From the IMG/VR virus record IMGVR_UViG_3300032156_000003, positions 22,330 to 86,329 of that record: a stretch of 64,000 bases of DNA; one strand, written 5' to 3'. The DNA comes from a virus. A program made the position numbers and the translations under genes. This document shows positions 1 to 64,000 of the stretch, in pieces. The notes under the pieces were generated by a model. The model ran no database searches, had not been told where the DNA came from, and worked only from the letters and a program-made list of their open reading frames with translations. Position 1 is the first letter of the stretch; each line of letters opens with the position of its first letter.

Positions 1-1
1 G

Positions 2-916
2 GGACACACGGGTCTGTACGCCCTCGACACGCAGCCCGATCTTCGGATGTTTACCATCCCCGGCCAGGCGAGTGCGGCCATACACGCGGCCATAAATTCC
101 TATGCGCTGTACCGCGACTACACGTGCTACGGATTGCACCCGACGCCGACGCTAGTCCAGGCAGCGACGGCCGACCTCATGGTGGCGTGGGCGACATCCA
201 ACACTTTCGGAACCACAGAATTCGCTGCTGGTCCGGCTTGGCCGCGCGTCGCCATCGCCAACCCGAACACGACCGTCTTCGGCACCGGCCCGACAATCTA
301 TGTCGACCCGGTAATGTTTAAGATGGCCAAATTCTGCTACGTGGACGCGAACCACCCGGACAGCACGTTCACGAGCGCGGCTGGAATTAACCAGGATTCC
401 GGAACTATGACAAACGTCATCGGTCTGGAAGCTCCCGACACCGAACTGATACCCGGTCTCAGGGATCGACTCGCCGACGTCAATGTGGACCACATCAACA
501 AAGATGTGGGTACGCCGTACTACTTCGATGGTGGAGACAACTGCAAGACGACCGGAGACTGGCCTCGCCAGTGGCACGCTCGTGCTGCCATCCTGGTCAA
601 AGAGACCATCAAGAAGAACTGGGCTTGGGTCAAGCACTCCAAGAACACGTCTTCGATGCGGCAGTCGGCAGGTAGGCAGGCGAATCAGTACCTGCGCACC
701 ACGCCGGCCGAAGCCTTCGAAATCAGCACAGGAGCGGAAGACCCGAGCATCCCGGCGGGAGAACCGCTGCGCTACTGCGACACAAGCGACGCGCTGAACC
801 CTATCGAGGTGAGGCGCGCTGGCGAGTTCCACGCTACCGTGGGGCTCGGGTTCTGTGACGATGCCAAGTGGACGACCATCACCATCACTCGCACGACAGT
901 TGCGAGCGCTAGCTAA
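2..916 (+). CDS. Contractile tail sheath protein (5' partial)
   Basis: The frame is open from the first bases of the window, so the gene begins upstream; the ATG at 47 is internal. The protein starts in a segment reading GLYALDTQPDLRMFTIPGQ, typical of the middle of contractile-tail sheath proteins, and continues through a conserved C-terminal region (AILVKETIKKNWAWVKHS) where sheath subunits interlock with neighbouring hexamers. The 305 residues seen are the C-terminal portion of a protein normally about 400-650 residues. It polymerises round the tail tube and contracts to drive the tube through the host envelope. The tail tube gene follows 19 bp downstream, the order expected in myoviruses. 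Confidence 0.85.
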   Translation, partial: GHTGLYALDTQPDLRMFTIPGQASAAIHAAINSYALYRDYTCYGLHPTPTLVQAATADLMVAWATSNTFGTTEFAAGPAWPRVAIANPNTTVFGTGPTIYVDPVMFKMAKFCYVDANHPDSTFTSAAGINQDSGTMTNVIGLEAPDTELIPGLRDRLADVNVDHINKDVGTPYYFDGGDNCKTTGDWPRQWHARAAILVKETIKKNWAWVKHSKNTSSMRQSAGRQANQYLRTTPAEAFEISTGAEDPSIPAGEPLRYCDTSDALNPIEVRRAGEFHATVGLGFCDDAKWTTITITRTTVASAS

Positions 917-935
917 GGGATAGGAGGGTCATAAC

Positions 936-1391
936 ATGGCCGACCCGAAATCGTTTTTCGACCCGTTCAACTGGCGTCTCGAAGGTGGCGGTGGTGAGGT
1001 CATCGGCTGGGCTTGGGAGGCCGGTCCCTTCAAGCTGACCACGGCGACCACGGAAATCCCGGCGGGCGCGGGCGAGCTTCGTGACGTGCCGGGCACCACG
1101 AAGATGGCACAGATCGTCGTGACGGCTCCGCTGTCGACGAACCTGTCGCTGTACAACCGCTTCAAGGCGCAGCATGACGCGAGCACTGGCAAGGGCGTAT
1201 CTGAGCCCGATGTCTACGAGGACATCGACTTCGTCCAGATCGACCGCGACGGTGACGAGTTGGAGCGCATTCGCGTGTACGATTGCGTGGCCATCGATTA
1301 CGAGATGGACAACTTCAACAAGAAGTCGAACGACAAGCGCACCGAGAAGTTGACGCTGGCCGGGCGTCGGTTCGAGCGCATTCCGGCCTAG
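936..1391 (+). CDS. Tail tube protein (T4 gp19-like)
   Basis: This 151-residue protein has the length and layout of the T4 gp19/conserved-hypothetical tube family: an acidic N-terminus with DPFNW, a core that ends a strand with VTAPLS, and a C-terminal segment (CVAIDYEMDNFNKKSN) with the Y-mD pattern shared by tube proteins. It forms the rigid inner tube stacked as hexamers inside the sheath. An AGGAGG-like RBS (gataggaggg) precedes the ATG. The position between sheath and chaperone/tape measure genes supports the call. The assignment rests on family pattern and gene order, not on a search. Confidence 0.85.
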   Translation: MADPKSFFDPFNWRLEGGGGEVIGWAWEAGPFKLTTATTEIPAGAGELRDVPGTTKMAQIVVTAPLSTNLSLYNRFKAQHDASTGKGVSEPDVYEDIDFVQIDRDGDELERIRVYDCVAIDYEMDNFNKKSNDKRTEKLTLAGRRFERIPA

Positions 1392-1439
1392 TTCGTTGCC
1401 GTCTTCCCGAGGGGATCGTGAGGACAGGAGGACAATTCG

Positions 1440-2357
1440 ATGAACCCGCAAACCTTTCCGTTCAAGGTGACTCTAGACAATGGCGACGTCGTATTGTCGG
1501 TAACGCTACGGCGTCCGACAATTGATGACCAGTTCGCGTTCCGTGCGTCGTTCAGTGACGGGCTCGGCAAGGCCATCACGGGCATCCTCACGGCGTGTAC
1601 GGTTTCCGTTGAAGACCCAGGACCGTGGAGGGTCAAGCCGGGCTCAGAAGGCAAGGAGACGTCTTGCGACATCGATTGGGAGCGCGTGACGTCCGGGCTC
1701 CGCATGTGGGCGATGCTCACGCTGCGAATCAAGGGCAAGGAAGGCGGGCATCTGATACCCGTGGAACTGCTCTGCCCCATGTGCAAGCGCGGTGAAGACG
1801 AGTTCTCCGTAGACGTGGATGCGCGGCCCATAGAAGAGGGCGGAGAGTTGCTGTGGTTTGAGCCGGAGGACGGTGTGGCAGTCATCGATTCCATCATCTC
1901 GGGCACTCCGATGTCGGCTGAAATCGGTGGCATTCCCATAAAGGTCAAGCCGCCGAGCGGAACGACGGAGTTGAAACTTCAAGTCGTGTCGAAAGAGTTG
2001 CACAAGTCGCGGTCGAAGGATGCGCCGGTCAACGAGCAGACCATCTCCAACGACGTGTCGTTGCGAGGGCGTGCGTTACAAATCGCGAGCGTCGAAGGGC
2101 AGCACCCGAACGACTTGGGGCGGTGGGTCAAGACCTTACCAGAAGACCTGTATGATGAACTTGAGGCCGCCATAGAGGCGAGCGATTGGGGTGTCGATTT
2201 GTCCTTCGCGGCATCATGTCCGCGCGGTCACTCGGTAGCAGGTGAAGTCCCTTTCGTCTACCTGTTTGGACAGCCGAACACGGCCATGAAGTCGCTGCGA
2301 GACAGGCAGCGGGAGAGGGCGAAAGCGAAGAAGAATCGCCCTGTATCACCGGAATGA
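1440..2357 (+). CDS. Probable baseplate-hub/tail assembly chaperone
   Basis: This 305-residue protein lies between tube and tape measure, the slot for tail assembly chaperones. It opens with a beta-rich stretch (VTLRRPTIDDQFAFRASF) and carries a CPMC motif near residue 114 and a CPRGH motif near residue 281, a pairing like the CP-C metal-binding motifs of T4 gp26-type hub assembly proteins. The C-terminus is Lys/Arg rich. An aggaggac RBS precedes the start. Its stop overlaps the next ATG (ATGA), so the two are translationally coupled. Function is inferred from context and Cys motifs; it is not a confident family match. Confidence 0.5.
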   Translation: MNPQTFPFKVTLDNGDVVLSVTLRRPTIDDQFAFRASFSDGLGKAITGILTACTVSVEDPGPWRVKPGSEGKETSCDIDWERVTSGLRMWAMLTLRIKGKEGGHLIPVELLCPMCKRGEDEFSVDVDARPIEEGGELLWFEPEDGVAVIDSIISGTPMSAEIGGIPIKVKPPSGTTELKLQVVSKELHKSRSKDAPVNEQTISNDVSLRGRALQIASVEGQHPNDLGRWVKTLPEDLYDELEAAIEASDWGVDLSFAASCPRGHSVAGEVPFVYLFGQPNTAMKSLRDRQRERAKAKKNRPVSPE

Positions 2358-2632
2358 TGATACCGACGACACACGGCAGCGCAGACCGCCGCGCCGTTGT
2401 CGTCGCATGTGGACCTCTGTTTCAGATTCTCGGCGAGTCGCTAGAACGCAAGGTACGTTTCCGACTGTCGTATCGGTCGGGAATCTCCGGCGGCATCATG
2501 GACTATGACAAGACGGGGGATGTGCCAGTAGGTGAGGCGCTGAAACTGTGTGAGATGACAAGCGAACGCGAGGTGGAAGACTTCAAGACCTACATGGAGT
2601 GCATTCGCGTGAGCATGTGGGGAAAGAACTAG
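2354..2632 (+). CDS. Small protein between tail chaperone and tape measure
   Basis: This 92-residue protein overlaps the preceding gene by 4 bp and ends immediately before the tape measure start. Many phages encode the second tail assembly chaperone here, often by frameshift; in this case it has its own ATG within an ATGATGA run. The sequence shows a helical C-terminal half (SEREVEDFKTYMECIR) and no catalytic motif. A role in wrapping or loading the tape measure protein is inferred from position only. Confidence 0.5.
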   Translation: MMIPTTHGSADRRAVVVACGPLFQILGESLERKVRFRLSYRSGISGGIMDYDKTGDVPVGEALKLCEMTSEREVEDFKTYMECIRVSMWGKN

Positions 2633-5167
2633 ATGCGTACCATCTTCGACATCATAGCGCGAGACAACGCTAGCGGAACGCTAAACAAAGTGGACCGCTC
2701 CATGAAGAACCTGGGGAATAGCGCGCGGACTACTGAGAAGAGTATGGGCGCAGGCGGGGCAGCGAAGGGTGGGATGTTCGGTCCCGGTGTCGGTGGTCCG
2801 ATTGGGAAGATGCTGACTGGCGGAGCTATGATGGCGGGTGGCGACAAGATGGCGGACTTCGCCGTCAACGTCGCGCGCAGTTCTCGTACCATGGAGAACG
2901 CGATCGGCACGATGAAAGCCTACGGGGCAACCGAGGCGGACATCAACCGCGTGAGGGACGCGGCGTTCAAGTCGGGTTTCAATATCGACCGAGCGGCTGA
3001 ATCGATGGCTCAGTTTGCGCGAGAAGGGTACAACGCTACGCAGTCGGCTCAAATGCTGACACCGGCAATGCAAATGATGAAGTTCGGTCAGATGGGAGCG
3101 GAGGAGTCTTCGAAGTTCCTCGCCGATACACTCGACCAATTCAGCCTTTCGGCGGACCACGGGCAGGACATCACGAACAAGATGGCCGTGGCGATGAAAA
3201 TGTTCGGAGTTCAGGGGCCGGAACTCGCGGAGATGTTCAAGGGCGCGGCGTCCGGTGCTCAATTGGCCGGAGCCGGATTCGAAGACGTGCTGCTCACCAC
3301 GGGCATGATAAAGAAGGTGTTCCCGAGCGCGACGAAAGCGGCGATGGCGGCCGGACAAGCGTTCACGCAACTCGCCGATAAGAAGGTCCGCAAGGAGCTT
3401 CACGCACAAGGAGTGGAAGTTCTCGACGCAAACAAGAAGTTCAAGCCGTTGACGACAATCCTCGCCGAACTGCTCACGAAGACGTCGAAGATGACGGAAT
3501 CGCAGCGGGCGTCCGCGTTGGCCTCTGTGTTTTCCAAGCGCTCCGCCGGTGGTCTCTCCGTCATCATGGACCAACTGGCGAACGGTGTGACGGACGCCAC
3601 GGGGAAGATTTACAAGGGCGCGGATGCGGCAACCTACCTCGCTTCGCAGATGGCCAATTCAGAGGGAGCGGCAGCGGCGATGCGTGAAGCTATCCTGAAC
3701 ACGACAGCCGGGGCAGACGAAGCGTTCGCCAACTCTAAAACACGCATGAACGAGACGTTTGGCAGCGCCACCCAAGGCATCTACATCAAGGCCATGCGGG
3801 CGCTCGCGGGCGGGGTGAACGCCACGGCCGATGCGATGAACTCGCTTCCGCCTATCGCGCGCACCATCGTTGTCGGGCTGACCGGTGTCACGGGAGTCTT
3901 CATCAAGGCGCTCGGCGCGTGCATCCTTCTCGGGGGTGCCATGCGGATGCTCGGAATTACGTTCCGAGGATTGCTGTTCACGGTGGGCAAGGTGCTTCTA
4001 GTTGGAATTCCATTGCTAGGGTTGCTTGGAGCCATCGGTGTCGGGTTCTATGGGATGCATCGTGCGGCTGAAAAGAACGTCGGCGGTACTGGTGGTTTCT
4101 TCACGGGTCTGTGGTCGAAAATAAAACTCGGGTTCAAGGGCACGCTTGACCTCATCTCTGGTGGTGGATTGAGCGAGGCGGTCAAGAAGGACTTGCAGAA
4201 GTCTGAAAACAGCGGTGTGGCGAAGTTTCTCGTGTGGGTCACGGGTGCTATCGGGCGCGCAAAGGCGTTCTTCCAAGGCATGGTAGAAGGGTTTGATGCA
4301 GGTTTGGCAAAACTGGACGGACCGTTCTCTCGTTTCAAGTCAACGCTCATGGGGATCTTTGGTTTTAGCGATACGAGCGACCCAGCAAAGCAGATGGACG
4401 AATGGAAGAATGCTGGGGCTAGTCTAGGAGGTGGACTCGCCGAGTTGTCGGCGACTGTCATGGACCTTTCAACGCGTGCGCTTGGTTCTCTCAAGCAAGT
4501 TTTCAAGGACATCTCACTCAAGGACGTAGCGTCTGGACTGAAAACCATCGTGAGTCTTTTTCAAACAATGGCCAAGGCGGCGCAGTGGGTTGCGGATGCT
4601 TTCACAACAGTCGTCGATATGAAGAACGCAGCCTTCACTATCGGCAAGGGTGCTGAGAACATGAGCGCCGCCGAAATGCTTGGAGTAACGCGCGGGGCAG
4701 GAGGATTGCAGGCTAGAAAGAATCTGGCTATGTCCTTCGAAAACACGGACATGATGGTCCAGTTGGGTTTGATCGACAAGGCCGCCGGACAGGCGCAGAA
4801 AGTGTCGGCGTACAAATTTCAGTCCGGTGTATCCACGGTTGGGAATATCGAAACACTAAAAGGTATCGGAGATTTTTTCAAAGGTCCATCTGACAAGATA
4901 GCTTCTAAACTTACTGGAATACCAGTTGAACAATTTGGTGGAAATCGCGGTGGTCCAAACAATACGGCGGAACTAGCGCAGAAAAAAATAGGCGACGGTC
5001 TAATGAGCACGGCAGCCGCGTTGAGCAAACTTGCAGATATGGGATTCCAGGTAAATGTTGATGGTCAGACATTTGGCAAGGTTGTGTCCAACGTAAAACA
5101 TGAATCTGATGAACGTAGTTATCAAGAAGATCCTTTTCCGTCCGAACCTGTTACGGTTTGGAGATAG
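2633..5167 (+). CDS. Tail tape measure protein
   Basis: At 844 residues this is the expected long helical protein after tube and chaperones. The N-terminal ~350 residues match the TP901-type tape measure core: Ala/Gly-rich helices with repeated patterns such as FNIDRAAESMAQFAREGYNATQSA and VLLTTGMIKKVFPSATKAA in broken form. Residues ~405-475 hold two hydrophobic membrane-like segments (IVVGLTGVTGVFIKALGACI; LLFTVGKVLLVGIPLLGLLG), common in tape measure proteins. It sets tail length and is ejected into the host. The last ~300 residues are less GC-rich than the rest and end in a charged tail. Confidence 0.88.
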   Translation: MRTIFDIIARDNASGTLNKVDRSMKNLGNSARTTEKSMGAGGAAKGGMFGPGVGGPIGKMLTGGAMMAGGDKMADFAVNVARSSRTMENAIGTMKAYGATEADINRVRDAAFKSGFNIDRAAESMAQFAREGYNATQSAQMLTPAMQMMKFGQMGAEESSKFLADTLDQFSLSADHGQDITNKMAVAMKMFGVQGPELAEMFKGAASGAQLAGAGFEDVLLTTGMIKKVFPSATKAAMAAGQAFTQLADKKVRKELHAQGVEVLDANKKFKPLTTILAELLTKTSKMTESQRASALASVFSKRSAGGLSVIMDQLANGVTDATGKIYKGADAATYLASQMANSEGAAAAMREAILNTTAGADEAFANSKTRMNETFGSATQGIYIKAMRALAGGVNATADAMNSLPPIARTIVVGLTGVTGVFIKALGACILLGGAMRMLGITFRGLLFTVGKVLLVGIPLLGLLGAIGVGFYGMHRAAEKNVGGTGGFFTGLWSKIKLGFKGTLDLISGGGLSEAVKKDLQKSENSGVAKFLVWVTGAIGRAKAFFQGMVEGFDAGLAKLDGPFSRFKSTLMGIFGFSDTSDPAKQMDEWKNAGASLGGGLAELSATVMDLSTRALGSLKQVFKDISLKDVASGLKTIVSLFQTMAKAAQWVADAFTTVVDMKNAAFTIGKGAENMSAAEMLGVTRGAGGLQARKNLAMSFENTDMMVQLGLIDKAAGQAQKVSAYKFQSGVSTVGNIETLKGIGDFFKGPSDKIASKLTGIPVEQFGGNRGGPNNTAELAQKKIGDGLMSTAAALSKLADMGFQVNVDGQTFGKVVSNVKHESDERSYQEDPFPSEPVTVWR

Positions 5168-5170
5168 ACT

Positions 5171-5695
5171 ATGCCGATAGCAGCCGATGACGAACGAAGC
5201 GAGTTGGTGAACCTCGAAACGATGGACAGCATCTCGTTTCAGCTGACTCCCCATGTCATCTCGCCGAGTGTCAGCGTGAATTACAACGACCAGGGCGGAA
5301 TCGGCGCTTCGTCTGTCAATCAGGTCTACAGCAACACGAGCGCAGAAGAAATTACGGTTGAGTTCCCGTACTACCGAGTGGGTTTGGCGAACGCGGGTGG
5401 GATGTCCGTTGAGGCGGCAACTGCGGCGATGGATAGGCACCGCGACTTCGTGCGCTCGCTCACGTTGCCGGGTACGCGGTCGGATGGCTTGAGCAAGGGC
5501 GCACCACCTCTGTGTCTTCTCACGATACCGGGTCACCTTGTGTGGAAGTGCCGCGTGCGGTCGTTTAAGTACGACCGCCGCATCGGGCAAGACGGGAAGG
5601 CCATGGAACTGAAACTGAACATCACGTTCCGCGAAGAGTGGACCACGGCGCTGTCGAGCGAAGACATCTTGGAGAAGGGCTACAACCGTGGCTGA
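5171..5695 (+). CDS. Tail/baseplate protein upstream of LysM protein
   Basis: This 174-residue beta-rich protein lies between the tape measure and the LysM baseplate protein, where contractile systems encode a tube-initiator or CIS tube-like protein that connects tube and baseplate. The pattern of an N-terminal strand-rich region, a central YRVGLANAGG turn and a C-terminal EL-LNITFREEW strand fits that class. It overlaps the next gene by 8 bp (GTG inside its last codons). The exact family is not certain. Confidence 0.55.
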   Translation: MPIAADDERSELVNLETMDSISFQLTPHVISPSVSVNYNDQGGIGASSVNQVYSNTSAEEITVEFPYYRVGLANAGGMSVEAATAAMDRHRDFVRSLTLPGTRSDGLSKGAPPLCLLTIPGHLVWKCRVRSFKYDRRIGQDGKAMELKLNITFREEWTTALSSEDILEKGYNRG

Positions 5696-6032
5696 GAACG
5701 TCAAAACCTACAGCCGATTTCGAAGTTGCTTCGAGACGACCGACGATGACGGCGTGCTATTCACGGTGGACGACACGCCGTTCTCGTACACGGACCTCGC
5801 GGACAACTCGACTTACGAGGTAAAGGCGGGCGATACGTGGTGGTCCATCGCGGATGAAGTCTTCGCCCCACTCGACTACTCGTTTCAACTTTGGTGGGTC
5901 ATCATGGACTTTCAGCCGGAGCCGTACCTTGACCCCACGGTAATGCCGACGGCGGGCACGGTGCTCTACATCCCGAGCGTCAAGACGGTCACGTCCAAGA
6001 TTCTTAGTCCCGAGCGCAGGCGGTATTCGTAA
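5688..6032 (+). CDS. LysM-domain baseplate protein (gpX-like)
   Basis: This 114-residue protein contains a LysM-type core at about residues 43-96 (YEVKAGDTWWSIADEVF, then an LWW-IMD turn and VLYIPS end). In contractile tails a small LysM protein of the P2 gpX/T4 gp53 type links the hub to the wedges. The GTG start at 5688 lies inside the end of the upstream gene, and its stop shares an A with the ATG of the next gene, so the three are translated in series. Confidence 0.75.
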   Translation: MAENVKTYSRFRSCFETTDDDGVLFTVDDTPFSYTDLADNSTYEVKAGDTWWSIADEVFAPLDYSFQLWWVIMDFQPEPYLDPTVMPTAGTVLYIPSVKTVTSKILSPERRRYS

Positions 6033-7405
6033 TGGCGACACTCGGAGGACCGGCGCTGTGGGTTGAACTCATCCAATCGGATGAGGGCGACCGCGTCATC
6101 GAAATCCCGGTGAACGCGCTGGCGTCTTTCGAGTTCACGGACACGGACGAAGGGACGGACGTCGCGAAGCTGTCGCTCCGAAACGATGACATGCGGTGGT
6201 ACGACGAAGAGGCGTTCCGAGCCGGGCAGAAAATCAACCTCACGTGGGGGTGGGAATCCGGCATGTGTACGCCTCGGCGCATGGTCGTCAAGAAGCCTTC
6301 GCAGGGGTCCAACCCCATCACCATCACCATGCACGACGAAGGCGCGTTGCTCGACATCGTGCCGAAGAAACGCCACTGGGCGGGCATGACGGACGGTCAG
6401 ATAGCGTCGGCAATCGCCGACGAAAACGGGTACTCTGGAATCCTTCAAGACATCTCGATAACGACCGCCGTGCGTGAGGGGACAACGCAGGTCGGTACCG
6501 ACGCAGCGTTTCTCACGACGCTCGCACGGCGCAACGGGTTCAAGTGGTGGGTGGATGGTACGGGGTTGCATTGGGGCAACCGACCGACGGGCGCAACGCC
6601 GTCTGCGTTCTTCATCTATCGAAACGACCTGAGCGGGAACGTACTGTCGCAACCTGAAATCGAGGCGAATCTTTCGAAGGACGTCGCCAAGGTCAAGGTC
6701 GTGGCAATCGACCCGCTCACACGCAAGGAAGTCTCGGCGACGGTCGGAGTTGATGAAGGTGACGAGACGCTTGGTGACTACGTCAACAACATCATTTCAC
6801 TAGGCAACGAAGACGAGGTGAGCAACCCGGATTCACCGGATGGCGCGCGGTCGGCTCGCGTATCTCGCGCCGTAGAGTTCAACCTTGGGTCCGCAACCGA
6901 AGAGGAAGTGGCCACCGAGGCGGAGCGCATATACCGCGAGACGGCGATGAACCGCTACAAGATGTCCACCTCGGTGCTCGGCGACGTCGCGCTAGGTGCG
7001 AAGCAGCTTCACCACTGGACCATGCCGAGCGAGACGATGACGGGGCTCTGGTACTGTAAGAAAGCCATCACCAGTATCGAGCCGGGCAAGTACACGATCG
7101 GCCTGCACTACGTGAAGGACGCGCTCGGCAAGTTGTTCCTGTCGAAGATTCATCCGGTGTCGCGAAAGAAGAACGAACTGGACGAAAACGGAGTGCCGAT
7201 CGACAAGGACGGGCTCACGAAAAAGGCGACCTACTTCGAGGAAAATGGTAAGCCGACTGCGGCATGGCACTATGTTGACTCAAAAGACCAAACCGTCGGA
7301 AACGCCACCAAGATGAGCGTCGAGGACGTCGCTGCTCTGTCGCAGGCGGACCGCCTCGCGTTGGCGAACGCCAGCGCAGGGGCCATCATGTTGCCGGGTA
7401 AGTGA
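6032..7405 (+). CDS. Baseplate hub protein (gpD/gp27-like)
   Basis: The 457-residue protein begins with a gpD-like sequence (beta-rich N-terminus, DVAKLSLRNDDMRWYD, then LTWGWESG), matching the late control gpD family that forms the trimeric hub at the tail tip. A central helical segment with TLARRNGFKWWVDGTGLHWG is a classic gpD feature. The C-terminal ~90 residues are Lys/Asp rich and less conserved. The spike gene follows 1 bp after its stop, as expected for hub and spike. Confidence 0.8.
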   Translation: MATLGGPALWVELIQSDEGDRVIEIPVNALASFEFTDTDEGTDVAKLSLRNDDMRWYDEEAFRAGQKINLTWGWESGMCTPRRMVVKKPSQGSNPITITMHDEGALLDIVPKKRHWAGMTDGQIASAIADENGYSGILQDISITTAVREGTTQVGTDAAFLTTLARRNGFKWWVDGTGLHWGNRPTGATPSAFFIYRNDLSGNVLSQPEIEANLSKDVAKVKVVAIDPLTRKEVSATVGVDEGDETLGDYVNNIISLGNEDEVSNPDSPDGARSARVSRAVEFNLGSATEEEVATEAERIYRETAMNRYKMSTSVLGDVALGAKQLHHWTMPSETMTGLWYCKKAITSIEPGKYTIGLHYVKDALGKLFLSKIHPVSRKKNELDENGVPIDKDGLTKKATYFEENGKPTAAWHYVDSKDQTVGNATKMSVEDVAALSQADRLALANASAGAIMLPGK

Positions 7406-7406
7406 C

Positions 7407-7961
7407 ATGAGCGACGCACTTCACGGCACCTACGAGGGCTTCGTTATCAAGCGCGAAGAGGGCGACGCGGCGACTGATACCCCGCTCGGACGCATCAAGA
7501 TTCGCATCCCCGGCATGATGGAAGAGACGTCGTGGGCCTACCCGAGCGGATGGGGGAAGAACCAAAACGGACCCGTTCCGCAACTCGGCGACATGGTCGA
7601 GGTATTCTTCATCGCGGGGCGGCGCGACTCCCCACGGTGGCGGCCGTCGCATCCAGGGCAGGGCGAGACGTTCCCCGAGTTCGTGCATCCCGACGTCGCG
7701 GTATGGGGAGATGATAACCTCCGAATCATCCGCGACCCGCGCGACGGGCAGAAGTACACGTGCATCCGCGCGATGGAGAAGGTGAACGGCGTTGACGATG
7801 TGCTCGTCGAAATCTTCATCTCTCACGAAGGGCGCGCGCTTCGCATATACGGAGGTGCAGGGATAAAAATCGAGAGTGAGGGGGAGTTGTCCATAGATTC
7901 GAGTGGCGACGTTGACGTGCAAGGTCGGAAGGTCTTGCCGCGCAACAAGCCGCTCGCGTGA
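7407..7961 (+). CDS. Baseplate spike protein (gpV/gp5 OB-domain)
   Basis: This 184-residue protein has the phage base-V OB fold: GRIKIRIPG near residue 30, then QLGDMVEVFFIAG and a PRWRPSHPG strand. The C-terminal ~45 residues alternate polar and hydrophobic residues (IKIESEGELSIDSSGDVDVQ), the pattern of a triple-stranded beta-helix needle. It forms the membrane-piercing tip below the hub. It lacks the lysozyme domain of T4 gp5. Confidence 0.82.
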   Translation: MSDALHGTYEGFVIKREEGDAATDTPLGRIKIRIPGMMEETSWAYPSGWGKNQNGPVPQLGDMVEVFFIAGRRDSPRWRPSHPGQGETFPEFVHPDVAVWGDDNLRIIRDPRDGQKYTCIRAMEKVNGVDDVLVEIFISHEGRALRIYGGAGIKIESEGELSIDSSGDVDVQGRKVLPRNKPLA

Positions 7962-7969
7962 GGTAGAAC

Positions 7970-8758
7970 GTGGCAGCGCCGAACGTCTGGAAGCCGGTCA
8001 ACGATTTGGTGTGTCCGTTCCTGACACCCGTTGGGAGCATCGATGACATCTGCTTTCCGGGCGGTCTGTGTCTCTCTGCAATTCGCCCGCCGGACGATTA
8101 CCCGCGCATCTCCGATCTAGTCATGGCGCAGTTGGCGCAGATCGGCCCGGCGATGGCACCGCTCAAGCCGTTCTTCGACGTGCTCGATACGGCGCTGGCC
8201 ATCTTCAAGTGCATCGAGGCGATACCGGATTGCATCACCAAACTGGACCCAAGCGGGCTCATTAATTGCATTCCAGACCTCGTGGAGAAAATCAACCAAC
8301 TGCTCTCGCTGATACCACAGCTGACGATACCGCGCCTCATCATCCAGTTGATTCGCAACCTCGCGGCGTTTCTGCGGTCGCTTGCCGATGACCTGGACTA
8401 CCTCAAGCAACGGCTGGCGATGGTGGCACAGGCTATCAGCCGTGCGGCGGACCTGAACGACGTGACGTGGAGCGGTTTTCTGCAATGTGCAGAGCAAACC
8501 GTTACGGATGAATTGGATGCGTTGGCGCAGGCGTTACAGATGCTGGGCCGTATCATTCTGCTCGCCAATATCATGCTCTCTTTGATTTCCGGTGCGCCTG
8601 AGATTCCGTGCTTTGGTACAATGATGCAAGACATTGCCGTGCTTGATGATGTCATCGCGGCGATTCGCGCTCTGGCTGCGTTGCTCGAAGAATTGGCGAA
8701 CAAGATACCTGACCCGGAGATGGCAATAACTCTGCTGCTCAAGGGCGAGAAATGTTGA
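7970..8758 (+). CDS. Baseplate-region protein of unknown function
   Basis: This 262-residue protein starts at a GTG 8 bp after the spike gene. It is strongly helical and hydrophobic, with repeated Leu/Ile heptads (LIIQLIRNLAAFLRSLADDL; AIRALAALLEELANK) and a few Cys in CIPDL-type turns, but no signal peptide. Its position between spike and the gp25-like wedge suggests a baseplate or tail-tip component. I do not recognise a family. Confidence 0.6.
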   Translation: MAAPNVWKPVNDLVCPFLTPVGSIDDICFPGGLCLSAIRPPDDYPRISDLVMAQLAQIGPAMAPLKPFFDVLDTALAIFKCIEAIPDCITKLDPSGLINCIPDLVEKINQLLSLIPQLTIPRLIIQLIRNLAAFLRSLADDLDYLKQRLAMVAQAISRAADLNDVTWSGFLQCAEQTVTDELDALAQALQMLGRIILLANIMLSLISGAPEIPCFGTMMQDIAVLDDVIAAIRALAALLEELANKIPDPEMAITLLLKGEKC

Positions 8759-8765
8759 GGTCGAC

Positions 8766-9152
8766 ATGAGCGACGAGGAAGGACGGTTTGGGGTTGGATT
8801 GGCGATGCCGTTTGGCTTCGCATCCACTGACTTAAAGCAGGCTACGGGGACGCGGTTGCTTGAGATGAACCTCACCTTGGAGGTCGGAACGAAGCGTGGA
8901 GAACTCCCGTGGGATATGCACAGAGGTTCTCGCCTACACTTGCTCAAGCACACGAAAGTAGGGAAGACGGCTCGTATCGCATTGGCCGGATACCTCATGC
9001 AAGAAGCGCTTGCGTCTGACAATCGGATACGAGCTGGTGCAACCGAAGTGACCGGAACGGGTGGAGAGTTGCGGGTATCGACGGCATACGTTGAGCGTCG
9101 GTACAATGGAAGTGGCGGCGAGGGTCGGATAGATTACGAGGTGCCTGCGTGA
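8766..9152 (+). CDS. Baseplate wedge protein (T4 gp25/gpW-like)
   Basis: The 128-residue protein has the gp25-like layout: an N-terminal segment with a Leu-rich region and 'GELPWDMHRGSRLHLLKH', the short block preceding baseplate J in most contractile tails. It is thought to begin sheath assembly on the baseplate. It overlaps the baseplate J gene by 4 bp (GTGA). Confidence 0.7.
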   Translation: MSDEEGRFGVGLAMPFGFASTDLKQATGTRLLEMNLTLEVGTKRGELPWDMHRGSRLHLLKHTKVGKTARIALAGYLMQEALASDNRIRAGATEVTGTGGELRVSTAYVERRYNGSGGEGRIDYEVPA

Positions 9153-10657
9153 CATTCGAAGCCGAAAATTACGACCACACGGGGCGCGATCAACCAGCTC
9201 TTGACGCTCGTCTGCAAAGTTTGTTTTTGTCCGTGTTCCCGGCGTGGACTGATACGACAACCCGCAACATGGCAAACGTCATTCGCAGTGGTTCTGCGTG
9301 GGTCAGTTCCGTCAACGACTACTACATGACGCGCAAGGCGCGCGGTGCATACGTCCCAACGGCAACAGAACGCCGGGATATGATAGCACTCGGGAAACGC
9401 CAGAGTTACGAGATGTCGGGAGCACAGGCCGCGACGTGCGACTTGACCGCAACGCTACTCAACGGGCCTCTCGCTGGCGACGTGACGTTCTCAATTAACG
9501 ACAAGGTGCAAACCGAAGATGTCGTCAACCCTGTCATCGGTGAGGTGCAAGCGACGGTCGTCATGGCAGCAGGCGCGACCACGGCAACTCTTTCGTGGAG
9601 GCACTGTCAGTCGAAAACGCAGACGTACACCGCGACAATCAACGCGAACCAAGAAGTATTCCTATCGGAAGGTCCGTACCTTGAAGATTCAGTGGCGTTC
9701 TCCACTGGACTCGGCGCGTGGACCGAAGTCGATTCGCTCGCTCTGTCTGGACCGACAGACCGTAACTTCGAGGTGTTGGTTGACCAGAACGACCGCGCAA
9801 CGGTGCGGTTTGGCGACGGCGTTAACGGCGCCGTGCCGACCGGTACGTTCACCATCTCCTACAAGACGGGAGGAGGGTTGACCGGGAATGTCGCCGAGAA
9901 TACCATCAAGAAGTTCGGCAAGACCTACGCCGACACGTTCGGGACACAGGCCATCTTTTCGGTTACGAACGCGGCGAAGGCGTCCGGAGGACTTGCACGC
10001 GAGACTGTCAATGCAGCTCGACAGCAAATCCCGTTGTCGAACACGTCTCCACGAACGACCGTAACCAGGTCCGATTTCGAGGTGCACGCTCTTGAAGTGC
10101 CGTCTGTTGCCCGAGCTCTCATGCTGTCGAGTGACGAGGACCTTGCAATCCCGGAAGTGGAAGGACGATTATACGTCGTTCCGGCGGGAGGTGGTGTGGC
10201 GAGTCAGGCTCTTCTCGACTCGGTCGAGACGATGGTCACAGTCACGTATCCTATGCTCACGAACTACAGCGTGCTCATCTCGACAGCAAGCTACCTCACA
10301 GTGAACGTGCGCGCCGTCATCTGGATTGCGGCGAACTACTCGGCGACGGCTGTCAAGACGGCTATACTCGCGGCGCTCGCTGCCTACTTCAACCCACTGT
10401 CCACGGACGGTAGCGCAAACACGCTAATCGATTTCGGCTACAACTATCGCGACGTCAACGACCTACCGTGTGGTGAAATTGCTCTATCGGATCTGTTCAA
10501 CCTCATCCGCGATATTCCTGGAGTGAGGAAAATCGGCACGGGACTAGACGATTTCACGCTGAACGGCGCGCACTCGGACCCGCCGATCTCAAATTGGCAG
10601 TTTCCAGAACTCGGTTCTGTCGTGTTGGTCAACGGCGCGACTGGAAATGTGATTTGA
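9149..10657 (+). CDS. Baseplate J-like protein
   Basis: This 502-residue protein shows the baseplate-J signature: a GVNGAVPTGTFTISYKTGGG block near residue 230 with flanking RFGDG, then a region with ARQQIPLSNTSPRTTVTRSD and VARALML that matches the conserved 'TR-DYE' section, and a C-terminal portion with an IPGVRKI motif. It builds the wedges that surround the hub. The GTG start at 9149 overlaps the wedge gene. Length is in the upper range of the family. Confidence 0.85.
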   Translation: MTFEAENYDHTGRDQPALDARLQSLFLSVFPAWTDTTTRNMANVIRSGSAWVSSVNDYYMTRKARGAYVPTATERRDMIALGKRQSYEMSGAQAATCDLTATLLNGPLAGDVTFSINDKVQTEDVVNPVIGEVQATVVMAAGATTATLSWRHCQSKTQTYTATINANQEVFLSEGPYLEDSVAFSTGLGAWTEVDSLALSGPTDRNFEVLVDQNDRATVRFGDGVNGAVPTGTFTISYKTGGGLTGNVAENTIKKFGKTYADTFGTQAIFSVTNAAKASGGLARETVNAARQQIPLSNTSPRTTVTRSDFEVHALEVPSVARALMLSSDEDLAIPEVEGRLYVVPAGGGVASQALLDSVETMVTVTYPMLTNYSVLISTASYLTVNVRAVIWIAANYSATAVKTAILAALAAYFNPLSTDGSANTLIDFGYNYRDVNDLPCGEIALSDLFNLIRDIPGVRKIGTGLDDFTLNGAHSDPPISNWQFPELGSVVLVNGATGNVI

Positions 10658-10658
10658 C

Positions 10659-13193
10659 ATGGCGAATGTCGTTCTCAATCCGCTCTTCGCGACAGCCGAC
10701 CCGCTTGGTGAGCCTGGAGAGGCGGAGAACTGGGATCGAGTCTCGCACCAACACTATCCGGGCTTCGCTAAATTCCGACAGCCGCATTCGTTCTACGCGA
10801 CCTCAGAGCGGTTTCAGTTCGAGGACGCACCGGCGCGGGTTGTGGGTACTGAGCCGTTTGAGTACGGGCGCGCGACGGCTGTCGGGTTAACGACAACGCT
10901 GACCGATTCGACGAAGAGTTGGACGGTCAACGAGTGGACGGGGCATACTTTCCGCATCGTCTCCGGTACTGGGTTCGGCTATGCGGACGTCACGGTTGCG
11001 ACAAACGACGCTACTACTCTGACATATGCAGCGCAGTTGTTCACACCCGACACGACGTCGCGCTACATCATGAACAAGCCGTTCGTGTTGCCCACAACTC
11101 CGCAGTGGACGTTCCCCGTGGCTGCCGTCTTCGTATTGCCGACGAACGCAATCCAATTCAACGGCGTTGACCTGCGGGCGGCCATCCCACCGGGTTCGAG
11201 TTTCCAGGTCGTCGGCACCCCACCGGATACGCAACTGGACGGGTACTGGACCGTAGTCAGCATCTCGCTTGTCGGCGCGGATTCCGTTGTCTATGTGTCG
11301 GAAGACGTGCTCGCCATGGCACCGGGCGCGGTCGCAAACCTCCCGCCTGTCCTCGCGTGTACGGCGCACGAACACGCGTCCCAGGCGAGCGTCACGGACA
11401 CGACGGCGTACCCGGTTGCCCCGCTCGGGGCAGGTCAGACAATCGAGGTGCGGATAGACCGTGGCGACGCGCAGATGATAGCATTTCTCGGTGGCGAGAC
11501 AACGGCGCAGAACGTTGCGGAAGTCATTGATGAACTTCTAGTTGGCGGATGGGCTCGCGTCACGGGTGGGCAGGTGCAAGTCTACTCGGATGCTCGCGGG
11601 CCGACGTCGTTTGTTCAGGTCGAACCAATTACTGCCGGACTAACGTTCGATATTCATGAGTCGCGCGGTTACGGACAGTGGGCGCAAATGTGGCCGCTGT
11701 ATTTCGTCAACGCGGCGGATGCCACGACGGCAGAAATCGCGGACGTCCTCGGTGAGCACTGGCACCACATTCGGGTACGGTATCCGGGCGGCGCGGCCGG
11801 TGACGCGGTGCATGTCGAGACGGACCGCAAGGGCGCGACGGCGACACTGTTCATCAATGACACTGTTGGAGGATTCCATGACGCGGCGGTTTGGCCGATT
11901 CCGGCGAGAATCACGGTCGGTCCATTTGCGAACAACATTCTCACGTTCGATGTTGATGGTTCTGGAGTTGTTATCACTTTGCTTGCTGGCGATGTCACCC
12001 CGGAACTCGTGTCAGGGGCGATCTCGGCAGATTTCGTTGCGGCCGGTGTAGACGCCACTTCGACCTACAGCGCCGATCGCGTGTACGTCGACAGCCGACT
12101 CCCGCTGGTTTGCACAGGGGGAACGGCGAACCCGGACATCGGATTCCCCGCGACGTTCACGACTTACGGTGGCGGGACGACTGCGCGCATTGTCGGGCTT
12201 GCTGGTGCGACGGCGGTAGGTGTTGACGATGTCGGTTGGTTCTCAGATTTCAGCGACGTGACGAGCGTCTTTGCACTGTTCTCTGCGGATTCTCCGGTCG
12301 CGTTAAATGCGGACACGTTCGCGTGGTCCGAGATTTATGCGACGATGGACTCGGTAACTAACTACTACGCTCCGTTTGCGAGTTTCTACGGACCCACCTG
12401 GACCGTCCTTCGCGAGTCGTTTGACGAGGCGTGGGCAAACGAATGGATCGAAACATACAATCCGTTCACGCCGGTTGCGGGCGCATGGAAGCCACCTGGC
12501 ATGTCACCATCCGCCCAGATTATCGGGCGCGAGTTGACGTTCCCGCTGACAGTGCGGAGCAACGCGAATAAACTGACCATCCGCAGTGAGACGGACGCGA
12601 TGTGGTACACCGTGACGCTGACAGGTGGAATATACGCGACGATTGCAGCATTGGTGGCGCATCTCAATGTGCAACTGGTCGTGACTGGCATCACAGACGA
12701 CGTAATTTTTGGATACCACGGGAATTCATTGACTCTTGGATGGGACGGCACGGCGAACGCGGACGGAGCACTCCATTTGGCGAGCGGGATTGGCCTTGTG
12801 GCAGGAGCGGACGTGCGGACTACATTAGGGCTGTGGCCCCTCGCCCCGGACACTGGCGCTGCGTCTGTTGCCGTTCCAGGTGGGTTCTACGATGGCGACC
12901 CTGTCGGTACGTGGGATGCCAGCAACCAGTACGGTGTGGACCCGTTCTCCAGGTTGGTGTTCGACACGGTGCAAGACCCGGACTTGGCGACGTGGCATCC
13001 GCAAACAAACGGGGACCTGTCAGCGCTGTTCAACACGACGAAGCCATCGCCAGATTCCTACGCCGAAAGGTTCGCGTTCCCGAACTGGTACGGGGCCTAC
13101 GTGACTCCTGGGGCGGGTTCCATTTGGACGGCGGCGATTTTCGACGCGACGATTGCACCTGAAATCTACGAAGATTTCGAGGAAGGTTGGTAG
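10659..13193 (+). CDS. Large tail/baseplate structural protein with repeated beta module
   Basis: This 844-residue beta-rich protein starts 1 bp after baseplate J. Three copies of a roughly 65-90-residue module are visible near residues 261-324, 427-494 and 638-725. Each runs from a strand such as IEVRIDRGD or LTFDVDGSG through a helix with TA-NVAEVI or SGAISADF to a strand pair ending G-A. Two more copies occur in the tail protein I gene at 15059. It probably decorates the baseplate or joins it to the fibres. No enzymatic motif is seen. Confidence 0.6.
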   Translation: MANVVLNPLFATADPLGEPGEAENWDRVSHQHYPGFAKFRQPHSFYATSERFQFEDAPARVVGTEPFEYGRATAVGLTTTLTDSTKSWTVNEWTGHTFRIVSGTGFGYADVTVATNDATTLTYAAQLFTPDTTSRYIMNKPFVLPTTPQWTFPVAAVFVLPTNAIQFNGVDLRAAIPPGSSFQVVGTPPDTQLDGYWTVVSISLVGADSVVYVSEDVLAMAPGAVANLPPVLACTAHEHASQASVTDTTAYPVAPLGAGQTIEVRIDRGDAQMIAFLGGETTAQNVAEVIDELLVGGWARVTGGQVQVYSDARGPTSFVQVEPITAGLTFDIHESRGYGQWAQMWPLYFVNAADATTAEIADVLGEHWHHIRVRYPGGAAGDAVHVETDRKGATATLFINDTVGGFHDAAVWPIPARITVGPFANNILTFDVDGSGVVITLLAGDVTPELVSGAISADFVAAGVDATSTYSADRVYVDSRLPLVCTGGTANPDIGFPATFTTYGGGTTARIVGLAGATAVGVDDVGWFSDFSDVTSVFALFSADSPVALNADTFAWSEIYATMDSVTNYYAPFASFYGPTWTVLRESFDEAWANEWIETYNPFTPVAGAWKPPGMSPSAQIIGRELTFPLTVRSNANKLTIRSETDAMWYTVTLTGGIYATIAALVAHLNVQLVVTGITDDVIFGYHGNSLTLGWDGTANADGALHLASGIGLVAGADVRTTLGLWPLAPDTGAASVAVPGGFYDGDPVGTWDASNQYGVDPFSRLVFDTVQDPDLATWHPQTNGDLSALFNTTKPSPDSYAERFAFPNWYGAYVTPGAGSIWTAAIFDATIAPEIYEDFEEGW

Positions 13194-13196
13194 GCT

Positions 13197-13904
13197 ATGG
13201 CCGATGCAGATTGGGCCGCGCTGGACAATGAACTCGGATTTGCGGACGTCGCGCAGGACACAACCGCTGGGGTCACGCCTCCGAACGGTGGCGGGACGCA
13301 CGTCTACGCCTTCAACTGTCTAGACGGGACGGTGACTGGTGCTGCGGGGAAATACTGCATCATCGCCAACTACTCTCCGACGGTGAGCGGTGCGTGGATC
13401 GCCGGGGCGGTCAAGCGGCTGTCGAGTGCACAGAACACGGGATTCTCTCCGTTCCTGTGCGTCGCGGCGACTGGGCACGATACTGCCGACAACGGCTACC
13501 TCATCGGATTAGAGGACGCGGACCCGTACAGGATTGTTCTGCGCAAGGGGACAATCATCGGCGGGATTCCCGTGGCGGCCGACGGGGAATACCTGCGGCG
13601 GTCCTCGTCTCAGTACCAGATCTCGGACGACCTGTGGCACCACATCGCAGTCGAGGCGGTGGAGCAGCCGAACGGAGAAATCTACCTGAACTGTTGGGAG
13701 TCCGACCTCGTGGCTCACGCGGTGACGGCTCCCGTGTGGACGGCCATCTCCGGCATGACGCAGTTCATAGACGACGCGGTTGGAATCAACTCGGGCACGT
13801 TGCCGTTGAGCGGCGGTGGGTACTGCGGCTATGCGATGGCGGTTGCAGAGGCAATCGGCACGCGGGCGGCATTTGACCACATACAGATTCGGCGACAGGT
13901 CTGA
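13197..13904 (+). CDS. Probable jelly-roll (concanavalin-like) structural protein
   Basis: This 235-residue protein lies between two structural genes with 3-bp gaps. It shows strand-turn patterns of a concanavalin A-like jelly roll, including YLIGLEDADPYRIVLRKG and LWHHIAVEAVEQPNGEIYLN, which resemble LamG-type carbohydrate-binding domains. It is likely a virion surface or baseplate decoration that may bind host glycans. The fold is inferred from the pattern only. Confidence 0.5.
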   Translation: MADADWAALDNELGFADVAQDTTAGVTPPNGGGTHVYAFNCLDGTVTGAAGKYCIIANYSPTVSGAWIAGAVKRLSSAQNTGFSPFLCVAATGHDTADNGYLIGLEDADPYRIVLRKGTIIGGIPVAADGEYLRRSSSQYQISDDLWHHIAVEAVEQPNGEIYLNCWESDLVAHAVTAPVWTAISGMTQFIDDAVGINSGTLPLSGGGYCGYAMAVAEAIGTRAAFDHIQIRRQV

Positions 13905-13907
13905 TAG

Positions 13908-15062
13908 GTGTCGAGCGCGCCGACACTTCCGGGACCGGCTCCGGCGGCAACGTCACTTGTCCGAGAGGACGGGACGTGGTTCGACGCGGGAGTTGGTACG
14001 TTGTGCGGACGCATCTCTGCGGCGGGGTACGTGCTCGGGCTGTCGGCGAGCGTTGACCGACCGACGTTGTATCCAGGTGACTACATCGAAAACACGCAGG
14101 TTGTGGACCTCACGGGACAAGACATCGTTGCGCTTGCGGCCGAGATGACGGGTCTTGTAGTGCCGACCGGTATTGAGATGCCGGGGTACACGACTGGCAC
14201 GGACTCACTTTTGCACTACCGAATGGACGAGGTGAGCGGCGGGGCGCGCGATGAAGTCGATTGGAGTCACGACCTGCGGATGGCGGACGGCCTCATATCA
14301 CCGTCGGTGCCTGCGTACAATCTCGGGTATGGACTCGCGCGCACGTGGGGTGCGGGCGCAGGTGATATGGTCGGCGAGAACGACCCGCAGATTATACCTG
14401 CTGCTGGACTGCCGTCGTATACCGTCGATTGGTGGCAGAATTTCGACGTCGCTAGCATCGCGACAAGCAACGGAGTGAGCCCGACAGTGTTTCAGTTGAG
14501 GTCCGTGACGGCGGGAGGATTTCGGATTCTGTGGGGTGGACTCTCGGGCATGGGTGCGCATACGTGGCGGCTCTACATTGAGCACTGGAACTCCGGGGTC
14601 TACTCGGCACAGAACCTCATCGCTACGGCGCGAGCGGCGAACCAAGGCAACGAGTTCTTTTCGGTTGCGTTTGACGATACGACGATGGCGGCGCGGGTCT
14701 ACATCAACGGCGCGCTGGTCGCGACCACCGGGGCGTTCGCCGTAGCACCTGGACAGCCTCTTGTCGGCGCGCGAATTCATGTCGGCGACCCTCTGTACAG
14801 GGGCGTCATAGATGACGTGCGGCTGTCGAACACGAACCACAATCTGGCTACGCATCAAGCAGCATACGCTACGCGGTTGAACGCGCCGGTTATCTACGAC
14901 GTTAGTTGGTGGCTTCATATCGACATAGATGATGAGCACTACGCGAGCTGCAAAATCACGGCGGACTCCAGCGGACGCCCGGCGTACCTGAACGCACCGA
15001 CTGGAATCGTTCTCGGCGTGCACACATTGTCGTGTCGTCTCGAATTAGGGGCCGGTGCATGA
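13908..15062 (+). CDS. LamG-like virion structural protein
   Basis: The 384-residue protein starts at GTG 13908. From about residue 100 it shows a laminin-G/pentraxin-like domain: SLLHYRMDE at its start, YTVDWWQNFDV, AARVYINGALVATTG and ARIHVGDPLYRGVIDDVRLSN, the last being a hallmark of LamG domains. Such domains bind sugars on phage fibres and baseplates. It ends with an ATGA overlap into the tail protein I gene. Confidence 0.6.
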   Translation: MSSAPTLPGPAPAATSLVREDGTWFDAGVGTLCGRISAAGYVLGLSASVDRPTLYPGDYIENTQVVDLTGQDIVALAAEMTGLVVPTGIEMPGYTTGTDSLLHYRMDEVSGGARDEVDWSHDLRMADGLISPSVPAYNLGYGLARTWGAGAGDMVGENDPQIIPAAGLPSYTVDWWQNFDVASIATSNGVSPTVFQLRSVTAGGFRILWGGLSGMGAHTWRLYIEHWNSGVYSAQNLIATARAANQGNEFFSVAFDDTTMAARVYINGALVATTGAFAVAPGQPLVGARIHVGDPLYRGVIDDVRLSNTNHNLATHQAAYATRLNAPVIYDVSWWLHIDIDDEHYASCKITADSSGRPAYLNAPTGIVLGVHTLSCRLELGAGA

Positions 15063-17410
15063 CCGTGCATCCACACATCCCCGAGGCGTTGCTCGAAAGC
15101 ATTCTGTCCGACGTCGTGACGTTTCCCCTTGTGCTGGTCGTGGCAAATCCGGGTGAGGACGCGGTGGAAGTCGCGACGTCGTTGCACCCGACCTTGCGAA
15201 TTGCGCACATTCACGGCGACCCAACCGTTGCTCCCGCGCCATACTTCACACTGCTTGTTGAGGTGAACGTTGGCGGCACGGGATGGGTGACGGCGTACAC
15301 GACGGCGGGTGGGTTCTTCGCGCCATGGAACGGCGCGGCGTGCGCGGTGTCGTACCACACGCCGATATCTCCTTATGTGTTTACTGAGTTGACCTTCGAA
15401 TACACGGGCGGCGTGATGCCGCACGACACGACCATAGAATTTCGAGTTACCGGAACAACGCTCACGACGGGATGGGGTCACTTCTCGTGGGGACATATGC
15501 CGTGGGGGCACGTCACGGGGACGTCAACCTCCATGATTGTGACCTACTCGTTTGCCACAGCAGATGAGGAAGCGCCTCAACTCCTGAGCGCCGTGGCGAC
15601 CGTCAAGGACGTTTTACGCCTCGTGTACGATGACACCATGAGGGTATCGACACCGGACGGCAGAGCGGTTGTGACGACGGTTACGAATGAAACCGCGTGG
15701 GGCGCGCTGCCGGTGCCTGGAACTCTCATCGTCTCTGTGGACGGTGGCGCGGCGACTCTCTACACGATAAACGCAACGATGCTATCTCTGTTCTACCCAG
15801 TCACGGCGGTGGACATCGCGAATCTACTCCCGAGCCTGATAGACGGCACGACCGCACACGCCAACGACGACGGCACGGTGTCTCTCTACAGCGAGACGGT
15901 GGGAGACGCGGCGACGTTGCAGGTCATGGGTGGGACCATGAACGCCGTACTTCAATTCCCGACCACGCTGGTCACCGGTAACGATTCATCAGCGTTGTCC
16001 GCGAGCAACTACACCATCGCGCGGAACAACGTGTATCCGGCCGTGGCGGTGCATCTCACTCCGCAGTCCGTGGAAGCGGTGGACGTGGCGCTCACGACGT
16101 TCGACCTCGCGGTCCAATGGCCGATGACACCGCAAGCGCCATACGAGGTGACGGTTGCGGCGGACGTCACGGACCACGCGGGGAACGTGATCGATGCAAC
16201 GGCAGACTCGGCGACGTTCTCTGGATTTCAACCTCCCATCCCGGCGGGGCGCGTGACGAAGTTCCCGATTCCGCAAGCGGCCTATAGCGTGGACGATACG
16301 CAGGAGTTGCGAGCGTTCGTCAACGCGCTTGAAGAGGTTTGGAATCTGCAACTGACCGACATCGATTCTCTGTCGGACGTGTGGGACCCGGACATTGTTG
16401 ACGAGACACGGCTCGCCTTGCATCTCAAAGACCAGGGCAACCCGTTCACGTGGGCGGAATTGGACCTCACGTTGGCGGAGCGTAAGAAGTTGCTTCGCAT
16501 GTTGCCCGACCTCTACAACTACCGAGGCACGGACCCTGGTATCGAGGCGGCGATTCTGACCTTGCTCGGAATCGAGTGCCATGTTGCCCCTGCCATGATG
16601 GACGTATGGACGCTCGGCGTATCGTTGCTTGGAGACTACTACCCAGCGCAGGTTGTTGCCGTGAATCCTGAGACGTATAACCTTGCGGCGGCTGGTCGGG
16701 ACCTGTGGGTCATCGTCGACAACGGGCATGCGGTCAACACCGTGAGCACAACGGCACAGACGTTCACGCTCGCTGGGCGCAACGCGGCGCAGTACGTCGC
16801 GGGATACCAATTCCGAATCTACGGGTCGACTGGAAACGACGCGCGGTACACGGTCGTTTCTTCTGTCGAGTCCGGGGATGATACGGTGGTAACGGTTGTC
16901 GAGGCGATCCCAAGTGCGGTTGCAGACGGCACGGCAATCCAGACAATGCAGTTCAGCAACGTTGCCGGTGTAGACTTCGCTGTACCAGCGGCGGCCACGG
17001 CAGACGAGGTTGCAGATGCTGTTGCGGTGGACATCTACGGCGGAGCGGCCACAGGACTGAATCCAGGAGGCGGTAATACAGTAGCGGTTGCTTCGATGAA
17101 TCCTGCGGGAACGATTCAAGTCGTCGGAGGCACGGCGAACGTCGCGCTCGCGTTCAACACGGTTTTGCATTCGTCGACAGGAGGTTGCGTGCTCGGCCCC
17201 GGAACGGCACGCGAGCGCCGAACCTTTGACCTCGTAGTGACTGGCGCGCTACCATCGGCACAGGAGGAGGCATTGATGCGTCGCATCGCTAACTGGGCCA
17301 AGCCGGTCAACACACACCTCGGTCGCATACGAAACGAGTATGTGGTCGAGGACGATGGCATCTGGCGGCTAGGCCGCAGTCGACTCGGCGCGGATACCGT
17401 GCTGGGCTAG
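15059..17410 (+). CDS. Tail protein I-like baseplate protein (P2 gpI domain) with added beta modules
   Basis: I place the start at ATG 15059, which overlaps the upstream stop; an in-frame ATG 27 bp earlier lacks an RBS. At about residues 425-515 is the gpI core: TNALEEVWNLQLTDIDSLSD-type helix pair, LALHLKDQGNPF, then LRMLPDLYNYRGTDPGIEAA. This domain ties baseplate wedges to fibres in P2-like phages. The protein is 783 residues, far longer than P2 gpI, because of N- and C-terminal beta-rich additions that include two copies of the repeated module (near residues 219-300 and 630-699). Confidence 0.75.
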   Translation: MTVHPHIPEALLESILSDVVTFPLVLVVANPGEDAVEVATSLHPTLRIAHIHGDPTVAPAPYFTLLVEVNVGGTGWVTAYTTAGGFFAPWNGAACAVSYHTPISPYVFTELTFEYTGGVMPHDTTIEFRVTGTTLTTGWGHFSWGHMPWGHVTGTSTSMIVTYSFATADEEAPQLLSAVATVKDVLRLVYDDTMRVSTPDGRAVVTTVTNETAWGALPVPGTLIVSVDGGAATLYTINATMLSLFYPVTAVDIANLLPSLIDGTTAHANDDGTVSLYSETVGDAATLQVMGGTMNAVLQFPTTLVTGNDSSALSASNYTIARNNVYPAVAVHLTPQSVEAVDVALTTFDLAVQWPMTPQAPYEVTVAADVTDHAGNVIDATADSATFSGFQPPIPAGRVTKFPIPQAAYSVDDTQELRAFVNALEEVWNLQLTDIDSLSDVWDPDIVDETRLALHLKDQGNPFTWAELDLTLAERKKLLRMLPDLYNYRGTDPGIEAAILTLLGIECHVAPAMMDVWTLGVSLLGDYYPAQVVAVNPETYNLAAAGRDLWVIVDNGHAVNTVSTTAQTFTLAGRNAAQYVAGYQFRIYGSTGNDARYTVVSSVESGDDTVVTVVEAIPSAVADGTAIQTMQFSNVAGVDFAVPAAATADEVADAVAVDIYGGAATGLNPGGGNTVAVASMNPAGTIQVVGGTANVALAFNTVLHSSTGGCVLGPGTARERRTFDLVVTGALPSAQEEALMRRIANWAKPVNTHLGRIRNEYVVEDDGIWRLGRSRLGADTVLG

Positions 17411-17422
17411 GGGATAAAGCGC

Positions 17423-19861
17423 ATGGACTCACTCAATTTCTACTATCTTCAGAGGGTGCTCGAATCCGAGCTTGACCTTGTAGAGACGAACACGTCAACG
17501 GCGCTCAAGAAGGCGCGGCAAGACCTCGGCATCGTCGGGATGCACGACGGCGGAGTGGTGACGCAGAACGCACCACCAGACCTATCTGTGCTCGTGAGCG
17601 GCCCGGCGCTTGGCACAGACCCAGACGGCGAGCGGTTGTACTGGGCGGCGGCGCAGACGGTGGATTGCACACAAGACCATCTAGGCGCTCCAACAACCGT
17701 CGTTGGAGCTGGCAACGAACGTTGGATTTCAGTCATCGCCGAATACGACCAGACGCTTGCGCTACCAGTCACGGATGGGAACGGCGTCACGGTCTATACG
17801 CGCGTCTACGATTCGTTCAATCTGTACGTGACAATGGCGACAGAGCAGGCGTTCGGCGCGAACGTAAAACCGGCTCTCCCATCCGACGGCGTGTTACTCG
17901 CGGACATCCGGTTGGTGTTCGGTGGAGTTCAGATTCTCGCGGCGGACATAAATATTGTCGCGGCAGGAATCACGAATCGTCGGCAAGATCTCGTGCGGTA
18001 CGCGGGAACTTCCATCCCTACGGCGGACTACGGCAACCTAGTCGACGCTGTGTTAGCGTTGTTTGGCTACGTGGACGCTCTATCGACGGGAGTAGGGGTC
18101 GTGTTTGCGGCGACCGGAGCATGGCGTGACGCTTCTGCAATTGCAGCCGTCACGGTCAGCGGGGCCATCAACGAAATCGTATCTGACCTTCAGGTAGATG
18201 CCGGTGCGGCGCGCACGGGTTCGGCTGCGCACGTCACGGCCGGAGGCTTCTGCGACCTTGCGAATGCGGCGTTGCAAACGAACCTAAACACAATCGCCGA
18301 TAATGTCGCGGGGCACATCAACGGTGGTGCTCCGGCGCATCCAGCGACTTCTATTACGACGGCTGCCATTCCCGGTGCTCCGGAATCCGAGGCCGGTCCG
18401 TCAACGGTCCAGGCTGTGCTATCTGATGTGTTTGGGCATCTGAATGCTAGAACCGAACGCGCGAGCGATGAAGACATTAGTGGCGCATGGATGTTCAGCA
18501 ATGGTTTGACGGGCAACAACAGAGCAAGAGCAGAAGAGAACCTACTCCTAACGAATGCTCCGTGGGTCAATTCGTTGGAAGGAGGTTCCATACCTCCCAA
18601 AGATGATATGACAAATGTGGCATCAGGATTGTATTCAGGTGCTAACGCATGGTGTCATTCTTTTTCAGGTTACAATTCCGTAAATTCCACACAGATCGCA
18701 GATATGTGTACCGTTTTCGAACCGGCCAGTGGAAGAAGATATATAATCCTGTTAATCACGGATACATGCTCAATTGAGGTTAGACGCGCAGAGAATCCGA
18801 ATGAAGGTGTGACTACAATCGCATTGGCAGGTCTACCGGCAGGAGCATGGATTCCGGATTCGTGTTGTTCAGACGGTACTAATATATATGTTCTTTTCCA
18901 CAAGGACGCCGGAGCTGCTACCGTTCATCAAGTTCAAGCTTACAACATGGATGGCTCGGTCAAGGCCGGATGGCTGGCGTTTGGTTTGGGGACTGGTTCC
19001 GCGCTCGCGGGGACCGGATATTTTGGAGGAGGAGCAACGCCATCTTTGGCGGCCAGCGACCGAATCAAAGTGGTATCGATGACGAGCCTAGGTCATGCAA
19101 CGTCCAGGCTTGCTGTAGCATGTTCCTGGGTCCCGTCGGTAGTCGGTGGATTAGGTGCATCTCCTTGTATTCAGATGCTGAATCTCGCAGACGGTTCTAC
19201 TTTCGCGAACAGCGCTGGATGCGGGGATCAACCGGAACTAGCCACGAGGTATCCCTGCGGAGGTCTTGCATCGGATGGCATTCGCGTGTTCTGGTCGAAT
19301 TATTCAGTGGCCGGTGGCACATCTTATGTGTCACATTGTAACATTGCGGATGCAACAGTGGACCCAGGTCTCACCGATTTTCCATTTTCGAATGGAGGAG
19401 AAGAGTGTAGAGAAATAATAAATGATGGAACTTGTCTATGGACCAGCAATGTAGATTTGAACACGCATCTTACTTGTTATCACTTAGACAGAGAAATAAA
19501 ATTTTTACATTCAATTCCTTCTTGCGCCCCAGTTCACATGACGTTTGATGGTCTAAACATATGGCTCCAGGAACTTAGAGATGTCGATTTTGCAGGGACA
19601 ACTTTTGCGACTCAACTTTTGAAAATACCTTGTGCATCTGCAAGAAATCACGACAGTGTATCCACTGACACATGGGAATTGAGTCAATTGGTAAGCAATT
19701 TGATGACTCATGAAGAAGTGGATACTGTAGTCCCTGACTCTGAATTCTTCGGTCATATGATGTTTGATGGCGCAGACATTTGGACAATACTGGACAACAG
19801 GTTACATGGGGCGAATCTTGGTGGTATTGTGCGAAAAATTCCTCGCGCCGGGATGAGGTAA
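17423..19861 (+). CDS. Tail fibre protein with AT-richer distal domain
   Basis: At 812 residues this follows tail protein I, the normal place for the main fibre. The first ~340 residues are GC-rich and helical/beta mixed, beginning with a helical attachment segment (LNFYYLQRVLESELDLVE). From about residue 350 (base ~18470) codon use turns visibly AT-richer and the sequence becomes a repeat-rich beta region with WxxD-type blades, suggesting a propeller-like receptor-binding domain. The change in composition suggests that the distal part was exchanged with another source. Confidence 0.65.
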   Translation: MDSLNFYYLQRVLESELDLVETNTSTALKKARQDLGIVGMHDGGVVTQNAPPDLSVLVSGPALGTDPDGERLYWAAAQTVDCTQDHLGAPTTVVGAGNERWISVIAEYDQTLALPVTDGNGVTVYTRVYDSFNLYVTMATEQAFGANVKPALPSDGVLLADIRLVFGGVQILAADINIVAAGITNRRQDLVRYAGTSIPTADYGNLVDAVLALFGYVDALSTGVGVVFAATGAWRDASAIAAVTVSGAINEIVSDLQVDAGAARTGSAAHVTAGGFCDLANAALQTNLNTIADNVAGHINGGAPAHPATSITTAAIPGAPESEAGPSTVQAVLSDVFGHLNARTERASDEDISGAWMFSNGLTGNNRARAEENLLLTNAPWVNSLEGGSIPPKDDMTNVASGLYSGANAWCHSFSGYNSVNSTQIADMCTVFEPASGRRYIILLITDTCSIEVRRAENPNEGVTTIALAGLPAGAWIPDSCCSDGTNIYVLFHKDAGAATVHQVQAYNMDGSVKAGWLAFGLGTGSALAGTGYFGGGATPSLAASDRIKVVSMTSLGHATSRLAVACSWVPSVVGGLGASPCIQMLNLADGSTFANSAGCGDQPELATRYPCGGLASDGIRVFWSNYSVAGGTSYVSHCNIADATVDPGLTDFPFSNGGEECREIINDGTCLWTSNVDLNTHLTCYHLDREIKFLHSIPSCAPVHMTFDGLNIWLQELRDVDFAGTTFATQLLKIPCASARNHDSVSTDTWELSQLVSNLMTHEEVDTVVPDSEFFGHMMFDGADIWTILDNRLHGANLGGIVRKIPRAGMR

Positions 19862-19867
19862 TCGGAG

Positions 19868-20497
19868 ATGGTTGCGGAGTTGAAGGTAATTATGGAACAA
19901 GAAGAAAGAATGCCGGGTGCCTGCTCTGGCCATCCATACCTTATGGCTAAAATCGATGTACTCGCGAGCGACATGAAGATCGGGTTCAAGGAACTCGGTA
20001 AAAAAATTGAGGACATGCGAGTAGAGCAGGCGGAAACGAATGCCTCTCTCAAAGGTGCGTGGTATCGAGTAAACGAACTCGACCGGCAGGTTGTCGACGT
20101 CCCAACAAAGATCGCCAATGCCGTGCATGTTCATATGCGCGGTTGTCCTATTAACGACGTCACAGAGGTGGGCATTAAAAGTTCAAAGCGCCATCACTCG
20201 GACGAACCTGCGGCCCCATACCACTCCCGAAAACCGTCGATTGGTCCATCTCAAATCCTTAGTGCTCCGAAGTGGGCCATTGGTGTAGGAATCGGAGTGG
20301 TTCTCGCGATAGTTCTAGTCGGTATTTTTGTCGGCGTTTTTATGTCGACTGGTAATTCAGATAAGGCTTCCAAAACGGTTCGCGGACTTGCCGAACAGGT
20401 AGGCTCGCATGCTACGATAGAAAACGAAACGGGCGATAGCCCGCAGGCCGCGACGGCCGCTACAGGAGGAAGCTATGACGACCCTGACCGTAATTAA
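19868..20497 (+). CDS. Coiled-coil protein with one membrane segment (possible holin-associated)
   Basis: This 209-residue protein has a helical N-terminal half with heptads (FKELGKKIEDMRVEQAETN), a Ser/Pro/His-rich linker, and one strong transmembrane segment at about residues 137-160 (WAIGVGIGVVLAIVLVGIFV), then a polar tail. The layout resembles XhlA-type or spanin/holin accessory proteins, but the lysis enzymes lie 12 kb away. The 3' end overlaps the next gene by 23 bp. Function unknown. Confidence 0.5.
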   Translation: MVAELKVIMEQEERMPGACSGHPYLMAKIDVLASDMKIGFKELGKKIEDMRVEQAETNASLKGAWYRVNELDRQVVDVPTKIANAVHVHMRGCPINDVTEVGIKSSKRHHSDEPAAPYHSRKPSIGPSQILSAPKWAIGVGIGVVLAIVLVGIFVGVFMSTGNSDKASKTVRGLAEQVGSHATIENETGDSPQAATAATGGSYDDPDRN

Positions 20498-20981
20498 TCC
20501 TGCCAAGGAATTTCGCGGCGGAATGAACATCGTTCCCGATGCGGACACAGAAAAGGAACTCGGCGACCTCATCTACGACATCCAGACCGCCGTGAATACC
20601 ATCGGCAACGCGGCTGTCGAGAGCACGCACGCGGGCCTTGCTCTGCGGACGCTGAATAACGAAGTGGCGGCGGTGCTCAACGGCACGGCCGCAAAGAAGT
20701 TCATTCCCGAGGGGATCGACTTCGTTGTAACCGCAATCACGGGCGCTCCGGCTGGGAATGCTATCGTGACGGTGGGAACCACGGCGGGCGGCACGCAGAT
20801 TCTTCCGGCAACTTCTCTGACCGGACTCAACGCCGTCGGTGAGACGTTCCCGGTTCAGATCACCGGAATCCTGCCGAGCATCGCGGGCACGGCGACTCTG
20901 TACGTTAAGTGCACCACGGCGGACACTGGTGCGGGTTCGACACTGACGGCGACCGCCCGCATCTACGGGCGCGAGAACTGA
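20475..20981 (+). CDS. Small virion-associated beta protein
   Basis: This 168-residue protein has an AGGAGG RBS within the end of the upstream gene. An N-terminal helix (EKELGDLIYDIQTAVNTIGN) is followed by beta-rich sequence that ends in a TARIYGREN strand, like small fibre or head decoration proteins. It sits among fibre genes. I do not recognise a family. Confidence 0.5.
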   Translation: MTTLTVINPAKEFRGGMNIVPDADTEKELGDLIYDIQTAVNTIGNAAVESTHAGLALRTLNNEVAAVLNGTAAKKFIPEGIDFVVTAITGAPAGNAIVTVGTTAGGTQILPATSLTGLNAVGETFPVQITGILPSIAGTATLYVKCTTADTGAGSTLTATARIYGREN

Positions 20982-21035
20982 TAGTCGAGTGACGGAGTAA
21001 CAAATCGCGGCGGACATCCGCCGACGGAGGATGAG

Positions 21036-22163
21036 ATGGCAATCAGGGTAAGTGCGACACGAGTTCTCACGGCGCTCGACACGACCAAACTGGACGGCAT
21101 CGAGGCGGGCGCAGATATCACCGACGCGGCAAACGTCGCGGCTGCTGGCGCGGTCATGGACGCGGACATGGCGGGTGTGACGGTCGGTCACATGATGCGC
21201 ACGGGGGCCGGTGCCTACGCCGTGATTCAGGATAACATGGCGGCTGTTGTAGCCCCGGCTGTCGGCGACGACAGCGTGGCGGGCTACGCGGTCGGTTCGC
21301 GGTGGGTGGACAACGCACTCAACAACACCTACGAGTGTGCGGACGCGGCGGTTGGCGCGGCGGTGTGGCGGCTCACGCTGAACGCGGCGGCTGCCGGTGG
21401 GGAACTCGCGGGCACGTACCCGAACCCGACCGTGGCGGACGGCGTCATCGACGCGGCGAACGGCCTCGCGGGTGCGGTGGCTGGCATCGTCGTCGACAAG
21501 GGCACGCCGAGTTCGTGTGTTATCGCGTTTGACGTTGGAGGCGCGGCACAGCGTCCAGCAGACGGCGCGTCCTATACGTTCAGCATCGGTGGCGTTCCGC
21601 TCGCGGCCATCGAAGCGCGGGATGTCGTGGTCGACCAGTACGACTTTCTGCGGTCGTCTGTCGGTGCCGAAGAGGCCGATACCATCCTCATGGCGGCGGC
21701 TTTCGCGGCGGCCATCAACGCGAACACGGTTATTGGCTTGCGGATTCGCGCGGCCATCTACGGCGGTGCGGGAGATGGTCGCTGGTACGTCCAGTGCTAC
21801 ACGCGGCTCCAGGCGGACATCACGGCGGGATCGGCCCTCACGTGCGCGCTCGCGGGTGGACAGCCGGGCGTGTACCAGGCTCGCGCGACGGCGGTCGCGG
21901 CGTCCAAACGCCAGATGTTCCCGATTCGCTACGCGGTCACCGCGCAGGACGTTCTCGCGGGTGAGATACGGTTCGACTTCGGCGGGTCGGATGTTGTAGC
22001 CTACGGGCTCGACATCCTGACTGCCGCTGCGAACTACACGCGCATCGCCTGGACCGGAGCCGTGACGCTGGCCGGTGGTCAGTTGACCGTCGACAACAGC
22101 GCTGGAACGGATTGGGCGGCGGGCAACGTCATCACCGGTTGGATGCTCTGCACCGTCCTGTAG
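21036..22163 (+). CDS. Tail fibre protein
   Basis: The 375-residue protein carries two short motifs typical of phage fibres: TKLDGIEAGADITDAANV near residue 18, and GGELAGTYPNPTVADG near residue 128. The rest is Ala/Gly-rich beta sequence. It has a good RBS (cggaggatg). It is probably one of several fibres in this cluster; the shared motifs mark shaft joints rather than receptor specificity. Confidence 0.7.
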   Translation: MAIRVSATRVLTALDTTKLDGIEAGADITDAANVAAAGAVMDADMAGVTVGHMMRTGAGAYAVIQDNMAAVVAPAVGDDSVAGYAVGSRWVDNALNNTYECADAAVGAAVWRLTLNAAAAGGELAGTYPNPTVADGVIDAANGLAGAVAGIVVDKGTPSSCVIAFDVGGAAQRPADGASYTFSIGGVPLAAIEARDVVVDQYDFLRSSVGAEEADTILMAAAFAAAINANTVIGLRIRAAIYGGAGDGRWYVQCYTRLQADITAGSALTCALAGGQPGVYQARATAVAASKRQMFPIRYAVTAQDVLAGEIRFDFGGSDVVAYGLDILTAAANYTRIAWTGAVTLAGGQLTVDNSAGTDWAAGNVITGWMLCTVL

Positions 22164-22273
22164 TCTCTTGGCCCCGGCGGGGGCTTCCCTGTTAGCGTAG
22201 CGGCCCCAAGCCGCCGGTCGGGGCGGACAGCGAAGAACCGCGCCCCCTTGCGCGCGTCGATTAGGAGGTCCAC
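22164..22273 (+). other. GC-rich gap with inverted repeats
   Basis: This 110-bp gap between two fibre genes holds short GC-rich inverted repeats, such as GCCCC-GGC-GGGGGC near 22172 and a second GCCCC/GGGGC pair further on, then an AGGAGGT ribosome binding site for the next gene. It may contain a terminator or a leader hairpin. There is no U-tract, so a rho-independent terminator is not clear. Confidence 0.3.
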
Positions 22274-25261
22274 GTGGCAGGTTACAGTACCCCGTATGCG
22301 TTCGCGAACTACCTCGGCGAATGGGCCAACGACGCGGCGGCTCTGATAGAACTTCGGGCGCGCAAATGGGACTCGACTGCGGACGGTTTGGGTTTGCCTC
22401 GCAATGGAATGACCTACTACGCCACGGGAACAAACACGTACAGAGGCTACCAGGGCGGTGCATGGGCGAACTTTGTGACTCCGGGCGCCTCTACCCTCGA
22501 CTTTGCCTACGACGCGGGTGGAGCGGGGCTGGGGCGTTCCATTACGGCGGACGCGGGTGCGGTAACAATTACCGTACCTGACAACTCCAGTTGTCGTGTT
22601 CTTGAGTTGACGCAGAATGATACGACCAACGACCCGGATGCGTTGCTCATTACAAACGCAGGGACAAACGCAAGTATCCAGTTGGCCGGTGCTACTCGCT
22701 GGATTGAGTCTGACTCCGGGAGTTTGCGGATTCAGATGACGGCCAATGACGCGAATGCGTACAACCTGCAATTCTTCGCAGAAAATCTAGGGGTGGGCGG
22801 AACTGCCGATATAGGTATCAAGGCCGACAACGAAATCATCATTAATTCAACTACCGGGAAATTGAGCCTGCATGGATACAACTCGGGTGGCATCGGAGTT
22901 GAGGTTGAAGCAACGGCTGGCGGTGGATCGGTAAACATTGGTGGCACAGCACTGACAAATCAGATCAACCTTGGTACCAACGGTGCGCGCAACATCTATG
23001 TGGGAAGTGCTGTGGCGGCCACTTTGACGTTGGAGGCTGTCGGTGCGTCGAGTTGGGTGGTGGACGGTGCTGGTGCAACTCCTGCAACTCCCCTGATCCT
23101 CCGTTCTGGAGCTGCGGGTTCCAAGTCCGCGACATTGGAACTTCTTAGCGGTGGCGACGTCGGACTGACCTGTGTTGCAACATCGGCGCTGGCCCAGCGA
23201 CTTGTCATCGCTGCGGCGAATGCAGGAGTCGGGACAGCGATCATTGACATCGACGCAGACGACGCCATCACGATTGATTCGTTGGCAGCCGGTATTTCTC
23301 TCGACGCGGCTGGCGCGTCGAACTTCTCAACGTCGACAGGGGCGCTCACGCTGTCCGGTGTCGGGCTCGACTTGAATTCGACCGGTCCCGTTACGATAGA
23401 TGCCAGTGCGGCAAACTCAATTACTATCGGCGGGGATGCGAACACCGGATCGATGAACTTTGGAACGGGTGCGTCACAAAGAACGATAACGGTTGGCAAC
23501 GCAACTCTGGCGACGTCGGTTCTGGTGAACACGGGCACCGGGAATTTCAATGTCAACACCACGCAACTGGTTGTGGAACAAGCCAACGGGAACATCGGTA
23601 TTGGGCTCTCCACATGGGGAACAGCCTCTGCGAAAGTCATCGGTCTCGCATCGGGGACGGCTCCAACGACGTCTCCGGCTGATGCTGTTCAGGTGTGGTC
23701 CGCAGATCGTGGTGGTGTTGCGCTCAAGGCGGCGCTGCACATGCGAACCGAAAACGGGTTTACAAACGTCCTCGGTGATTTCTGCGGGTTCGGTACTGCG
23801 ACTCCGCTCCAGAAGATCGACGTCCAATCCGGTGCCATCCGGTTCGACTACGTTCCGACGATCAGCGCGGCGGGCGTGACCTTCGCGGACGGCGCTGGCG
23901 GGTCGAACACGGCAGGCGATCACAGACTCAAGTTCACTGCGGTCAATCCTCTTGGAGAAACAGAACTTGGGACACAAAGTGGGATCTATACTGTACATAC
24001 GAATGAGAAAATTGATGTATCCAATATCCCTGTGTCTCCCGATCCAACGGTCACGAGCAGGAATGTCTATGCGACGAGAACAGGACCGGGTGCAACGTGG
24101 TATTTGATCGCGGGACTGCTTCCCAACAACACGGCAACGACTTGTACGATTGACGTAGCGGATGTGAGTCTGGTGACGGCTGGTTCGGCATTTAACAATA
24201 CGTCTGGGTATCTGTATGCAGGTACCACGCAATTGTTCAGGTCGGATAGTGCTGGGAATTGGAGTTTGGGAAAATCTCCGACTCCACTGGTTTCTGGTTA
24301 TAATTTCATATCCATCGGGTCAAATTTCCTGTCCTTTATGGATTCAGTTGGTAACTGGAAAGGAAATGTTTCTGCGGCCGGAAACTGGCATCTTGGGAAC
24401 GCATCCTCGGCAGGAACGCAGTTGCTCAGTCTTGAGGGCGAGGGTGCGCGGCAGGTATTCATGGATCGTCGCACCGTTGCCGACTCTGCAGGAAATTCGT
24501 TGTCTGTTGTCGGTGGTGGCGCAACTCTTGGGGCAACGAACAGGGCCGGTGGACCGCTCTATCTCATTCCAGGTACCGCGACAGGCGCAGCTTCGGCGGC
24601 GTCGTCTCTGTGGTGTTCTCCTGTAGGCGCAGCAGGAGTTACCGACAACACACCGGTCCAGGTGTTGACGGCTGGCCCAAAGTCTGGAGGTGCGGCGGGT
24701 TCAATCGCCGTTGGTATTGGAACGATTCTACCGACGTCGTTACTCGATCTCGAACGTCCGGGGTCAGCAAAATCAATTGTCGATTTCCTTGAAATAACCA
24801 ATAGTGCCAACGCCGCCGACATGGATGGTACTGGTACAGGAATTCTGTTTAATCAGTGGTACTACGACGCGGCTACCCCAGCAGTTGCGGATGCGGGGAG
24901 AATCGCCGTCGTGGCTGAAAAGGATTGGCTCGCAGCATCTAACCAGGACGCTTGTATGACCTTCTGCACGGCCCTGAACGGTACCGTTGCAGAGGGTTGG
25001 AGAATCGCATCTAGTAAGGCGTTTAGCAATACAGGAGCCACAGGCACCGCGTACATCCACATGAAAGCGGGAACGACTACTGCATCTCAGGCTCCTATGA
25101 AGTATACGATGGGAAGTTTGCTGGCTACCGCAGAGGAGGGTACGCGTGAGTATAGCGTGTCAACCATGTGGATGACACCCATTGGTACGCAACGCGAGTC
25201 GATTGTGGGGTGTGCGTTTTCTCAGTACGAGACAATCAGACTCGGATCAAATCCGGCGTAG
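22274..25261 (+). CDS. Large tail fibre/tailspike protein
   Basis: This 995-residue protein starts at GTG 22274 after an AGGAGGT RBS. Residues ~90-480 are a repetitive run of strands with Asn/Gly turns (IGGDANTGSMNFGTGASQ, LTLSGVGLDLNSTGPV), consistent with a parallel beta-helix fibre. The C-terminal third is less repetitive and AT-richer in places, as expected of a trimerising, receptor-facing domain. No Ser-Lys or Glu-His chaperone (endosialidase-type) motif was noticed. Confidence 0.65.
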   Translation: MAGYSTPYAFANYLGEWANDAAALIELRARKWDSTADGLGLPRNGMTYYATGTNTYRGYQGGAWANFVTPGASTLDFAYDAGGAGLGRSITADAGAVTITVPDNSSCRVLELTQNDTTNDPDALLITNAGTNASIQLAGATRWIESDSGSLRIQMTANDANAYNLQFFAENLGVGGTADIGIKADNEIIINSTTGKLSLHGYNSGGIGVEVEATAGGGSVNIGGTALTNQINLGTNGARNIYVGSAVAATLTLEAVGASSWVVDGAGATPATPLILRSGAAGSKSATLELLSGGDVGLTCVATSALAQRLVIAAANAGVGTAIIDIDADDAITIDSLAAGISLDAAGASNFSTSTGALTLSGVGLDLNSTGPVTIDASAANSITIGGDANTGSMNFGTGASQRTITVGNATLATSVLVNTGTGNFNVNTTQLVVEQANGNIGIGLSTWGTASAKVIGLASGTAPTTSPADAVQVWSADRGGVALKAALHMRTENGFTNVLGDFCGFGTATPLQKIDVQSGAIRFDYVPTISAAGVTFADGAGGSNTAGDHRLKFTAVNPLGETELGTQSGIYTVHTNEKIDVSNIPVSPDPTVTSRNVYATRTGPGATWYLIAGLLPNNTATTCTIDVADVSLVTAGSAFNNTSGYLYAGTTQLFRSDSAGNWSLGKSPTPLVSGYNFISIGSNFLSFMDSVGNWKGNVSAAGNWHLGNASSAGTQLLSLEGEGARQVFMDRRTVADSAGNSLSVVGGGATLGATNRAGGPLYLIPGTATGAASAASSLWCSPVGAAGVTDNTPVQVLTAGPKSGGAAGSIAVGIGTILPTSLLDLERPGSAKSIVDFLEITNSANAADMDGTGTGILFNQWYYDAATPAVADAGRIAVVAEKDWLAASNQDACMTFCTALNGTVAEGWRIASSKAFSNTGATGTAYIHMKAGTTTASQAPMKYTMGSLLATAEEGTREYSVSTMWMTPIGTQRESIVGCAFSQYETIRLGSNPA

Positions 25262-25278
25262 GCTATAGGAGAAGACGA

Positions 25279-25719
25279 ATGACAACATTACTATCGGCGG
25301 CAAATTTTCGTGGCTCAAAAACGTTGGTGGCCAACTTCTTCGGCCAGCCAGGTAAAGGGTTTTGTTTTCACGCGAAGGGGTACTCTTCTGCCCTTAACCC
25401 GGAACCGGAGTTTATATTCACATTGGGGGGAACGACTATTTGGGACAGTGGTTCGGTGACTGGATGGCGCATGTGGTCTCTGGAATTGGATGTCATCTGC
25501 GTCACCACGGGCGCGCCGGGTTCGGTTCGAGCGACGGGAAAGTTCTTAATACAGGAAACCGCTGGAGGTGGCGTGCTATGGTTGTCAGGCAGCAACTTAC
25601 ACGCGAGTTACATCGCCGTCACGACTACTGGGGCGTTGGCAATAGATCTGGACTGCACACTTGCAGGTGCTACCGGGTATGTATATTGCTCAAGCGCGTG
25701 GCTGGAGGAGTTCGACTGA
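25279..25719 (+). CDS. Small beta-rich fibre-associated protein
   Basis: I chose ATG 25279, preceded by taggagaag; the open frame extends upstream into the preceding gene without an RBS. The 146-residue product is beta-rich (FIFTLGGTTIWDSG; AIDLDCTLAGATGYVYCSSA), like small capping or head-fibre proteins seen after fibre genes. It is the last gene of the structural block; a promoter-like sequence follows at 25725. Confidence 0.5.
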   Translation: MTTLLSAANFRGSKTLVANFFGQPGKGFCFHAKGYSSALNPEPEFIFTLGGTTIWDSGSVTGWRMWSLELDVICVTTGAPGSVRATGKFLIQETAGGGVLWLSGSNLHASYIAVTTTGALAIDLDCTLAGATGYVYCSSAWLEEFD

Positions 25720-25724
25720 TTACC

Positions 25725-25753
25725 TTGATTTTTCTCGTCGAAAGTATTACATT
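25725..25753 (+). promoter_or_regulatory. Promoter, TTGATT-17-TACATT
   Basis: A -35 box TTGATT (25725-25730) and a -10 box TACATT (25748-25753) are separated by exactly 17 bp in the gap after the fibre block. The same TACATT -10 occurs at 36612. It would start transcription of the gene at 25794 and perhaps the early/replication cluster. Confidence 0.5.
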
Positions 25754-25793
25754 GACGGTTGCAATCGAAACACACCAACCAAGGGGATAGACG

Positions 25794-26381
25794 ATGCTGA
25801 CACACCGGAAGATTGAGGGATTCAACCAGTTTCTCACCAAGATGGCCGGGGCCTACTTCACGTCGACAGACCAGACGGAGCAGGCGGGAAACAAAGCCGC
25901 CGCTGCGGACCTAGTAGAGAAAGTCCGCCTCCACACTCGTTACGCTTATGGCATCGCTCGTAACCAGCGCATTATTGAGGGTGTCATAAAGTCCATGAGT
26001 GACGCTCTGAAAAATGAGAAGCTGGAAGCGTGGCAGAAGGCGCATCAGGCGCTCGTCGCCGAGAAGCTGGACGCCGAAAAGATGGAGAAACGATACACCG
26101 CGCTAAAGATGGAGCACGACGTCGATAACCTCATCGCAGAAGCCAACCGTCGGCACAACGAATTGATGGAGTTGGAAGTTCTAGCTGACGACGGAACTCC
26201 GCTTAAACTGTACCGAATTCTCGTGACTGACCTTCCTGGTTGGAACGACCCAGCGGATGCTCCCGGCGACAAGCGCAACGGAATCGTGACGCCCATAGAT
26301 ATCGCGTTCTTGTTCGACATCGGCGTGCTGTTCGACCCGTCCGATGCCGAAGCCGCTAAGCCAGCCGGACCAGCGAACTAA
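25794..26381 (+). CDS. Coiled-coil protein of unknown function
   Basis: This 195-residue protein is mostly helical, with a long charged heptad region at about residues 60-130 (LEAWQKAHQALVAEKLDAEK). An aaggggat RBS precedes the ATG. The C-terminal part has a short hydrophobic IDIAFLFDIGVLF stretch. It is the first gene after the structural block and has its own promoter. No family recognised. Confidence 0.55.
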   Translation: MLTHRKIEGFNQFLTKMAGAYFTSTDQTEQAGNKAAAADLVEKVRLHTRYAYGIARNQRIIEGVIKSMSDALKNEKLEAWQKAHQALVAEKLDAEKMEKRYTALKMEHDVDNLIAEANRRHNELMELEVLADDGTPLKLYRILVTDLPGWNDPADAPGDKRNGIVTPIDIAFLFDIGVLFDPSDAEAAKPAGPAN

Positions 26382-26411
26382 CCAGCCCACGTCGATTTTC
26401 GAACAACTCGC

Positions 26412-26440
26412 TTGACAATCGCAACGGCAAGGCGCAAGCT
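26412..26440 (+). promoter_or_regulatory. Promoter-like site upstream of the Cro-like gene
   Basis: CTTGACA at 26411-26417 is followed by a spacer that shares GCAACG with the spacer of the promoter at 60892. At the 17-bp distance the -10 would read CAAGCT, which is poor, so this may be a weak or activator-dependent promoter, or a site bound by the adjacent HTH protein. Confidence 0.35.
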
Positions 26441-26496
26441 GTCCCTTGAGGTGGGCGGTGACGAGTGCACAACCCAATCGAGAGGAGTTGAAGTAG

Positions 26497-26766
26497 ATGC
26501 CAAGGTACTACACGCCTGAATATGCTCGCGTTAAAGTCCGAGCAGCCACGCACGGCATGACGTTCGCGCAACTCGCGGGGAAGTGTGGGGTGTCGCGACA
26601 GGCGCTTGAGATGTCGCTCAAGGCCGGGCGTCCCGCGCTGGCCGGGCTGGAACGTCTCGCCGGGGCGCTCAACATGGACCGTGACGCCGTGCTCGCGCCG
26701 CTCAAGAACTCGGAACTCATTGCGGCGGCCCTGTGGTACGCCGGGTTGACGGGAGGACAGCGTTGA
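26497..26766 (+). CDS. Cro/CI-type helix-turn-helix regulator
   Basis: This 89-residue protein carries an XRE-like HTH at about residues 18-58 (MTFAQLAGKCGVSRQALEMSLK). Such small proteins usually bind operator DNA near their own promoter. The TTGA overlap with the next gene (TTG start inside its stop) ties it to the nuclease gene. It may control the early operon that begins here. Confidence 0.7.
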   Translation: MPRYYTPEYARVKVRAATHGMTFAQLAGKCGVSRQALEMSLKAGRPALAGLERLAGALNMDRDAVLAPLKNSELIAAALWYAGLTGGQR

Positions 26767-27578
26767 CGACCTTGGACCACCTGTCGGCGTCGTCCTATGG
26801 CCAGTTCTTCAAGTGCCCGGCACAGTGGGACTACGTGCACAACCAGGGAATCAAGATTCCTCCCGGAATCGCGGCGCACGTCGGGAGCGGGTTGCACGGC
26901 GCGGCGGAAGTGAACTTCCGGCAGAAGATTGTCACGGGGGTAGACCTACCGGCATCCGACCTTGCCGACGCGGCTGTCACCAAGTACCGCGAGCGAGTCG
27001 AGAAGGACGGCGTGCTCTGTACGCGCGAAGAACGGCCCGCCCTTGGTCGTCTGCTGTCCGAGGGGGTAGACAGAGCGGTGAAATTCTCCCGCGTACTGGC
27101 GGCCACGGTAGCGCCCTTGTATCGCCCCGCCTCGGTTGAGCAGTTCGTCAAGTACCAGGGGCCGGATTCGCCGGTCCCGTGGGTGGGGTATATCGATCTC
27201 ACGACGGCGGACAACAAACTCGTCGACTGGAAAACAGCGGGCAAGCGGTGGCCGAAGGGGCGGGAGCACCGCGAGTCGCAAGCGACGGTGTACAGAAAGT
27301 TATTCCGCGCCGACCGTGGCATCGAACCGGCCTCGACGGTGTTCGAAGTGTTCTTCGATTCGAAGGACGGGGCGAAGCGAGACGACCGGACCACGGTGCG
27401 GGACGACGCGGATTGGGTGGCGTTGCAGCACGGAGCGGGAATCATGCTGCGGATGATAGACCACGGGGACTTCCCACCGTGTGTGCCGGGGTCGTGGAAT
27501 TGCTCGCCCACGTGGTGTGGCTTATTTTGGGTGTGTCGACACGTGTCCGAGCGGGTTCGGAGATTGCCGAATGTGTGA
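26763..27578 (+). CDS. PD-(D/E)XK nuclease, Cas4/RecB-like (PDDEXK_1)
   Basis: The 271-residue protein, from TTG 26763, has the RecB-family layout: an N-terminal SASSYGQFFKCPAQWDY motif, a central YIDL and the catalytic strand DNKLVDWKTAGK (the D-x14-D-x-K pattern with GYIDL as first acid and VDWKT as second), then a QATVY helix (Q motif). The C-terminal Cys cluster (CSPTWCGLFWVCRH) resembles Cas4 iron-sulphur Cys. Such phage nucleases act with an annealing protein in recombination; the next gene is a candidate partner. An upstream ATG at 26733 would lack a good RBS. Confidence 0.75.
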   Translation: MTTLDHLSASSYGQFFKCPAQWDYVHNQGIKIPPGIAAHVGSGLHGAAEVNFRQKIVTGVDLPASDLADAAVTKYRERVEKDGVLCTREERPALGRLLSEGVDRAVKFSRVLAATVAPLYRPASVEQFVKYQGPDSPVPWVGYIDLTTADNKLVDWKTAGKRWPKGREHRESQATVYRKLFRADRGIEPASTVFEVFFDSKDGAKRDDRTTVRDDADWVALQHGAGIMLRMIDHGDFPPCVPGSWNCSPTWCGLFWVCRHVSERVRRLPNV

Positions 27579-27718
27579 GGTCTGGCATGGTTTTTCTTTG
27601 TTCGGTGCGGCATGGCATGGCGAAGTGCTGCTGAGTTGAGTGTCGCAAAGTATAGAAACCGCTCGGTGAGATCACGTTCAACCCGAGTGGTCTAGGGAAA
27701 CGAAGAAAGGGGATTCCA
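27579..27718 (+). other. 140-bp gap with no gene
   Basis: No open frame or clear promoter was found. It contains a short direct repeat (gcatggcatggc) and an A-rich stretch before the RBS (aaaggggattcc) of the next gene. Confidence 0.4.
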
Positions 27719-28966
27719 ATGGCAGACAAGAATCAGGAATGGCAGGGGAACGTCAAGGTCGTGGACCCGCAGGCGCTCGCGCCGGTCGCGCCGATTCAGG
27801 CGCTCGCGCAGTCGGCGGCCGTCGACGCGGCGCGTGTGCTGTCGGAAACGCAGGCCATGGTGCTCATGGCGAGGTCCAACCCGCGCAACGAGTTCGCGGT
27901 GCTCAAGAAAATCAAGGCGATGTGCTCGCGGTTGCGGCTCGCCGAGAAGGCGCTCTACTCGTTTCCGCGCAGCAACAAGACCGTCACCGGCCCTAGCATC
28001 GATCTCATGGAGGCCATCGCCACGGCCTACGGCAACCTGGACCACGGGTGGCGGATGCTCGAAGAGGACGGCGAGTCCGTGCGCGTGGAAACCTACGCTT
28101 GGGACATGGAGACGAACTCGCGGACCCGTATCGAATTCTGGATGCGCCGCGTCCGCGACACGAAGCAGGGGGAGAAGGAACTCCATGACGAGCGCGACAA
28201 ATACGAGATCGTGGCGAACTACGCCAGCCGTCGCAAGCGCGCGTGCCTGGAGAAAATCATCCCCGTCGACATCGTTGAGCAGGCTGTCGAGTGGTGCATG
28301 AAGACCATCGAAAAGGGCGATGACGAGATGCCGCTGGTAGACCGCATCCGGGGTATGGTGTTGCAGTTCGCGGAACTCGGTGTCAGCCAAGTCATGTTGG
28401 AAAAGCGACTCGGGCACACGGTGGACACGACCATCGCGAAGGAACTGCCAGAGCTTCGCGCCATCGCCAACGGGTTGAAGGGTGGACGCGGGCGGGAGGA
28501 GTTCTTTGACCTCGCGCTGGCCGGGCAGGCTCCCGCGACGAAGGCCGCCCCGTCCGCGAAGGCAGACCCCGCGCCGGTCGAACTGCCCAAGGCTGCGGAC
28601 CCGCCGACGGTCGCCGAGAAGCCCAAGGCCGAACCGACCCCGGCCGCCGTCCACGTTGTGACGAAGCCCGAGACGTCCGAGCCCGCGAGCACGGCCACGC
28701 ATCGGCTGTTCGATACGTTGCTCGGCCGGTTGCACAACACCTACAAGATGACCGACGAGATGATTCGCGCGGCCCTTGGAGGACCCATCGAAGGTGCTCC
28801 CGTAGATGAATTAGAGCGGGTCATCACTGAAACCGAACTACGAAACAAGAGGACGCGCAAGGGGAAGAACCCGCCGCCGCTGAATCTCGTGCCGCAGGGC
28901 GAACCCGAGACGGGCGGACCTCCCGAGATGGAAATGCCGCCGAACGACCAGGATGAAGAATTCTAG
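27719..28966 (+). CDS. Recombination-associated phage protein (candidate annealing protein)
   Basis: The 415-residue protein has a conserved core at about residues 50-250, with VTGPSIDLMEAIATAYGNLD, YAWDMETNSRTRIEFW, and an ERDKYEIVANYASRRKRACL helix followed by IIPVDIVEQA. I know this GPSI-LxEA core from widespread phage proteins next to Cas4/RecB-like nucleases, often called RecT-like or hypothetical. The C-terminal ~130 residues are Ala/Pro/Lys-rich linker. Single-strand annealing activity is inferred from the partner gene, not shown. Confidence 0.6.
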   Translation: MADKNQEWQGNVKVVDPQALAPVAPIQALAQSAAVDAARVLSETQAMVLMARSNPRNEFAVLKKIKAMCSRLRLAEKALYSFPRSNKTVTGPSIDLMEAIATAYGNLDHGWRMLEEDGESVRVETYAWDMETNSRTRIEFWMRRVRDTKQGEKELHDERDKYEIVANYASRRKRACLEKIIPVDIVEQAVEWCMKTIEKGDDEMPLVDRIRGMVLQFAELGVSQVMLEKRLGHTVDTTIAKELPELRAIANGLKGGRGREEFFDLALAGQAPATKAAPSAKADPAPVELPKAADPPTVAEKPKAEPTPAAVHVVTKPETSEPASTATHRLFDTLLGRLHNTYKMTDEMIRAALGGPIEGAPVDELERVITETELRNKRTRKGKNPPPLNLVPQGEPETGGPPEMEMPPNDQDEEF

Positions 28967-28977
28967 GAGGTACCCCG

Positions 28978-29585
28978 TGGCGTTTATCAAACGAGGTGGA
29001 TACTCGCAACCGAGCGGTCCGCCGGCCAACCCCGTGCCGCCGTCACAACGCGCACAACTGGCGCTCGGGTTTCGACACTACGAGGACAGCGACAAGGCCC
29101 GGAGCGAGTTCGAGACGACGGAGCGGGACCACGTCGTGAAGCAACTCCGCGCCGAGGTCCAGGCCGGTGCCGAGGCCGGTTGTCGTTGCCCCGCGTGCGA
29201 CCGCCTCGTGAAGTCGTACCGTCGCGCGATGAACGCCGATATGGCGCGGTTCCTCATCCTGCTCTGTCGCGAGTACCTCGCCAAGCCGCCGGACACGTTC
29301 GTCGACATCCGCACAATCTCGGTCCGTGGCGGCGACTATGCGAAGCTCACCCATTGGGGACTGGTAGAGCAGGCGCACAACGACGACCCCGCCAAACGCT
29401 CCAGCGGCCTCTGGCGTCCGACTCCGCGCGGGCTGGCATTCGCCCAAGGGACGGCAACGGAGCCGGGTCACGTGGTGCTTCTCGACAACCAGGTGAGGGG
29501 CTTTACCGATGACCGCGTGAACATCTGGGAAGCGCTCGGGACTCACTTCAACTTTGAGGTGCTGTGGAGAGGAGAGAAGAAATGA
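28978..29585 (+). CDS. Zinc-finger DNA-associated phage protein
   Basis: I chose GTG 28978 after a strong TAGGAGGTACC RBS. The 202-residue product has CRCPAC near residue 73 (CxCxxC), a likely zinc site, a charged helical region and a winged-helix-like tail (YAKLTHWGLVEQAHND, LWRPTPRGLAFAQG), which is a pattern of a small HTH/winged-helix domain. It may regulate or assist replication. The next gene overlaps by 4 bp. Confidence 0.5.
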
Positions 29586-29884
29586 GAATCGATAAAACCT
29601 ATACCGCCGAATTCGAATTCGAAGTGGACAAGCTAACTGAGAGAGTCCACAGGCTTGACGGTGTTCTTATAATGCCGTGCGGGCCAGATTTCTTGATGTT
29701 CGCCGTGGACGAAATGCTCGACATAAATGGAGAGAAGATAGACGTCACGGAACACCACTGCGATGAGTTGGCCTCTGGACATCAATTCGGGGAACTCAAA
29801 TTCCCAGAGGAGTATCAGTTGTGTCTTGTGCGTCGAATGGATTCCGCGAAGATGATCGAATACGACAAAAGGAACAAAGAATGA
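29582..29884 (+). CDS. Small acidic protein of unknown function
   Basis: This 100-residue protein starts at ATG 29582, overlapping the previous stop. It is rich in Asp/Glu, with a central hydrophobic strand (DFLMFAVDEML). Composition is a little AT-richer than its neighbours. No recognised domain. Confidence 0.5.
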   Translation: MRIDKTYTAEFEFEVDKLTERVHRLDGVLIMPCGPDFLMFAVDEMLDINGEKIDVTEHHCDELASGHQFGELKFPEEYQLCLVRRMDSAKMIEYDKRNKE

Positions 29885-29929
29885 CCGGTACGACGAATCG
29901 AGGTGTCGAACCGTTTGGAGGGTTCCGAG

Positions 29930-30097
29930 ATGTCCGAATCACAAGCTGAAATTCAGGCACAACTCGAAGCCGCAAACCTGCGCTTGATGGAGAGGCGGCG
30001 GGCGCTCGGGATACGAGACGACCGGCCGGTCCACGTCGGCGACGTCGTTGATGGCGTGCTCGCGGACCTGCGGCGGGAAGCGGAGGCGGCGAGATGA
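29930..30097 (+). CDS. Small helical protein ahead of helicase loader
   Basis: This 55-residue peptide begins at ATG 29930 after a GGAGGG site; the frame is open further upstream but without RBS. It is a short coiled-coil (QAEIQAQLEAANLRLMERR). Its GAGATGA stop/start overlap couples it to the next gene. Function unknown. Confidence 0.45.
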   Translation: MSESQAEIQAQLEAANLRLMERRRALGIRDDRPVHVGDVVDGVLADLRREAEAAR

Positions 30098-31185
30098 CCT
30101 CCCAACGCGAGCCGTTCACCTGTCTCTATCGGGGCATCTGGAACGATGACAAATTCTGGCTGCGCTCGGAACTCGGGCAGCGTGTTTACCTCTACGTCCT
30201 GTCCACCCCTCTCGGTAACGGGCTCGGCTGTTTCAAGGCCGGGATGGCAGCGATGGCCGAAGACCTCCGAATGTTGCCGTCAAGGTTCGCCGAAGGTTTC
30301 GGGGAAGGTTTCGATGAACGTTACGGTGAACCTTTGTTCAACTATGACGAAGGGGCTCGGGTAGTTTTCATCCCGAAGTATTTGGAGCGCAACCCGCCGA
30401 GCAACCCGAACGGTATCCGGGCGCTCGCCAAGGCGTTCGTATCCATCCCGGACTGCAAACTGAAACACGATTGCTATCAAACGGTTAAGGCATTTGTCGA
30501 GAGAAAAAACCCAACAACCGAGGGTGGCGGGAAAACGTTCGCGCAAGCATTCGAGGAATCATTCGCTGAACCTTCATTGAACCATGCCGCCAACGTTGAC
30601 CGAACCATGCCGCTATGGTTCGAGGACTCACCAGGAATAAATACCGTTCCCGTTCCCCTTCCCGTTCCCTTGGCCGTTCCCGATACCTGTACCGGGAGCG
30701 CGAGCCGCGCTCCTCGCACACCCGCGCGTGTCGTATACGACCTAGAAGATCCAAGGGGATTTGAAGACGATTGGGATTGGGAGAACCTACCGGAAGAACT
30801 AACCGACCAACTATCGGCATCCCTGTCGGATGTCTCACACGAACTCGCGGTGCGGTTGCTATGGTACTGGCCGATGGTCGGACCGCAGTGGGCAGAAGAG
30901 ACGGCCGTCCAAACCCTAAAACTCTACGTCGACAAGGGGGTGGACGTGAAGTTTGCGCTGGCACAGGCGGCGGCGAGATACCATCGCTCGGACACGATGG
31001 TGCATTCTCTTCGCGGCTCACTGTCGTCATGGATGTCCAACGACCTTGACAAGCTGAAAAAGACCAACGGAAAAGGTGGCGGATACGTCGAACCTCCGAA
31101 AAAACAAGCGGCGTGGGAAATCGAGGCGACTCGGATGCAAAAACTGTGGGACGAAAAACATGGCAAAAAACCCGCAGCCGGTTGA
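30094..31185 (+). CDS. Replication initiation/helicase-loader-like protein
   Basis: The N-terminal ~110 residues match the winged-helix segment of phage O/DnaD-type proteins: KFWLRSELGQRVYLYVL, a KAGMAAMAEDLRM helix, then VVFIPKYLERNPPSNPNG (the ...N-P-N turn). A Pro/Val/Leu repeat links this to a C-terminal helical region (residues ~225-345) like DnaD helicase-binding domains. It sits directly before DnaB and overlaps it by 26 bp. Loading DnaB onto origin DNA is the likely role. The linker DNA carries candidate origin repeats. Confidence 0.6.
   Translation: MTSQREPFTCLYRGIWNDDKFWLRSELGQRVYLYVLSTPLGNGLGCFKAGMAAMAEDLRMLPSRFAEGFGEGFDERYGEPLFNYDEGARVVFIPKYLERNPPSNPNGIRALAKAFVSIPDCKLKHDCYQTVKAFVERKNPTTEGGGKTFAQAFEESFAEPSLNHAANVDRTMPLWFEDSPGINTVPVPLPVPLAVPDTCTGSASRAPRTPARVVYDLEDPRGFEDDWDWENLPEELTDQLSASLSDVSHELAVRLLWYWPMVGPQWAEETAVQTLKLYVDKGVDVKFALAQAAARYHRSDTMVHSLRGSLSSWMSNDLDKLKKTNGKGGGYVEPPKKQAAWEIEATRMQKLWDEKHGKKPAAG
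30601..30622 (+). repeat. 8-bp inverted repeat in candidate origin
   Basis: CGAACCAT (30601-30608) and ATGGTTCG (30615-30622) form a perfect inverted repeat with a 6-bp spacer inside the loader gene. It lies just upstream of a short A/T stretch (30636-30643) and the GTTCCC repeats. Confidence 0.5.
30646..30681 (+). repeat. GTTCCC hexamer repeats (candidate origin iterons)
   Basis: Six consecutive hexamers read GTTCCC, GTTCCC, CTTCCC, GTTCCC, TTGGCC, GTTCCC. They encode a VPVPLPVPLAVP linker, so they may simply reflect the protein. Phage origins often lie inside the initiator gene, and the nearby inverted repeat and A/T stretch support that option. Confidence 0.4.
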
Positions 31186-32566
31186 CGGACAGCGCGTCCC
31201 GCCGCACAACCTGGAAGCCGAAGCGGCCGTGCTCGGGGCGGTGCTCCTCAACAACGCGGCGTTTCACGTGGCGGCCCCGCGTATCACGTCGGCGGACTTT
31301 TACGCCTGGAAACATAGGTACATTTGGGATGCCATGTCCCGGCTGTCCAAGTTGGGCGAACCGATAGACGCCGTGACGGTCGGCAACGACCTGATACAAG
31401 CGGGGAACCTGGAGAAGTGCGGTGGTGCGCTTGCCCTGGACGGCCTGATAGAAGAGGTGGCGACCGTCGCCAACATCGAGCACTACGCGAAAATCATCGC
31501 GCGCAAGGCGGCGCTTCGGCGTGTCATCTACGCGGCGCAGACCATCGTGGCGGAAGCGTTCGCGAACGGCGGCGAGGACGAAACCGTTGAGGAGTTTCTG
31601 GCGCAGTCCCGCGCCGACTTCACTGTGGCGTCTCTGTCGCTGGCGTCCACGGGTAGCGTGTGCCAGTCGGCGAGCCAGGGGATGCACGATTTGTTCAACG
31701 CCTTGGAGGCTGGAAGGCCCATCGTCGACACCATGCCGATCGGGTTCGGTGGAATCAAGATTCCGAGAGGTACGCCGACGGTCATCGGTGGCCGCCCATC
31801 GAACGGAAAGAGTGTCGTGGCCATGACGGCAGCCCGCAACCTTGCGGCACAGGGGCGGAGTGGCATCTACTTCTCGCTGGAAGAGACGTCACGGGTTCAG
31901 TGGGCGCGGCTCGCGTGCCAGATGTCGGGCATCGCTGCGAAGCGGATCATCGAGTGCGACGTGCGAGGAAACGAATTCAAGGTGCTCGCGGACGCGGCGA
32001 GCGATGCGGCCCGGTTCAATCTCTACCTGTGCGACAGGACGGGTGTCGACTCCATGTTCATCCGGCAGGAAGCGGCGGCGCACAAGGAACGGCACGGCCT
32101 GGATTTCGTGGTCGTCGACTACATCCAACTGATTCGCGAGAAGGTGCGGTCGGGACAGGCGCGACACGAGAGGTACGCCGAGGCCATGCAAGGACTTGTG
32201 GACCTCGCCCGCGAACTGGACATCGCGGTTATCGTCGTCTCGCAGATTCGACGGAGCGAGTTCAAACCTGAAAAAGAGCCGTCTCCGCCGTCAATTGAGC
32301 AACTGAAAGAGACGGGCGAAATCGAGCAAGCGGCGAAGCTCATTCTGCTTTTGCACTACCCGTATTTCTACACGAAGAACATCGAGGGCGCGGAGCAAAA
32401 GCCGAACATCTTGCGGATGGACATCGCCAAGGACAGCATCGGAGAGGGCGGGGTACGGATGCTTCACGCCATCATGCCGCGCCTGTGGGTTGGGGACGTG
32501 GAAGCGGTGTACGAACCGGGTCAGCCGGACGAGGCGTATCGAGAGAATCGGCCAGGGGAGTATTGA
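31160..32566 (+). CDS. dnaB: Replicative DNA helicase DnaB
   Basis: The 468-residue protein starts at ATG 31160. The N-terminal domain begins with PPHNLEAEAAVLGAVLLN, the DnaB opening. The C-terminal RecA-like domain has Walker A GRPSNGKS at 211-218, a Walker B-like FVVVDYIQLI near 315-324, and the VSQIRRSEF sensor segment near 358. It unwinds DNA at the phage fork as a hexamer. The loader-like gene overlaps its start. Length agrees with bacterial DnaB (~470). Confidence 0.92.
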   Translation: MAKNPQPVDGQRVPPHNLEAEAAVLGAVLLNNAAFHVAAPRITSADFYAWKHRYIWDAMSRLSKLGEPIDAVTVGNDLIQAGNLEKCGGALALDGLIEEVATVANIEHYAKIIARKAALRRVIYAAQTIVAEAFANGGEDETVEEFLAQSRADFTVASLSLASTGSVCQSASQGMHDLFNALEAGRPIVDTMPIGFGGIKIPRGTPTVIGGRPSNGKSVVAMTAARNLAAQGRSGIYFSLEETSRVQWARLACQMSGIAAKRIIECDVRGNEFKVLADAASDAARFNLYLCDRTGVDSMFIRQEAAAHKERHGLDFVVVDYIQLIREKVRSGQARHERYAEAMQGLVDLARELDIAVIVVSQIRRSEFKPEKEPSPPSIEQLKETGEIEQAAKLILLLHYPYFYTKNIEGAEQKPNILRMDIAKDSIGEGGVRMLHAIMPRLWVGDVEAVYEPGQPDEAYRENRPGEY

Positions 32567-32576
32567 GGTCTCGGGA

Positions 32577-32606
32577 CTGACACCGCGTCCCCTCCCGTGG
32601 TAGAAT
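32577..32606 (+). promoter_or_regulatory. Promoter, CTGACA-18-TAGAAT
   Basis: A -35 CTGACA (32577-32582) and -10 TAGAAT (32601-32606) lie in the 59-bp gap between DnaB and the amidase. This would allow separate timing for the lysis genes. Confidence 0.5.
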
Positions 32607-32625
32607 CGCCCGAAAGGTAAAGCGG

Positions 32626-33417
32626 ATGACGAACACTAGCATCATGGTTGGCGGCTCCCCGGTGGACATCGGCATCCCTGTTATTCGGTGGACCGACCAC
32701 GGCGGGTTTGACGGCTACACGACCAAGGCCGTGACCGTGGAAGACCGCAAGACGGGGAAGGACCGGACCATCAAGGGACCGCGCTACAGCGCCCGCAAGG
32801 CTGGGCTGGCCTCGGTGTCGCAGTTGTTCGTGCACCACTCGGGCGGCGACGGGAAGAACCCCTCCGGCATGTACCAGACCTTGTGGATGGACCGGGGGTT
32901 GAGCGTCCAGTTCGCCATTGAGGATGACGGCCGGGTGTACCAGTTCCTTGACGCGGTGGAATGCGCCTGGCACGCCGGGGCTCACAACGGGATTTCGGTG
33001 GGCGCGGAGCTGTGCCTGTTCCCGGACGCGGCGGCTGACCCGGACTACTACAGCCCGGCGAACTGCAAGCGGCGGAACAACCTGCCCCACGCCATCCGGT
33101 ACGAGACGTTGCAGGGCTCGCCGCGCAAGGTATACGTCATGCCCGACGTTCAGGTGGACGCCTGCGCTCGGGTCATGGGAGGCGTGTGGGCGGCCGTGAC
33201 GAAGGCGCGGGGCGAGGCGACAACAGCCCCGATGTTCCCGCGCGTCAGCGGGGTGATACCGCGAGAGGTCATCGCGAACCCGAAAGAGCACGTCGGGATG
33301 ATAGCCCACCTTCACACGACCACCCACAAGTGGGATTGTGCGGGCTTCAACTATGAGGAAGCGGAGCGCCTTTGCGGCTTGTACGCATCGGCGTTTCGCA
33401 CAGCGCTAGGAGGTTAG
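32626..33417 (+). CDS. Endolysin: N-acetylmuramoyl-L-alanine amidase (Amidase_2/PGRP)
   Basis: This 263-residue protein has the Amidase_2 fold: a first zinc ligand region QLFVHHSGG (H70/H71), a VQFAIEDDGRVYQFLD strand, CAWHAGAHNGISVGAELC (WH-x3-HN, residues 115-130), and a C-terminal HLHTTTHKWDCAGF (228-241) matching the H-x-K-x-D block. It cleaves the stem peptide from muramic acid to lyse the cell. No signal peptide is seen, so release through a holin is expected. The gene has its own promoter and is coupled to the next gene. Confidence 0.85.
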   Translation: MTNTSIMVGGSPVDIGIPVIRWTDHGGFDGYTTKAVTVEDRKTGKDRTIKGPRYSARKAGLASVSQLFVHHSGGDGKNPSGMYQTLWMDRGLSVQFAIEDDGRVYQFLDAVECAWHAGAHNGISVGAELCLFPDAAADPDYYSPANCKRRNNLPHAIRYETLQGSPRKVYVMPDVQVDACARVMGGVWAAVTKARGEATTAPMFPRVSGVIPREVIANPKEHVGMIAHLHTTTHKWDCAGFNYEEAERLCGLYASAFRTALGG

Positions 33418-33419
33418 TT

Positions 33420-34259
33420 TTGTTGGACGAATACTTGAAGCAACAGAGGCAGGTGGAGCACGAACGGCGCGTCAAGCGCGAGAAGCGCGAGATGCTGATT
33501 ACGGGGTTGGTATTGCTCGCGGCGGCCATCGTCGCGGCGGCGTTGCTGTGGGCGTCGAATGTGCACGCGGCGGCCGAAACAGAGTTGACCCACAAGGGCA
33601 AGGCGTGGGTGGTTAGTGCAGGGCGCGCATTCGCGGCGATTACGCGGCGGGAGTCTCCGAAACATTGGTACGACTGCGGCGAGTTGACACCGGCTGGCGA
33701 GTGGAACGCTCGCGGCGAGCGCATAGCAGAAGCCGCCTTGCTCGCGATGAAACACCATGGGTTACACGTTGACCCCATGGGTTTACTCGCCGTCGCCTGG
33801 AATGAGAGTCGTGGAAACGCTTGCTCGATTGGCCCACGGACGCGGGCGCGAGCCGAGAAGATGGGACTCCTACCGGTTGGGAAGACTTGGCGAGAGTACA
33901 CCCGAGCGGACGTGCTCGCCGTGCTCGACAACCCCAAGTGGAAGGAACGCGGCAACGTGGCGGACGTCGGGGTGTGGCAGGATGTCTACCCGCCCTACGC
34001 GCGCATCCTCGACGACAGCGGCGACTTGACGTGTCTGCGACCGAAAAACGTCCGCTGTCGCATCCCACGGACGCATGAACTTGTGACCGTCGAGACGAGC
34101 GCGGAAGTGGGGGTTCACGGGATGCTAGTACGCTACTTCCATTTTCGGACTCGCGAGCCGTGGCTGTACTGGCCTTGGACGATTCGAGACAGCTACAGCC
34201 GAGCGGTCGAGGCGACAATCAAGGCGCTGAACGACGAAATGAAGAAGGGGAGAACATGA
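33420..34259 (+). CDS. Membrane-anchored lytic-transglycosylase-like protein
   Basis: The start is one of two TTG codons (33420 or 33423) 5-8 nt after an AGGAGG; an upstream ATG lies deep in the amidase gene. A basic N-terminus precedes one transmembrane segment at about residues 26-48 (MLITGLVLLAAAIVAAALLW), giving an inner-membrane anchor with an outside domain. GLLAVAWNESRGNACSIG (near 125) has the E-S-x-GN pattern of goose-type transglycosylases. It may cut glycan strands during lysis or act in a spanin-like manner. The enzyme call is moderate. Confidence 0.6.
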   Translation: MLDEYLKQQRQVEHERRVKREKREMLITGLVLLAAAIVAAALLWASNVHAAAETELTHKGKAWVVSAGRAFAAITRRESPKHWYDCGELTPAGEWNARGERIAEAALLAMKHHGLHVDPMGLLAVAWNESRGNACSIGPRTRARAEKMGLLPVGKTWREYTRADVLAVLDNPKWKERGNVADVGVWQDVYPPYARILDDSGDLTCLRPKNVRCRIPRTHELVTVETSAEVGVHGMLVRYFHFRTREPWLYWPWTIRDSYSRAVEATIKALNDEMKKGRT

Positions 34260-34597
34260 GCGAAACCATCGAAATCATCGTGTCCGAAGACCTGCCTTGG
34301 GTGAACCGCAACGCGCCGCATCCGGGGCACCGGGAGATTGAGCGCATCGTGGCGACGTGCGAGGACAACCCGCGCGGGAACCATCCGAAGCGAGTTGTGG
34401 CCGCCAAGGTCGCGCTCGAAACGTGGATTGCCGAGAACGGCGGTCGCGTGCGGTCGCTGAACCCGACGAAGACCGACGACGGGTCGCCGGGGTTCCTCGC
34501 CGTCATCGAGGGGTACAAGCCGTTGCCGAGACAACGGCCCGTGGCGAGGGCTGGCGTCCATGCTCCGGCGGCGAACCGACTGGTCAAGGGCCGGTAG
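34256..34597 (+). CDS. Small protein of unknown function
   Basis: This 113-residue protein starts at ATG 34256, overlapping the upstream stop. It contains a PHPGHREIERIVATCED segment and a basic C-terminus with no recognised domain. It begins the run of small overlapping genes that extends to 40.3 kb. Confidence 0.5.
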   Translation: MSETIEIIVSEDLPWVNRNAPHPGHREIERIVATCEDNPRGNHPKRVVAAKVALETWIAENGGRVRSLNPTKTDDGSPGFLAVIEGYKPLPRQRPVARAGVHAPAANRLVKGR

Positions 34598-34870
34598 ATG
34601 ACCGAGACCACCGCTGTCATCTTGCAAACGCCCGTGATATACGGCCCGACCGTGGTCTACGCACCCGGAACGTTCGGACATCCGTGCACGGTGGCGGGCG
34701 CGATGCAGGCGCAGAACCCGTGCGGCTGGGAGTTCTTCGCGTGCGAGACGTGCCTTCACTGGAAGGGCGGATGCGGGTGCAAGCGCAACGTGTTCATCTC
34801 GGTTGTCGGCGCGAACATGAGCGGGTGCAGGTTCTACGAGGCTGAGCGCAGAAAGCGGGAGACGCGATGA
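34598..34870 (+). CDS. Cys-rich small protein
   Basis: The 90-residue product has a Cys-rich core, CETCLHWKGGCGCKRNVF (residues ~49-66), and a later GCRFYE, which fits a small zinc-binding knuckle. The gene starts right after the previous stop and overlaps the next by 4 bp. Function unknown. Confidence 0.55.
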   Translation: MTETTAVILQTPVIYGPTVVYAPGTFGHPCTVAGAMQAQNPCGWEFFACETCLHWKGGCGCKRNVFISVVGANMSGCRFYEAERRKRETR

Positions 34871-35301
34871 CAACCGACCCCAACCGCCTTGACCACCTGC
34901 GCCGCCTGTGCGACCTCGTGAGCGACCCGGAAGCTCCATACGCCTACTCCACCCACGCGCAACCGGGGCAGGTCTACGCGAGCAACGGGCCGCCCTACCC
35001 GCCGCTCACGGTGATTGACTCGACAACGACGCCCATCAAAGAGTTGCTGTACCACCGGCAAACCGTGGCCGTGGACATCCACCCCGGCGAGGAACCCGAG
35101 CGCATCTCGGTCAACCGCATGGTAGGCGTGCTAGAGGACGGCCGCGAGGTGTGTATGGGCGAGGTGTGGGCGCTCCCGGACGTCATGTTGACGGCAGCCG
35201 AGCGCGGGCCGGTGAAGTGCGCGGCGTGCGGGATACTGGTCCGGGAGCTCCCGGTGTTCGACGATGCGGGGCTGGCCTATCACAAGGGGTGCGCGGGATG
35301 A
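34867..35301 (+). CDS. Zinc-finger-like protein of unknown function
   Basis: This 144-residue protein ends in a CAACG ... HKGC pattern (CxxC-x17-HxxC), a treble-clef-like zinc site. The rest is a mixed fold with no known motif. It is coupled to both neighbours by 4-bp overlaps. Confidence 0.55.
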   Translation: MTTDPNRLDHLRRLCDLVSDPEAPYAYSTHAQPGQVYASNGPPYPPLTVIDSTTTPIKELLYHRQTVAVDIHPGEEPERISVNRMVGVLEDGREVCMGEVWALPDVMLTAAERGPVKCAACGILVRELPVFDDAGLAYHKGCAG

Positions 35302-35648
35302 CGACCAAAGCGGACATCATCGCGGCGCAGCAAGCGGCGGCCGATGCCTACTACATCGCCGACCCCGTGACGGGCGCGTCGATCAAGCTCGGGCTCGGGT
35401 CCACCGGGACGGTCGTGACGATCGCGGGGCAGAAGTTCGACAGCGGCGCGGCGTGGGGACCGGAGCCAGCTGCCATCCCGTGTCAGGTGGAAGGGCTCGC
35501 GGACTACCTGGATACGCTCGGTATCTCAGAGACGGCGGCAATCAAGGGCAAGGTGAACGACCTGTGCGCATCTCTGAATCAGTTGATTGCCGACTTCGAT
35601 TCGAGTACGATTCCGACCACCGCGCCGACCGTTCCGCCCCTCCCGTAG
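35298..35648 (+). CDS. Small virion-type or accessory protein
   Basis: This 116-residue protein from ATG 35298 has an Ala-rich N-terminal helix (KADIIAAQQAAADAYYIA) and a strand-turn region with GSTGTVVTIAG, and a Thr/Pro tail. It resembles short virion or fibre-linked proteins, but family and role are unknown. The operon appears to end here. Confidence 0.45.
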   Translation: MTTKADIIAAQQAAADAYYIADPVTGASIKLGLGSTGTVVTIAGQKFDSGAAWGPEPAAIPCQVEGLADYLDTLGISETAAIKGKVNDLCASLNQLIADFDSSTIPTTAPTVPPLP

Positions 35649-35691
35649 CGTCCCGACCAGCAACAGTGCGGGTTCCCGGGGCTGAAAAAAA

Positions 35692-35712
35692 CGACATAGG
35701 CCCTGTCGATTT
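35692..35712 (+). terminator. Possible rho-independent terminator
   Basis: A 5-bp stem (CGACA 35692-35696 with TGTCG 35704-35708) with a 7-nt loop is followed by ATTTT. It lies between the end of one operon and the promoter at 35726. The stem is short, so this is weak. Confidence 0.3.
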
Positions 35713-35725
35713 TGCTGTCTTCGGC

Positions 35726-35754
35726 TTGACACGCGCAATGAGAGGCGCTATATA
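35726..35754 (+). promoter_or_regulatory. Strong promoter, TTGACA-17-TATATA
   Basis: TTGACA (35726-35731) and TATATA (35749-35754) are 17 bp apart, with an upstream A-tract near 35685. The box GCGCTATATATAG is shared exactly with the promoter at 60892. It drives the gene at 35789. Confidence 0.75.
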
Positions 35755-35788
35755 TAGAGTAGGCGGACGGAAACAAAAGGGGAACGCG

Positions 35789-36496
35789 GTGGTTATCAGG
35801 GCAAAATACGACGGCAAGTGCAGGAAGTGCGGACAGTCGATTCGGGCGGGAGAGCAAATCGAGTGGAGTCGCGAGAGCGGTGCCGGGCACGTCACATGCC
35901 CGGCGAAAAAGGAGACCGCCCCAACGTTCGACGGCCCGACGTATAAGTTGTACGGCGGGTCGGGATACGGGTGCCGAGGCTGGCGCGTCGGCTCCGTGTT
36001 CGCAGCGAACCCGAAGCACCGCGCGGAGGGATGGCCGGAATTCGTCACGATTTTGACCGCCTCGTCTCGGTGCGTCTACGAGGACGGACTGTCGTTCGGC
36101 GTCGGAGATGACGAGGGGACGCTCTACTCCGCGACGGCACGGGCGGCAACGGAAGAGGAAGCAGTTCCGGTGCGTGAGAAGCTCGCGGCGGTGGAGAAAG
36201 CGGCGACGGCGACGGCAGTTCGCGACGCGGCGCTCAAGGAGCTGTGCGGACTGTGCCGCGCCGGCCTCCGCGTCGGAAACGACAGCGTGGATATACCGAT
36301 CGGAGAGCAGATAGTGGTGCTTACAGGAAGCGGTGGCAGTGGTCGCGAAGTCGTGGTGGTCGACGACGTCCAGGTGTCGTGGTGGTGCTCAGGATACTAC
36401 GACGATTACCGCCGGTCGCTGTACACGACGACGGCCGCGCGGGCCGTCGAGTTGGCTCGGATGCTGAAGGAGATGGGAACAGGAGCAGGAGCATGA
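35789..36496 (+). CDS. Zinc-ribbon protein of unknown function
   Basis: I chose GTG 35789, about 35 nt after the -10 box and preceded by aaggggaac. The 235-residue product opens with CRKCGQSIRAGEQIEW and later HVTCP, a four-ligand zinc ribbon (~residues 11-35). The middle has FVTILTASSRCVYEDGL, and the C-terminal part has tyrosine-rich strands. It is the first gene after a strong promoter, so it is probably made in quantity early. No family recognised. Confidence 0.6.
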   Translation: MVIRAKYDGKCRKCGQSIRAGEQIEWSRESGAGHVTCPAKKETAPTFDGPTYKLYGGSGYGCRGWRVGSVFAANPKHRAEGWPEFVTILTASSRCVYEDGLSFGVGDDEGTLYSATARAATEEEAVPVREKLAAVEKAATATAVRDAALKELCGLCRAGLRVGNDSVDIPIGEQIVVLTGSGGSGREVVVVDDVQVSWWCSGYYDDYRRSLYTTTAARAVELARMLKEMGTGAGA

Positions 36497-36576
36497 AGAA
36501 CCTAAAAAAAGACCACCGATTGCAGGTCCAGTTTGACCGCCAGATGGTGCGTTGGCTCGCGACCGAGGCCGCCTAG
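36493..36576 (+). CDS. 27-residue basic peptide
   Basis: ATG 36493 overlaps the previous stop (ATGA) and is preceded by aggagcaggag, a strong RBS. The peptide (LQVQFDRQMVRWLATEAA at its end) looks like the first strand and helix of a ribbon-helix-helix protein. It may be a truncated regulator or a real micropeptide. Confidence 0.35.
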   Translation: MKNLKKDHRLQVQFDRQMVRWLATEAA

Positions 36577-36588
36577 TCTCCATCCCGT

Positions 36589-36617
36589 TTGACTTTCTCA
36601 ATCATCGGCCGTACATT
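36589..36617 (+). promoter_or_regulatory. Promoter, TTGACT-17-TACATT
   Basis: TTGACT (36589-36594) and TACATT (36612-36617) are 17 bp apart. Transcription would begin near 36624 and run through the structured leader into the gene at 36743. Confidence 0.55.
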
Positions 36618-36649
36618 CCCTACATGATGCTTCACACCTCCAAGTGAAT

Positions 36650-36717
36650 CGCCGAGAGGTCAATCGAGAGTCCCCCCACTCTCACTGTCCACCTCATCTC
36701 GGCGGTTCTCTTGGGGG
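36650..36717 (+). ncRNA. Structured RNA leader with nested stems and possible pseudoknot
   Basis: In the 166-bp gap without a gene, CGCCGAG (36650-36656) pairs with CTCGGCG (36698-36704), AGGT (36657-36660) with ACCT (36691-36694), and GAGAGT (36666-36671) with ACTCTC (36678-36683) around a CCCCCC loop. GGGGG at 36713-36717 can pair with the loop to form a pseudoknot. It lies between a promoter and the RBS of the gene at 36743, the place of a riboswitch or other leader switch. I recognise no known family. Confidence 0.55.
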
Positions 36718-36742
36718 TGCGAGGTGTCGAGAGGAATGAAAC

Positions 36743-36994
36743 ATGGAATTGTCGGCAGAAGGAATCCAGTGTCTAGACGAATTGCTACGGGCCGTCGCGT
36801 CGGCGAAGAGCAACACGGAAGATGAACTCGCTTCCAGTCGAGATGAAATTGATAGACTTCGTGGCGAGGTGAAAGTTCTCACCATCGCCCTGAAACACAA
36901 GCGCGACGAATTGAAGTTGAAGGGCAAGTCGCCTTGGCAGAAAATCTGCGATTGGATTGCGAGCATTTTTAGGCGTTCGAACCGAACGGCGTGA
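36743..36994 (+). CDS. Small coiled-coil protein with amphipathic tail
   Basis: The 83-residue protein has a heptad-rich helix (EDELASSRDEIDRLRGEVKV) and ends with a Trp/Ile-rich amphipathic helix (WQKICDWIASIFRR) likely to touch membranes or pack in a hub. An agaggaatg RBS precedes it. It is the first gene behind the structured leader, so it may be regulated by it. Function unknown. Confidence 0.5.
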   Translation: MELSAEGIQCLDELLRAVASAKSNTEDELASSRDEIDRLRGEVKVLTIALKHKRDELKLKGKSPWQKICDWIASIFRRSNRTA

Positions 36995-37113
36995 TTCGCG
37001 CTGTTTGCCGTGTCTCGGAGTTGCCGTTTGCTGACATCCTTTCCGTGCCGCATTCGGATCGACCTTCTCCGGGACACGGTCAACCGCGCGACAGCGCAGA
37101 ACCGAGGGGAAAC

Positions 37114-37401
37114 ATGGCAACACCGATTTTTGTTCCGCAGTTGGGAGACTCCGTCCGCGACAGCATCTCGGGATTCGAGGGTGTTGTCATCGGCATCACC
37201 GAGTGGCTGTACGGATGCCGACGTTGCGGCGTCCAGTCGACGGCGCTTCACGAGGGCAAGCCGATTTCCGCCGAGTGGTTCGACAGTCCGCAACTCCGTG
37301 TCACCTTGTCCGCCAGAGACGGCGACAACGCGGCGGAGCCGGGGAAACCGGGCGGACAGCGAGACGACAAGGCGAGTGCGCGTAAGGACCCGACGCGATA
37401 G
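37114..37401 (+). CDS. Small SH3-like phage protein
   Basis: I chose ATG 37114 after gaggggaaac; the open frame reaches back 123 bp more without an RBS. The 95-residue product has a GVVIGITEWLYGCRRCGVQS core (residues ~24-43); the 'YLYGC...VQ' form is common in small phage proteins with a beta-barrel look. A charged Gly/Lys-rich tail follows. Function unknown. Confidence 0.5.
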   Translation: MATPIFVPQLGDSVRDSISGFEGVVIGITEWLYGCRRCGVQSTALHEGKPISAEWFDSPQLRVTLSARDGDNAAEPGKPGGQRDDKASARKDPTR

Positions 37402-37404
37402 CCG

Positions 37405-37935
37405 ATGCCCTACCGCGACAAAGACTTCCTCGCCTTCGTCCACACCGCACGTCGCGACGGTCTGTGTGTTGCGTGCGAGTCGCGGCCGTGGAGCCAACTT
37501 CACCATTGCGGCTCCGATGGTGGTGTGGGGCTCAAGCCGTCGGACTACCTAGTTGCGCGCATCTGCGGCGAATGCCACCGGACCGCGCCGTACAACTTGA
37601 AACTGCGGTCGCTTTTGAAGGCGCACCACGAAGGGCTCGCAGCGACCTACCTCTCCGACGCGGCCGACTCCCTGTCCCTATGGTCCGCCCACCTCGAAAG
37701 CCGCCTGGCCGAATTCGAGGCGAACGGTTGTGCGCGTGACGAGTTGGTCACCTGGCTCATGGATTACGACGCAACCGACCTGGCAGGCGCGGAGGCGTGG
37801 CTTCTCGCGTGGGCGCACCGTCGGCACGCGAACGCGCTGGAAGGGCTCTGCGAGGCGTTGGGCGAGGTCACGAGGGCGACAGATTTGGAAGGCGCGCGGT
37901 TCATCGCGGACCGGGCGCTCAAGGCGTGGGGGTAG
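37405..37935 (+). CDS. HNH-like zinc protein (DUF968/NinG-type)
   Basis: The 176-residue protein has a treble-clef arrangement at residues 22-65: CVAC, then WSQLHHCG with two adjacent His, and ICGECHRTAPYN. This matches HNH-like nucleases of the DUF968/Rap class that act in phage recombination. The C-terminal two-thirds is helical. Catalysis is not certain because the final Asn/His is not obvious. Confidence 0.6.
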   Translation: MPYRDKDFLAFVHTARRDGLCVACESRPWSQLHHCGSDGGVGLKPSDYLVARICGECHRTAPYNLKLRSLLKAHHEGLAATYLSDAADSLSLWSAHLESRLAEFEANGCARDELVTWLMDYDATDLAGAEAWLLAWAHRRHANALEGLCEALGEVTRATDLEGARFIADRALKAWG

Positions 37936-37958
37936 ACATGAACAGAAAGGAAGGGGAT

Positions 37959-38255
37959 ATGCGAAAGGTAAGAATCGGAGAGGTGACGGTAGACAACTGC
38001 AACATCAAACGGGCTGTTCTCGACGATGAGACGGGAGACGCACTTCGTTGCTGGCACCGGGTCGACGTGGTTTGCACAAGGGTCTGTGCCGCTTGCCATG
38101 TTGAGCGCGGCGCTTGCCATCAACGCGATCCGCGATACGGGCACACCGAATTCGAGAAGGACACGGTTGCGACGATGGTTCACTGTTTGGCGAACGGTGG
38201 ATTTCTGATTGGTATCTTTGACGAAGAGGTTCAGCCTCCCACGTCCGAAACTTGA
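37959..38255 (+). CDS. Cys-rich small protein
   Basis: The start is taken at ATG 37959 after aaggaaggggat; an ATG at 37938 is in frame. The 98-residue product has CTRVCAACHVERGACH, a likely metal site, at its centre. Unknown function. Confidence 0.5.
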   Translation: MRKVRIGEVTVDNCNIKRAVLDDETGDALRCWHRVDVVCTRVCAACHVERGACHQRDPRYGHTEFEKDTVATMVHCLANGGFLIGIFDEEVQPPTSET

Positions 38256-38280
38256 AAATCAATTTCGCTTCTGATATACA
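38252..38280 (+). promoter_or_regulatory. Promoter, TTGAAA-17-TATACA, for a leaderless gene
   Basis: TTGAAA (38252-38257) and TATACA (38275-38280) are 17 bp apart. The ATG at 38287 lies 6 bp after the -10 box, at the expected transcription start, so the mRNA should have no leader. Confidence 0.6.
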
Positions 38281-38286
38281 TTGAAA

Positions 38287-38730
38287 ATGGAGTCCGTAAT
38301 CAGTCCCGTGGACGTGCGTCAACTGCTTCTGTCCATTCTGCGCGCCGACGCGACTCCTCCGAAAATCCGACCGGGTCACGTAGCGACATGCGAGGGGATC
38401 AACGTGGCCCGGCGGTCATTAACTGGCGAGTTGTCCCTGAGATGCTTTCGCGCGGCGCACGGGACGGCACCTCAATACGCCTCGATTCAGTCGGCGCTCT
38501 GCAAGCTCGTAGGAGGCTTTCCGAAGTGCACGACGTGTGGCGGCAAGGGTTGGCTGGCTATCGACGGCAAGGAAGCTCGGGAGGCGGCCTTGAAGTCGCT
38601 GGCGTTCGGCGCGTTCCGGGGGATACGATTCGAGTCGCTGTCTTCGGCAGATGAACTACTCAAGCAGTCGAGCATGTTGGACCTAATATCAGACGGGACG
38701 AATTGTGGCAAAAAAACAGTCACCATCTGA
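38287..38730 (+). CDS. Zinc-finger protein, probably from a leaderless mRNA
   Basis: The 147-residue protein has a CTTCGGKGW knuckle near residue 79 and an N-terminal helical region. It is preceded by no RBS but by a promoter whose predicted start is the ATG itself. The next gene overlaps it by 26 bp. Function unknown. Confidence 0.5.
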   Translation: MESVISPVDVRQLLLSILRADATPPKIRPGHVATCEGINVARRSLTGELSLRCFRAAHGTAPQYASIQSALCKLVGGFPKCTTCGGKGWLAIDGKEAREAALKSLAFGAFRGIRFESLSSADELLKQSSMLDLISDGTNCGKKTVTI

Positions 38731-39313
38731 GTTGCGCGCACGTCGAGCTGCTCTGTTCGAGGCATTATGCTCAATCGTGCGAGAAGAATGCCAACCTCCA
38801 ACAATGACCGCGTTGAAGTCGCGCACTGGTACTGGGAAGAACACTCTTCTCGCCGACCTCGCGATACTGATACAGAACGGAATGGTCAAGCGAATCTCGA
38901 ACCTCTACAGCAAGGGCACGACCGGATATTCATGGGTGCCCACCTCTCGCCATCTCGCGCACGGAATCGGCTTCTGTTCGAGTGATGGGTGTGACGCGGA
39001 CCCTGTTCTTGTCGTAGCGGGGCATGCTCTGTGCTCTCAATGCTCGCACGGGCCGGTGGACCGGGAGCACGGCGGAGGGCAGTTTCGCAGTGACGTAGAC
39101 GAGGACCGCACGGCGCGGGAAATGGTCGCGTCGGGCTACAACGCGGCGTGCTACGCTGGCGGGTGGGAGCCATCGGACGGAGAGAAAGAAACGCGGGCGG
39201 TCGCTATCCCGAGGATGAAAAGTGCGCTGTACCCTCGCAAGTGTTCGGCCCGAATTCCCGGCCTGTCGCTCCCCACGATGACCCCGTCCGAGGTTGAGGT
39301 GGAGTTCGGCTAG
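38705..39313 (+). CDS. Winged-helix plus zinc-ribbon protein
   Basis: From GTG 38705 the 202-residue protein has a helical HTH-like segment at residues ~15-60 (TALKSRTGTGKNTLLADLAI, then LIQNGMVKRISN), typical of winged-helix repressors, and a CSSDGC ... CSQC zinc ribbon near residues 90-112. It may be a transcription factor of the phage. 'GTGKNT' is not a Walker motif in context. Confidence 0.5.
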   Translation: MAKKQSPSELRARRAALFEALCSIVREECQPPTMTALKSRTGTGKNTLLADLAILIQNGMVKRISNLYSKGTTGYSWVPTSRHLAHGIGFCSSDGCDADPVLVVAGHALCSQCSHGPVDREHGGGQFRSDVDEDRTAREMVASGYNAACYAGGWEPSDGEKETRAVAIPRMKSALYPRKCSARIPGLSLPTMTPSEVEVEFG

Positions 39314-39346
39314 CCCGAACTGCGCTTAAAAAAAGAAATACAAAAC

Positions 39347-39375
39347 TTGACACGGGCAAGCGGCCGTGCTACATC
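39347..39375 (+). promoter_or_regulatory. Promoter, TTGACA-17-TACATC, with A-tract
   Basis: TTGACA (39347-39352) and TACATC (39370-39375) are 17 bp apart. An A-tract at about 39328-39334 upstream looks like an UP element. The gene at 39420 follows with its own RBS. Confidence 0.6.
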
Positions 39376-39419
39376 TATTCTCAGACAGCGGGGAAGCCCG
39401 CACAGCGAGGAGAGAGAAG

Positions 39420-39620
39420 ATGCGAGCGGCGGCGGTAGCGATGGACACGCGGCGTGAAACGGCGTTGAGGGCCGTTCCGAGCGGAGAAGTCGAGCGGTTG
39501 CGGTTGCACGTTGAGCGGCAAGCGGCGGTCATCCGTCGGCAAGAGCAGCGCATCGCGGACCTCATCGATTTGGCCGAGCGGCAGCGTGACGAACTGGACC
39601 GGATGAAGGCGCGCGACTAG
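39420..39620 (+). CDS. Small coiled-coil protein
   Basis: From ATG 39420 (RBS gaggagagag) the 66-residue product is one long Arg-rich coiled coil (RLRLHVERQAAVIRRQEQR). No domain recognised; a second in-frame ATG at 39441 is possible. Confidence 0.45.
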   Translation: MRAAAVAMDTRRETALRAVPSGEVERLRLHVERQAAVIRRQEQRIADLIDLAERQRDELDRMKARD

Positions 39621-39622
39621 CG

Positions 39623-39793
39623 ATGGTTGCGATGTACCTTCTCGCGGCGCTCGCCGTCGCGGTGCTCGTGTTGACCCTCGCGGACCTCGTGAGGAACGTT
39701 CGGAAACCTTCGAGCCTTGGGGATGGGAGGCGGTCTTGGCGAAAAGCAAAAGTAGGAATCTGTCGTGTCCGAAGTGTGACGGCCCGCTCGTAG
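39623..39793 (+). CDS. 56-residue single-membrane-span protein
   Basis: ATG 39623 opens a frame whose residues 3-24 form a clear transmembrane helix (AMYLLAALAVAVLVLTLADL), followed by a basic tail. It overlaps the next gene by 58 bp. The layout is like small holin- or spanin-type peptides. The basic tail read in this frame overlaps the next gene, so only the first ~40 residues are firm. Confidence 0.4.
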   Translation: MVAMYLLAALAVAVLVLTLADLVRNVRKPSSLGDGRRSWRKAKVGICRVRSVTARS

Positions 39794-39972
39794 TCGAGCA
39801 CCGGCACGAGATGATCGAAACGGACATGGGGTCATGCCCCACGGTATTCGCCGCGCAGGCCACGTGCCCCGCCTGTGGGCGCAAGGTATCGGCGCACCTA
39901 TTCGGGCTCGGGCCGTCTCCGGTGGCGGCGCAAGCGGCGATGGAGCGACGGGTTGAGGAGGCGAGGGGATGA
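39736..39972 (+). CDS. Zinc-ribbon protein
   Basis: From TTG 39736 (gcggtct upstream, weak RBS) the 78-residue protein has CPKC near residue 11 and CPAC near 44, a classic zinc ribbon. Such proteins often bind DNA or RNA. The next gene overlaps by 4 bp. Confidence 0.55.
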   Translation: MAKSKSRNLSCPKCDGPLVVEHRHEMIETDMGSCPTVFAAQATCPACGRKVSAHLFGLGPSPVAAQAAMERRVEEARG

Positions 39973-40295
39973 GCGGCGAGACGTGCACGCGAATCGTTCA
40001 CGCCGGGGTCTCGTGGCGTCGGACTCACGAAGAGTGCTGCAAGCCCGCCAAGGGCATCGGCAAAGACGGCAAGCCTCTGTGCGGCCTTCACCTCGCGGCC
40101 GAGCGCAGGCGGGCGGCGACGGACGCAAAGCACACGGCGAAGTGGGATGCTGACAAAGCGTTCCGCGCCGAGGTCGCCGACTTCGCGAAGGCTCACGCGC
40201 TCGCGTCACTATCGGCAGGGGAAGCCGTACACCGTTCGGTGTCGCTGTCGTTGGACGAACTGGCGAAACTGGTCGAGAGGGCGGAGCGCGCGTAA
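39969..40295 (+). CDS. Small zinc-binding-type protein
   Basis: The 108-residue protein has CC...C-x-x-H spaced as CCKPAKGIGKDGKPLCGLH near residues 23-41, a metal site, then an Ala-rich helix. Unknown function. Confidence 0.5.
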   Translation: MSGETCTRIVHAGVSWRRTHEECCKPAKGIGKDGKPLCGLHLAAERRRAATDAKHTAKWDADKAFRAEVADFAKAHALASLSAGEAVHRSVSLSLDELAKLVERAERA

Positions 40296-40325
40296 CTGAG
40301 GTGGACAAGTCGGAAGGGGATTGCA

Positions 40326-41756
40326 GTGTCGAACTATCTCGAATTTCTGTCGGCGAAAATGCACCGGGGGTGTGACCATGGGTTTGAACCGCTGTCTCTG
40401 AATGACGACCTGTTTGATTTTCAAAAAGCACTGACCGAGTGGGCATTGATAAAGGGGCGCGCTGCGATCTGGGCTGACTGTGGTTTGGGCAAAACGCTCA
40501 TGCAACTCGTCTGGGCAGACAACGTTGCGCGCAAGACGAACAAGAAAGTTTTGATTCTTACTCCGTTGGCCGTCGGTTCTCAGACGGTCAGGGAAGGAGA
40601 GAAGTTCGGCATTGAATGTGTGCAATCGCGAGACGGAAACATAGAGCACGAGAAGCACATCATAGTAACGAATTATGAGAAGTTACATCTTTTCAACTCG
40701 GAAGACTTCACGGCTTGCGTGTGTGATGAAAGTTCTATTTTGAAGCACTTTACGGGGGCAACTCAAAAACAAGTGACGAGGTTTATGAGCAAGTTGCCGT
40801 ACCGTCTTCTGTGCACGGCGACTGCGGCACCGAATGATTACGTTGAACTCGGCACGTCGAGTGAGGCGCTTGGATGGCTGAGTCATTCCGACATGCTAAC
40901 GAGGTTTTTCAAGCAACTTGATGACAAGGGGCAGAAACGCGAGCGACAGAAACTCGGCGAGAATGAAAAACTCGCGAACCACTTTGCGAAGCTGTCGTTC
41001 AGGGTTCATCAGTCGATAGGCCAATGGAGAATCAAGCACCACGCGGAGTCCGAATTCTGGCGATGGGTTTGCTCATGGGCTCGCGCGTGTAGGAAGCCGA
41101 GCGACCTTGGGTTCGACGATATAAACTTCATCTTACCGGAGTTGGTGCAACACAACCACGTCATCAAGCCGAACTCACCACCGGAGGGGATGCTGTTCAC
41201 GATGCCCGCCGTCGGTCTGTCAGAAGAGAGGGCGGAGCGCAGGCGCACGTTGACGCAGAGATGCGAATACGTTGCCGAACTCGTGAACCACGACAGACCC
41301 GCCGTCGTATGGTGTCACATGAACAACGAAGGCGACTTGCTTGAGAAGATGATACCGGGAGCTCGGCAAGTTGCGGGCAAGACACCGGACGAAGAGAAGG
41401 AAGAAATATACAAGGACTTTGCTTCTGGCACTCTAAAGAAGCTGGTCATCAAGCCGAAGATTGGAGCATGGGGACTAAATTGGCCCCACTGTGCGCACGT
41501 CGTCACTTTCGCAAGTCATAGTTATGAACAATTCTACCAATCGGTCAGACGATGTTGGAGGTTCGGACAGAAGAACGAAGTGCGCCTTGACGTCATCGCG
41601 ACAGAGGGCGAGGGCGGTGTGATCTCCAACATGCTGCGCAAGGCAGAGCAGGCGGACGCTATGTTCACCGAACTTGTAAAGTACATGAACGCATCGATGG
41701 AAATCAGGAAAGAAAACCGAAACACAAAGACACCGGAGTTACCAGCATGGGTATAA
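40326..41756 (+). CDS. SNF2-type DEAD/H-box helicase
   Basis: The 476-residue protein has the SF2 motifs: Q-like region, Walker A ADCGLGKT (50-57), motif Ia VLILTPLAV, motif II CDESS (near 132), motif III LCTATAAPND, and C-terminal motifs including VVWCHMNNEGDLL, GAWGLNWPHCAHVVTFASHS and the R-RCWRFGQKNEVRLD motif VI. It fits phage SNF2-like helicases used in DNA metabolism. A shorter relative without Walker A lies at 54688. GC is moderately lower than the neighbours. Confidence 0.85.
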   Translation: MSNYLEFLSAKMHRGCDHGFEPLSLNDDLFDFQKALTEWALIKGRAAIWADCGLGKTLMQLVWADNVARKTNKKVLILTPLAVGSQTVREGEKFGIECVQSRDGNIEHEKHIIVTNYEKLHLFNSEDFTACVCDESSILKHFTGATQKQVTRFMSKLPYRLLCTATAAPNDYVELGTSSEALGWLSHSDMLTRFFKQLDDKGQKRERQKLGENEKLANHFAKLSFRVHQSIGQWRIKHHAESEFWRWVCSWARACRKPSDLGFDDINFILPELVQHNHVIKPNSPPEGMLFTMPAVGLSEERAERRRTLTQRCEYVAELVNHDRPAVVWCHMNNEGDLLEKMIPGARQVAGKTPDEEKEEIYKDFASGTLKKLVIKPKIGAWGLNWPHCAHVVTFASHSYEQFYQSVRRCWRFGQKNEVRLDVIATEGEGGVISNMLRKAEQADAMFTELVKYMNASMEIRKENRNTKTPELPAWV

Positions 41757-41770
41757 ACCGTTACAACGGT
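41757..41770 (+). promoter_or_regulatory. Palindrome upstream of HNH promoter
   Basis: ACCGTT (41757-41762) and AACGGT (41765-41770) form a perfect inverted repeat with a 2-bp centre, 8 bp upstream of the -35 box at 41779. It could be an operator or part of a helicase terminator. Confidence 0.35.
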
Positions 41771-41778
41771 GAATGCTA

Positions 41779-41807
41779 TTGACAATCTCCACAGAAGAGA
41801 TTAGTAT
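41779..41807 (+). promoter_or_regulatory. Promoter, TTGACA-17-TAGTAT, for a leaderless HNH gene
   Basis: TTGACA (41779-41784) and TAGTAT (41802-41807) are 17 bp apart. The ATG at 41814 lies 6 bp after the -10 box, so the transcript should be leaderless. Confidence 0.6.
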
Positions 41808-41813
41808 TTTGAT

Positions 41814-42311
41814 ATGAGAAAAATGACAGAAGAGCACAAGAGGAGGATAGGAGAATCACGGAAGCGGGGACAATGGTTTGAATGTATATCATGCGGGAAG
41901 AAATTCTGGAGAAAACCGTATGATATAAAAAACGGAAACAATAAATTCTGTTCTAGGGCATGTTATGGGAAATATCAAAAGGGAAAGCCGAAGGATCTAT
42001 CGAATAGGAAGAAAAAATATGGTTATAAAAATCCCAATTGGAAGGGTGGAATAACCGGTAAAAATAAACTATTGAGAAACAGTAAAGAATTTAAGAAATG
42101 GAAAAAGGAAGTATTGGAGAGAGACAATCATACATGTCGAAAATGTGGGAATACAAATAGATCGAACTCATACGTATTGATACATGCTCATCATGTCAAA
42201 CCCTTCGCGACATTCCCGGAACTTAGATTTGAAATATCGAACGGGCTCACTCTGTGCAAGAAGTGCCACGATAAAGAACCCAAGGGCAAGGAAATTTATA
42301 ACATTCACTGA
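41814..42311 (+). CDS. HNH homing-type endonuclease (AT-rich insertion)
   Basis: The 165-residue protein has an N-terminal zinc-finger pair (CISCGKKF, KFCSRACYGKYQKG) and a C-terminal HNH core (CRKCGNTNRSN, LIHAHHVKPFATFPELRF, GLTLCKKCHDK), as in free-standing phage HNH endonucleases. Its DNA is far more AT-rich than the flanks and uses AAA/ATA codons, so it has come from elsewhere. It lies between the helicase and methyltransferase genes and carries its own promoter. It probably cuts related genomes and promotes its own spread. Confidence 0.85.
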   Translation: MRKMTEEHKRRIGESRKRGQWFECISCGKKFWRKPYDIKNGNNKFCSRACYGKYQKGKPKDLSNRKKKYGYKNPNWKGGITGKNKLLRNSKEFKKWKKEVLERDNHTCRKCGNTNRSNSYVLIHAHHVKPFATFPELRFEISNGLTLCKKCHDKEPKGKEIYNIH

Positions 42312-42323
42312 CTGGAGAGGAAC

Positions 42324-43328
42324 ATGGGAGTAAAAGACCAGACAATTACGGACGAGTACGCACTGTACAATTCAGATTGCATGGAGGTCATGCGCGGTCT
42401 GAAAGACGGGAGCGTGCATCTGTCCGTCTATTCGCCTCCGTTTTGCACCGGGTCAGGCGGGATGTACGTTTACAGTTCGGACCCGGAAGACATCTCGAAC
42501 TCCATCGACCGAGAAGAATTTTTCAAGCACTATGAATACTGCGTCCGCGAGATACACCGAATCACCATGCCTGGACGCATGACCGCCGTTCATTGCATGG
42601 ACATCACAACGGGCAACTCCGGCTGCGACAACTTGATGGACTTCCCAGGTGACATCATTCGGCTTCACGAGAAGTGCGGATTCAAGTACATCGCTCGCTA
42701 CCACGTGTGGAAAGAACCGCTGACCATTCGCAACCGGACCATGATGAAGTCGCTTTCCCACAAGTGCCTTACTCTCGATTCGACAAAATGCAGCATGGCG
42801 AACGCCGATTACCTGCTCATCTTCCGGCGCTCGGGAGAGAACCCGGTTGCGGTAAACCATCCGCACGGGCTGACAGAATACGCAGGAGAAAGGTTGGTCC
42901 CGTCCGACATTCTCTACTACCGAAATTGGCAGGGAAGCCAACTCGAAAACAGGTACTCTCAGTGGGTATGGAGGCAGTACGCTTCTGCGTTTTGGGATGA
43001 CGTTCGCCTTGACCGCACGTTGCCGTACCGAGAGGCGAAAGAGCAAGATGACGAGAAGCACGTTCACCCGTTGCAACTCGACGTCATCGAACGCGCCGTG
43101 GTGATGTGGAGTAACCCCGGCGAGGTGGTTCTTTCCCCGTTCATGGGCGTTGGGAGTGAATGCTTCGGGGCAATCATCAATGGGCGTAAGGCGGTCGGTA
43201 TTGAATTGAAGGCGTCGTATTTCCGGCAGGCTGTCGCCAATGTTTCCCAGGGTGCAATCTCCGGTCGCGAGTCGGAACAGGTCTTACTTCCCGGCGTCGA
43301 CATGGACAGAAAGGGCGATGACGAATGA
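42324..43328 (+). CDS. DNA methyltransferase (beta-class, N4-cytosine/N6-adenine type)
   Basis: The 334-residue protein has catalytic motif IV SPPF (37-40) near the N-terminus and motif I-like SPFMGVGSECFGAIINGRKA (near 271-290) near the C-terminus; this order (IV before I) defines the beta class. It uses S-adenosylmethionine to methylate bases, likely to protect phage DNA from host restriction. S/T-PP-F rather than DPPY suggests N4-cytosine but does not prove it. The gene follows the HNH gene by 12 bp. Confidence 0.85.
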   Translation: MGVKDQTITDEYALYNSDCMEVMRGLKDGSVHLSVYSPPFCTGSGGMYVYSSDPEDISNSIDREEFFKHYEYCVREIHRITMPGRMTAVHCMDITTGNSGCDNLMDFPGDIIRLHEKCGFKYIARYHVWKEPLTIRNRTMMKSLSHKCLTLDSTKCSMANADYLLIFRRSGENPVAVNHPHGLTEYAGERLVPSDILYYRNWQGSQLENRYSQWVWRQYASAFWDDVRLDRTLPYREAKEQDDEKHVHPLQLDVIERAVVMWSNPGEVVLSPFMGVGSECFGAIINGRKAVGIELKASYFRQAVANVSQGAISGRESEQVLLPGVDMDRKGDDE

Positions 43329-43729
43329 CAACCCTCTACGAAAAGCGCAACGGTCGATACCTGCCCGTTCGCGACACGGCGGCATGTGACGGGCTCGGGC
43401 TCGGGTCGCACGTCGTGACGGTTCAGAGGACGGAGGATGGTTACACGCTGACATCGTACCGGGGCCAAATCATCCCGGCGTTCGCGTCGGTGCTCGCGGC
43501 AATACCGTTCGCGCGAGAGGCGATGCTGTCGGCGATGAATAAGGCAAACCGCGTAGAGAAACCTTTACTGCGTCAACTGACACCGAAAATGAAGCGAGCC
43601 TATGCCGCGTACCAATCCGTCATGGCCGAAGACGCGGATATACCGATGTCGTTCGAGGGCGTGTCCATGCATGAAGTTATCGACGCGGGCATCAAAGCGC
43701 TGGAAGCGCAGATGGGGGTGGACAGGTGA
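43325..43729 (+). CDS. Unknown protein
   Basis: The 134-residue protein starts at ATG 43325, overlapping the methyltransferase stop. It has a beta-rich N-terminal half and a helical C-terminal half (HEVIDAGIKALEAQ). No recognised domain. Confidence 0.5.
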   Translation: MTTLYEKRNGRYLPVRDTAACDGLGLGSHVVTVQRTEDGYTLTSYRGQIIPAFASVLAAIPFAREAMLSAMNKANRVEKPLLRQLTPKMKRAYAAYQSVMAEDADIPMSFEGVSMHEVIDAGIKALEAQMGVDR

Positions 43730-44031
43730 AAATCGAAATCGAACTGAACGACCAAATCATCCGTGACGTCGTGTCCGAGTCGGCGCGTCTGGCGTTCCAG
43801 AATGACGGCTATCTCAAGGGGTACGGGACGAAGGTTGTCGTTGACGAGGTGGCGCGACAGGTCGCGGCAATCGACTTCCGTCCCATCGTGGCAGCGGAGT
43901 GCAAGCGCGTTGCGGAGTCGCGCGTTGCCGAAGTGACGGCCGAAGCCATCCGCGCGGCGACGAAGAAAACGGTCAAGCAGATGACCGCGAGCGGCGAGCT
44001 GTTCGCGGGAATGGAAGGGGATAAGAAATGA
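43726..44031 (+). CDS. Unknown helical protein
   Basis: From GTG 43726 the 101-residue protein is almost all helical, with a charged heptad-like region (VAAECKRVAESRVAEVTAEA). It is coupled to both neighbours by 4-bp overlaps. Function unknown. Confidence 0.5.
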   Translation: MKIEIELNDQIIRDVVSESARLAFQNDGYLKGYGTKVVVDEVARQVAAIDFRPIVAAECKRVAESRVAEVTAEAIRAATKKTVKQMTASGELFAGMEGDKK

Positions 44032-44297
44032 ACCCAGCCTACGCGCTCATGGTCGCGACGTTCATCGTGCTCGGCATCGCCGTGGTGACGTGTCACGACG
44101 GGTGCGAGCCGGAGGATACGAAGTGCGACGGGACGGCGGTAGAAGAGTGTGCGAGCGACGGCGACTGGTACACGGTCGAGAACTGTGCCGAAGTCGGGCC
44201 GGGTGCGTGGGAGTGCTGCGAAACGGCGCTCGTGTGGGAGGGCGCGGAGACGGCCGGGTGCGTGACGGTCGGGGATTGCGACGGAGGTATTGAATGA
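44028..44297 (+). CDS. Cys-rich exported/lipoprotein-like protein
   Basis: The 89-residue protein begins with a hydrophobic stretch (YALMVATFIVLGIAVVTC) that ends at a Cys, like a loose lipobox, then a Cys/Asp-rich domain (CDGTAVEECASDGDWYTVE, CC) with about ten Cys. This resembles small secreted Cys-rich repeat proteins. It may act at the host envelope, for instance in superinfection exclusion. The lipobox is not canonical. Confidence 0.5.
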   Translation: MNPAYALMVATFIVLGIAVVTCHDGCEPEDTKCDGTAVEECASDGDWYTVENCAEVGPGAWECCETALVWEGAETAGCVTVGDCDGGIE

Positions 44298-44875
44298 CCG
44301 CGAAACTCGTTGACCTCGTTGGTAAGGTGAAGACGGGCGCAGCGGCAAAGCGTGTGTGCCTCGCACTGGCGAAGCACTACGGCGCGACCATCAAGTACGG
44401 GCGGGGCGAGCCGCTGATTGGCGTGTTCGGTGCGGCATTGAACGCGCTCGGCATCAAGAACAAAACGCAGTTTGTGAATCACTGCGCAATCACGGTAGGA
44501 GATGCCATCTATCTCCCGTTCAAGCCGGGTGACTCGCAACCGCCATGGAGGCAGGTCGCGACGGTCGCTCACGAGTGCCGCCACGTTCAGCAAGGAGCAG
44601 ACGACCATCTGCTTTTCTGGTTGCGCTACTTCACGAGCAAGGCACACCGGACGGAGTTTGAAACGTCTGCGCTGTCAGTGGATATGGAAGTCATCTACCG
44701 GCTCAAGGGGTACCTCTGCGACCCGTATGCGTTCGCCGAGATACTTGCATGGTACAACGTTCGGTCGAAGGACATCGCCGTGTGCGCGAAGCACCTCGCC
44801 ATCGTGAAGAACACGTTGCAGCGAGGCGGGGAAGTGAGCGAGCAAATCAGGGTTATCGCGAAGGCGTTGGCATGA
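44294..44875 (+). CDS. Putative zinc metallopeptidase-like protein
   Basis: The 193-residue protein has HECRHVQQ (HExxH) near residue 96, in a helix following VATVAHECRH, with a nearby Glu (TEFETSALSVDMEV) downstream as in zincin folds (HExxH...E). This is a metal-dependent peptidase-like pattern, without a signal peptide. The target is unknown. It is coupled to the next gene by overlap. Confidence 0.5.
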   Translation: MTAKLVDLVGKVKTGAAAKRVCLALAKHYGATIKYGRGEPLIGVFGAALNALGIKNKTQFVNHCAITVGDAIYLPFKPGDSQPPWRQVATVAHECRHVQQGADDHLLFWLRYFTSKAHRTEFETSALSVDMEVIYRLKGYLCDPYAFAEILAWYNVRSKDIAVCAKHLAIVKNTLQRGGEVSEQIRVIAKALA

Positions 44876-45297
44876 GACGTCGCGCCCTCACGTTCGTGCC
44901 ATTGGAGCATGACGAGCAAGTCACGGTTATCAAGTGGTGCCGAGACTACGCCCGATTCCGTTGGCCCGGCCTGTGTTTGCCGAACGGCGACTTCGCGATT
45001 TACGCAACGCCCAACGGTGGTGAGCGGGTCAAGGCGGTCGCGACTCGGCTCAAAGCAGAAGGCGTCAACTCGGGTGTGCCGGACCTGCACGTGCCGGGGC
45101 TCCGGCTGTGGATTGAAATGAAGCGGGTCAAGGGCAGCGTCACGAGCGACGCGCAGAAGGGTTGGCACGAACACCTGTCCAGTATCGGTGACACGGTTGT
45201 GGTAGCCAAGGGCGCGGCGGAAGCGATACGGGAGATAACGAGCGCGGCGACCCTACATGAGCCGTGGCCGAGAACCTACTTCAAGGGCAAACGATGA
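44872..45297 (+). CDS. VRR-NUC domain endonuclease
   Basis: The 141-residue protein shows a VRR-NUC core: HDEQVTVIKWCRD, YATPNGGERVKAVATRLKAE, GVNSGVPDLHVPG, LWIEMKRVKG and an L-FLIGDTVVVAKG-like end. The PDL and E-x-K residues (LHVPG.. WIEMK) are the PD-(D/E)XK catalytic set. VRR-NUC proteins resolve branched DNA or process ends. It is coupled to the first CysH-like gene by a 4-bp overlap. Confidence 0.75.
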   Translation: MRRRALTFVPLEHDEQVTVIKWCRDYARFRWPGLCLPNGDFAIYATPNGGERVKAVATRLKAEGVNSGVPDLHVPGLRLWIEMKRVKGSVTSDAQKGWHEHLSSIGDTVVVAKGAAEAIREITSAATLHEPWPRTYFKGKR

Positions 45298-46109
45298 CCG
45301 ACCAACTGCATCTGCCGAGTTGCGGTGTCACGCTCGACGAACTTGAGCGCGCGGCGGTGCTCTGTCTCCAGACGTTCGCGCCGACCGATGCGCCGTACTA
45401 TGGTTGCTTCTCGGGCGGCAAGGACTCGGTTGTAATAAAGCACCTCGCCGCGTTGTCCGGTGTCGCCGTCGATTGGCACTACAACGTCACGACAATCGAC
45501 CCACCAGAGTTGTGCAAATTCATCAAGCGCGAGCACCCGGATGTTGAGTGGGAGCACTCGAAGCACGGGAATTTCTTCAAGCGGATGTTGACGAATGGAT
45601 TCCCAACGCGCCGCGCTCGGTGGTGTTGCGTCGAATATAAAGAGTCACATGTTCCGGTTGGGAGAAGGATTGTTTTGGGAATCCGCGCCGCCGAATCGCC
45701 GCGCCGCCGCAACTCCTGGAAGCAAGTCACGGCGCATAAGCGGACGGGCGAATGGGCTATCAATCCGGTCATCTCTTGGACAGACGATGACGTGTGGGCG
45801 TACATCCGCAGCCGCGCGATCCCCTACTGCTCGCTCTACGACGAAGGGTTCAAGCGCCTCGGGTGCATTGGTTGCCCAATGTCAACGCGGCGTCGAGATG
45901 ATTTCAAGCGGTGGCCTCGATTCGAACGACTGTGGCGAAAAGCGTTCAAGGGGCTATGGGAGAAGCGCATCGGCAAACCGCAGCGCGACGGCCGCGAGTG
46001 GTTCGGCTCCGCGAAGTTCGAGACCTGGGAAGAGATGTTCGAATGGTGGATTTCAAACGATCCGTTGCCGACCGAGGATGATGAGTGTGAAGGGTTGCCA
46101 CTGACATGA
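45294..46109 (+). CDS. PAPS/APS reductase-like (CysH-type) protein with iron-sulphur cluster pattern
   Basis: The 271-residue protein has the PP-loop SGGKDS (40-45) and the CC (111-112) plus CIGC (191-194) cysteines that hold the [4Fe-4S] cluster in APS reductases, with the GCIGCP signature. In assimilation these enzymes reduce sulphonucleotides to sulphite, but phage copies probably modify nucleic acid. The N-terminal 30 residues are helical. It sits between the VRR-NUC and ASCH genes in a tightly overlapping set, so a role in DNA metabolism is inferred. Confidence 0.75.
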   Translation: MTDQLHLPSCGVTLDELERAAVLCLQTFAPTDAPYYGCFSGGKDSVVIKHLAALSGVAVDWHYNVTTIDPPELCKFIKREHPDVEWEHSKHGNFFKRMLTNGFPTRRARWCCVEYKESHVPVGRRIVLGIRAAESPRRRNSWKQVTAHKRTGEWAINPVISWTDDDVWAYIRSRAIPYCSLYDEGFKRLGCIGCPMSTRRRDDFKRWPRFERLWRKAFKGLWEKRIGKPQRDGREWFGSAKFETWEEMFEWWISNDPLPTEDDECEGLPLT

Positions 46110-46639
46110 AAGCATTTACGGTCTACCCCTGGTACGCTTTCGCGTTCACCTCGCTCGGCAAGCAATGTGAAAACCGCACGTGGAAGCCGACCCTTGCGCA
46201 CGGGGAGTGGGTAGCGATTCACGCGGGCGCTCGCAAGCTCGGTGGCGCGCGTCACCCGAAACTCGGGGAGCTGCTAGACCTCGTGAGGGACGCGGAAGCG
46301 GCAGGGTGGGAATCCGAGGTGACGGAGTTCGGCCGGGTGCGCTTCATAGAAACGGACGCACTTGAGCCGACGTGCCTCAAGACCGTGGCCGTCTACGATG
46401 ACCGACACTCGCCCCGCTCCGCCATCGTCGCGGTGGCTCAATTCAACGGGGCAACGCAGGGCATACCGATGCCGTGGGGGCACACAACTGGCTACCAGTG
46501 GCGCTTCACGTCGGTCATGCCATTGGCCCGACCTGTGTCGATACGGGGCGCGCAAGGACTGTGGCGCGTGCCCCCTGTGATGTTGCGAAAGATGGTCGGA
46601 CAGGTGCCGGAGTCGGTACTGGAAGGGGAGAAACTGTGA
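46106..46639 (+). CDS. ASCH/PUA-like domain protein
   Basis: The 177-residue protein starts with MKAFTVYPWYAFAFTSLGKQ and continues CENRTWKP and GEWVAIHAGARKLGG, the ASCH-type pattern of an RNA- or base-binding domain. Its role beside CysH and a nuclease fits modified-base recognition, but that is inference. Linked by 4-bp overlaps on both sides. Confidence 0.65.
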   Translation: MKAFTVYPWYAFAFTSLGKQCENRTWKPTLAHGEWVAIHAGARKLGGARHPKLGELLDLVRDAEAAGWESEVTEFGRVRFIETDALEPTCLKTVAVYDDRHSPRSAIVAVAQFNGATQGIPMPWGHTTGYQWRFTSVMPLARPVSIRGAQGLWRVPPVMLRKMVGQVPESVLEGEKL

Positions 46640-46758
46640 AACTCAAAGACGGCGAAACCGTAGTGGTCGCATGGGCGGAGCACGCGAGCGAGCCGGGGTG
46701 GTCCAACCAACTCGTGTGGGTGCTGATTCGGGAGCGCGGAGGGAAGTTGCGCAGATAG
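46636..46758 (+). CDS. 40-residue peptide
   Basis: GTG 46636 overlaps the preceding stop. The peptide has a strand pattern (ETVVVAWAEH, QLVWVLIRER) and a basic end. Small but well coupled; function unknown. Confidence 0.4.
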   Translation: MKLKDGETVVVAWAEHASEPGWSNQLVWVLIRERGGKLRR

Positions 46759-46788
46759 GCGTTCCAGCCGAGCGAGCAAAGCGGCGGG

Positions 46789-46911
46789 ATGATTGAGTTG
46801 TTCAACGTGTGCGAGGCGGCGACGCAATCGCTCACGGCCGAAGTGAAGCGGGTACTCGCGTTTGCGGCTGAAGTGAGGCAAGTGATGACGGGAGGAACCG
46901 ATGGACGCTGA
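46789..46911 (+). CDS. 40-residue helical peptide
   Basis: ATG 46789 (after gcggcggg) opens a 40-residue frame with an amphipathic helix (TAEVKRVLAFAAEVRQVM). It overlaps the next gene by 11 bp. Possibly real; low certainty. Confidence 0.35.
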   Translation: MIELFNVCEAATQSLTAEVKRVLAFAAEVRQVMTGGTDGR

Positions 46912-47401
46912 GAAATTCCGCACCTTAATGAACAGACTTGTCGACAGTTTCGAGGACGTCATGGACGATGAAGAGTTGACGCCAGATGAACAGAAGGTGG
47001 CGAAACTGACGCAGGAGCACATGCTCGCGGCCTACTACGAATGGCAGCGGGCTCACACAATCCGAAAACTCACTGAAGAGTGCGACCGTCTTCGCGCCGA
47101 GAACGCCGAACTCCGCACCTCTCTCACAGGCTGGGTTACGTCGCACTCGCCGGGGCCGATGCTGGAAGGAATCACGTTGACAGACGCAATCAGTGCGAGA
47201 TGGGTGAACTCGGACGGGACACCCTACGTTATCGATATGGGCGAGGTGCCCACGCCGTTCACACTTGTCGAGACGACGAACCGAATCTGTCGTGATTGCT
47301 GTCACTCGAAAAGAGCGGCCGTCCCAAAGTGCGACAAGGGTTTTAAGCTAGGAAGTGCGACAACTTGCGAAAGCTACGAGGAAGGCACGCCAACCCCGTG
47401 A
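46901..47401 (+). CDS. Coiled-coil plus zinc-finger protein
   Basis: The 166-residue protein (RBS gacgggaggaacc) has a heptad region (HTIRKLTEECDRLRAENAEL) at about residues 50-75 and a Cys-rich C-terminus (ICRDCCHSKR, KCDKG, TTCESY). The second part looks like a zinc knuckle. Function unknown. It lies directly before the RHH-like gene and the csf operon. Confidence 0.5.
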   Translation: MDAEKFRTLMNRLVDSFEDVMDDEELTPDEQKVAKLTQEHMLAAYYEWQRAHTIRKLTEECDRLRAENAELRTSLTGWVTSHSPGPMLEGITLTDAISARWVNSDGTPYVIDMGEVPTPFTLVETTNRICRDCCHSKRAAVPKCDKGFKLGSATTCESYEEGTPTP

Positions 47402-47637
47402 AGCGCACATCCCAAGTCATCGTCCGCCTGTCGCTCGCCGAGAAGACGACGCTACAGGACAAGGCCCGCGCGGCCGGGATGACGGTATCGGACTACTCCC
47501 GGACGGCGCTCCTTTGTGACGAGGCGGGTCTAGTCGACGAACTGGGCCGGGTTCGGGCGTTGGCCGATTCGGCACTAGAGCGGGCGAAGGAAGCCGACAG
47601 ACGGGCGCTGAGGGCGCTTACGATGGGGAGAGAATGA
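47398..47637 (+). CDS. MobC/ribbon-helix-helix-like protein
   Basis: From GTG 47398 the 79-residue protein has a ribbon-helix-helix-like pattern (SQVIVRLSLAEKTTLQDKAR, then AAGMTVSDYSRTALL), as in plasmid MobC accessory proteins and RHH regulators. It overlaps csf1 by 4 bp (ATGA), so it is the first gene of the type IV-B operon or a regulator attached to it. MobC-like neighbours fit the plasmid origin of type IV systems. Confidence 0.6.
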   Translation: MKRTSQVIVRLSLAEKTTLQDKARAAGMTVSDYSRTALLCDEAGLVDELGRVRALADSALERAKEADRRALRALTMGRE

Positions 47638-48380
47638 TAAGCGCTTGCCAAGCGATTTGGAAATCCGCTGATCAACCGGCAGGGCAGCGCGGCAACCTCG
47701 CGGAAGACATTCTCGGAATGTGTGCACTATGTGGACATGATGACGAGAGGACTGTCCCGTTGACAGTTGCGTGTCCACCCGCGAGTTTTGGCGGATGGCA
47801 GCAAATGCGGTGGCCCTCGTCCGACAGAGTTTGTCGAGCTTGCACGTGGGCGATGGAAGGGAAGCCACCGAATACGCTCCGGATGTGGTCCACTCTGTAT
47901 CGAGAGGATGGGGTGAGAACATCGAACGGTCCGGAACTTGGCCCCCGCGTGGGCACGCTCAATAGGGCAGATTTGTCTCCAGTTCTAGAGACGCTGTGCT
48001 TTCCTCCGTCGTGTCGGTGGGCAGTTGGTATCGCCGAGAGTGGCAAGGTGCACATCGTTCCGTACATCCCGATGAACAGCGGCAGCGGAGTGTGGTCGAT
48101 TCGAGTGGACCGCGTGAACGTACATGCGAGCGCCTTTGAGTTTCGGCGAGTGGTCCACAACTTCGCGGTACTGGCTGAGGCTGGATACTCGGCAAGAGCT
48201 ATCATCAACCGCAACCCCTCGACGCGAGACCTTGTGAAAAATGGGATTGAAGTTTGGCGTGAAAACATCTCGGCACTTGGGCCTACGGCGGGGCAGATTG
48301 AGCGACTTGTCGCCATGATGGTCAGAAAGGAAAACGCGAGTGAGTGGAGAGAACGAAGCGAAGCAAGGACCGGAACTTGA
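47634..48380 (+). CDS. csf1: Csf1-like large subunit of a type IV-B CRISPR effector (Cas8-like)
   Basis: The 248-residue protein has a four-Cys zinc finger (C30xxC33, C67xxC70; CALCG and CRACTWA), the hallmark of Csf1 in type IV systems, and a C-terminal helical region. Its length agrees with known Csf1 proteins (~230-260 residues). In type IV-B it caps the Cas7-like backbone. The start (ATG 47634) overlaps the upstream gene; its end overlaps the cas11-like gene by 41 bp. The identification rests on the Cys pattern plus operon context; sequence search would be decisive. Confidence 0.72.
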   Translation: MISACQAIWKSADQPAGQRGNLAEDILGMCALCGHDDERTVPLTVACPPASFGGWQQMRWPSSDRVCRACTWAMEGKPPNTLRMWSTLYREDGVRTSNGPELGPRVGTLNRADLSPVLETLCFPPSCRWAVGIAESGKVHIVPYIPMNSGSGVWSIRVDRVNVHASAFEFRRVVHNFAVLAEAGYSARAIINRNPSTRDLVKNGIEVWRENISALGPTAGQIERLVAMMVRKENASEWRERSEARTGT

Positions 48381-48732
48381 CCTTGTTCTAACTGATATGG
48401 CGGTGGCATGGGTGCGCGCTGCGATGCGATCAGTCGACTCGACAGTGGTGAAGCCGAAGGACTGGTGGGAACGTGCGAGAACGTCGCTCATCACGGCGGC
48501 GGCCGTTGCCGACACGTGGCCGCAGATGGTAGCTCGGCACCTCGGAAAGTTACAGGTTCGAGCAACGACGACAACAACGGCAGAATCGGTAGAGGTCATC
48601 GGCGCGCAACTCACGGAACTCGGTGAGAACGCGTGGCCACGGTTCCGCGCTCTGTGTGAGCGTGACGCGCTGTACATCGTGGCGATGGCACAAGCGGAGA
48701 GCGCGAAGAAGAAGGAGAAGGCACGTGACTGA
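48340..48732 (+). CDS. cas11: Cas11-like small subunit of type IV-B
   Basis: This 130-residue protein, from GTG 48340 with an aaaggaaa RBS, is almost wholly helical (VAWVRAAMRSVDS; WWERARTSLITAAAVADTW; VIGAQLTELGENAW). Small-subunit Cas11 proteins are helical bundles of about this size and lie between csf1 and csf2 in IV-B. The sequence itself is not diagnostic; the slot is. It overlaps csf2 by 8 bp. Confidence 0.62.
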   Translation: MSGENEAKQGPELDLVLTDMAVAWVRAAMRSVDSTVVKPKDWWERARTSLITAAAVADTWPQMVARHLGKLQVRATTTTTAESVEVIGAQLTELGENAWPRFRALCERDALYIVAMAQAESAKKKEKARD

Positions 48733-49717
48733 AATCTATCATGGAAGGCTAGAGTGGACGGCGACGGCGTTGGACCCAATACATCACGGGGCGGGAACGG
48801 AGGGGAACACGCAGATTCTGCGAATGCAGGATGTCATGCTTCCAGACGGAAGCCCGGCGCGGGTTCCGTTCATTTCCGGGAACAGCATCAAGCACATGAT
48901 TCGTGACGGCGGCGTACGCTTCGCGCTTGAGGCGATGGGTGTTCAGGCGGGGACGTTGAGCAAAGCTGTCGTCGATTTGCTTTTCAGCGGAGGCGCGTTG
49001 ACGAAAAGCGGAGCGGCTGTGAACCTGGCACATGCGAGAGATATCGCGACGCTATTTCCGATTCTGTCGGTGTGTGGATATGCGGCCGGGAACTTCATGC
49101 AGGCGAGCAAGGTGCGCGTCGAACACATGCACCTCGCGTGTGCCGAAAACGAATGGAGGGTTCCGACATCGGCGGCGTCGGTTCCGCAACTTCGGATTCG
49201 TGCCGCTGCGTTTCGCGGGGAAGAGTTCGGGACACGTCATGAGCCGACGCGGGAGCCGCGAGTGTTCGCTCTTCTGACAGAAGCCGACCGTGGTGCGCGC
49301 TTGCGACAACTCACGGGAGACGTACAGAATGGTGAGTCCGAAAAGTCACAACAGATGTATTACGAGTTTCAGACCGTAGCGGCTGGCTCTGTGTGGTTCG
49401 GAGGATTGACGTTTGATGACTTGTCGATATTCGAGCTTGCGGCCCTGCGTTCGGCCTTGGAGCGCGCGGCAGACGGGACAGCCGGAGACGGTTCGATCAT
49501 CTACCGCATCGGAGCCAAGGGTGCGATTGGGTACGGCCGCATGTCATTCCGTTTCGACGGCGGTTTGCGCGGCACGGTTTCTCCGCCGACATACTCATCA
49601 GAAGAGGGAATCATGCCGCTTGGAGAGAAGGCAGACATCGACGCCATGGCTGCTTACGTGAAGCACCTTCGGGAGAAGAGAGACACTATCCTACAATCGC
49701 TGGAGGCTATCGCGTGA
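48725..49717 (+). CDS. csf2: Csf2-like Cas7 backbone subunit of type IV-B
   Basis: The 330-residue protein, from GTG 48725, has the RAMP/Cas7 core: an N-terminal strand (GRLEWTATALDPIHHG), the VPFISGNSIKHMIRD block at 47-61 that matches the 'P-I-GN-IK--R' of Cas7 proteins, and a C-terminal Gly-rich loop (RIGAKGAIGYGRMSFRF). Cas7 subunits coat the guide RNA and form the backbone of the effector. Length fits Csf2 (~330-350). An upstream in-frame ATG would put an Arg-run in front and lacks an RBS. Confidence 0.78.
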   Translation: MTEIYHGRLEWTATALDPIHHGAGTEGNTQILRMQDVMLPDGSPARVPFISGNSIKHMIRDGGVRFALEAMGVQAGTLSKAVVDLLFSGGALTKSGAAVNLAHARDIATLFPILSVCGYAAGNFMQASKVRVEHMHLACAENEWRVPTSAASVPQLRIRAAAFRGEEFGTRHEPTREPRVFALLTEADRGARLRQLTGDVQNGESEKSQQMYYEFQTVAAGSVWFGGLTFDDLSIFELAALRSALERAADGTAGDGSIIYRIGAKGAIGYGRMSFRFDGGLRGTVSPPTYSSEEGIMPLGEKADIDAMAAYVKHLREKRDTILQSLEAIA

Positions 49718-50466
49718 AACCCATCATGGTAACGGCGCACATGTCCGAGCCGATCGTAACCTACGGAGACGGTCTGCACCTTGACGGGCCGCTGGCGTTC
49801 GCGTGCTACCAGGACTTGGACGCAGAGGCACGCGCTATAGTACCCGCCATAGAGTCACCGTGGGCAGAAGATTTCGAGTTGCCGTTGGAGAAGTGGTCTG
49901 GTCCAAGTGAACTCTTTTCGACAACAGACACGCGACTCACAACTGATGGCGTGATAGCACCGGACACCGACGGCGTTCTTTGCGGTGAGGTGTGGGGATG
50001 GCGATGCTCTGCGGCTGTCGCTGTCGGTCCATCGTGGGCAACGACACACGACCATCGCCGAAGGCCAGCGGTTGAAGAGATGGTTCAGTGGTCAGAGGCC
50101 AAGCGACTTGAAATCGGAGGTGGGCCGCGAGCTGCGAGAAACCTCAAGTTCCCGGCGACGACAGTGAGAACGCTTCGGTGGTACGCGGTTGGTGACGGTG
50201 ACAAGGTGCGAGCGCTTCTTTCTCGACACGTCCCGGCGATAGGGAAACTGGCGAGGACAGGTTCAGGCCGCGTGAAGGAATGGATAGTTGAAGAAACGGG
50301 GAATGATTGGTCAACATCCGGTCCGAACGGAGAAGTCATGCGGCGCTTGCCGTCTCGGATGTTGCCTGATTTTCCGACGACGGAAGGAGCGATTCGCGCT
50401 CCGTATCACCATCGTTCCAGGTGGGTGAATACGGTGTCGCCAGAGGCGTGGACAAGTGGTCTCTGA
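49714..50466 (+). CDS. csf3: Csf3-like Cas5 subunit of type IV-B
   Basis: The 250-residue protein, GTG 49714, begins with MVTAHMSEPIVTYGDG and LHLDGPLAFACYQD; 'LDG-LA-A' near residue 23 is the typical opening of Csf3/Cas5-type RAMPs. A later GSGRVKEWIVEET, and RLPSRML, match the C-terminal part of Csf3. It holds the 5' end of the guide RNA. It overlaps csf2 by 4 bp and the CysH gene by 11 bp. Confidence 0.76.
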   Translation: MKPIMVTAHMSEPIVTYGDGLHLDGPLAFACYQDLDAEARAIVPAIESPWAEDFELPLEKWSGPSELFSTTDTRLTTDGVIAPDTDGVLCGEVWGWRCSAAVAVGPSWATTHDHRRRPAVEEMVQWSEAKRLEIGGGPRAARNLKFPATTVRTLRWYAVGDGDKVRALLSRHVPAIGKLARTGSGRVKEWIVEETGNDWSTSGPNGEVMRRLPSRMLPDFPTTEGAIRAPYHHRSRWVNTVSPEAWTSGL

Positions 50467-51277
50467 ACCCGTACTCACAGATGAGGACCGACGGTTGTGG
50501 GCGATGTGGGAGCGCGCGGCGGTCGCGTGGTCCAAGACGCTGGCGCACTCTGTTCGTGTTGATAGGGCGCAAGATACGCTACGAAGATTTTCAGAGGCGT
50601 CGAATGACAACGGGTGGCGCTTAATGTGGTCCGGCGGTAAGGATTCAACCGCCATGGCGCACCTCGCGGCGAACGCTGGAGTTGGTGTTGTGCGAGCGGT
50701 GAGCGTCAAGGATGACCTCGATTTTCCCGGTGAAGAAGAGTACGTGCAAGAGCGAGCGCGAGAGTGGGGAGTTGATGTTGAGGTTATTCACCCGACATGT
50801 TCTCTTGTGGAACTCGTGTCCAACGACAACGAAGCGTTCATTCCTGGGGCGGACATCCACGGGCGCGGAACGCTGCTTTCGCGGGCAGGGTTCTACCCTC
50901 TCTTGCGAGATCACAGGGCGTCTCACGGAAACTATCACATCGCTCTTGGGTTGCGCACCGCAGAGTCTCGCGCACGCACGGTAAACCGCGCGACACATGG
51001 AACCATCTACCGCAAGAAGGACGGTCAACTGGTGTGCCAGCCGATAGCGGATTGGGCAGACATCGACGTGTATGCCTATCTGTTTTCTAACGATATCGAG
51101 GTGCTACCTCTGTATCGCTGCGTGCGACTGTCCGAGTCTCCGGGCCGCGTCCGAAAGAGTTGGTGGCTGCCTGGAAAGAGCGCGACGCAGGGCGGGACAA
51201 TTTGGTTGAGGACGTACTACCCGAGCCTGTTCTCAAAGCTCCGGGAGATGTTGCCGCAGCACAACATTTTCGCTTGA
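50456..51277 (+). CDS. cysH: CysH-like PAPS-reductase-family protein of the type IV-B locus
   Basis: The 273-residue protein has the PP-loop SGGKDS at 59-64, LMWSGGKDSTAMAH, and the family spacing to LGLRTAESRAR (~165). The CC/CxxC cluster of APS reductases is absent. A cysH-like gene directly after csf3 is a known mark of type IV-B; its role there is unsolved (proposed to modify the effector or RNA). The 11-bp overlap with csf3 shows that it is part of the same transcript. It ends just before the promoter at 51274. Confidence 0.82.
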   Translation: MVSEPVLTDEDRRLWAMWERAAVAWSKTLAHSVRVDRAQDTLRRFSEASNDNGWRLMWSGGKDSTAMAHLAANAGVGVVRAVSVKDDLDFPGEEEYVQERAREWGVDVEVIHPTCSLVELVSNDNEAFIPGADIHGRGTLLSRAGFYPLLRDHRASHGNYHIALGLRTAESRARTVNRATHGTIYRKKDGQLVCQPIADWADIDVYAYLFSNDIEVLPLYRCVRLSESPGRVRKSWWLPGKSATQGGTIWLRTYYPSLFSKLREMLPQHNIFA

Positions 51278-51302
51278 CACGAGCAACAGCCTGTAATAGG
51301 CT
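51274..51302 (+). promoter_or_regulatory. Promoter, TTGACA-17-TAGGCT
   Basis: TTGACA (51274-51279) partly overlaps the end of the CysH gene; TAGGCT (51297-51302) is 17 bp further on. It marks the end of the csf operon and starts the next transcript at 51320. Confidence 0.5.
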
Positions 51303-51319
51303 GTCGAGTGAGGTGGGCG

Positions 51320-51589
51320 ATGCGCGGACGGTGGTTTATTTCTCCACATGCGGTTAGGCGTTTCATGGAGCGTGCGTTGCGCGGTGCAACATACGAAGAG
51401 GCGCTTGAGAAACTGATTGTCGCGTCCGAGACGGCACGACTGATTCGAGAGGACCACAATCCCGGCGTCGACCTGTACAGGACGAAGGCAGAGCCAGGTG
51501 GACGTGGCAGAATACGCCTTCTCGTGTCGCGTCGGTTACCGGGAGCGCCACAACTCATGACGGTTATTGTCGGGGGAAGGGAAGCATAA
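51320..51589 (+). CDS. Small conserved phage-type protein
   Basis: ATG 51320 (RBS gaggtgggcg) gives 89 residues with WFISPHAVRRFMERALRG at the start and a later LIREDHNPGVDLYRTKA. I have seen this 'F-SPHAV-RF-ER' opening in short phage proteins of unknown function. It may be related to BrnT-like folds but that is not certain. The next gene follows after 1 bp. Confidence 0.45.
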   Translation: MRGRWFISPHAVRRFMERALRGATYEEALEKLIVASETARLIREDHNPGVDLYRTKAEPGGRGRIRLLVSRRLPGAPQLMTVIVGGREA

Positions 51590-51590
51590 A

Positions 51591-52226
51591 ATGATTGTAG
51601 AAAATATTGTGTCAGAGATTTCAAAGCTTTCACAATTGGCAGAATCCAAAAGAGTTTACGCGTACAACGCCATCGTGCGCGCCGCGTCAAACATCGTGCG
51701 CGACGTTTCTGGAGACCCGGCGACGTGTCCGCAACTCATCCCGGCAGCAAGGATAGTCGGGAACTCCTACAACCCAAACACGGTCGCCGGTCCAGAACTC
51801 GACCTGCTAGAGCAATCGATGCGCGCAGACGGCATTACGATGTGCGTCGTTGTCATGAAGGATGCAGACGAATGGACGGTTGTAGACGGGTTTCACCGGC
51901 ACAAGGTGGGGACGTCCAGACTTGGACGTCGGTACATTCCATGCTCGGTGATAGACCGTCCATTGGCCGATCGTATGGCTTCGACGATTCGGCATAACAG
52001 AGCGCGTGGTAAACATCAGGTTGAACTCATGGGTGCTCTTGTGCGTAGCATGTTGGGTCTCGGGTGGGATGATGAACGTATTGCTGAATCACTTGGGATG
52101 TCCATAGAGGAGCTTCTCAGATTGAAACAGGTTGTTGGTGTTGCTGTTCTCATGGCCGCCGAGCGATATGGAGAGTTCTACGGACGTGACGATGAGCCTC
52201 CTTTGCCACCGGAGGATGAGCCGTGA
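51591..52226 (+). CDS. ParB-like nuclease-domain protein (IbrB-like)
   Basis: From ATG 51591 (RBS gggaaggga) the 211-residue protein has the ParB/Srx motif VVDGFHRHKV (98-107) and TIRHNRARGKH (132-142), like ParB-family 'N-R' boxes. IbrB-type ParB proteins pair with PAPS-reductase-like IbrA in phages and prophages. The partner at 53014 completes the pair here, separated by one gene of unknown function. Its role may be in DNA binding or modification. Confidence 0.7.
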   Translation: MIVENIVSEISKLSQLAESKRVYAYNAIVRAASNIVRDVSGDPATCPQLIPAARIVGNSYNPNTVAGPELDLLEQSMRADGITMCVVVMKDADEWTVVDGFHRHKVGTSRLGRRYIPCSVIDRPLADRMASTIRHNRARGKHQVELMGALVRSMLGLGWDDERIAESLGMSIEELLRLKQVVGVAVLMAAERYGEFYGRDDEPPLPPEDEP

Positions 52227-53026
52227 GCGGTAATATTTGGATAACAGGTGATCCCAATAATGTCCCGTTGGATAGGGGTGAAAGGTCACTTTGGGTCTAC
52301 TCTGACAAGTGGGTCACACCTGTTGTGGAGCGAAAAATGACATTTGACAAATATCTTAAAGACCCATGGGGTTCCATTGCAGATATTGATCGTGTGATTG
52401 TAGTCGGATTGACGGATATTATCACGCCGTCCAACCGTGTAAAAACAGGTCCATTTCTTACCGAGCCGTGGCGCGGACCAATGCGAGAAAGCATTGACCG
52501 TAGGTTATTTATAGGAGAACCGTGGCGCGCATGGTGGCACTGGGGATGTGTTGGTGGTAAATGGGATGATATAAATCACAGTTTCGCGTTGGAGGGGAAA
52601 TGGAATCAAGCAATGGATGGGAGGATAACTGACCCGTGTTCAATTGCTGAATTCTTACGAGTCGGGAAAGGCACAATCAAAACACATCGGAGCGCGCCTA
52701 CATTTGGTGGAATTCACATTGATGTCAGAGCAGTATCCAATGATATACGGAACGCCTATGAAAAAGAGAAGGCACGAGCTTTCGAAGAAGAAACCACGTG
52801 GCGAGGTGTAGTTAAACGGCTAGGTGCGTTTGCACAATCGAATTGCCCATGGCGCGTTATGCCGTCACGAATGAATCTGTTTAAGGTTTTGGGTGAACTC
52901 ATCCCTCCTAGAATTGTTGCGACGGACCTTCCAGTAGATACGCTGGTCTCCGATTGGCATAGCAAAACCGTACAACTTGTTGATTGTATTGTAAAAGAAT
53001 TCACGGGGACGCAATGGACACGCTAA
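52223..53026 (+). CDS. Unknown AT-richer protein between ParB- and CysH-like genes
   Basis: The 267-residue protein from GTG 52223 is rich in Trp, with no motif I know; there is a strand-like VIVVGLTDIITP near residue 58. It is AT-richer than the neighbours and lies inside an IbrB/IbrA-like unit, overlapping both partners. It may be a specific component of this phage's modification unit. Confidence 0.5.
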   Translation: MSGNIWITGDPNNVPLDRGERSLWVYSDKWVTPVVERKMTFDKYLKDPWGSIADIDRVIVVGLTDIITPSNRVKTGPFLTEPWRGPMRESIDRRLFIGEPWRAWWHWGCVGGKWDDINHSFALEGKWNQAMDGRITDPCSIAEFLRVGKGTIKTHRSAPTFGGIHIDVRAVSNDIRNAYEKEKARAFEEETTWRGVVKRLGAFAQSNCPWRVMPSRMNLFKVLGELIPPRIVATDLPVDTLVSDWHSKTVQLVDCIVKEFTGTQWTR

Positions 53027-54066
53027 CGGTATCAGTAAGGCGCATCAGATGGTTATTTCGGGAATTTCCGCGCGTTGTGGTGAGCGTATCCAGCGGGAAG
53101 GATTCGACCGTCCTCTACCACCTCGCACTGACGGAGGCGGAGCGCGCAGGACGGAAGGTCGAGGTGTTCTTCCTCGACCAGGAGGCCGAGTATCAATCCT
53201 CAATTGACATCATCTCACAATGGATGCGGCACCCGCTCGTGATTCCCAAGTGGTATCAGGTTCCGCTGTTGCTAACGAACGCAACATCCCACAGGGATGT
53301 TTTCCTACGGGCCTGGTGGCCCGGTGAGAAGTGGATCAGGGATAAGGACCCGATTGCAATCAGCGAGATTGATGGGCACTACCCAAACAGGTTCTACGAT
53401 TTTTTCCCGTGGATAGAGGCCCAGGCGAGTGAGAAGACGGCGTTCCTCGTCGGGATTCGGATGTGGGAGTCACTCAATCGCCAGCGTGCGACGAAGATCC
53501 ACGCTGGGTATGAAAACTACGGATGGAGCACGAAGACCAAGAACCCGTTGTCGTTCCGGTTCTATCCTATCTACCATTGGCAACCGAGGTACATTTGGAA
53601 GTACATTGCGGACAGTGGCGTTCCATATAACAACGTTTACAATAAGATGTACATGAAGTCGGGAGTCGACCTGTGCAAAATGCGCGTAAGCAATCTCGTA
53701 CACGAGCAAGCGTATCGATCGCTACTTTCATTGCAAGAGTACGAGCCAGAAACCTACGAACGTCTCATCACCAGACTCGGCGGAGTACACGCTGCGGCAC
53801 TCTACGCGAACGAACAAGGCATATATAAGGCTGACAAACTTCCGACCGCTCATCCGTCGTGGTTATCATACAGAGACTATCTTTTGGAAACCACGCCAAG
53901 CGAATACAAGGAAAGATTTTCCAAGAGATTTTCCCGACAGCATACAGACGAGGCTACCTGCAAACAACAGGTCAAACAGCTGTTGTCCAATGATTGGGAG
54001 GGAAACCTACCCATCTTGCGCCCAAAGGCGGAAAGGCTGCGGGAGACGTGGTGGAACAGATTATAG
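53014..54066 (+). CDS. PAPS-reductase-like protein (IbrA-like, DUF3440-type)
   Basis: ATG 53014 overlaps the previous gene by 13 bp. The 350-residue protein has SSGKDS (26-31) in VVVSVSSGKDSTVLYH and a long IbrA-type region (FLDQEAEYQSSI; FRFYPIYHWQPRYIWKYI). The C-terminal ~100 residues (ITRLGGVHAAALYANEQG) match the extension seen in IbrA homologues. It has no APS-reductase Cys pattern. With ParB-like 51591 it probably forms an IbrB/IbrA pair. Confidence 0.75.
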   Translation: MDTLTVSVRRIRWLFREFPRVVVSVSSGKDSTVLYHLALTEAERAGRKVEVFFLDQEAEYQSSIDIISQWMRHPLVIPKWYQVPLLLTNATSHRDVFLRAWWPGEKWIRDKDPIAISEIDGHYPNRFYDFFPWIEAQASEKTAFLVGIRMWESLNRQRATKIHAGYENYGWSTKTKNPLSFRFYPIYHWQPRYIWKYIADSGVPYNNVYNKMYMKSGVDLCKMRVSNLVHEQAYRSLLSLQEYEPETYERLITRLGGVHAAALYANEQGIYKADKLPTAHPSWLSYRDYLLETTPSEYKERFSKRFSRQHTDEATCKQQVKQLLSNDWEGNLPILRPKAERLRETWWNRL

Positions 54067-54704
54067 AGTCGACATGGTCCGGCATAGTGATGACGCACCC
54101 ATCCCGCGCACATCAACAGAACTGGTTTCATGGGTGGCCACGCATGGTTGATCCCGGGATAGGGCTCACGCGGAACTTCTGCGAGGCGATGAGGAGCGCA
54201 GCAACCGCAGGGGAGACGTGGTCCGTCGTCGCACAGGATGACGTTGAACCGTGTCGCGGTTTGGTATCCAATTTGGGGCGGATTCTCGGCGAAGTTCCAT
54301 TCGGTTTTGGTGTAGTTTCTTTTTTTTCCATCGGGAGGGTTCGCGATTGGAATGACATTCGGAGTGGGGTAAGGTGGAGGGCTCATAGGCGAGGAGAATT
54401 ACTTTGGATTTTGCTCCTAGCCGTCCGCACAGAAATTGCGCATGCGGTCGCTAACGGAGTCGAGATGCAGAGGCGACCGGCCGATGCAAACGGCTGTCGC
54501 CATACCACAACCGGATGTGATGAGCGCCTTTCGTTGTGGCTCGACGCGAACGGGGTCATGTCGGCAACACACCTTCCTAGCCTGGTGCAGCATCGCGGGG
54601 AAAGGTCGTTGGCAGGGCACGGGTGGACAATAGGTGGAAGGGCTAGAGTATCACCTACCTATTCGTACAACACGCTGGAAGCCCTGTATGGAGAATGGCA
54701 ATGA
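54051..54704 (+). CDS. Glycosyltransferase-like protein (GT-A type)
   Basis: I place the start at GTG 54051 (or 54048), after gggaga, overlapping the CysH-like gene; the open frame reaches upstream without RBS. The 217-residue protein has SGIVMTHPSRAH, VVAQDDVEP (a D-x-D-like metal site) and ERLSLWLDANGV followed by PSLVQHRGERS, typical of small phage GT-A folds. It may add sugars to modified bases beside the PAPS-reductase-like gene. The role is inferred. Confidence 0.65.
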   Translation: MEQIIESTWSGIVMTHPSRAHQQNWFHGWPRMVDPGIGLTRNFCEAMRSAATAGETWSVVAQDDVEPCRGLVSNLGRILGEVPFGFGVVSFFSIGRVRDWNDIRSGVRWRAHRRGELLWILLLAVRTEIAHAVANGVEMQRRPADANGCRHTTTGCDERLSLWLDANGVMSATHLPSLVQHRGERSLAGHGWTIGGRARVSPTYSYNTLEALYGEWQ

Positions 54705-56412
54705 CCACGTGCTTGTGGTGTGCCAGACCCACGTGCAACGCCAGTGGCAACGGGCGATAGGTTCCCTGTTCGACCTCCCATGCGGCGGGCAGGGCGCGCT
54801 TGTCGAGACGCCGTGGGAGAGGGCCGTGCGTCGCGGGCAGGCCATGGCACCCATCCTGCGAACGCTCACGCCGTATAGCATCCCGGACACGCCGTTCACC
54901 ATCGTGCACTACGGGCTTCTTTCGGCGTGGCAGAAGACCCTTGACGAGCGCGGATACCCCGTCGTCATTTTCGATGAGGTGCAGGAACTTCGGCACTCGG
55001 GAAGCCTGAAATACTCGGCTGCGTCGCTACTGTCATCGGCCGCCGACTGTGTGTGGGGTCTGTCCGGTACCCCCATCTACGGCTACGGCGGAGAGATTTG
55101 GAACGTGCTGAACGCAATAGACTTTCACTGCCTCGGTTCATACGACGCCTTCTCTCGCGAGTGGTGCGCGGGGTACGGCGAGAAGGTGATAGAGAAGCCG
55201 GACGTGCTCGGGGACTACCTTCGGCGCGAAGGGCTCATGCTGCGACGTCGACAGGCAGAGGTACAGCCGGACCTACCGCCCATCATGCGTCGCGTCCAAG
55301 ACGTTGACCACGATGAGTCGTTGCACGCGGAGTTGATGAAAACGGCCGTAGCACAGGCACGCGGATTCAACCAACTTGAATGGCACCGACGCGGGCAAAC
55401 GGCACGTGACATCGACAGGGCGTCCCGACATGCGGCCGGGGTAGCCAAGGCTCACCAGGTCGGCGCGTTTGTGGCGGGGCTGCTGGAAGCCGGAGAACGA
55501 CCCCTCGTGTTCGCCTGGCACCACGACGTCCACGACATCCTGCAAACTACGCTGTCTGCCTACTCGCCGTCCGTGCTCACCGGGCGCGAGACCGAAGCGC
55601 AAAAGGACAAGGCGCTACAGCGGTTCATCGAAGGAAAGACCGACGTGGCGTTGATGTCCCTACGAACTGCGGCCGGTCTCGACGGCCTACAGGCCAGGGC
55701 GACTTGCGTGGTGATGGCAGAACTCGATTGGTCGCCAGCCGTGCATGGTCAGTGCGAAACTAGGGCGGCCCGGCTTGGAGTCGACGGCAATGTGAAGGAA
55801 ATCCCGAGCTACTATTGCGTTGCGCAAACCGGATACGACATGGTGATGATGGATGTGCTCGGGCTCAAGACCTCTCAATTTGTCGGCATCATGGGAGACG
55901 TGCCGGAGTCGTCCGAGGACAGGAAGGCGCAAGACGAGGCTGTGGCGCGGCGCATTCAGATGCTCATTCAACGGCTGTCGGGAACCGAAACTAAACTGGA
56001 ACCGCGCGGCATCGTCGAGATGTTGGAAAACGGGGAAGTCATTTGGGTAGTGTATCAGTTTGAAGTTCCGGGCCAGAGTCGTGAAAAATTATCGGAGAGC
56101 AGCGATCTCCCCAGCGGCGCATGGCGCGATACCGAGGTGCCGAACCATCGTGCGCAAGTGCCCGACCTCAATCTCAGCATTCGACTTTTTCTTCTTGTGC
56201 GGTCCCTTCGGAAGGTTCGGGAAGGTCATCGGGCCGAACCGCACCAGCCAGTTATGTTCACGCTCGGTCATCGTGAATCCCGGAGCGCACTTTTCAAGCA
56301 TTTCTCTAATCTGCTTGAGAGGAATCGTTCCGAACGACGACATGGCTTACCTAGGCCGCTTCCTCTATCGAGTCGATCTGATTTTGGGCTGGCGTCGTCT
56401 GGCTCATCTTGA
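54688..56412 (+). CDS. Truncated SNF2-type helicase lacking Walker A
   Basis: The frame opens after a TAG at 54631 with a GTG at 54634; I prefer ATG 54688. It starts at motif Ia (HVLVVCQTHVQRQW), then motif II FDEVQ, motif III GLSGTPIYG, and C-terminal VVFAWHH-like, FIEGKTDVALMSLRTAAGLD and the motif VI Q-ETRAARLG. There is no G-x-GKT upstream, so ATP binding is lost or supplied by another protein. The last ~110 codons (from ~56089) run antisense to the HicA-like gene and are probably not conserved. A related intact helicase lies at 40326. Confidence 0.7.
   Translation: MENGNDHVLVVCQTHVQRQWQRAIGSLFDLPCGGQGALVETPWERAVRRGQAMAPILRTLTPYSIPDTPFTIVHYGLLSAWQKTLDERGYPVVIFDEVQELRHSGSLKYSAASLLSSAADCVWGLSGTPIYGYGGEIWNVLNAIDFHCLGSYDAFSREWCAGYGEKVIEKPDVLGDYLRREGLMLRRRQAEVQPDLPPIMRRVQDVDHDESLHAELMKTAVAQARGFNQLEWHRRGQTARDIDRASRHAAGVAKAHQVGAFVAGLLEAGERPLVFAWHHDVHDILQTTLSAYSPSVLTGRETEAQKDKALQRFIEGKTDVALMSLRTAAGLDGLQARATCVVMAELDWSPAVHGQCETRAARLGVDGNVKEIPSYYCVAQTGYDMVMMDVLGLKTSQFVGIMGDVPESSEDRKAQDEAVARRIQMLIQRLSGTETKLEPRGIVEMLENGEVIWVVYQFEVPGQSREKLSESSDLPSGAWRDTEVPNHRAQVPDLNLSIRLFLLVRSLRKVREGHRAEPHQPVMFTLGHRESRSALFKHFSNLLERNRSERRHGLPRPLPLSSRSDFGLASSGSS
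56089..56343 (-). CDS. hicA: HicA-like toxin (mRNA interferase)
   Basis: Read on the minus strand (ATG at 56343), the 84-residue protein has a KQIREMLEKCAPGF opening and ends with IEVGHLRTMVRHLGI, close to the HicA 'I-GTLR-ILKQ-GI' end. The canonical GSHHIF block is replaced by a less clear stretch (REHNWLVRFGPM), and Lys-rich segment follows. The gene is 7 bp downstream of the HicB-like antitoxin gene. HicA proteins cut mRNA when unopposed. Confidence 0.55.
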   Translation of the reverse strand: MSSFGTIPLKQIREMLEKCAPGFTMTEREHNWLVRFGPMTFPNLPKGPHKKKKSNAEIEVGHLRTMVRHLGIAPCAAGEIAALR

Positions 56413-56818
56413 TTTCGGAGATCGACAACCCAGGAGTCCGGGCATCTGCATCAACTCGGTTGAGGCCGTCCAGGGCCAACCCTGTGCGGCGTACCTCGGC
56501 GAGGGCTTCGGACCATTCCTCGGCGTTGGGGCGGTTGATCTGCGCGAAGAAACCGATAACCTGATCCCGAAAATTAGCGAAATCTGGTGCGTCGGCCGCT
56601 ATGTCGAACAGAACGGAGTTGTAGCTGTCCCTGAACCGGCACAGGGCCGTCCCGCGATCCTCTCCACCTGCGGCGAGGCCACCAGGTTGGACACCATACA
56701 TCCAGAACCCGTCCCCCTCATCGCTTAGCAAGACCTGTCCACGGATGTCCACGCCAGCCACGAAACCGGTGCCAGCAATCAGGTTACGGAACGAAAAAAT
56801 CATGGGATACTTTTTCAT
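56351..56818 (-). CDS. hicB: HicB-like antitoxin
   Basis: From ATG 56818 (minus) the 155-residue protein has a beta-strand opening (MKKYPMIFSFRNLIAGTGFV), a turn with VDIRGQVLLS and a helix, like the partial RNase H fold of HicB antitoxins. It lies directly before the HicA-like gene and has an RBS (gaggt). A minus-strand promoter is at 56867-56895. The pair forms a likely toxin-antitoxin module within the island. Confidence 0.5.
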   Translation of the reverse strand: MKKYPMIFSFRNLIAGTGFVAGVDIRGQVLLSDEGDGFWMYGVQPGGLAAGGEDRGTALCRFRDSYNSVLFDIAADAPDFANFRDQVIGFFAQINRPNAEEWSEALAEVRRTGLALDGLNRVDADARTPGLSISEIKMSQTTPAQNQIDSIEEAA

Positions 56819-56866
56819 AGTGACCTCTGGAGGCTGTGCCGATGGCCTCCGCATGGTTCTGTATAT

Positions 56867-56895
56867 AAGATAGTGCCGCCCAAGGGGTAGGGCAA
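56867..56895 (-). promoter_or_regulatory. Minus-strand promoter of the HicBA-like pair
   Basis: On the minus strand TTGCCC (56895-56890) and TATCTT (56872-56867) are 17 bp apart. They precede the HicB-like start at 56818. Confidence 0.4.
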
Positions 56896-56937
56896 CAATG
56901 GAGCCCTTGTCAACGCCGAACATGAGTTCAGGGATGG

Positions 56938-57765
56938 TTACGGGTTGAGCATACCGACCAACTCTTCGATGCTCCACACGTGATCCGCGACTCCCGCTTC
57001 CATGACCGGGGTGACGCGCAGGGTCTTGTGAATCCGGCAGAAGTTGTAGTGCATGAAGTGGAGCGCGACGGCCGCGATGTGGTTCTCCACCTTCTTGCTG
57101 AAAGCGTTGGTCAACCGCGTGAACCGCCGCATGCTCATCCGCATCGTGAGGTTCTGGCGCTCTACGTAGCTCGTGGAGATGTGTTTGGGGTCGGGGTTGC
57201 CGGTTACCACGTCGGTCTCCGTCCCGGTGCACACGGGCGGGCTATAGCGCTTCTCGCCGTTGGGGTCCGTGCCGTACAGCTTTATGAGCACCGCGTAGTC
57301 AATCTCGGAACCGAACGCGCCTTCGACAGCCTGAAGGTACGGCTTGTGACCGTCGCTCGTGAGCTGCACGCGCTTCGCAAGGCGGGAGGCCAAGTCCGAG
57401 ATGAACTGCGCGGCGTCTTCGGCGTTCCTACCGCCGACGTGCCAAGAGGGAACCAACTTCGTGTCCGCGTCGATAGCCGTCCAGGTCCAGACGTCGCCGA
57501 TGCCCTTCTCACCCCTCATGTTCGCGGGGATGTTCTTCTGCTTGGCGTAGACGAAGGACCAGATCTCGTCGACCTGGACGCGCTCGCAAGGCAGTTTGAC
57601 GAGCGTTTTGTGCTGGTAGGCATCGCAGGCCGCGCCGAGGTCTAGGAGCAACTTGATGACGGTGTTGATCGCGGTGTCGGTCATGCGGGCCGTGGCACGG
57701 AGGCTGTTTCCCTCGACCAGCGCCGCGACGATCCGAACCTGCTTCTCTTTTGTGATCCTGTTCAT
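56938..57765 (-). CDS. IS1-type transposase
   Basis: On the minus strand the 275-residue protein has an N-terminal helix-turn-helix (RIVAALVEGNSLRATARMT), and the DDE residues D66 (VQVDEIW), D138 (TSDGH) and E202 (YVERQN) with correct spacing for the IS1-like family annotated in many genomes. It catalyses transposon movement. I could not define terminal inverted repeats, so an element boundary is not shown. It may have brought in the flanking toxin-antitoxin genes. Confidence 0.8.
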   Translation of the reverse strand: MNRITKEKQVRIVAALVEGNSLRATARMTDTAINTVIKLLLDLGAACDAYQHKTLVKLPCERVQVDEIWSFVYAKQKNIPANMRGEKGIGDVWTWTAIDADTKLVPSWHVGGRNAEDAAQFISDLASRLAKRVQLTSDGHKPYLQAVEGAFGSEIDYAVLIKLYGTDPNGEKRYSPPVCTGTETDVVTGNPDPKHISTSYVERQNLTMRMSMRRFTRLTNAFSKKVENHIAAVALHFMHYNFCRIHKTLRVTPVMEAGVADHVWSIEELVGMLNP

Positions 57766-57769
57766 AACT

Positions 57770-57800
57770 ATAATATGCTACAGCGCTCAAGCATTGTCAA
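57770..57800 (-). promoter_or_regulatory. Minus-strand promoter of the transposase
   Basis: On the minus strand TTGACA (57800-57795) is followed by TATTAT (57775-57770) with a 19-bp spacer. It borders the 29-bp palindrome at 57801. Confidence 0.4.
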
Positions 57801-57829
57801 GCTCTTTTTGTCAGTTTGACAAAAAGAGC
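57801..57829 (+). repeat. Perfect 13-bp inverted repeat with 3-nt loop
   Basis: GCTCTTTTTGTCA (57801-57813) and TGACAAAAAGAGC (57817-57829) form a 29-bp palindrome between the divergent transposase and XRE-ImmA genes. Its position abutting the transposase -35 box suggests an operator for the XRE protein. Confidence 0.7.
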
Positions 57830-57871
57830 AGAATGCCTGTTGACGGTCATTTTTGATGGTGCTACAAGGAA

Positions 57872-59032
57872 ATGGTCATGAAGAACACCACCTCCACTAC
57901 TACAGAATTTCGAACTCCAGGGCAGTACATTGAAAAACTATTGCGCGAACGTGGATGGACCCAGCGCGTGCTGGCAATAGTGCTGGAACACGACGAAACC
58001 GGCCTCAATAAAATTGTAGCCGGGAAGAGACCAGTGGCGGCTGGCTTGGCCATCGCCCTTGGAGAAGTGTTTGGAGTTGCTCCAGAGATGTTTTTGGAAC
58101 TTCAAAAATCATACGATTTGGCTCAGGCCAGAATTGTGGAACGACCGGACCCTGGGCGCACAACCCGAGCGCATCTTTTTGGAGATCTTCCAGTCGCTGA
58201 GATGATTAAGCGTCGATGGCTAGACGCAGAAAGTATGCGCGATGTGGCAATGGTTGAGGCTTCATTAATAAAGTTTTTTGGTGTGAATTCGACGGATGAA
58301 ATAGAAGTCCTCCCACATGCCGCGAAAAAGACTTGCGTTACCGGCCAAGTGACACCGCCTCAACTGGCATGGCTATATCGCGTCAAGGAAATTGCTGGGG
58401 AGATGATCGTCGGCAGGTATTCGGCGAATGGAATGCGAACGGCAGTAACAAAATTGAGTGCGCTTCTGGCATCGGCAGAAGAGGCCAGAAAGGTCCCCCG
58501 CATACTGGCAGAGTCGGGTGTCCGATATGTGATTGTCGAGTCATTGCCAGGAGCAAAGATTGACGGTGTTGCATTCTGGTTGAATGATTCTTCACCCGTC
58601 ATCGGCATGACCATGAGATATGATCGTCTCGATAATTTCTGGTTTGTTCTTCGACACGAATTAGAACATATTTTACGTTTGCATGGTCATTCTTCTGTAA
58701 TGTTAGATTCGGAGCTTGAAGGAGAACGCGCCGGACTTGGAGAGAGCATTTCCGAAGAGGAACGAGAGGCCAACGTGGCCGCCGCAGAGTTTTGTGTTCC
58801 ACAGCGGCAACTTGAAAAATTCATAGCGCGAAAAAGTCCATTGTTTTCCGAGAGAGATATTCTCGGCTTTGCGAACACACTGCAAATCCATCCTGGTCTT
58901 GTTGCAGGACAGTTGCAGCACAAGACCGGACGGTACGACCGTTTCAAGAATCATCAAGTGAAAGTGCGATCTATCGTTGCCCCTGGCGCGATGGTCGATG
59001 GGTGGGGTGATGTTGCCCCTGTTGGAATGTAA
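57872..59032 (+). CDS. XRE regulator with ImmA/IrrE metallopeptidase domain
   Basis: The 386-residue protein (start 57872, or 57878 after AAGGA) has an N-terminal XRE HTH at about residues 16-66 (YIEKLLRERGWTQRVLAIVL) and a C-terminal zinc peptidase domain with HELEH (262-266) in FVLRHELEHILRLHGH. This fusion is found in HigA-type antitoxins and in ImmA regulators that cut repressors of mobile elements. Its DNA is less GC-rich than average, so recent transfer is likely. The adjacent gene may be its partner. Confidence 0.75.
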   Translation: MVMKNTTSTTTEFRTPGQYIEKLLRERGWTQRVLAIVLEHDETGLNKIVAGKRPVAAGLAIALGEVFGVAPEMFLELQKSYDLAQARIVERPDPGRTTRAHLFGDLPVAEMIKRRWLDAESMRDVAMVEASLIKFFGVNSTDEIEVLPHAAKKTCVTGQVTPPQLAWLYRVKEIAGEMIVGRYSANGMRTAVTKLSALLASAEEARKVPRILAESGVRYVIVESLPGAKIDGVAFWLNDSSPVIGMTMRYDRLDNFWFVLRHELEHILRLHGHSSVMLDSELEGERAGLGESISEEEREANVAAAEFCVPQRQLEKFIARKSPLFSERDILGFANTLQIHPGLVAGQLQHKTGRYDRFKNHQVKVRSIVAPGAMVDGWGDVAPVGM

Positions 59033-59043
59033 GGAGTAGAGCG

Positions 59044-59526
59044 ATGGCAAGGAAACATCAGGAATGGCAAAGTGTAATACGACAATACAGACTCGAAACA
59101 GGACAGAAGGAAGTCGATATTCACGACGTTGTAAAATACGCAGTGGAAAAACTTAGATGGAGTCCCCCGAGTCCAACCGACCCGATGGAGATGCTTGCCA
59201 GGGAGTGCGCCAGGTCGTTGCGCGAAGAGACGCGAACGGATAGCAAGACCGGAAGACCATACCGAGTCAATCATGCCTACAGGGTGGGTTCTGGAGATGG
59301 ACAGTTAACGCTATGGATTGATATCGAAGATGCGACTCGTAAGCAGATGCACCTATCGTTAATGCAACGTCGCGAACAGATGGTTGGTGATGCGGTTCAG
59401 TTATCCTTTGATATGGATCACTGGAACGGAATTCATCCAGGCGAAGAGCCAATATCTGTTCCGCTCGATTTTGAACCTGACGTCGAATGGCGGAAGAATT
59501 CTGAATCAGAAGGGAAGGCGAGTTAG
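59044..59526 (+). CDS. Unknown partner of the XRE-ImmA gene
   Basis: The 160-residue protein has an AAGGAG RBS 11 bp after the XRE-ImmA gene, so it is cotranscribed. No toxin motif is visible; there is a helical middle (ECARSLREETRTDSKTGRPY). Such genes follow XRE-ImmA antitoxins in other genomes, but I do not know the function. It may be the toxin of the pair. Confidence 0.5.
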   Translation: MARKHQEWQSVIRQYRLETGQKEVDIHDVVKYAVEKLRWSPPSPTDPMEMLARECARSLREETRTDSKTGRPYRVNHAYRVGSGDGQLTLWIDIEDATRKQMHLSLMQRREQMVGDAVQLSFDMDHWNGIHPGEEPISVPLDFEPDVEWRKNSESEGKAS

Positions 59527-59831
59527 TCGTCTTTCTTCCTCCATCGCGCTTGTGCAGCTAGTCGTGCTATCTCTCGTCGTTTTCGCGCCGACAGCTTCGC
59601 TGCCCTTGCAGGACCGCCCTTCTTGCCACCGAGACGACCGAGCGCGACAGCGGCAGGGTTCTTTCCGTCGTCGGTGGGCTCCTCTTCGGCCTCGTCTTCG
59701 GGCGTGTCTTCGTCGGCGTCCGTTGTCGCTTCGTCCGTGGCCTCGGCGACTATCGAGGCGGCGAGTTGGTTGACGTCCAGGTGACCGCGTTTCGGCTTCG
59801 GCTTCGTTTTCTTGCGTGCTTGAGCGTTCAT
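59523..59831 (-). CDS. Histone H1-like basic protein
   Basis: On the minus strand the 102-residue protein has an acidic middle (DEDTPEDEAEEEPTDDG) then a GKNPAAVALGRLGGKKGG and ARAAKLSARKRREIAR tail, the form of bacterial and phage histone H1-like proteins. The basic tail would bind nucleic acid. Its last codons overlap the upstream gene from the opposite strand. Confidence 0.6.
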   Translation of the reverse strand: MNAQARKKTKPKPKRGHLDVNQLAASIVAEATDEATTDADEDTPEDEAEEEPTDDGKNPAAVALGRLGGKKGGPARAAKLSARKRREIARLAAQARWRKKDD

Positions 59832-59912
59832 GCTGTCAAGGTAAACCGTCGCGGGGTCGGGCGCAAGGTGGGCGGAACATCAAACTGATACACTACCGTC
59901 ATTTGGTAGCGC

Positions 59913-59942
59913 TTGACAACGGTTACCCGCGAGCCCTACGCT
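59913..59942 (+). promoter_or_regulatory. Promoter, TTGACA-18-TACGCT, for a leaderless gene
   Basis: TTGACA (59913-59918) and TACGCT (59937-59942) are 18 bp apart. ATG 59949 lies 6 bp after the -10, so the transcript should start at the start codon, as for two other genes in the window. Confidence 0.55.
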
Positions 59943-59948
59943 GGATGT

Positions 59949-60152
59949 ATGGAAATGGTTTCCACAACTGACAAATTCGACCAGCACTTGACCATTCGGC
60001 TGCGAACAATGGACGTGGAAAATTTACGTTCGCTCGCACGCGCACTCGACAGGGGCGTTGCATCGACCGTGCGATTGATACTCAGGCGGGCGATGGAAAG
60101 AGGGGCGACGGCGGCTGGTGAGATAAGAGAGGGAGCGAATGACGCCCGATAG
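59949..60152 (+). CDS. Ribbon-helix-helix-like protein, probably leaderless
   Basis: From ATG 59949 (an alternative is 59955) the 67-residue protein has a beta strand (HLTIRLRTMDVENL) and two helices (SLARALDRGVASTVRLILRRAM) like a ribbon-helix-helix regulator. There is no RBS. It overlaps the next gene by 14 bp. It could regulate itself or the packaging gene. Confidence 0.5.
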   Translation: MEMVSTTDKFDQHLTIRLRTMDVENLRSLARALDRGVASTVRLILRRAMERGATAAGEIREGANDAR

Positions 60153-60792
60153 AGATGATGGGTCTCCCGCCGGGGACGACGAAGACGAGCCGAACCGGCA
60201 ACACCGCAAGAAGAAAGAGAAACGTTGGACAAAGCCGCCGATGGTAACGGTTGACATGTACAACGCTCTTTGGCGGGCGTATCAGGACGAACCGGACTAC
60301 CGAAAGGCGGGGAAGGCGGCGGGGGTTAGGCTGCCCGTGGCGCGGTGGTACTGCGAAGGGGACGCTTGGCCCGCCGTGGGGTTCGTGCAGCTCGCCGGGC
60401 GGTTGCGTGCGATTCAGGGGATGGTCGCAGACATCAACGATCACGGGACGGGGAAGTGGCGCGCGGAACAACTCAAGGTCTTGACCGAGGGGTTGCGTAC
60501 CACGGCGGCGGGGTTGGCCATCCACCAACGCGGGGTGCGGGAGATGGCGGAGAAGGTCCAGTCGGGGGAGCTCCCGGCGGAGATGGTCGTCATGTCTAAG
60601 GAGTTTTCACTCACCAAAGTGGTCGACGCGCACAACACCTTGCTGCGCGCCGCCCTCCTCACGATGGGCGAGGCCGACTCGCTGACAGGGACGGTGGACG
60701 CCCCGATGAAGCTGAACTTCGCCGAGTGGACGCGCGAGGAGTGCGAGGCTTACGCGGAGCGGCAACTGGTACCAGAGCGTTTCAAAAAGTAA
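60139..60792 (+). CDS. Possible small terminase subunit
   Basis: The 217-residue protein has a basic N-terminus, an HTH-like segment (DMYNALWRAYQDEPDYRKAGKAAGVRLPVARWYCEG), given here by its key residues D-Y-RK-AA-G-LPVARWY, and a long helical middle, then an acidic end. Small terminases have an N-terminal HTH and coiled-coil oligomerisation part. The large terminase is not in the window, so this is a weak assignment. It could instead be another HTH protein. Confidence 0.4.
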   Translation: MTPDRDDGSPAGDDEDEPNRQHRKKKEKRWTKPPMVTVDMYNALWRAYQDEPDYRKAGKAAGVRLPVARWYCEGDAWPAVGFVQLAGRLRAIQGMVADINDHGTGKWRAEQLKVLTEGLRTTAAGLAIHQRGVREMAEKVQSGELPAEMVVMSKEFSLTKVVDAHNTLLRAALLTMGEADSLTGTVDAPMKLNFAEWTREECEAYAERQLVPERFKK

Positions 60793-60891
60793 CGCTGTCC
60801 CGGTCGTTTCCCGCGCTTCGAATCGCTACGGTTCAACAACCACGCGGGTTTTACGGGCTGAGAAAAAAGTGAAAATAGTTGTGAATCTTGC

Positions 60892-60920
60892 TTGACAATG
60901 GCAACGACATGCGCTATATA
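60892..60920 (+). promoter_or_regulatory. Strong promoter, TTGACA-17-TATATA
   Basis: TTGACA (60892-60897) and TATATA (60915-60920) are 17 bp apart, with an A-tract near 60863. GCGCTATATATAG is the same as in the promoter at 35726. It lies in the 164-bp gap between 60792 and 60957, which holds no gene. Confidence 0.75.
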
Positions 60921-60956
60921 TAGGGTATGGGACGCAGCACACAGGAGGGACGGGAG

Positions 60957-61355
60957 ATGAGACACGAGATCACGTGGAAAACGGTGAGTGGCAAATCGGC
61001 AAACGTGGTAGTTGAGCTGGTCACGAGTCGTCGCGTAAATCTCGACGGTGACTCGGTCGACGTCGCCTGCTGTGACCTCCATGTCTCCGCTTACGTAGAG
61101 GGCTACGGATGCGTTGGCAACGGCTCGCCGGTAACGCCGCGCGGTCCGCTGGCCCACAAGGTCCCCGCCGGCCACTCTCTGATAGGTAAGCTGGCTGTCC
61201 CCGCCGAGCACACCGCCCGTATCAACTCTGCAATCGCAGAGTGCATGGACACGGACGAGTATCACGCCGACATCGCCAAGCGCGCGCAAAACCTGCGGGA
61301 TGGTGAGTCGATTGACCGTGTCAACGCCAACATCGCGCGCATGATGCGCGAGTAA
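60957..61355 (+). CDS. Unknown protein behind a strong promoter
   Basis: I chose ATG 60957 (RBS gggacgggag) because the ATG at 60927 lies on the predicted transcription start. The 132-residue protein is beta-rich first (TWKTVSGKSANVVVELVTSR) then helical. The strong promoter points to high expression, perhaps early in infection. No family recognised. Confidence 0.5.
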   Translation: MRHEITWKTVSGKSANVVVELVTSRRVNLDGDSVDVACCDLHVSAYVEGYGCVGNGSPVTPRGPLAHKVPAGHSLIGKLAVPAEHTARINSAIAECMDTDEYHADIAKRAQNLRDGESIDRVNANIARMMRE

Positions 61356-61370
61356 AAAGGGGGAAGTGAT

Positions 61371-61649
61371 ATGTTAAGTCACACGATAATGACGCACAAC
61401 AACGGATACGACATGATTTTGTTGGTCAACGATGACGACGACGTGGTCAGCGCGTGGGAGGCTACGGACGAGGTGATGCGCAATTACACTACCGATACCG
61501 ACGCCGACCTGTGGGAGACGGGAGTCGGGTCGGATGGACTCGACGACGACGGTTGCCCGACCATGTTTTACGCGATCTCCGACTACGGAGATGAGGTTGG
61601 GCGTGACGGCGAGATGACAGTCGAGCGCCGAGCATTTTGGTTTCGATAG
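61371..61649 (+). CDS. Small acidic protein of unknown function
   Basis: The 92-residue protein is rich in Asp/Glu (VNDDDDVVSAWEATDE) and has no known motif. An aaaaggggga RBS precedes it. It shares the transcript that leads into the hammerhead motif. Highly acidic phage proteins sometimes mimic DNA, but there is no proof here. Confidence 0.45.
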   Translation: MLSHTIMTHNNGYDMILLVNDDDDVVSAWEATDEVMRNYTTDTDADLWETGVGSDGLDDDGCPTMFYAISDYGDEVGRDGEMTVERRAFWFR

Positions 61650-61651
61650 AA

Positions 61652-61705
61652 GCCGAAACCGCCTACGGGCGGTCGGCGCGGCTGGCTACCGCGCCCTGAT
61701 GAGGC
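61652..61705 (+). ncRNA. Type II hammerhead ribozyme
   Basis: The stretch holds all core parts in order: GCC (61652-61654), GAAA (61655-61658), stem III ACCGCC/GGCGGT with a UACG tetraloop (61658-61673), cleavage base C61674, stem I GGCGCGG/CCGCGCC with a 7-nt loop (61675-61695), CTGATGA (61696-61702) and GGC (61703-61705), which pairs with GCC to form stem II. All 13 conserved core bases match. Cleavage would leave a 5'-OH end 50 nt upstream of the receiver gene. Confidence 0.82.
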
Positions 61706-61724
61706 AGCCAAGGAGGAGGGGAAC

Positions 61725-62132
61725 ATGGAACGCATAATGATGATCGATGACAGTAACGTAGAACTCAAATGGACCGTCGCGGCTCTACGTCCCTACGGGA
61801 TCGACGTCCTCGCGTGCAACAGGGCTCTCGGCGTACAGGCTCTCGCGGCGCAGCACATGCCCGCGCTCATCCTCCTCGACGTCAATATGCCCGCGCTCAC
61901 GGGAGATGTGCTCTGTAAGTTCTTGCGCACCAATCCTGCGACAGCTGACATCCCCGTGCTGCTCTACTCCGACATGCCCGCGGGCGAGTTGAGAGTGCTG
62001 GTCGAGCGCTGCGGTGCAGACGGCTACATCGAAAAAAATCATAACGCGCAGTTTCTGGCACTTCGGGTGCATAGTGAGTTGGCGAACTCCAGTGAGGCGC
62101 GCGTGAAAGACCTGGTTGGGGGTGTGCGGTGA
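61725..62132 (+). CDS. CheY-like response-regulator receiver domain, stand-alone
   Basis: The 135-residue protein has the receiver residues: acidic pair D8 D9, phosphoacceptor D52 in ILLDVNMP, S82 in LLYSD and K104. No output domain is present, as in CheY. It has a strong AAGGAGGAGGGG RBS downstream of the hammerhead motif. Phage receiver proteins are unusual; it may divert a host kinase signal or control transcription by contact. No histidine kinase is in the window. Confidence 0.78.
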   Translation: MERIMMIDDSNVELKWTVAALRPYGIDVLACNRALGVQALAAQHMPALILLDVNMPALTGDVLCKFLRTNPATADIPVLLYSDMPAGELRVLVERCGADGYIEKNHNAQFLALRVHSELANSSEARVKDLVGGVR

Positions 62133-62163
62133 CAAAATGTCAGAGAAACAAGGAGGTCTAACG

Positions 62164-62313
62164 ATGGGACGAAAACTGTACAATGTGATGCTGACCGACG
62201 CCGATCGCGAGCGGTTGGCAGACGAGTTCGAGCGGGCGTGGCGGCAGCGGTGCGAGATGGCGGCAGCGAAGTGGGAGTTCGAGCGCGGGAGGAGAATCGC
62301 GCCGACGTTCTGA
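62164..62313 (+). CDS. 49-residue basic peptide
   Basis: From ATG 62164, with an aaggaggtcta RBS, the peptide is helical and charged (DADRERLADEFERAWRQRCEM). The good RBS supports it. No known domain. Confidence 0.45.
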   Translation: MGRKLYNVMLTDADRERLADEFERAWRQRCEMAAAKWEFERGRRIAPTF

Positions 62314-62318
62314 GGGAG

Positions 62319-62339
62319 GCCCAAGGTCATCCCTTGGGC
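62319..62339 (+). terminator. 8-bp hairpin
   Basis: GCCCAAGG (62319-62326) pairs perfectly with CCTTGGGC (62332-62339) around a 5-nt loop just after the stop at 62313. There is no U-tract, so it could be a weak terminator or mRNA-stabilising hairpin before the TnpB relic. Confidence 0.4.
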
Positions 62340-62417
62340 GGTGCGTCCGAGCCTGCGTTATTCTCCTTTCGTGGGTTTGGGCGTACCGCCGAGGGGTTGA
62401 CTGAAAAAGGAGAACCG

Positions 62418-62786
62418 ATGGACTACCCAAATCCGATGGTGCGCGAGACACGGATTAGAAATATGGTCCACAATCGGCACCTGTCCAAAAGCATCATGGA
62501 CGCGGGCTGGGGTTATCTGCGACAAAGGCTTGAAGTCAAAGCGGTAGAAGCTGGGCGTCAAGTCATCGCAGTTGAACCGGCGTACACGTCCAAGTCATGC
62601 TCCGATTGTGGAACCGTTTTCGAGGATCTGAAATTGAGCGACAGGTGGGTACGTTGTGATTGCGGTCTATCACTGGATCGCGACCACAACGCTGCCTTGA
62701 ACATTCTTAGGAGGGGACACCTCCTTCGGGAGTCAACGTGGGCTGCTAGAGGGCCGAGCGTATCCCGAGAAGCCGCTGGGTTTTAA
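62418..62786 (+). pseudogene. TnpB (IS200/IS605 OrfB) C-terminal fragment
   Basis: The 122-residue product, from ATG 62418 with an aaaaaggag RBS, starts near the RuvC-II region (RNMVHNRHLSKSIMDAGWGY) and has the zinc finger C61-x2-C64 and C80-x-C82, and the RuvC-III block LDRDHNAALNIL (D87/D89). The N-terminal part with RuvC-I is missing, so it is a relic and cannot be a nuclease by itself. Its strong start site shows that it may still be translated. A right-end-like hairpin follows at 62773. Confidence 0.72.
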
Positions 62787-62795
62787 CCCATGCGG
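62773..62795 (+). mobile_element. IS200/IS605-type right-end hairpin
   Basis: CCGC (62773-62776) pairs with GCGG (62792-62795), enclosing TGGGTT/AACCCA (62777-62782, 62785-62790). The TnpB stop lies inside it. Such a hairpin ends IS605-type elements and omega RNAs. Only the right end is seen; the left end and TnpA are absent. Confidence 0.5.
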
Positions 62796-62912
62796 AGTGT
62801 CACGGAGTTCTCGCGCGGGAAGTTCGAGACGCAGGGGCAGGCGGCGCAATACTACTGCGCCAATGTCAACGGATTGCACGCGGCGGGGTGGGTCACCCTG
62901 TCGTTCGCGTAG
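62790..62912 (+). CDS. 40-residue peptide
   Basis: ATG 62790 opens a 40-residue frame (KFETQGQAAQYYCANVNGLH) that ends before the next start. The start is inside the right-end hairpin of the TnpB relic and has no clear RBS. It may be a decayed fragment or a native short gene. Confidence 0.3.
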   Translation: MRSVTEFSRGKFETQGQAAQYYCANVNGLHAAGWVTLSFA

Positions 62913-62919
62913 GTGCAAC

Positions 62920-63702
62920 GTGAGCGACTACCAGGACCGCCACACAGCTCGCATCGCTAGGTTGCGGGAACGCGCCGAGAAGAAGGCGGGGCAGGCGAGC
63001 GCGCACGTCAACACCGTCTCCAAGATGGCCGACGCGATGGCGGGAAGCCCAATTCTCATCGGCCATCATAGCGAGAAGAGACACCGCCGGGACGCCGAAC
63101 GCATGGACTCGCTCATGTCCAAGTCCGTCACCGAGTCGCGGGAAGCCGCCGAGCTGGAGCGCCGCGCCGAAGCGGCCGAGCGCAACACCGCGATTTCATC
63201 CGACGACCCGAACGCACTGGACGCCTTGCGCGCGAAGCTCGCGAAGATGGAGCGGTTGCGCGCGGACATGGCCCGCATCAACCGGCAGTATCGAGGCGGC
63301 GGTGTGGACGCCGTGACTGGCATCTCAGACGACCAGCGGGAGAAGATACGGGCGGCGATGGCGGACCGCTCCATGGGCGTGAGGCGTGCCCCGTTCGAGG
63401 CGTACCAGTTGACGAACCTCGGTGCGAAGATACGCGCGACGGCCAAGCGGATTGGGGAACTGGAAGCCAAGGCGGCGGACGTCACGACAGAGGAACGGCA
63501 CGGGGAAGTGGTGCTCCGTGACGACGTTGAGGCGAACCGCTTGATGCTCGTGTTTCCCGGCAAGCCCGACCCGGCGACAATCGACGCGCTCAAGGGGTAC
63601 GGGTTCCGGTGGTCTCCGAGCAACGGGGCGTGGCAACGGATGCGCGGGAACGGAGCGCGGGCTTGTGCCTTGGCCGTGCTCGCAACGATGAAAGGGGAGT
63701 GA
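62920..63702 (+). CDS. DUF3560-like protein
   Basis: The start is GTG 62920 (weak RBS aggtgcaac). The 260-residue protein has a helical Arg-rich opening (RIARLRERAEKKAGQASA) with SPILIGHHSEKRHRRDAER, the DUF3560 signature, and coiled-coil regions. The C-terminal part has FPGKPDPATIDALKGYGFRW, an added small fold often seen with DUF3560. It is found in plasmids and phages; function unknown. Confidence 0.75.
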   Translation: MSDYQDRHTARIARLRERAEKKAGQASAHVNTVSKMADAMAGSPILIGHHSEKRHRRDAERMDSLMSKSVTESREAAELERRAEAAERNTAISSDDPNALDALRAKLAKMERLRADMARINRQYRGGGVDAVTGISDDQREKIRAAMADRSMGVRRAPFEAYQLTNLGAKIRATAKRIGELEAKAADVTTEERHGEVVLRDDVEANRLMLVFPGKPDPATIDALKGYGFRWSPSNGAWQRMRGNGARACALAVLATMKGE

Positions 63703-63703
63703 G

Positions 63704-64000
63704 ATGACAGACCATTGTAAGAACTGTACGGTGCGAGGAGACCTGTCAGCCTGCGAAGAGGTGTGCGAGCGCAACAACTGCGACGTGCCTTTGTCGTGGG
63801 GAGCTGCGGCTCGAATCGATGCATTGTCGGAAGCGCGACGTGCCGAACGTGCGGCGCAAAGGACGTTTGACGAAGCCGATGAAAAGAAGATGAACGACCT
63901 TCGACGCGAATCGAATATGTGGAAGGAATCGTGGGAGGGTCAGAGACGCAACACCTTGGCTTTCATGGACGATGCCGAAAAGTTGAAGGCCATCATCCGC
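63704..64000 (+). CDS. Cys-containing coiled-coil protein (3' partial)
   Basis: ATG 63704 overlaps by GAGATGA spacing after the previous stop, with aaaggggagtg as RBS. The first 30 residues have Cys pairs (CKNCTVRGDLSACEEVCERN), then a charged helix. The frame runs off the window end at 99 codons. Confidence 0.55.
   Translation, partial: MTDHCKNCTVRGDLSACEEVCERNNCDVPLSWGAAARIDALSEARRAERAAQRTFDEADEKKMNDLRRESNMWKESWEGQRRNTLAFMDDAEKLKAIIR

What the first reader, a model, noticed from the sequence alone, without database searches (positions are those of the whole stretch)
61652..61705. Complete type II hammerhead ribozyme between two phage genes
All conserved core bases (CTGATGA, GAAA, the U-C cleavage step) occur in the right circular order for type II, with perfect stems I (7 bp) and III (6 bp, UACG tetraloop) and a short 3-bp stem II. 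The chance of this set is very small. Cleavage after C61674 would cut the transcript between the acidic protein and the receiver gene, separating the mRNA and setting the 5' end of the receiver transcript. Hammerheads are known in some phage genomes but their purpose is unclear.
Basis: partly seen in the sequence, partly recalled or inferred. Interest (0 to 1): 0.9.

Follow-up and report, generated by a model that had tools for sequence, protein, structure and literature searches.

The report
Self-cutting RNA between two phage genes
Between two genes of an uncultured virus of bacteria lies a genuine self-cutting RNA (a type II hammerhead ribozyme) of a kind already known from phages; what is new is that such ribozymes tend to fill the gap from one gene's stop codon to the next gene's ribosome-binding site whatever the genes are, and that a classic laboratory phage of Streptomyces carries nine of them, unannotated, so their unknown purpose can be tested.

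Summary
A related 93.5-kb phage has the same ribozyme at the same place (two compensatory stem I changes, none in the core) while the genes on both sides are unrelated and the receiver gene is absent. The element is therefore selected as a ribozyme and is not specific to the receiver gene. In 182 non-redundant relatives the upstream stop codon usually touches or overlaps the ribozyme (69% end within 8 nt of GAAA; 3.6% at random positions). The next start codon follows about 25 nt later, and the neighbouring genes share no family. Most likely it is a gene-independent cut site. It would leave the stop codon and a hairpin on the upstream mRNA, and a 5'-OH hairpin plus the ribosome-binding site on the downstream mRNA. 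Cleavage was not tested. Type II hammerheads between prophage genes, with this pseudoknot, have been known since 2011, so this is a new member of a known kind. Streptomyces phage R4 carries nine.

The parts
61651..61713 (+). Type II hammerhead ribozyme, full Rfam match
   Evidence: RF02276, 54.9 bits, cut-off 37, E 1.5e-8
61647..61649 (+). Stop codon TAG of the upstream 92-aa gene, 2 nt before stem II
   Evidence: sequence and ORF list
61652..61654 (+). Stem II, 5' strand (GCC)
   Evidence: sequence, Rfam alignment
61655..61658 (+). Conserved core GAAA (last A pairs in stem III)
   Evidence: sequence, Rfam alignment
61658..61673 (+). Stem III hairpin, 6 bp with UACG loop; would be the 3' end of the upstream RNA
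   Evidence: sequence, folds
61674..61675 (+). Predicted cleavage site C61674^G61675
   Evidence: Rfam alignment; cleavage itself not tested
61675..61695 (+). Stem I hairpin, 7 bp; would be the 5' end of the downstream RNA
   Evidence: sequence, folds, two compensatory changes in the relative
61683..61687 (+). Loop I half of the pseudoknot (UGGCU)
   Evidence: descriptor output; pseudoknot defined in PMC3088659
61696..61702 (+). Conserved core CUGAUGA
   Evidence: sequence, Rfam alignment
61703..61705 (+). Stem II, 3' strand (GGC)
   Evidence: sequence, Rfam alignment
61706..61710 (+). Tail half of the pseudoknot (AGCCA)
   Evidence: descriptor output
61711..61716 (+). Shine-Dalgarno sequence AGGAGG of the receiver gene, directly after the pseudoknot tail
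   Evidence: sequence
61371..61649 (+). Upstream gene, 92 aa, acidic, no family match; replaced by an unrelated gene in the relative
61725..62132 (+). Downstream gene, 135-aa response-regulator receiver domain; absent from the relative
   Evidence: PF00072, E 8.3e-12
60892..60920 (+). Promoter-like site TTGACA-17-TATATA upstream of the operon, in a stretch 82% identical in the relative
   Evidence: pattern scan, 2 in the window against 0.01 expected; blastn

Best explanation
It is a complete type II hammerhead ribozyme that acts as a gene-independent intercistronic cut site in a phage accessory operon. RNA starting upstream (probably near 60927) runs through the 92-aa gene, the ribozyme and the receiver gene. 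The RNA folds, with stems I and II held together by the loop I-tail pseudoknot, and cuts itself after C61674. Because the cut lies between the stop codon and the Shine-Dalgarno sequence, neither reading frame is broken. The upstream mRNA keeps its stop codon and ends in the stem III hairpin with a 2',3'-cyclic phosphate. The downstream mRNA starts with a 5'-OH on the base-paired stem I hairpin, followed within about 50 nt by its start codon. The likely benefit is that linked genes become separate mRNAs with blocked ends that decay and are translated independently, whichever genes sit there. Shown here: sequence, fold, conservation, position, independence from gene identity. Inferred: that it cleaves, the end chemistry (general hammerhead knowledge), and the effect on stability and translation.
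For: Full-length Rfam match with intact core. Syntenic ribozyme in a relative, 7 of 59 positions changed, none in the core, four of them forming two compensatory pairs in stem I, while both flanking genes are unrelated. Pseudoknot of at least 4 bp in 153 of 198 elements against about 57 with shuffled tails. Stop codon end 0-8 nt before GAAA in 69% of 182 elements against 3.6% of random positions, start codons peaking 19-30 nt after stem II; depositors' gene calls agree. 169 downstream proteins form 149 clusters and 180 upstream proteins 162 clusters. All 32 loci with several ribozymes have them on one strand. Published: type II hammerheads between prophage genes, cleavage of a native array in E. 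coli (PMC3088659).
Against: No cleavage or RNA data for this phage. Ignoring the pseudoknot, another hairpin is 0.7 kcal/mol better in the window sequence. Four of 18 consensus hammerheads tested in PMC3088659 showed no activity. RNase E can cut RNAs lacking a 5' monophosphate (PMC2948425), and the host and its nucleases are unknown, so the stability benefit is a conjecture. This phage has a single ribozyme, so only one pair of cistrons is separated.
Confidence: 0.7

Rival explanations
1. Translation-gated regulator. The stop codon touches stem II and the tail touches the Shine-Dalgarno sequence, so a terminating ribosome upstream or a 30S subunit on the downstream site would prevent folding. 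Cleavage would then report on ribosome traffic and adjust the ratio of the two proteins.
For: Contact with the stop codon and the fixed distance to the start codon; pseudoknot tail directly before the Shine-Dalgarno sequence here.
Against: The same geometry is expected if phages simply keep gaps short while leaving the ribozyme untranslated; no data on ribosome dependence.
Confidence: 0.18
2. Recombination joint: the conserved ribozyme sequence is a homology block at which accessory genes are exchanged.
For: Gene replacement on both sides in the relative; nearly identical ribozymes with unrelated neighbours, e.g. L128, L132, L149, L223; first count 30 of 70 ribozyme junctions against 20 of 129 others.
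Against: That count was inflated by alignments breaking inside ribozyme stems; for true homology ends it is 11 of 57 against 18 of 105, odds ratio 1.16, p 0.83. The sample is small.
Confidence: 0.05
3. Dedicated control of the receiver gene by its own leader ribozyme.
For: The ribozyme lies directly upstream of the receiver gene's ribosome-binding site; the receiver keeps the usual acidic, phospho-acceptor, Ser and Lys positions (read).
Against: The relative keeps the ribozyme and lacks the receiver; ribozyme-linked genes share no family.
Confidence: 0.04
4. Chance match or inactive relic.
For: No experiment; a competing fold exists.
Against: E 1.5e-8 over the window; conserved with compensatory changes between phages whose flanking genes have been replaced; 0 hits in reversed sequence.
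Confidence: 0.03

Closest known systems
Type II hammerhead ribozymes of bacteria and prophages (Rfam RF02276; Perreault et al. 2011, PMC3088659)
   Same: Core, open stem II, closed stems I and III, loop I-tail pseudoknot, place between small phage genes of changing identity.
   Different: Nothing in the ribozyme itself. Added here: the ribozyme conserved while both neighbours are replaced, and the measured distances to stop and start codons.
Hammerhead arrays of Streptomyces R4-like phages (found here)
   Same: RF02276 members between small accessory genes; the R4 member at 47096-47160 is 81% identical over 62 nt to this one.
   Different: 9 copies in R4, up to 12 in Paedore, all on one strand; cultured phages; ribozymes not annotated in the stretches read. 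This phage has a single copy.
HHphage hammerhead of haloviruses HF1/HF2 (described in PMC3088659)
   Same: Hammerhead 13 nt upstream of a phage gene's start codon, with a mapped transcript 5' end within three nucleotides of the cleavage site.
   Different: Core variant in archaeal viruses, at the first gene of an operon; here the core is standard and the site is inside the operon.
Theta ribozymes of gut phages (PMC10879173)
   Same: Small self-cleaving ribozymes used by phages to process their own transcripts.
   Different: HDV-like fold, next to tRNAs; no tRNA here.

Membership tests
Type II hammerhead ribozyme (RF02276) | Score above the curated Rfam cut-off over the full model | tested here: met
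   54.9 bits against 37, positions 1-66 of 66
Type II hammerhead ribozyme (RF02276) | Conserved core CUGANGA, GAAA and a UH cleavage step | tested here: met
   CUGAUGA 61696-61702, GAAA 61655-61658, UC 61673-61674
Type II hammerhead ribozyme (RF02276) | Circular order with stem II open and stems I and III closed by loops | tested here: met
   sequence order and folds
Type II hammerhead ribozyme (RF02276) | Stem pairing maintained by compensatory change | tested here: met
   two double changes in stem I against the relative
Type II hammerhead ribozyme (RF02276) | Loop I-tail pseudoknot (common, not universal) | tested here: met
   UGGCU/AGCCA, 5 bp; 5 bp with one wobble in the relative; group statistics
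Type II hammerhead ribozyme (RF02276) | Self-cleavage at the predicted site | not testable with these tools
   needs an in vitro or RNA-end experiment
Theta (HDV-like) ribozyme | HDV-like double pseudoknot next to a tRNA 3' end | tested here: not met
   No HDV-like Rfam hit above its cut-off, no tRNA

The most novel reading that the evidence does not exclude
Phage type II hammerheads are standard stop-to-RBS linkers whose exact contact with the stop codon and the ribosome-binding site makes ribosome occupancy and self-cleavage mutually exclusive, so that translation decides whether neighbouring genes stay on one mRNA or are cut apart.
Probability: 0.18. Interest if true: 0.75.

Novelty: new member of a known kind. 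Interest (0 to 1): 0.45.

Why it matters
The purpose of bacterial and phage hammerheads is described as an open question (PMC6155905). This case and its relative show the ribozyme outlasting the genes on both sides, which points to a gene-independent role in mRNA processing. The survey adds a positional rule that can be tested (stop codon at stem II, start codon about 25 nt downstream), and it finds arrays of 9-12 ribozymes in cultured Streptomyces phages, including R4 of S. coelicolor, where mRNA ends and mutants can be studied directly.

Tried and rejected
1) Receiver-specific control: rejected because the relative keeps the ribozyme without the receiver. 2) Recombination joint: a first enrichment vanished when alignment breaks inside ribozyme stems were excluded. 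3) Competing hairpin as a conserved off-switch: found in the window sequence but not in the relative, whose computed fold is the hammerhead itself. 4) Close relatives through the receiver protein: none in the viral contigs; no DNA match of the region and no match of the 217-aa protein in annotated phages; the large terminase found the useful relative. 5) The bare 14-base pattern gave mostly chance hits, and the GCGAAAC...GGCAGCC pattern gave none. 7) A link to aminoglycosides was followed only to the statement that they bind a hammerhead (PMC9239200) and was dropped.

Full report
WHAT IS THERE. The window is bases 22330-86329 of an 86,329-base virus record with terminase, portal, head and baseplate genes, so it comes from a tailed phage. 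Its host is unknown. Rfam scores 61651-61713 (+) as Hammerhead_II at 54.9 bits, cut-off 37, over the full model, and nothing else in the window reaches a family cut-off. In addition loop I (UGGCU 61683-61687) can pair with the tail AGCCA 61706-61710, the pseudoknot that Perreault et al. (PMC3088659) showed by mutation to be needed for fast cleavage in a type II hammerhead.

CHANCE. A strict descriptor (exact CTGATGA and GAAA, stem III at least 5 bp, stem I at least 4 bp, stem II at least 2 bp) finds 224 elements in the fetched loci and none in the same sequences reversed. These loci were mostly fetched for such motifs, so 224 is not a frequency; the zero is the point. Among 198 different sequences, 153 have a loop I-tail complementarity of at least 4 bp, against about 57 when tails are shuffled between members.

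THE RELATIVE. The terminase led to a 93,507-base phage contig with 88% identical terminase. It has one hammerhead at the corresponding place. The two ribozymes differ at 7 of 59 positions: one in the stem III loop, one in loop I, one in the tail (the pseudoknot pair U-A becomes U-G), and four in stem I that form two double changes (G61676-C61694 to C-G, G61678-C61692 to A-U), none in the core. Around it, blastn finds no homology between the flanking genes, although the outer anchors are 82-89% identical: the 217-aa gene, the promoter-like region, the 60-aa gene and the DUF3560 gene. The upstream 92-aa protein, the receiver and the proteins in their places have no significant similarity, and the receiver has no match in that record. 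In the relative the upstream stop codon TGA ends directly at stem II and the next start codon is 21 nt after it.

THE WIDER SET. In 182 non-redundant elements the end of the upstream stop codon lies 0-8 nt before GAAA in 69%, against 3.6% for random positions. The commonest cases are a stop codon whose last base is the first base of stem II (47) and one directly abutting it (35), and only one lies closer. Start codons with a Shine-Dalgarno match peak 19-30 nt after stem II. Limits: reading frames were called by a simple script, the viral set was selected by a motif that fixes part of the ribozyme but not the stop codon or the start codon, and the smaller bacterial-genome set shows the stop-codon contact less clearly. 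Annotated phages give an independent check with the depositors' gene calls: CDS starts 10-35 nt after stem II in 43 of 54, CDS ends at most 20 nt before it in 41 of 55 and at most 5 nt in 23; several of these phages are close relatives of each other. Neighbouring proteins fall into nearly as many clusters as there are proteins. All 32 loci with several ribozymes carry them on one strand.

CULTURED PHAGES. A search with short hammerhead queries found type II hammerheads in annotated phages, mainly Streptomyces phages. Rfam finds 9 in R4, 10 in Sentinel, 9 in Omar, 12 in Paedore and 10 in Caelum (some below the cut-off in Sentinel, Paedore and Caelum; all 9 above it in R4), and one, just under the cut-off, in Faecalibacterium phage FP_Mushu. 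None is annotated as a ribozyme in the stretches read; some are covered by short predicted genes, such as R4 gp75.1 and Caelum gp79. A literature search for hammerhead together with Streptomyces phage returned one unrelated paper; most subscription papers and preprints are not held, so this is not proof of novelty.

HOW IT MOST LIKELY WORKS. In a type II hammerhead each cleavage product carries a complete hairpin at the new end: stem III on the upstream RNA, stem I on the downstream RNA (folds). Perreault et al. saw in-line probing consistent with the pseudoknot in the longer strand alone, so the downstream RNA may keep it at its 5' end. The cut falls after the stop codon and before the Shine-Dalgarno sequence, so both frames stay intact. 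The most economical reading is an intercistronic processing site that turns linked accessory genes into separate, end-blocked mRNAs. PMC3088659 already proposed processing of long phage transcripts and saw cleavage in E. coli for an Agrobacterium array; PMC6155905 calls the role of prokaryotic hammerheads open. The stability argument is weaker: 5'-OH ends lack the monophosphate that RNases E, J and Y prefer (PMC7509114), but RNase E can also enter directly (PMC2948425), and the host is unknown.

ALTERNATIVES. Translation gating is not excluded: a ribosome at the stop codon would probably cover stem II and GAAA, and a 30S subunit would crowd the tail (inference from general ribosome footprints). 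Recombination-joint function was tested and not supported (correcting). Receiver-specific control is contradicted by the relative. The computed minimum-energy fold of the window RNA slightly favours another hairpin when the pseudoknot is ignored (-30.3 against -29.6 kcal/mol); the relative does not share it, so it is probably incidental, but it could slow cleavage here.

VERDICT. Observation confirmed; a new member of a known kind with a well-supported position rule. Interest is moderate for this locus and higher for the test system it points to.

Noticed in passing
window 62420-62786 and 62790-62912; L262 4455-4691: A TnpB C-terminal fragment (Cas12f1-like TNB domain) interrupts a small gene that is a whole 78-aa reading frame in the relative: its start (MDYPNPMVRET) and its end (FSRGKFET...) lie on either side.
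   Followed up: partly
L275 (R4), L276, L277, L282-L285: Cultured Streptomyces phages carry 9-12 type II hammerheads each in their accessory region, not annotated in the stretches read and partly covered by short predicted genes such as R4 gp75.1 and Caelum gp79.
   Followed up: partly
window 35726-35754 and 60892-60920: Two near-identical promoter-like sites TTGACA-17-TATATA; 0.01 expected in shuffled sequence. The second lies upstream of the ribozyme operon and is conserved in the relative.
   Followed up: partly
L128, L132, L149, L223: Ribozymes identical or nearly so over 60 nt in different viral contigs with unrelated genes on both sides; how they came to be shared is not explained.
   Followed up: partly
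base before stem II (61651 in the window): This base is A in 144 of 182 elements, often as part of the upstream stop codon, but also in 50 of 85 without a stop codon there; it may have a structural role.
   Followed up: no
window 61725-62132: The phage receiver domain keeps Asp8, Asp9, Asp52, Ser82 and Lys104, the usual positions of a working receiver, with no output domain (sequence, PF00072).
   Followed up: no
window 56938-57765: An IS1-like transposase reading frame on the minus strand (named from its sequence only), next to an HTH and M78-peptidase gene at 57872-59032.
   Followed up: no
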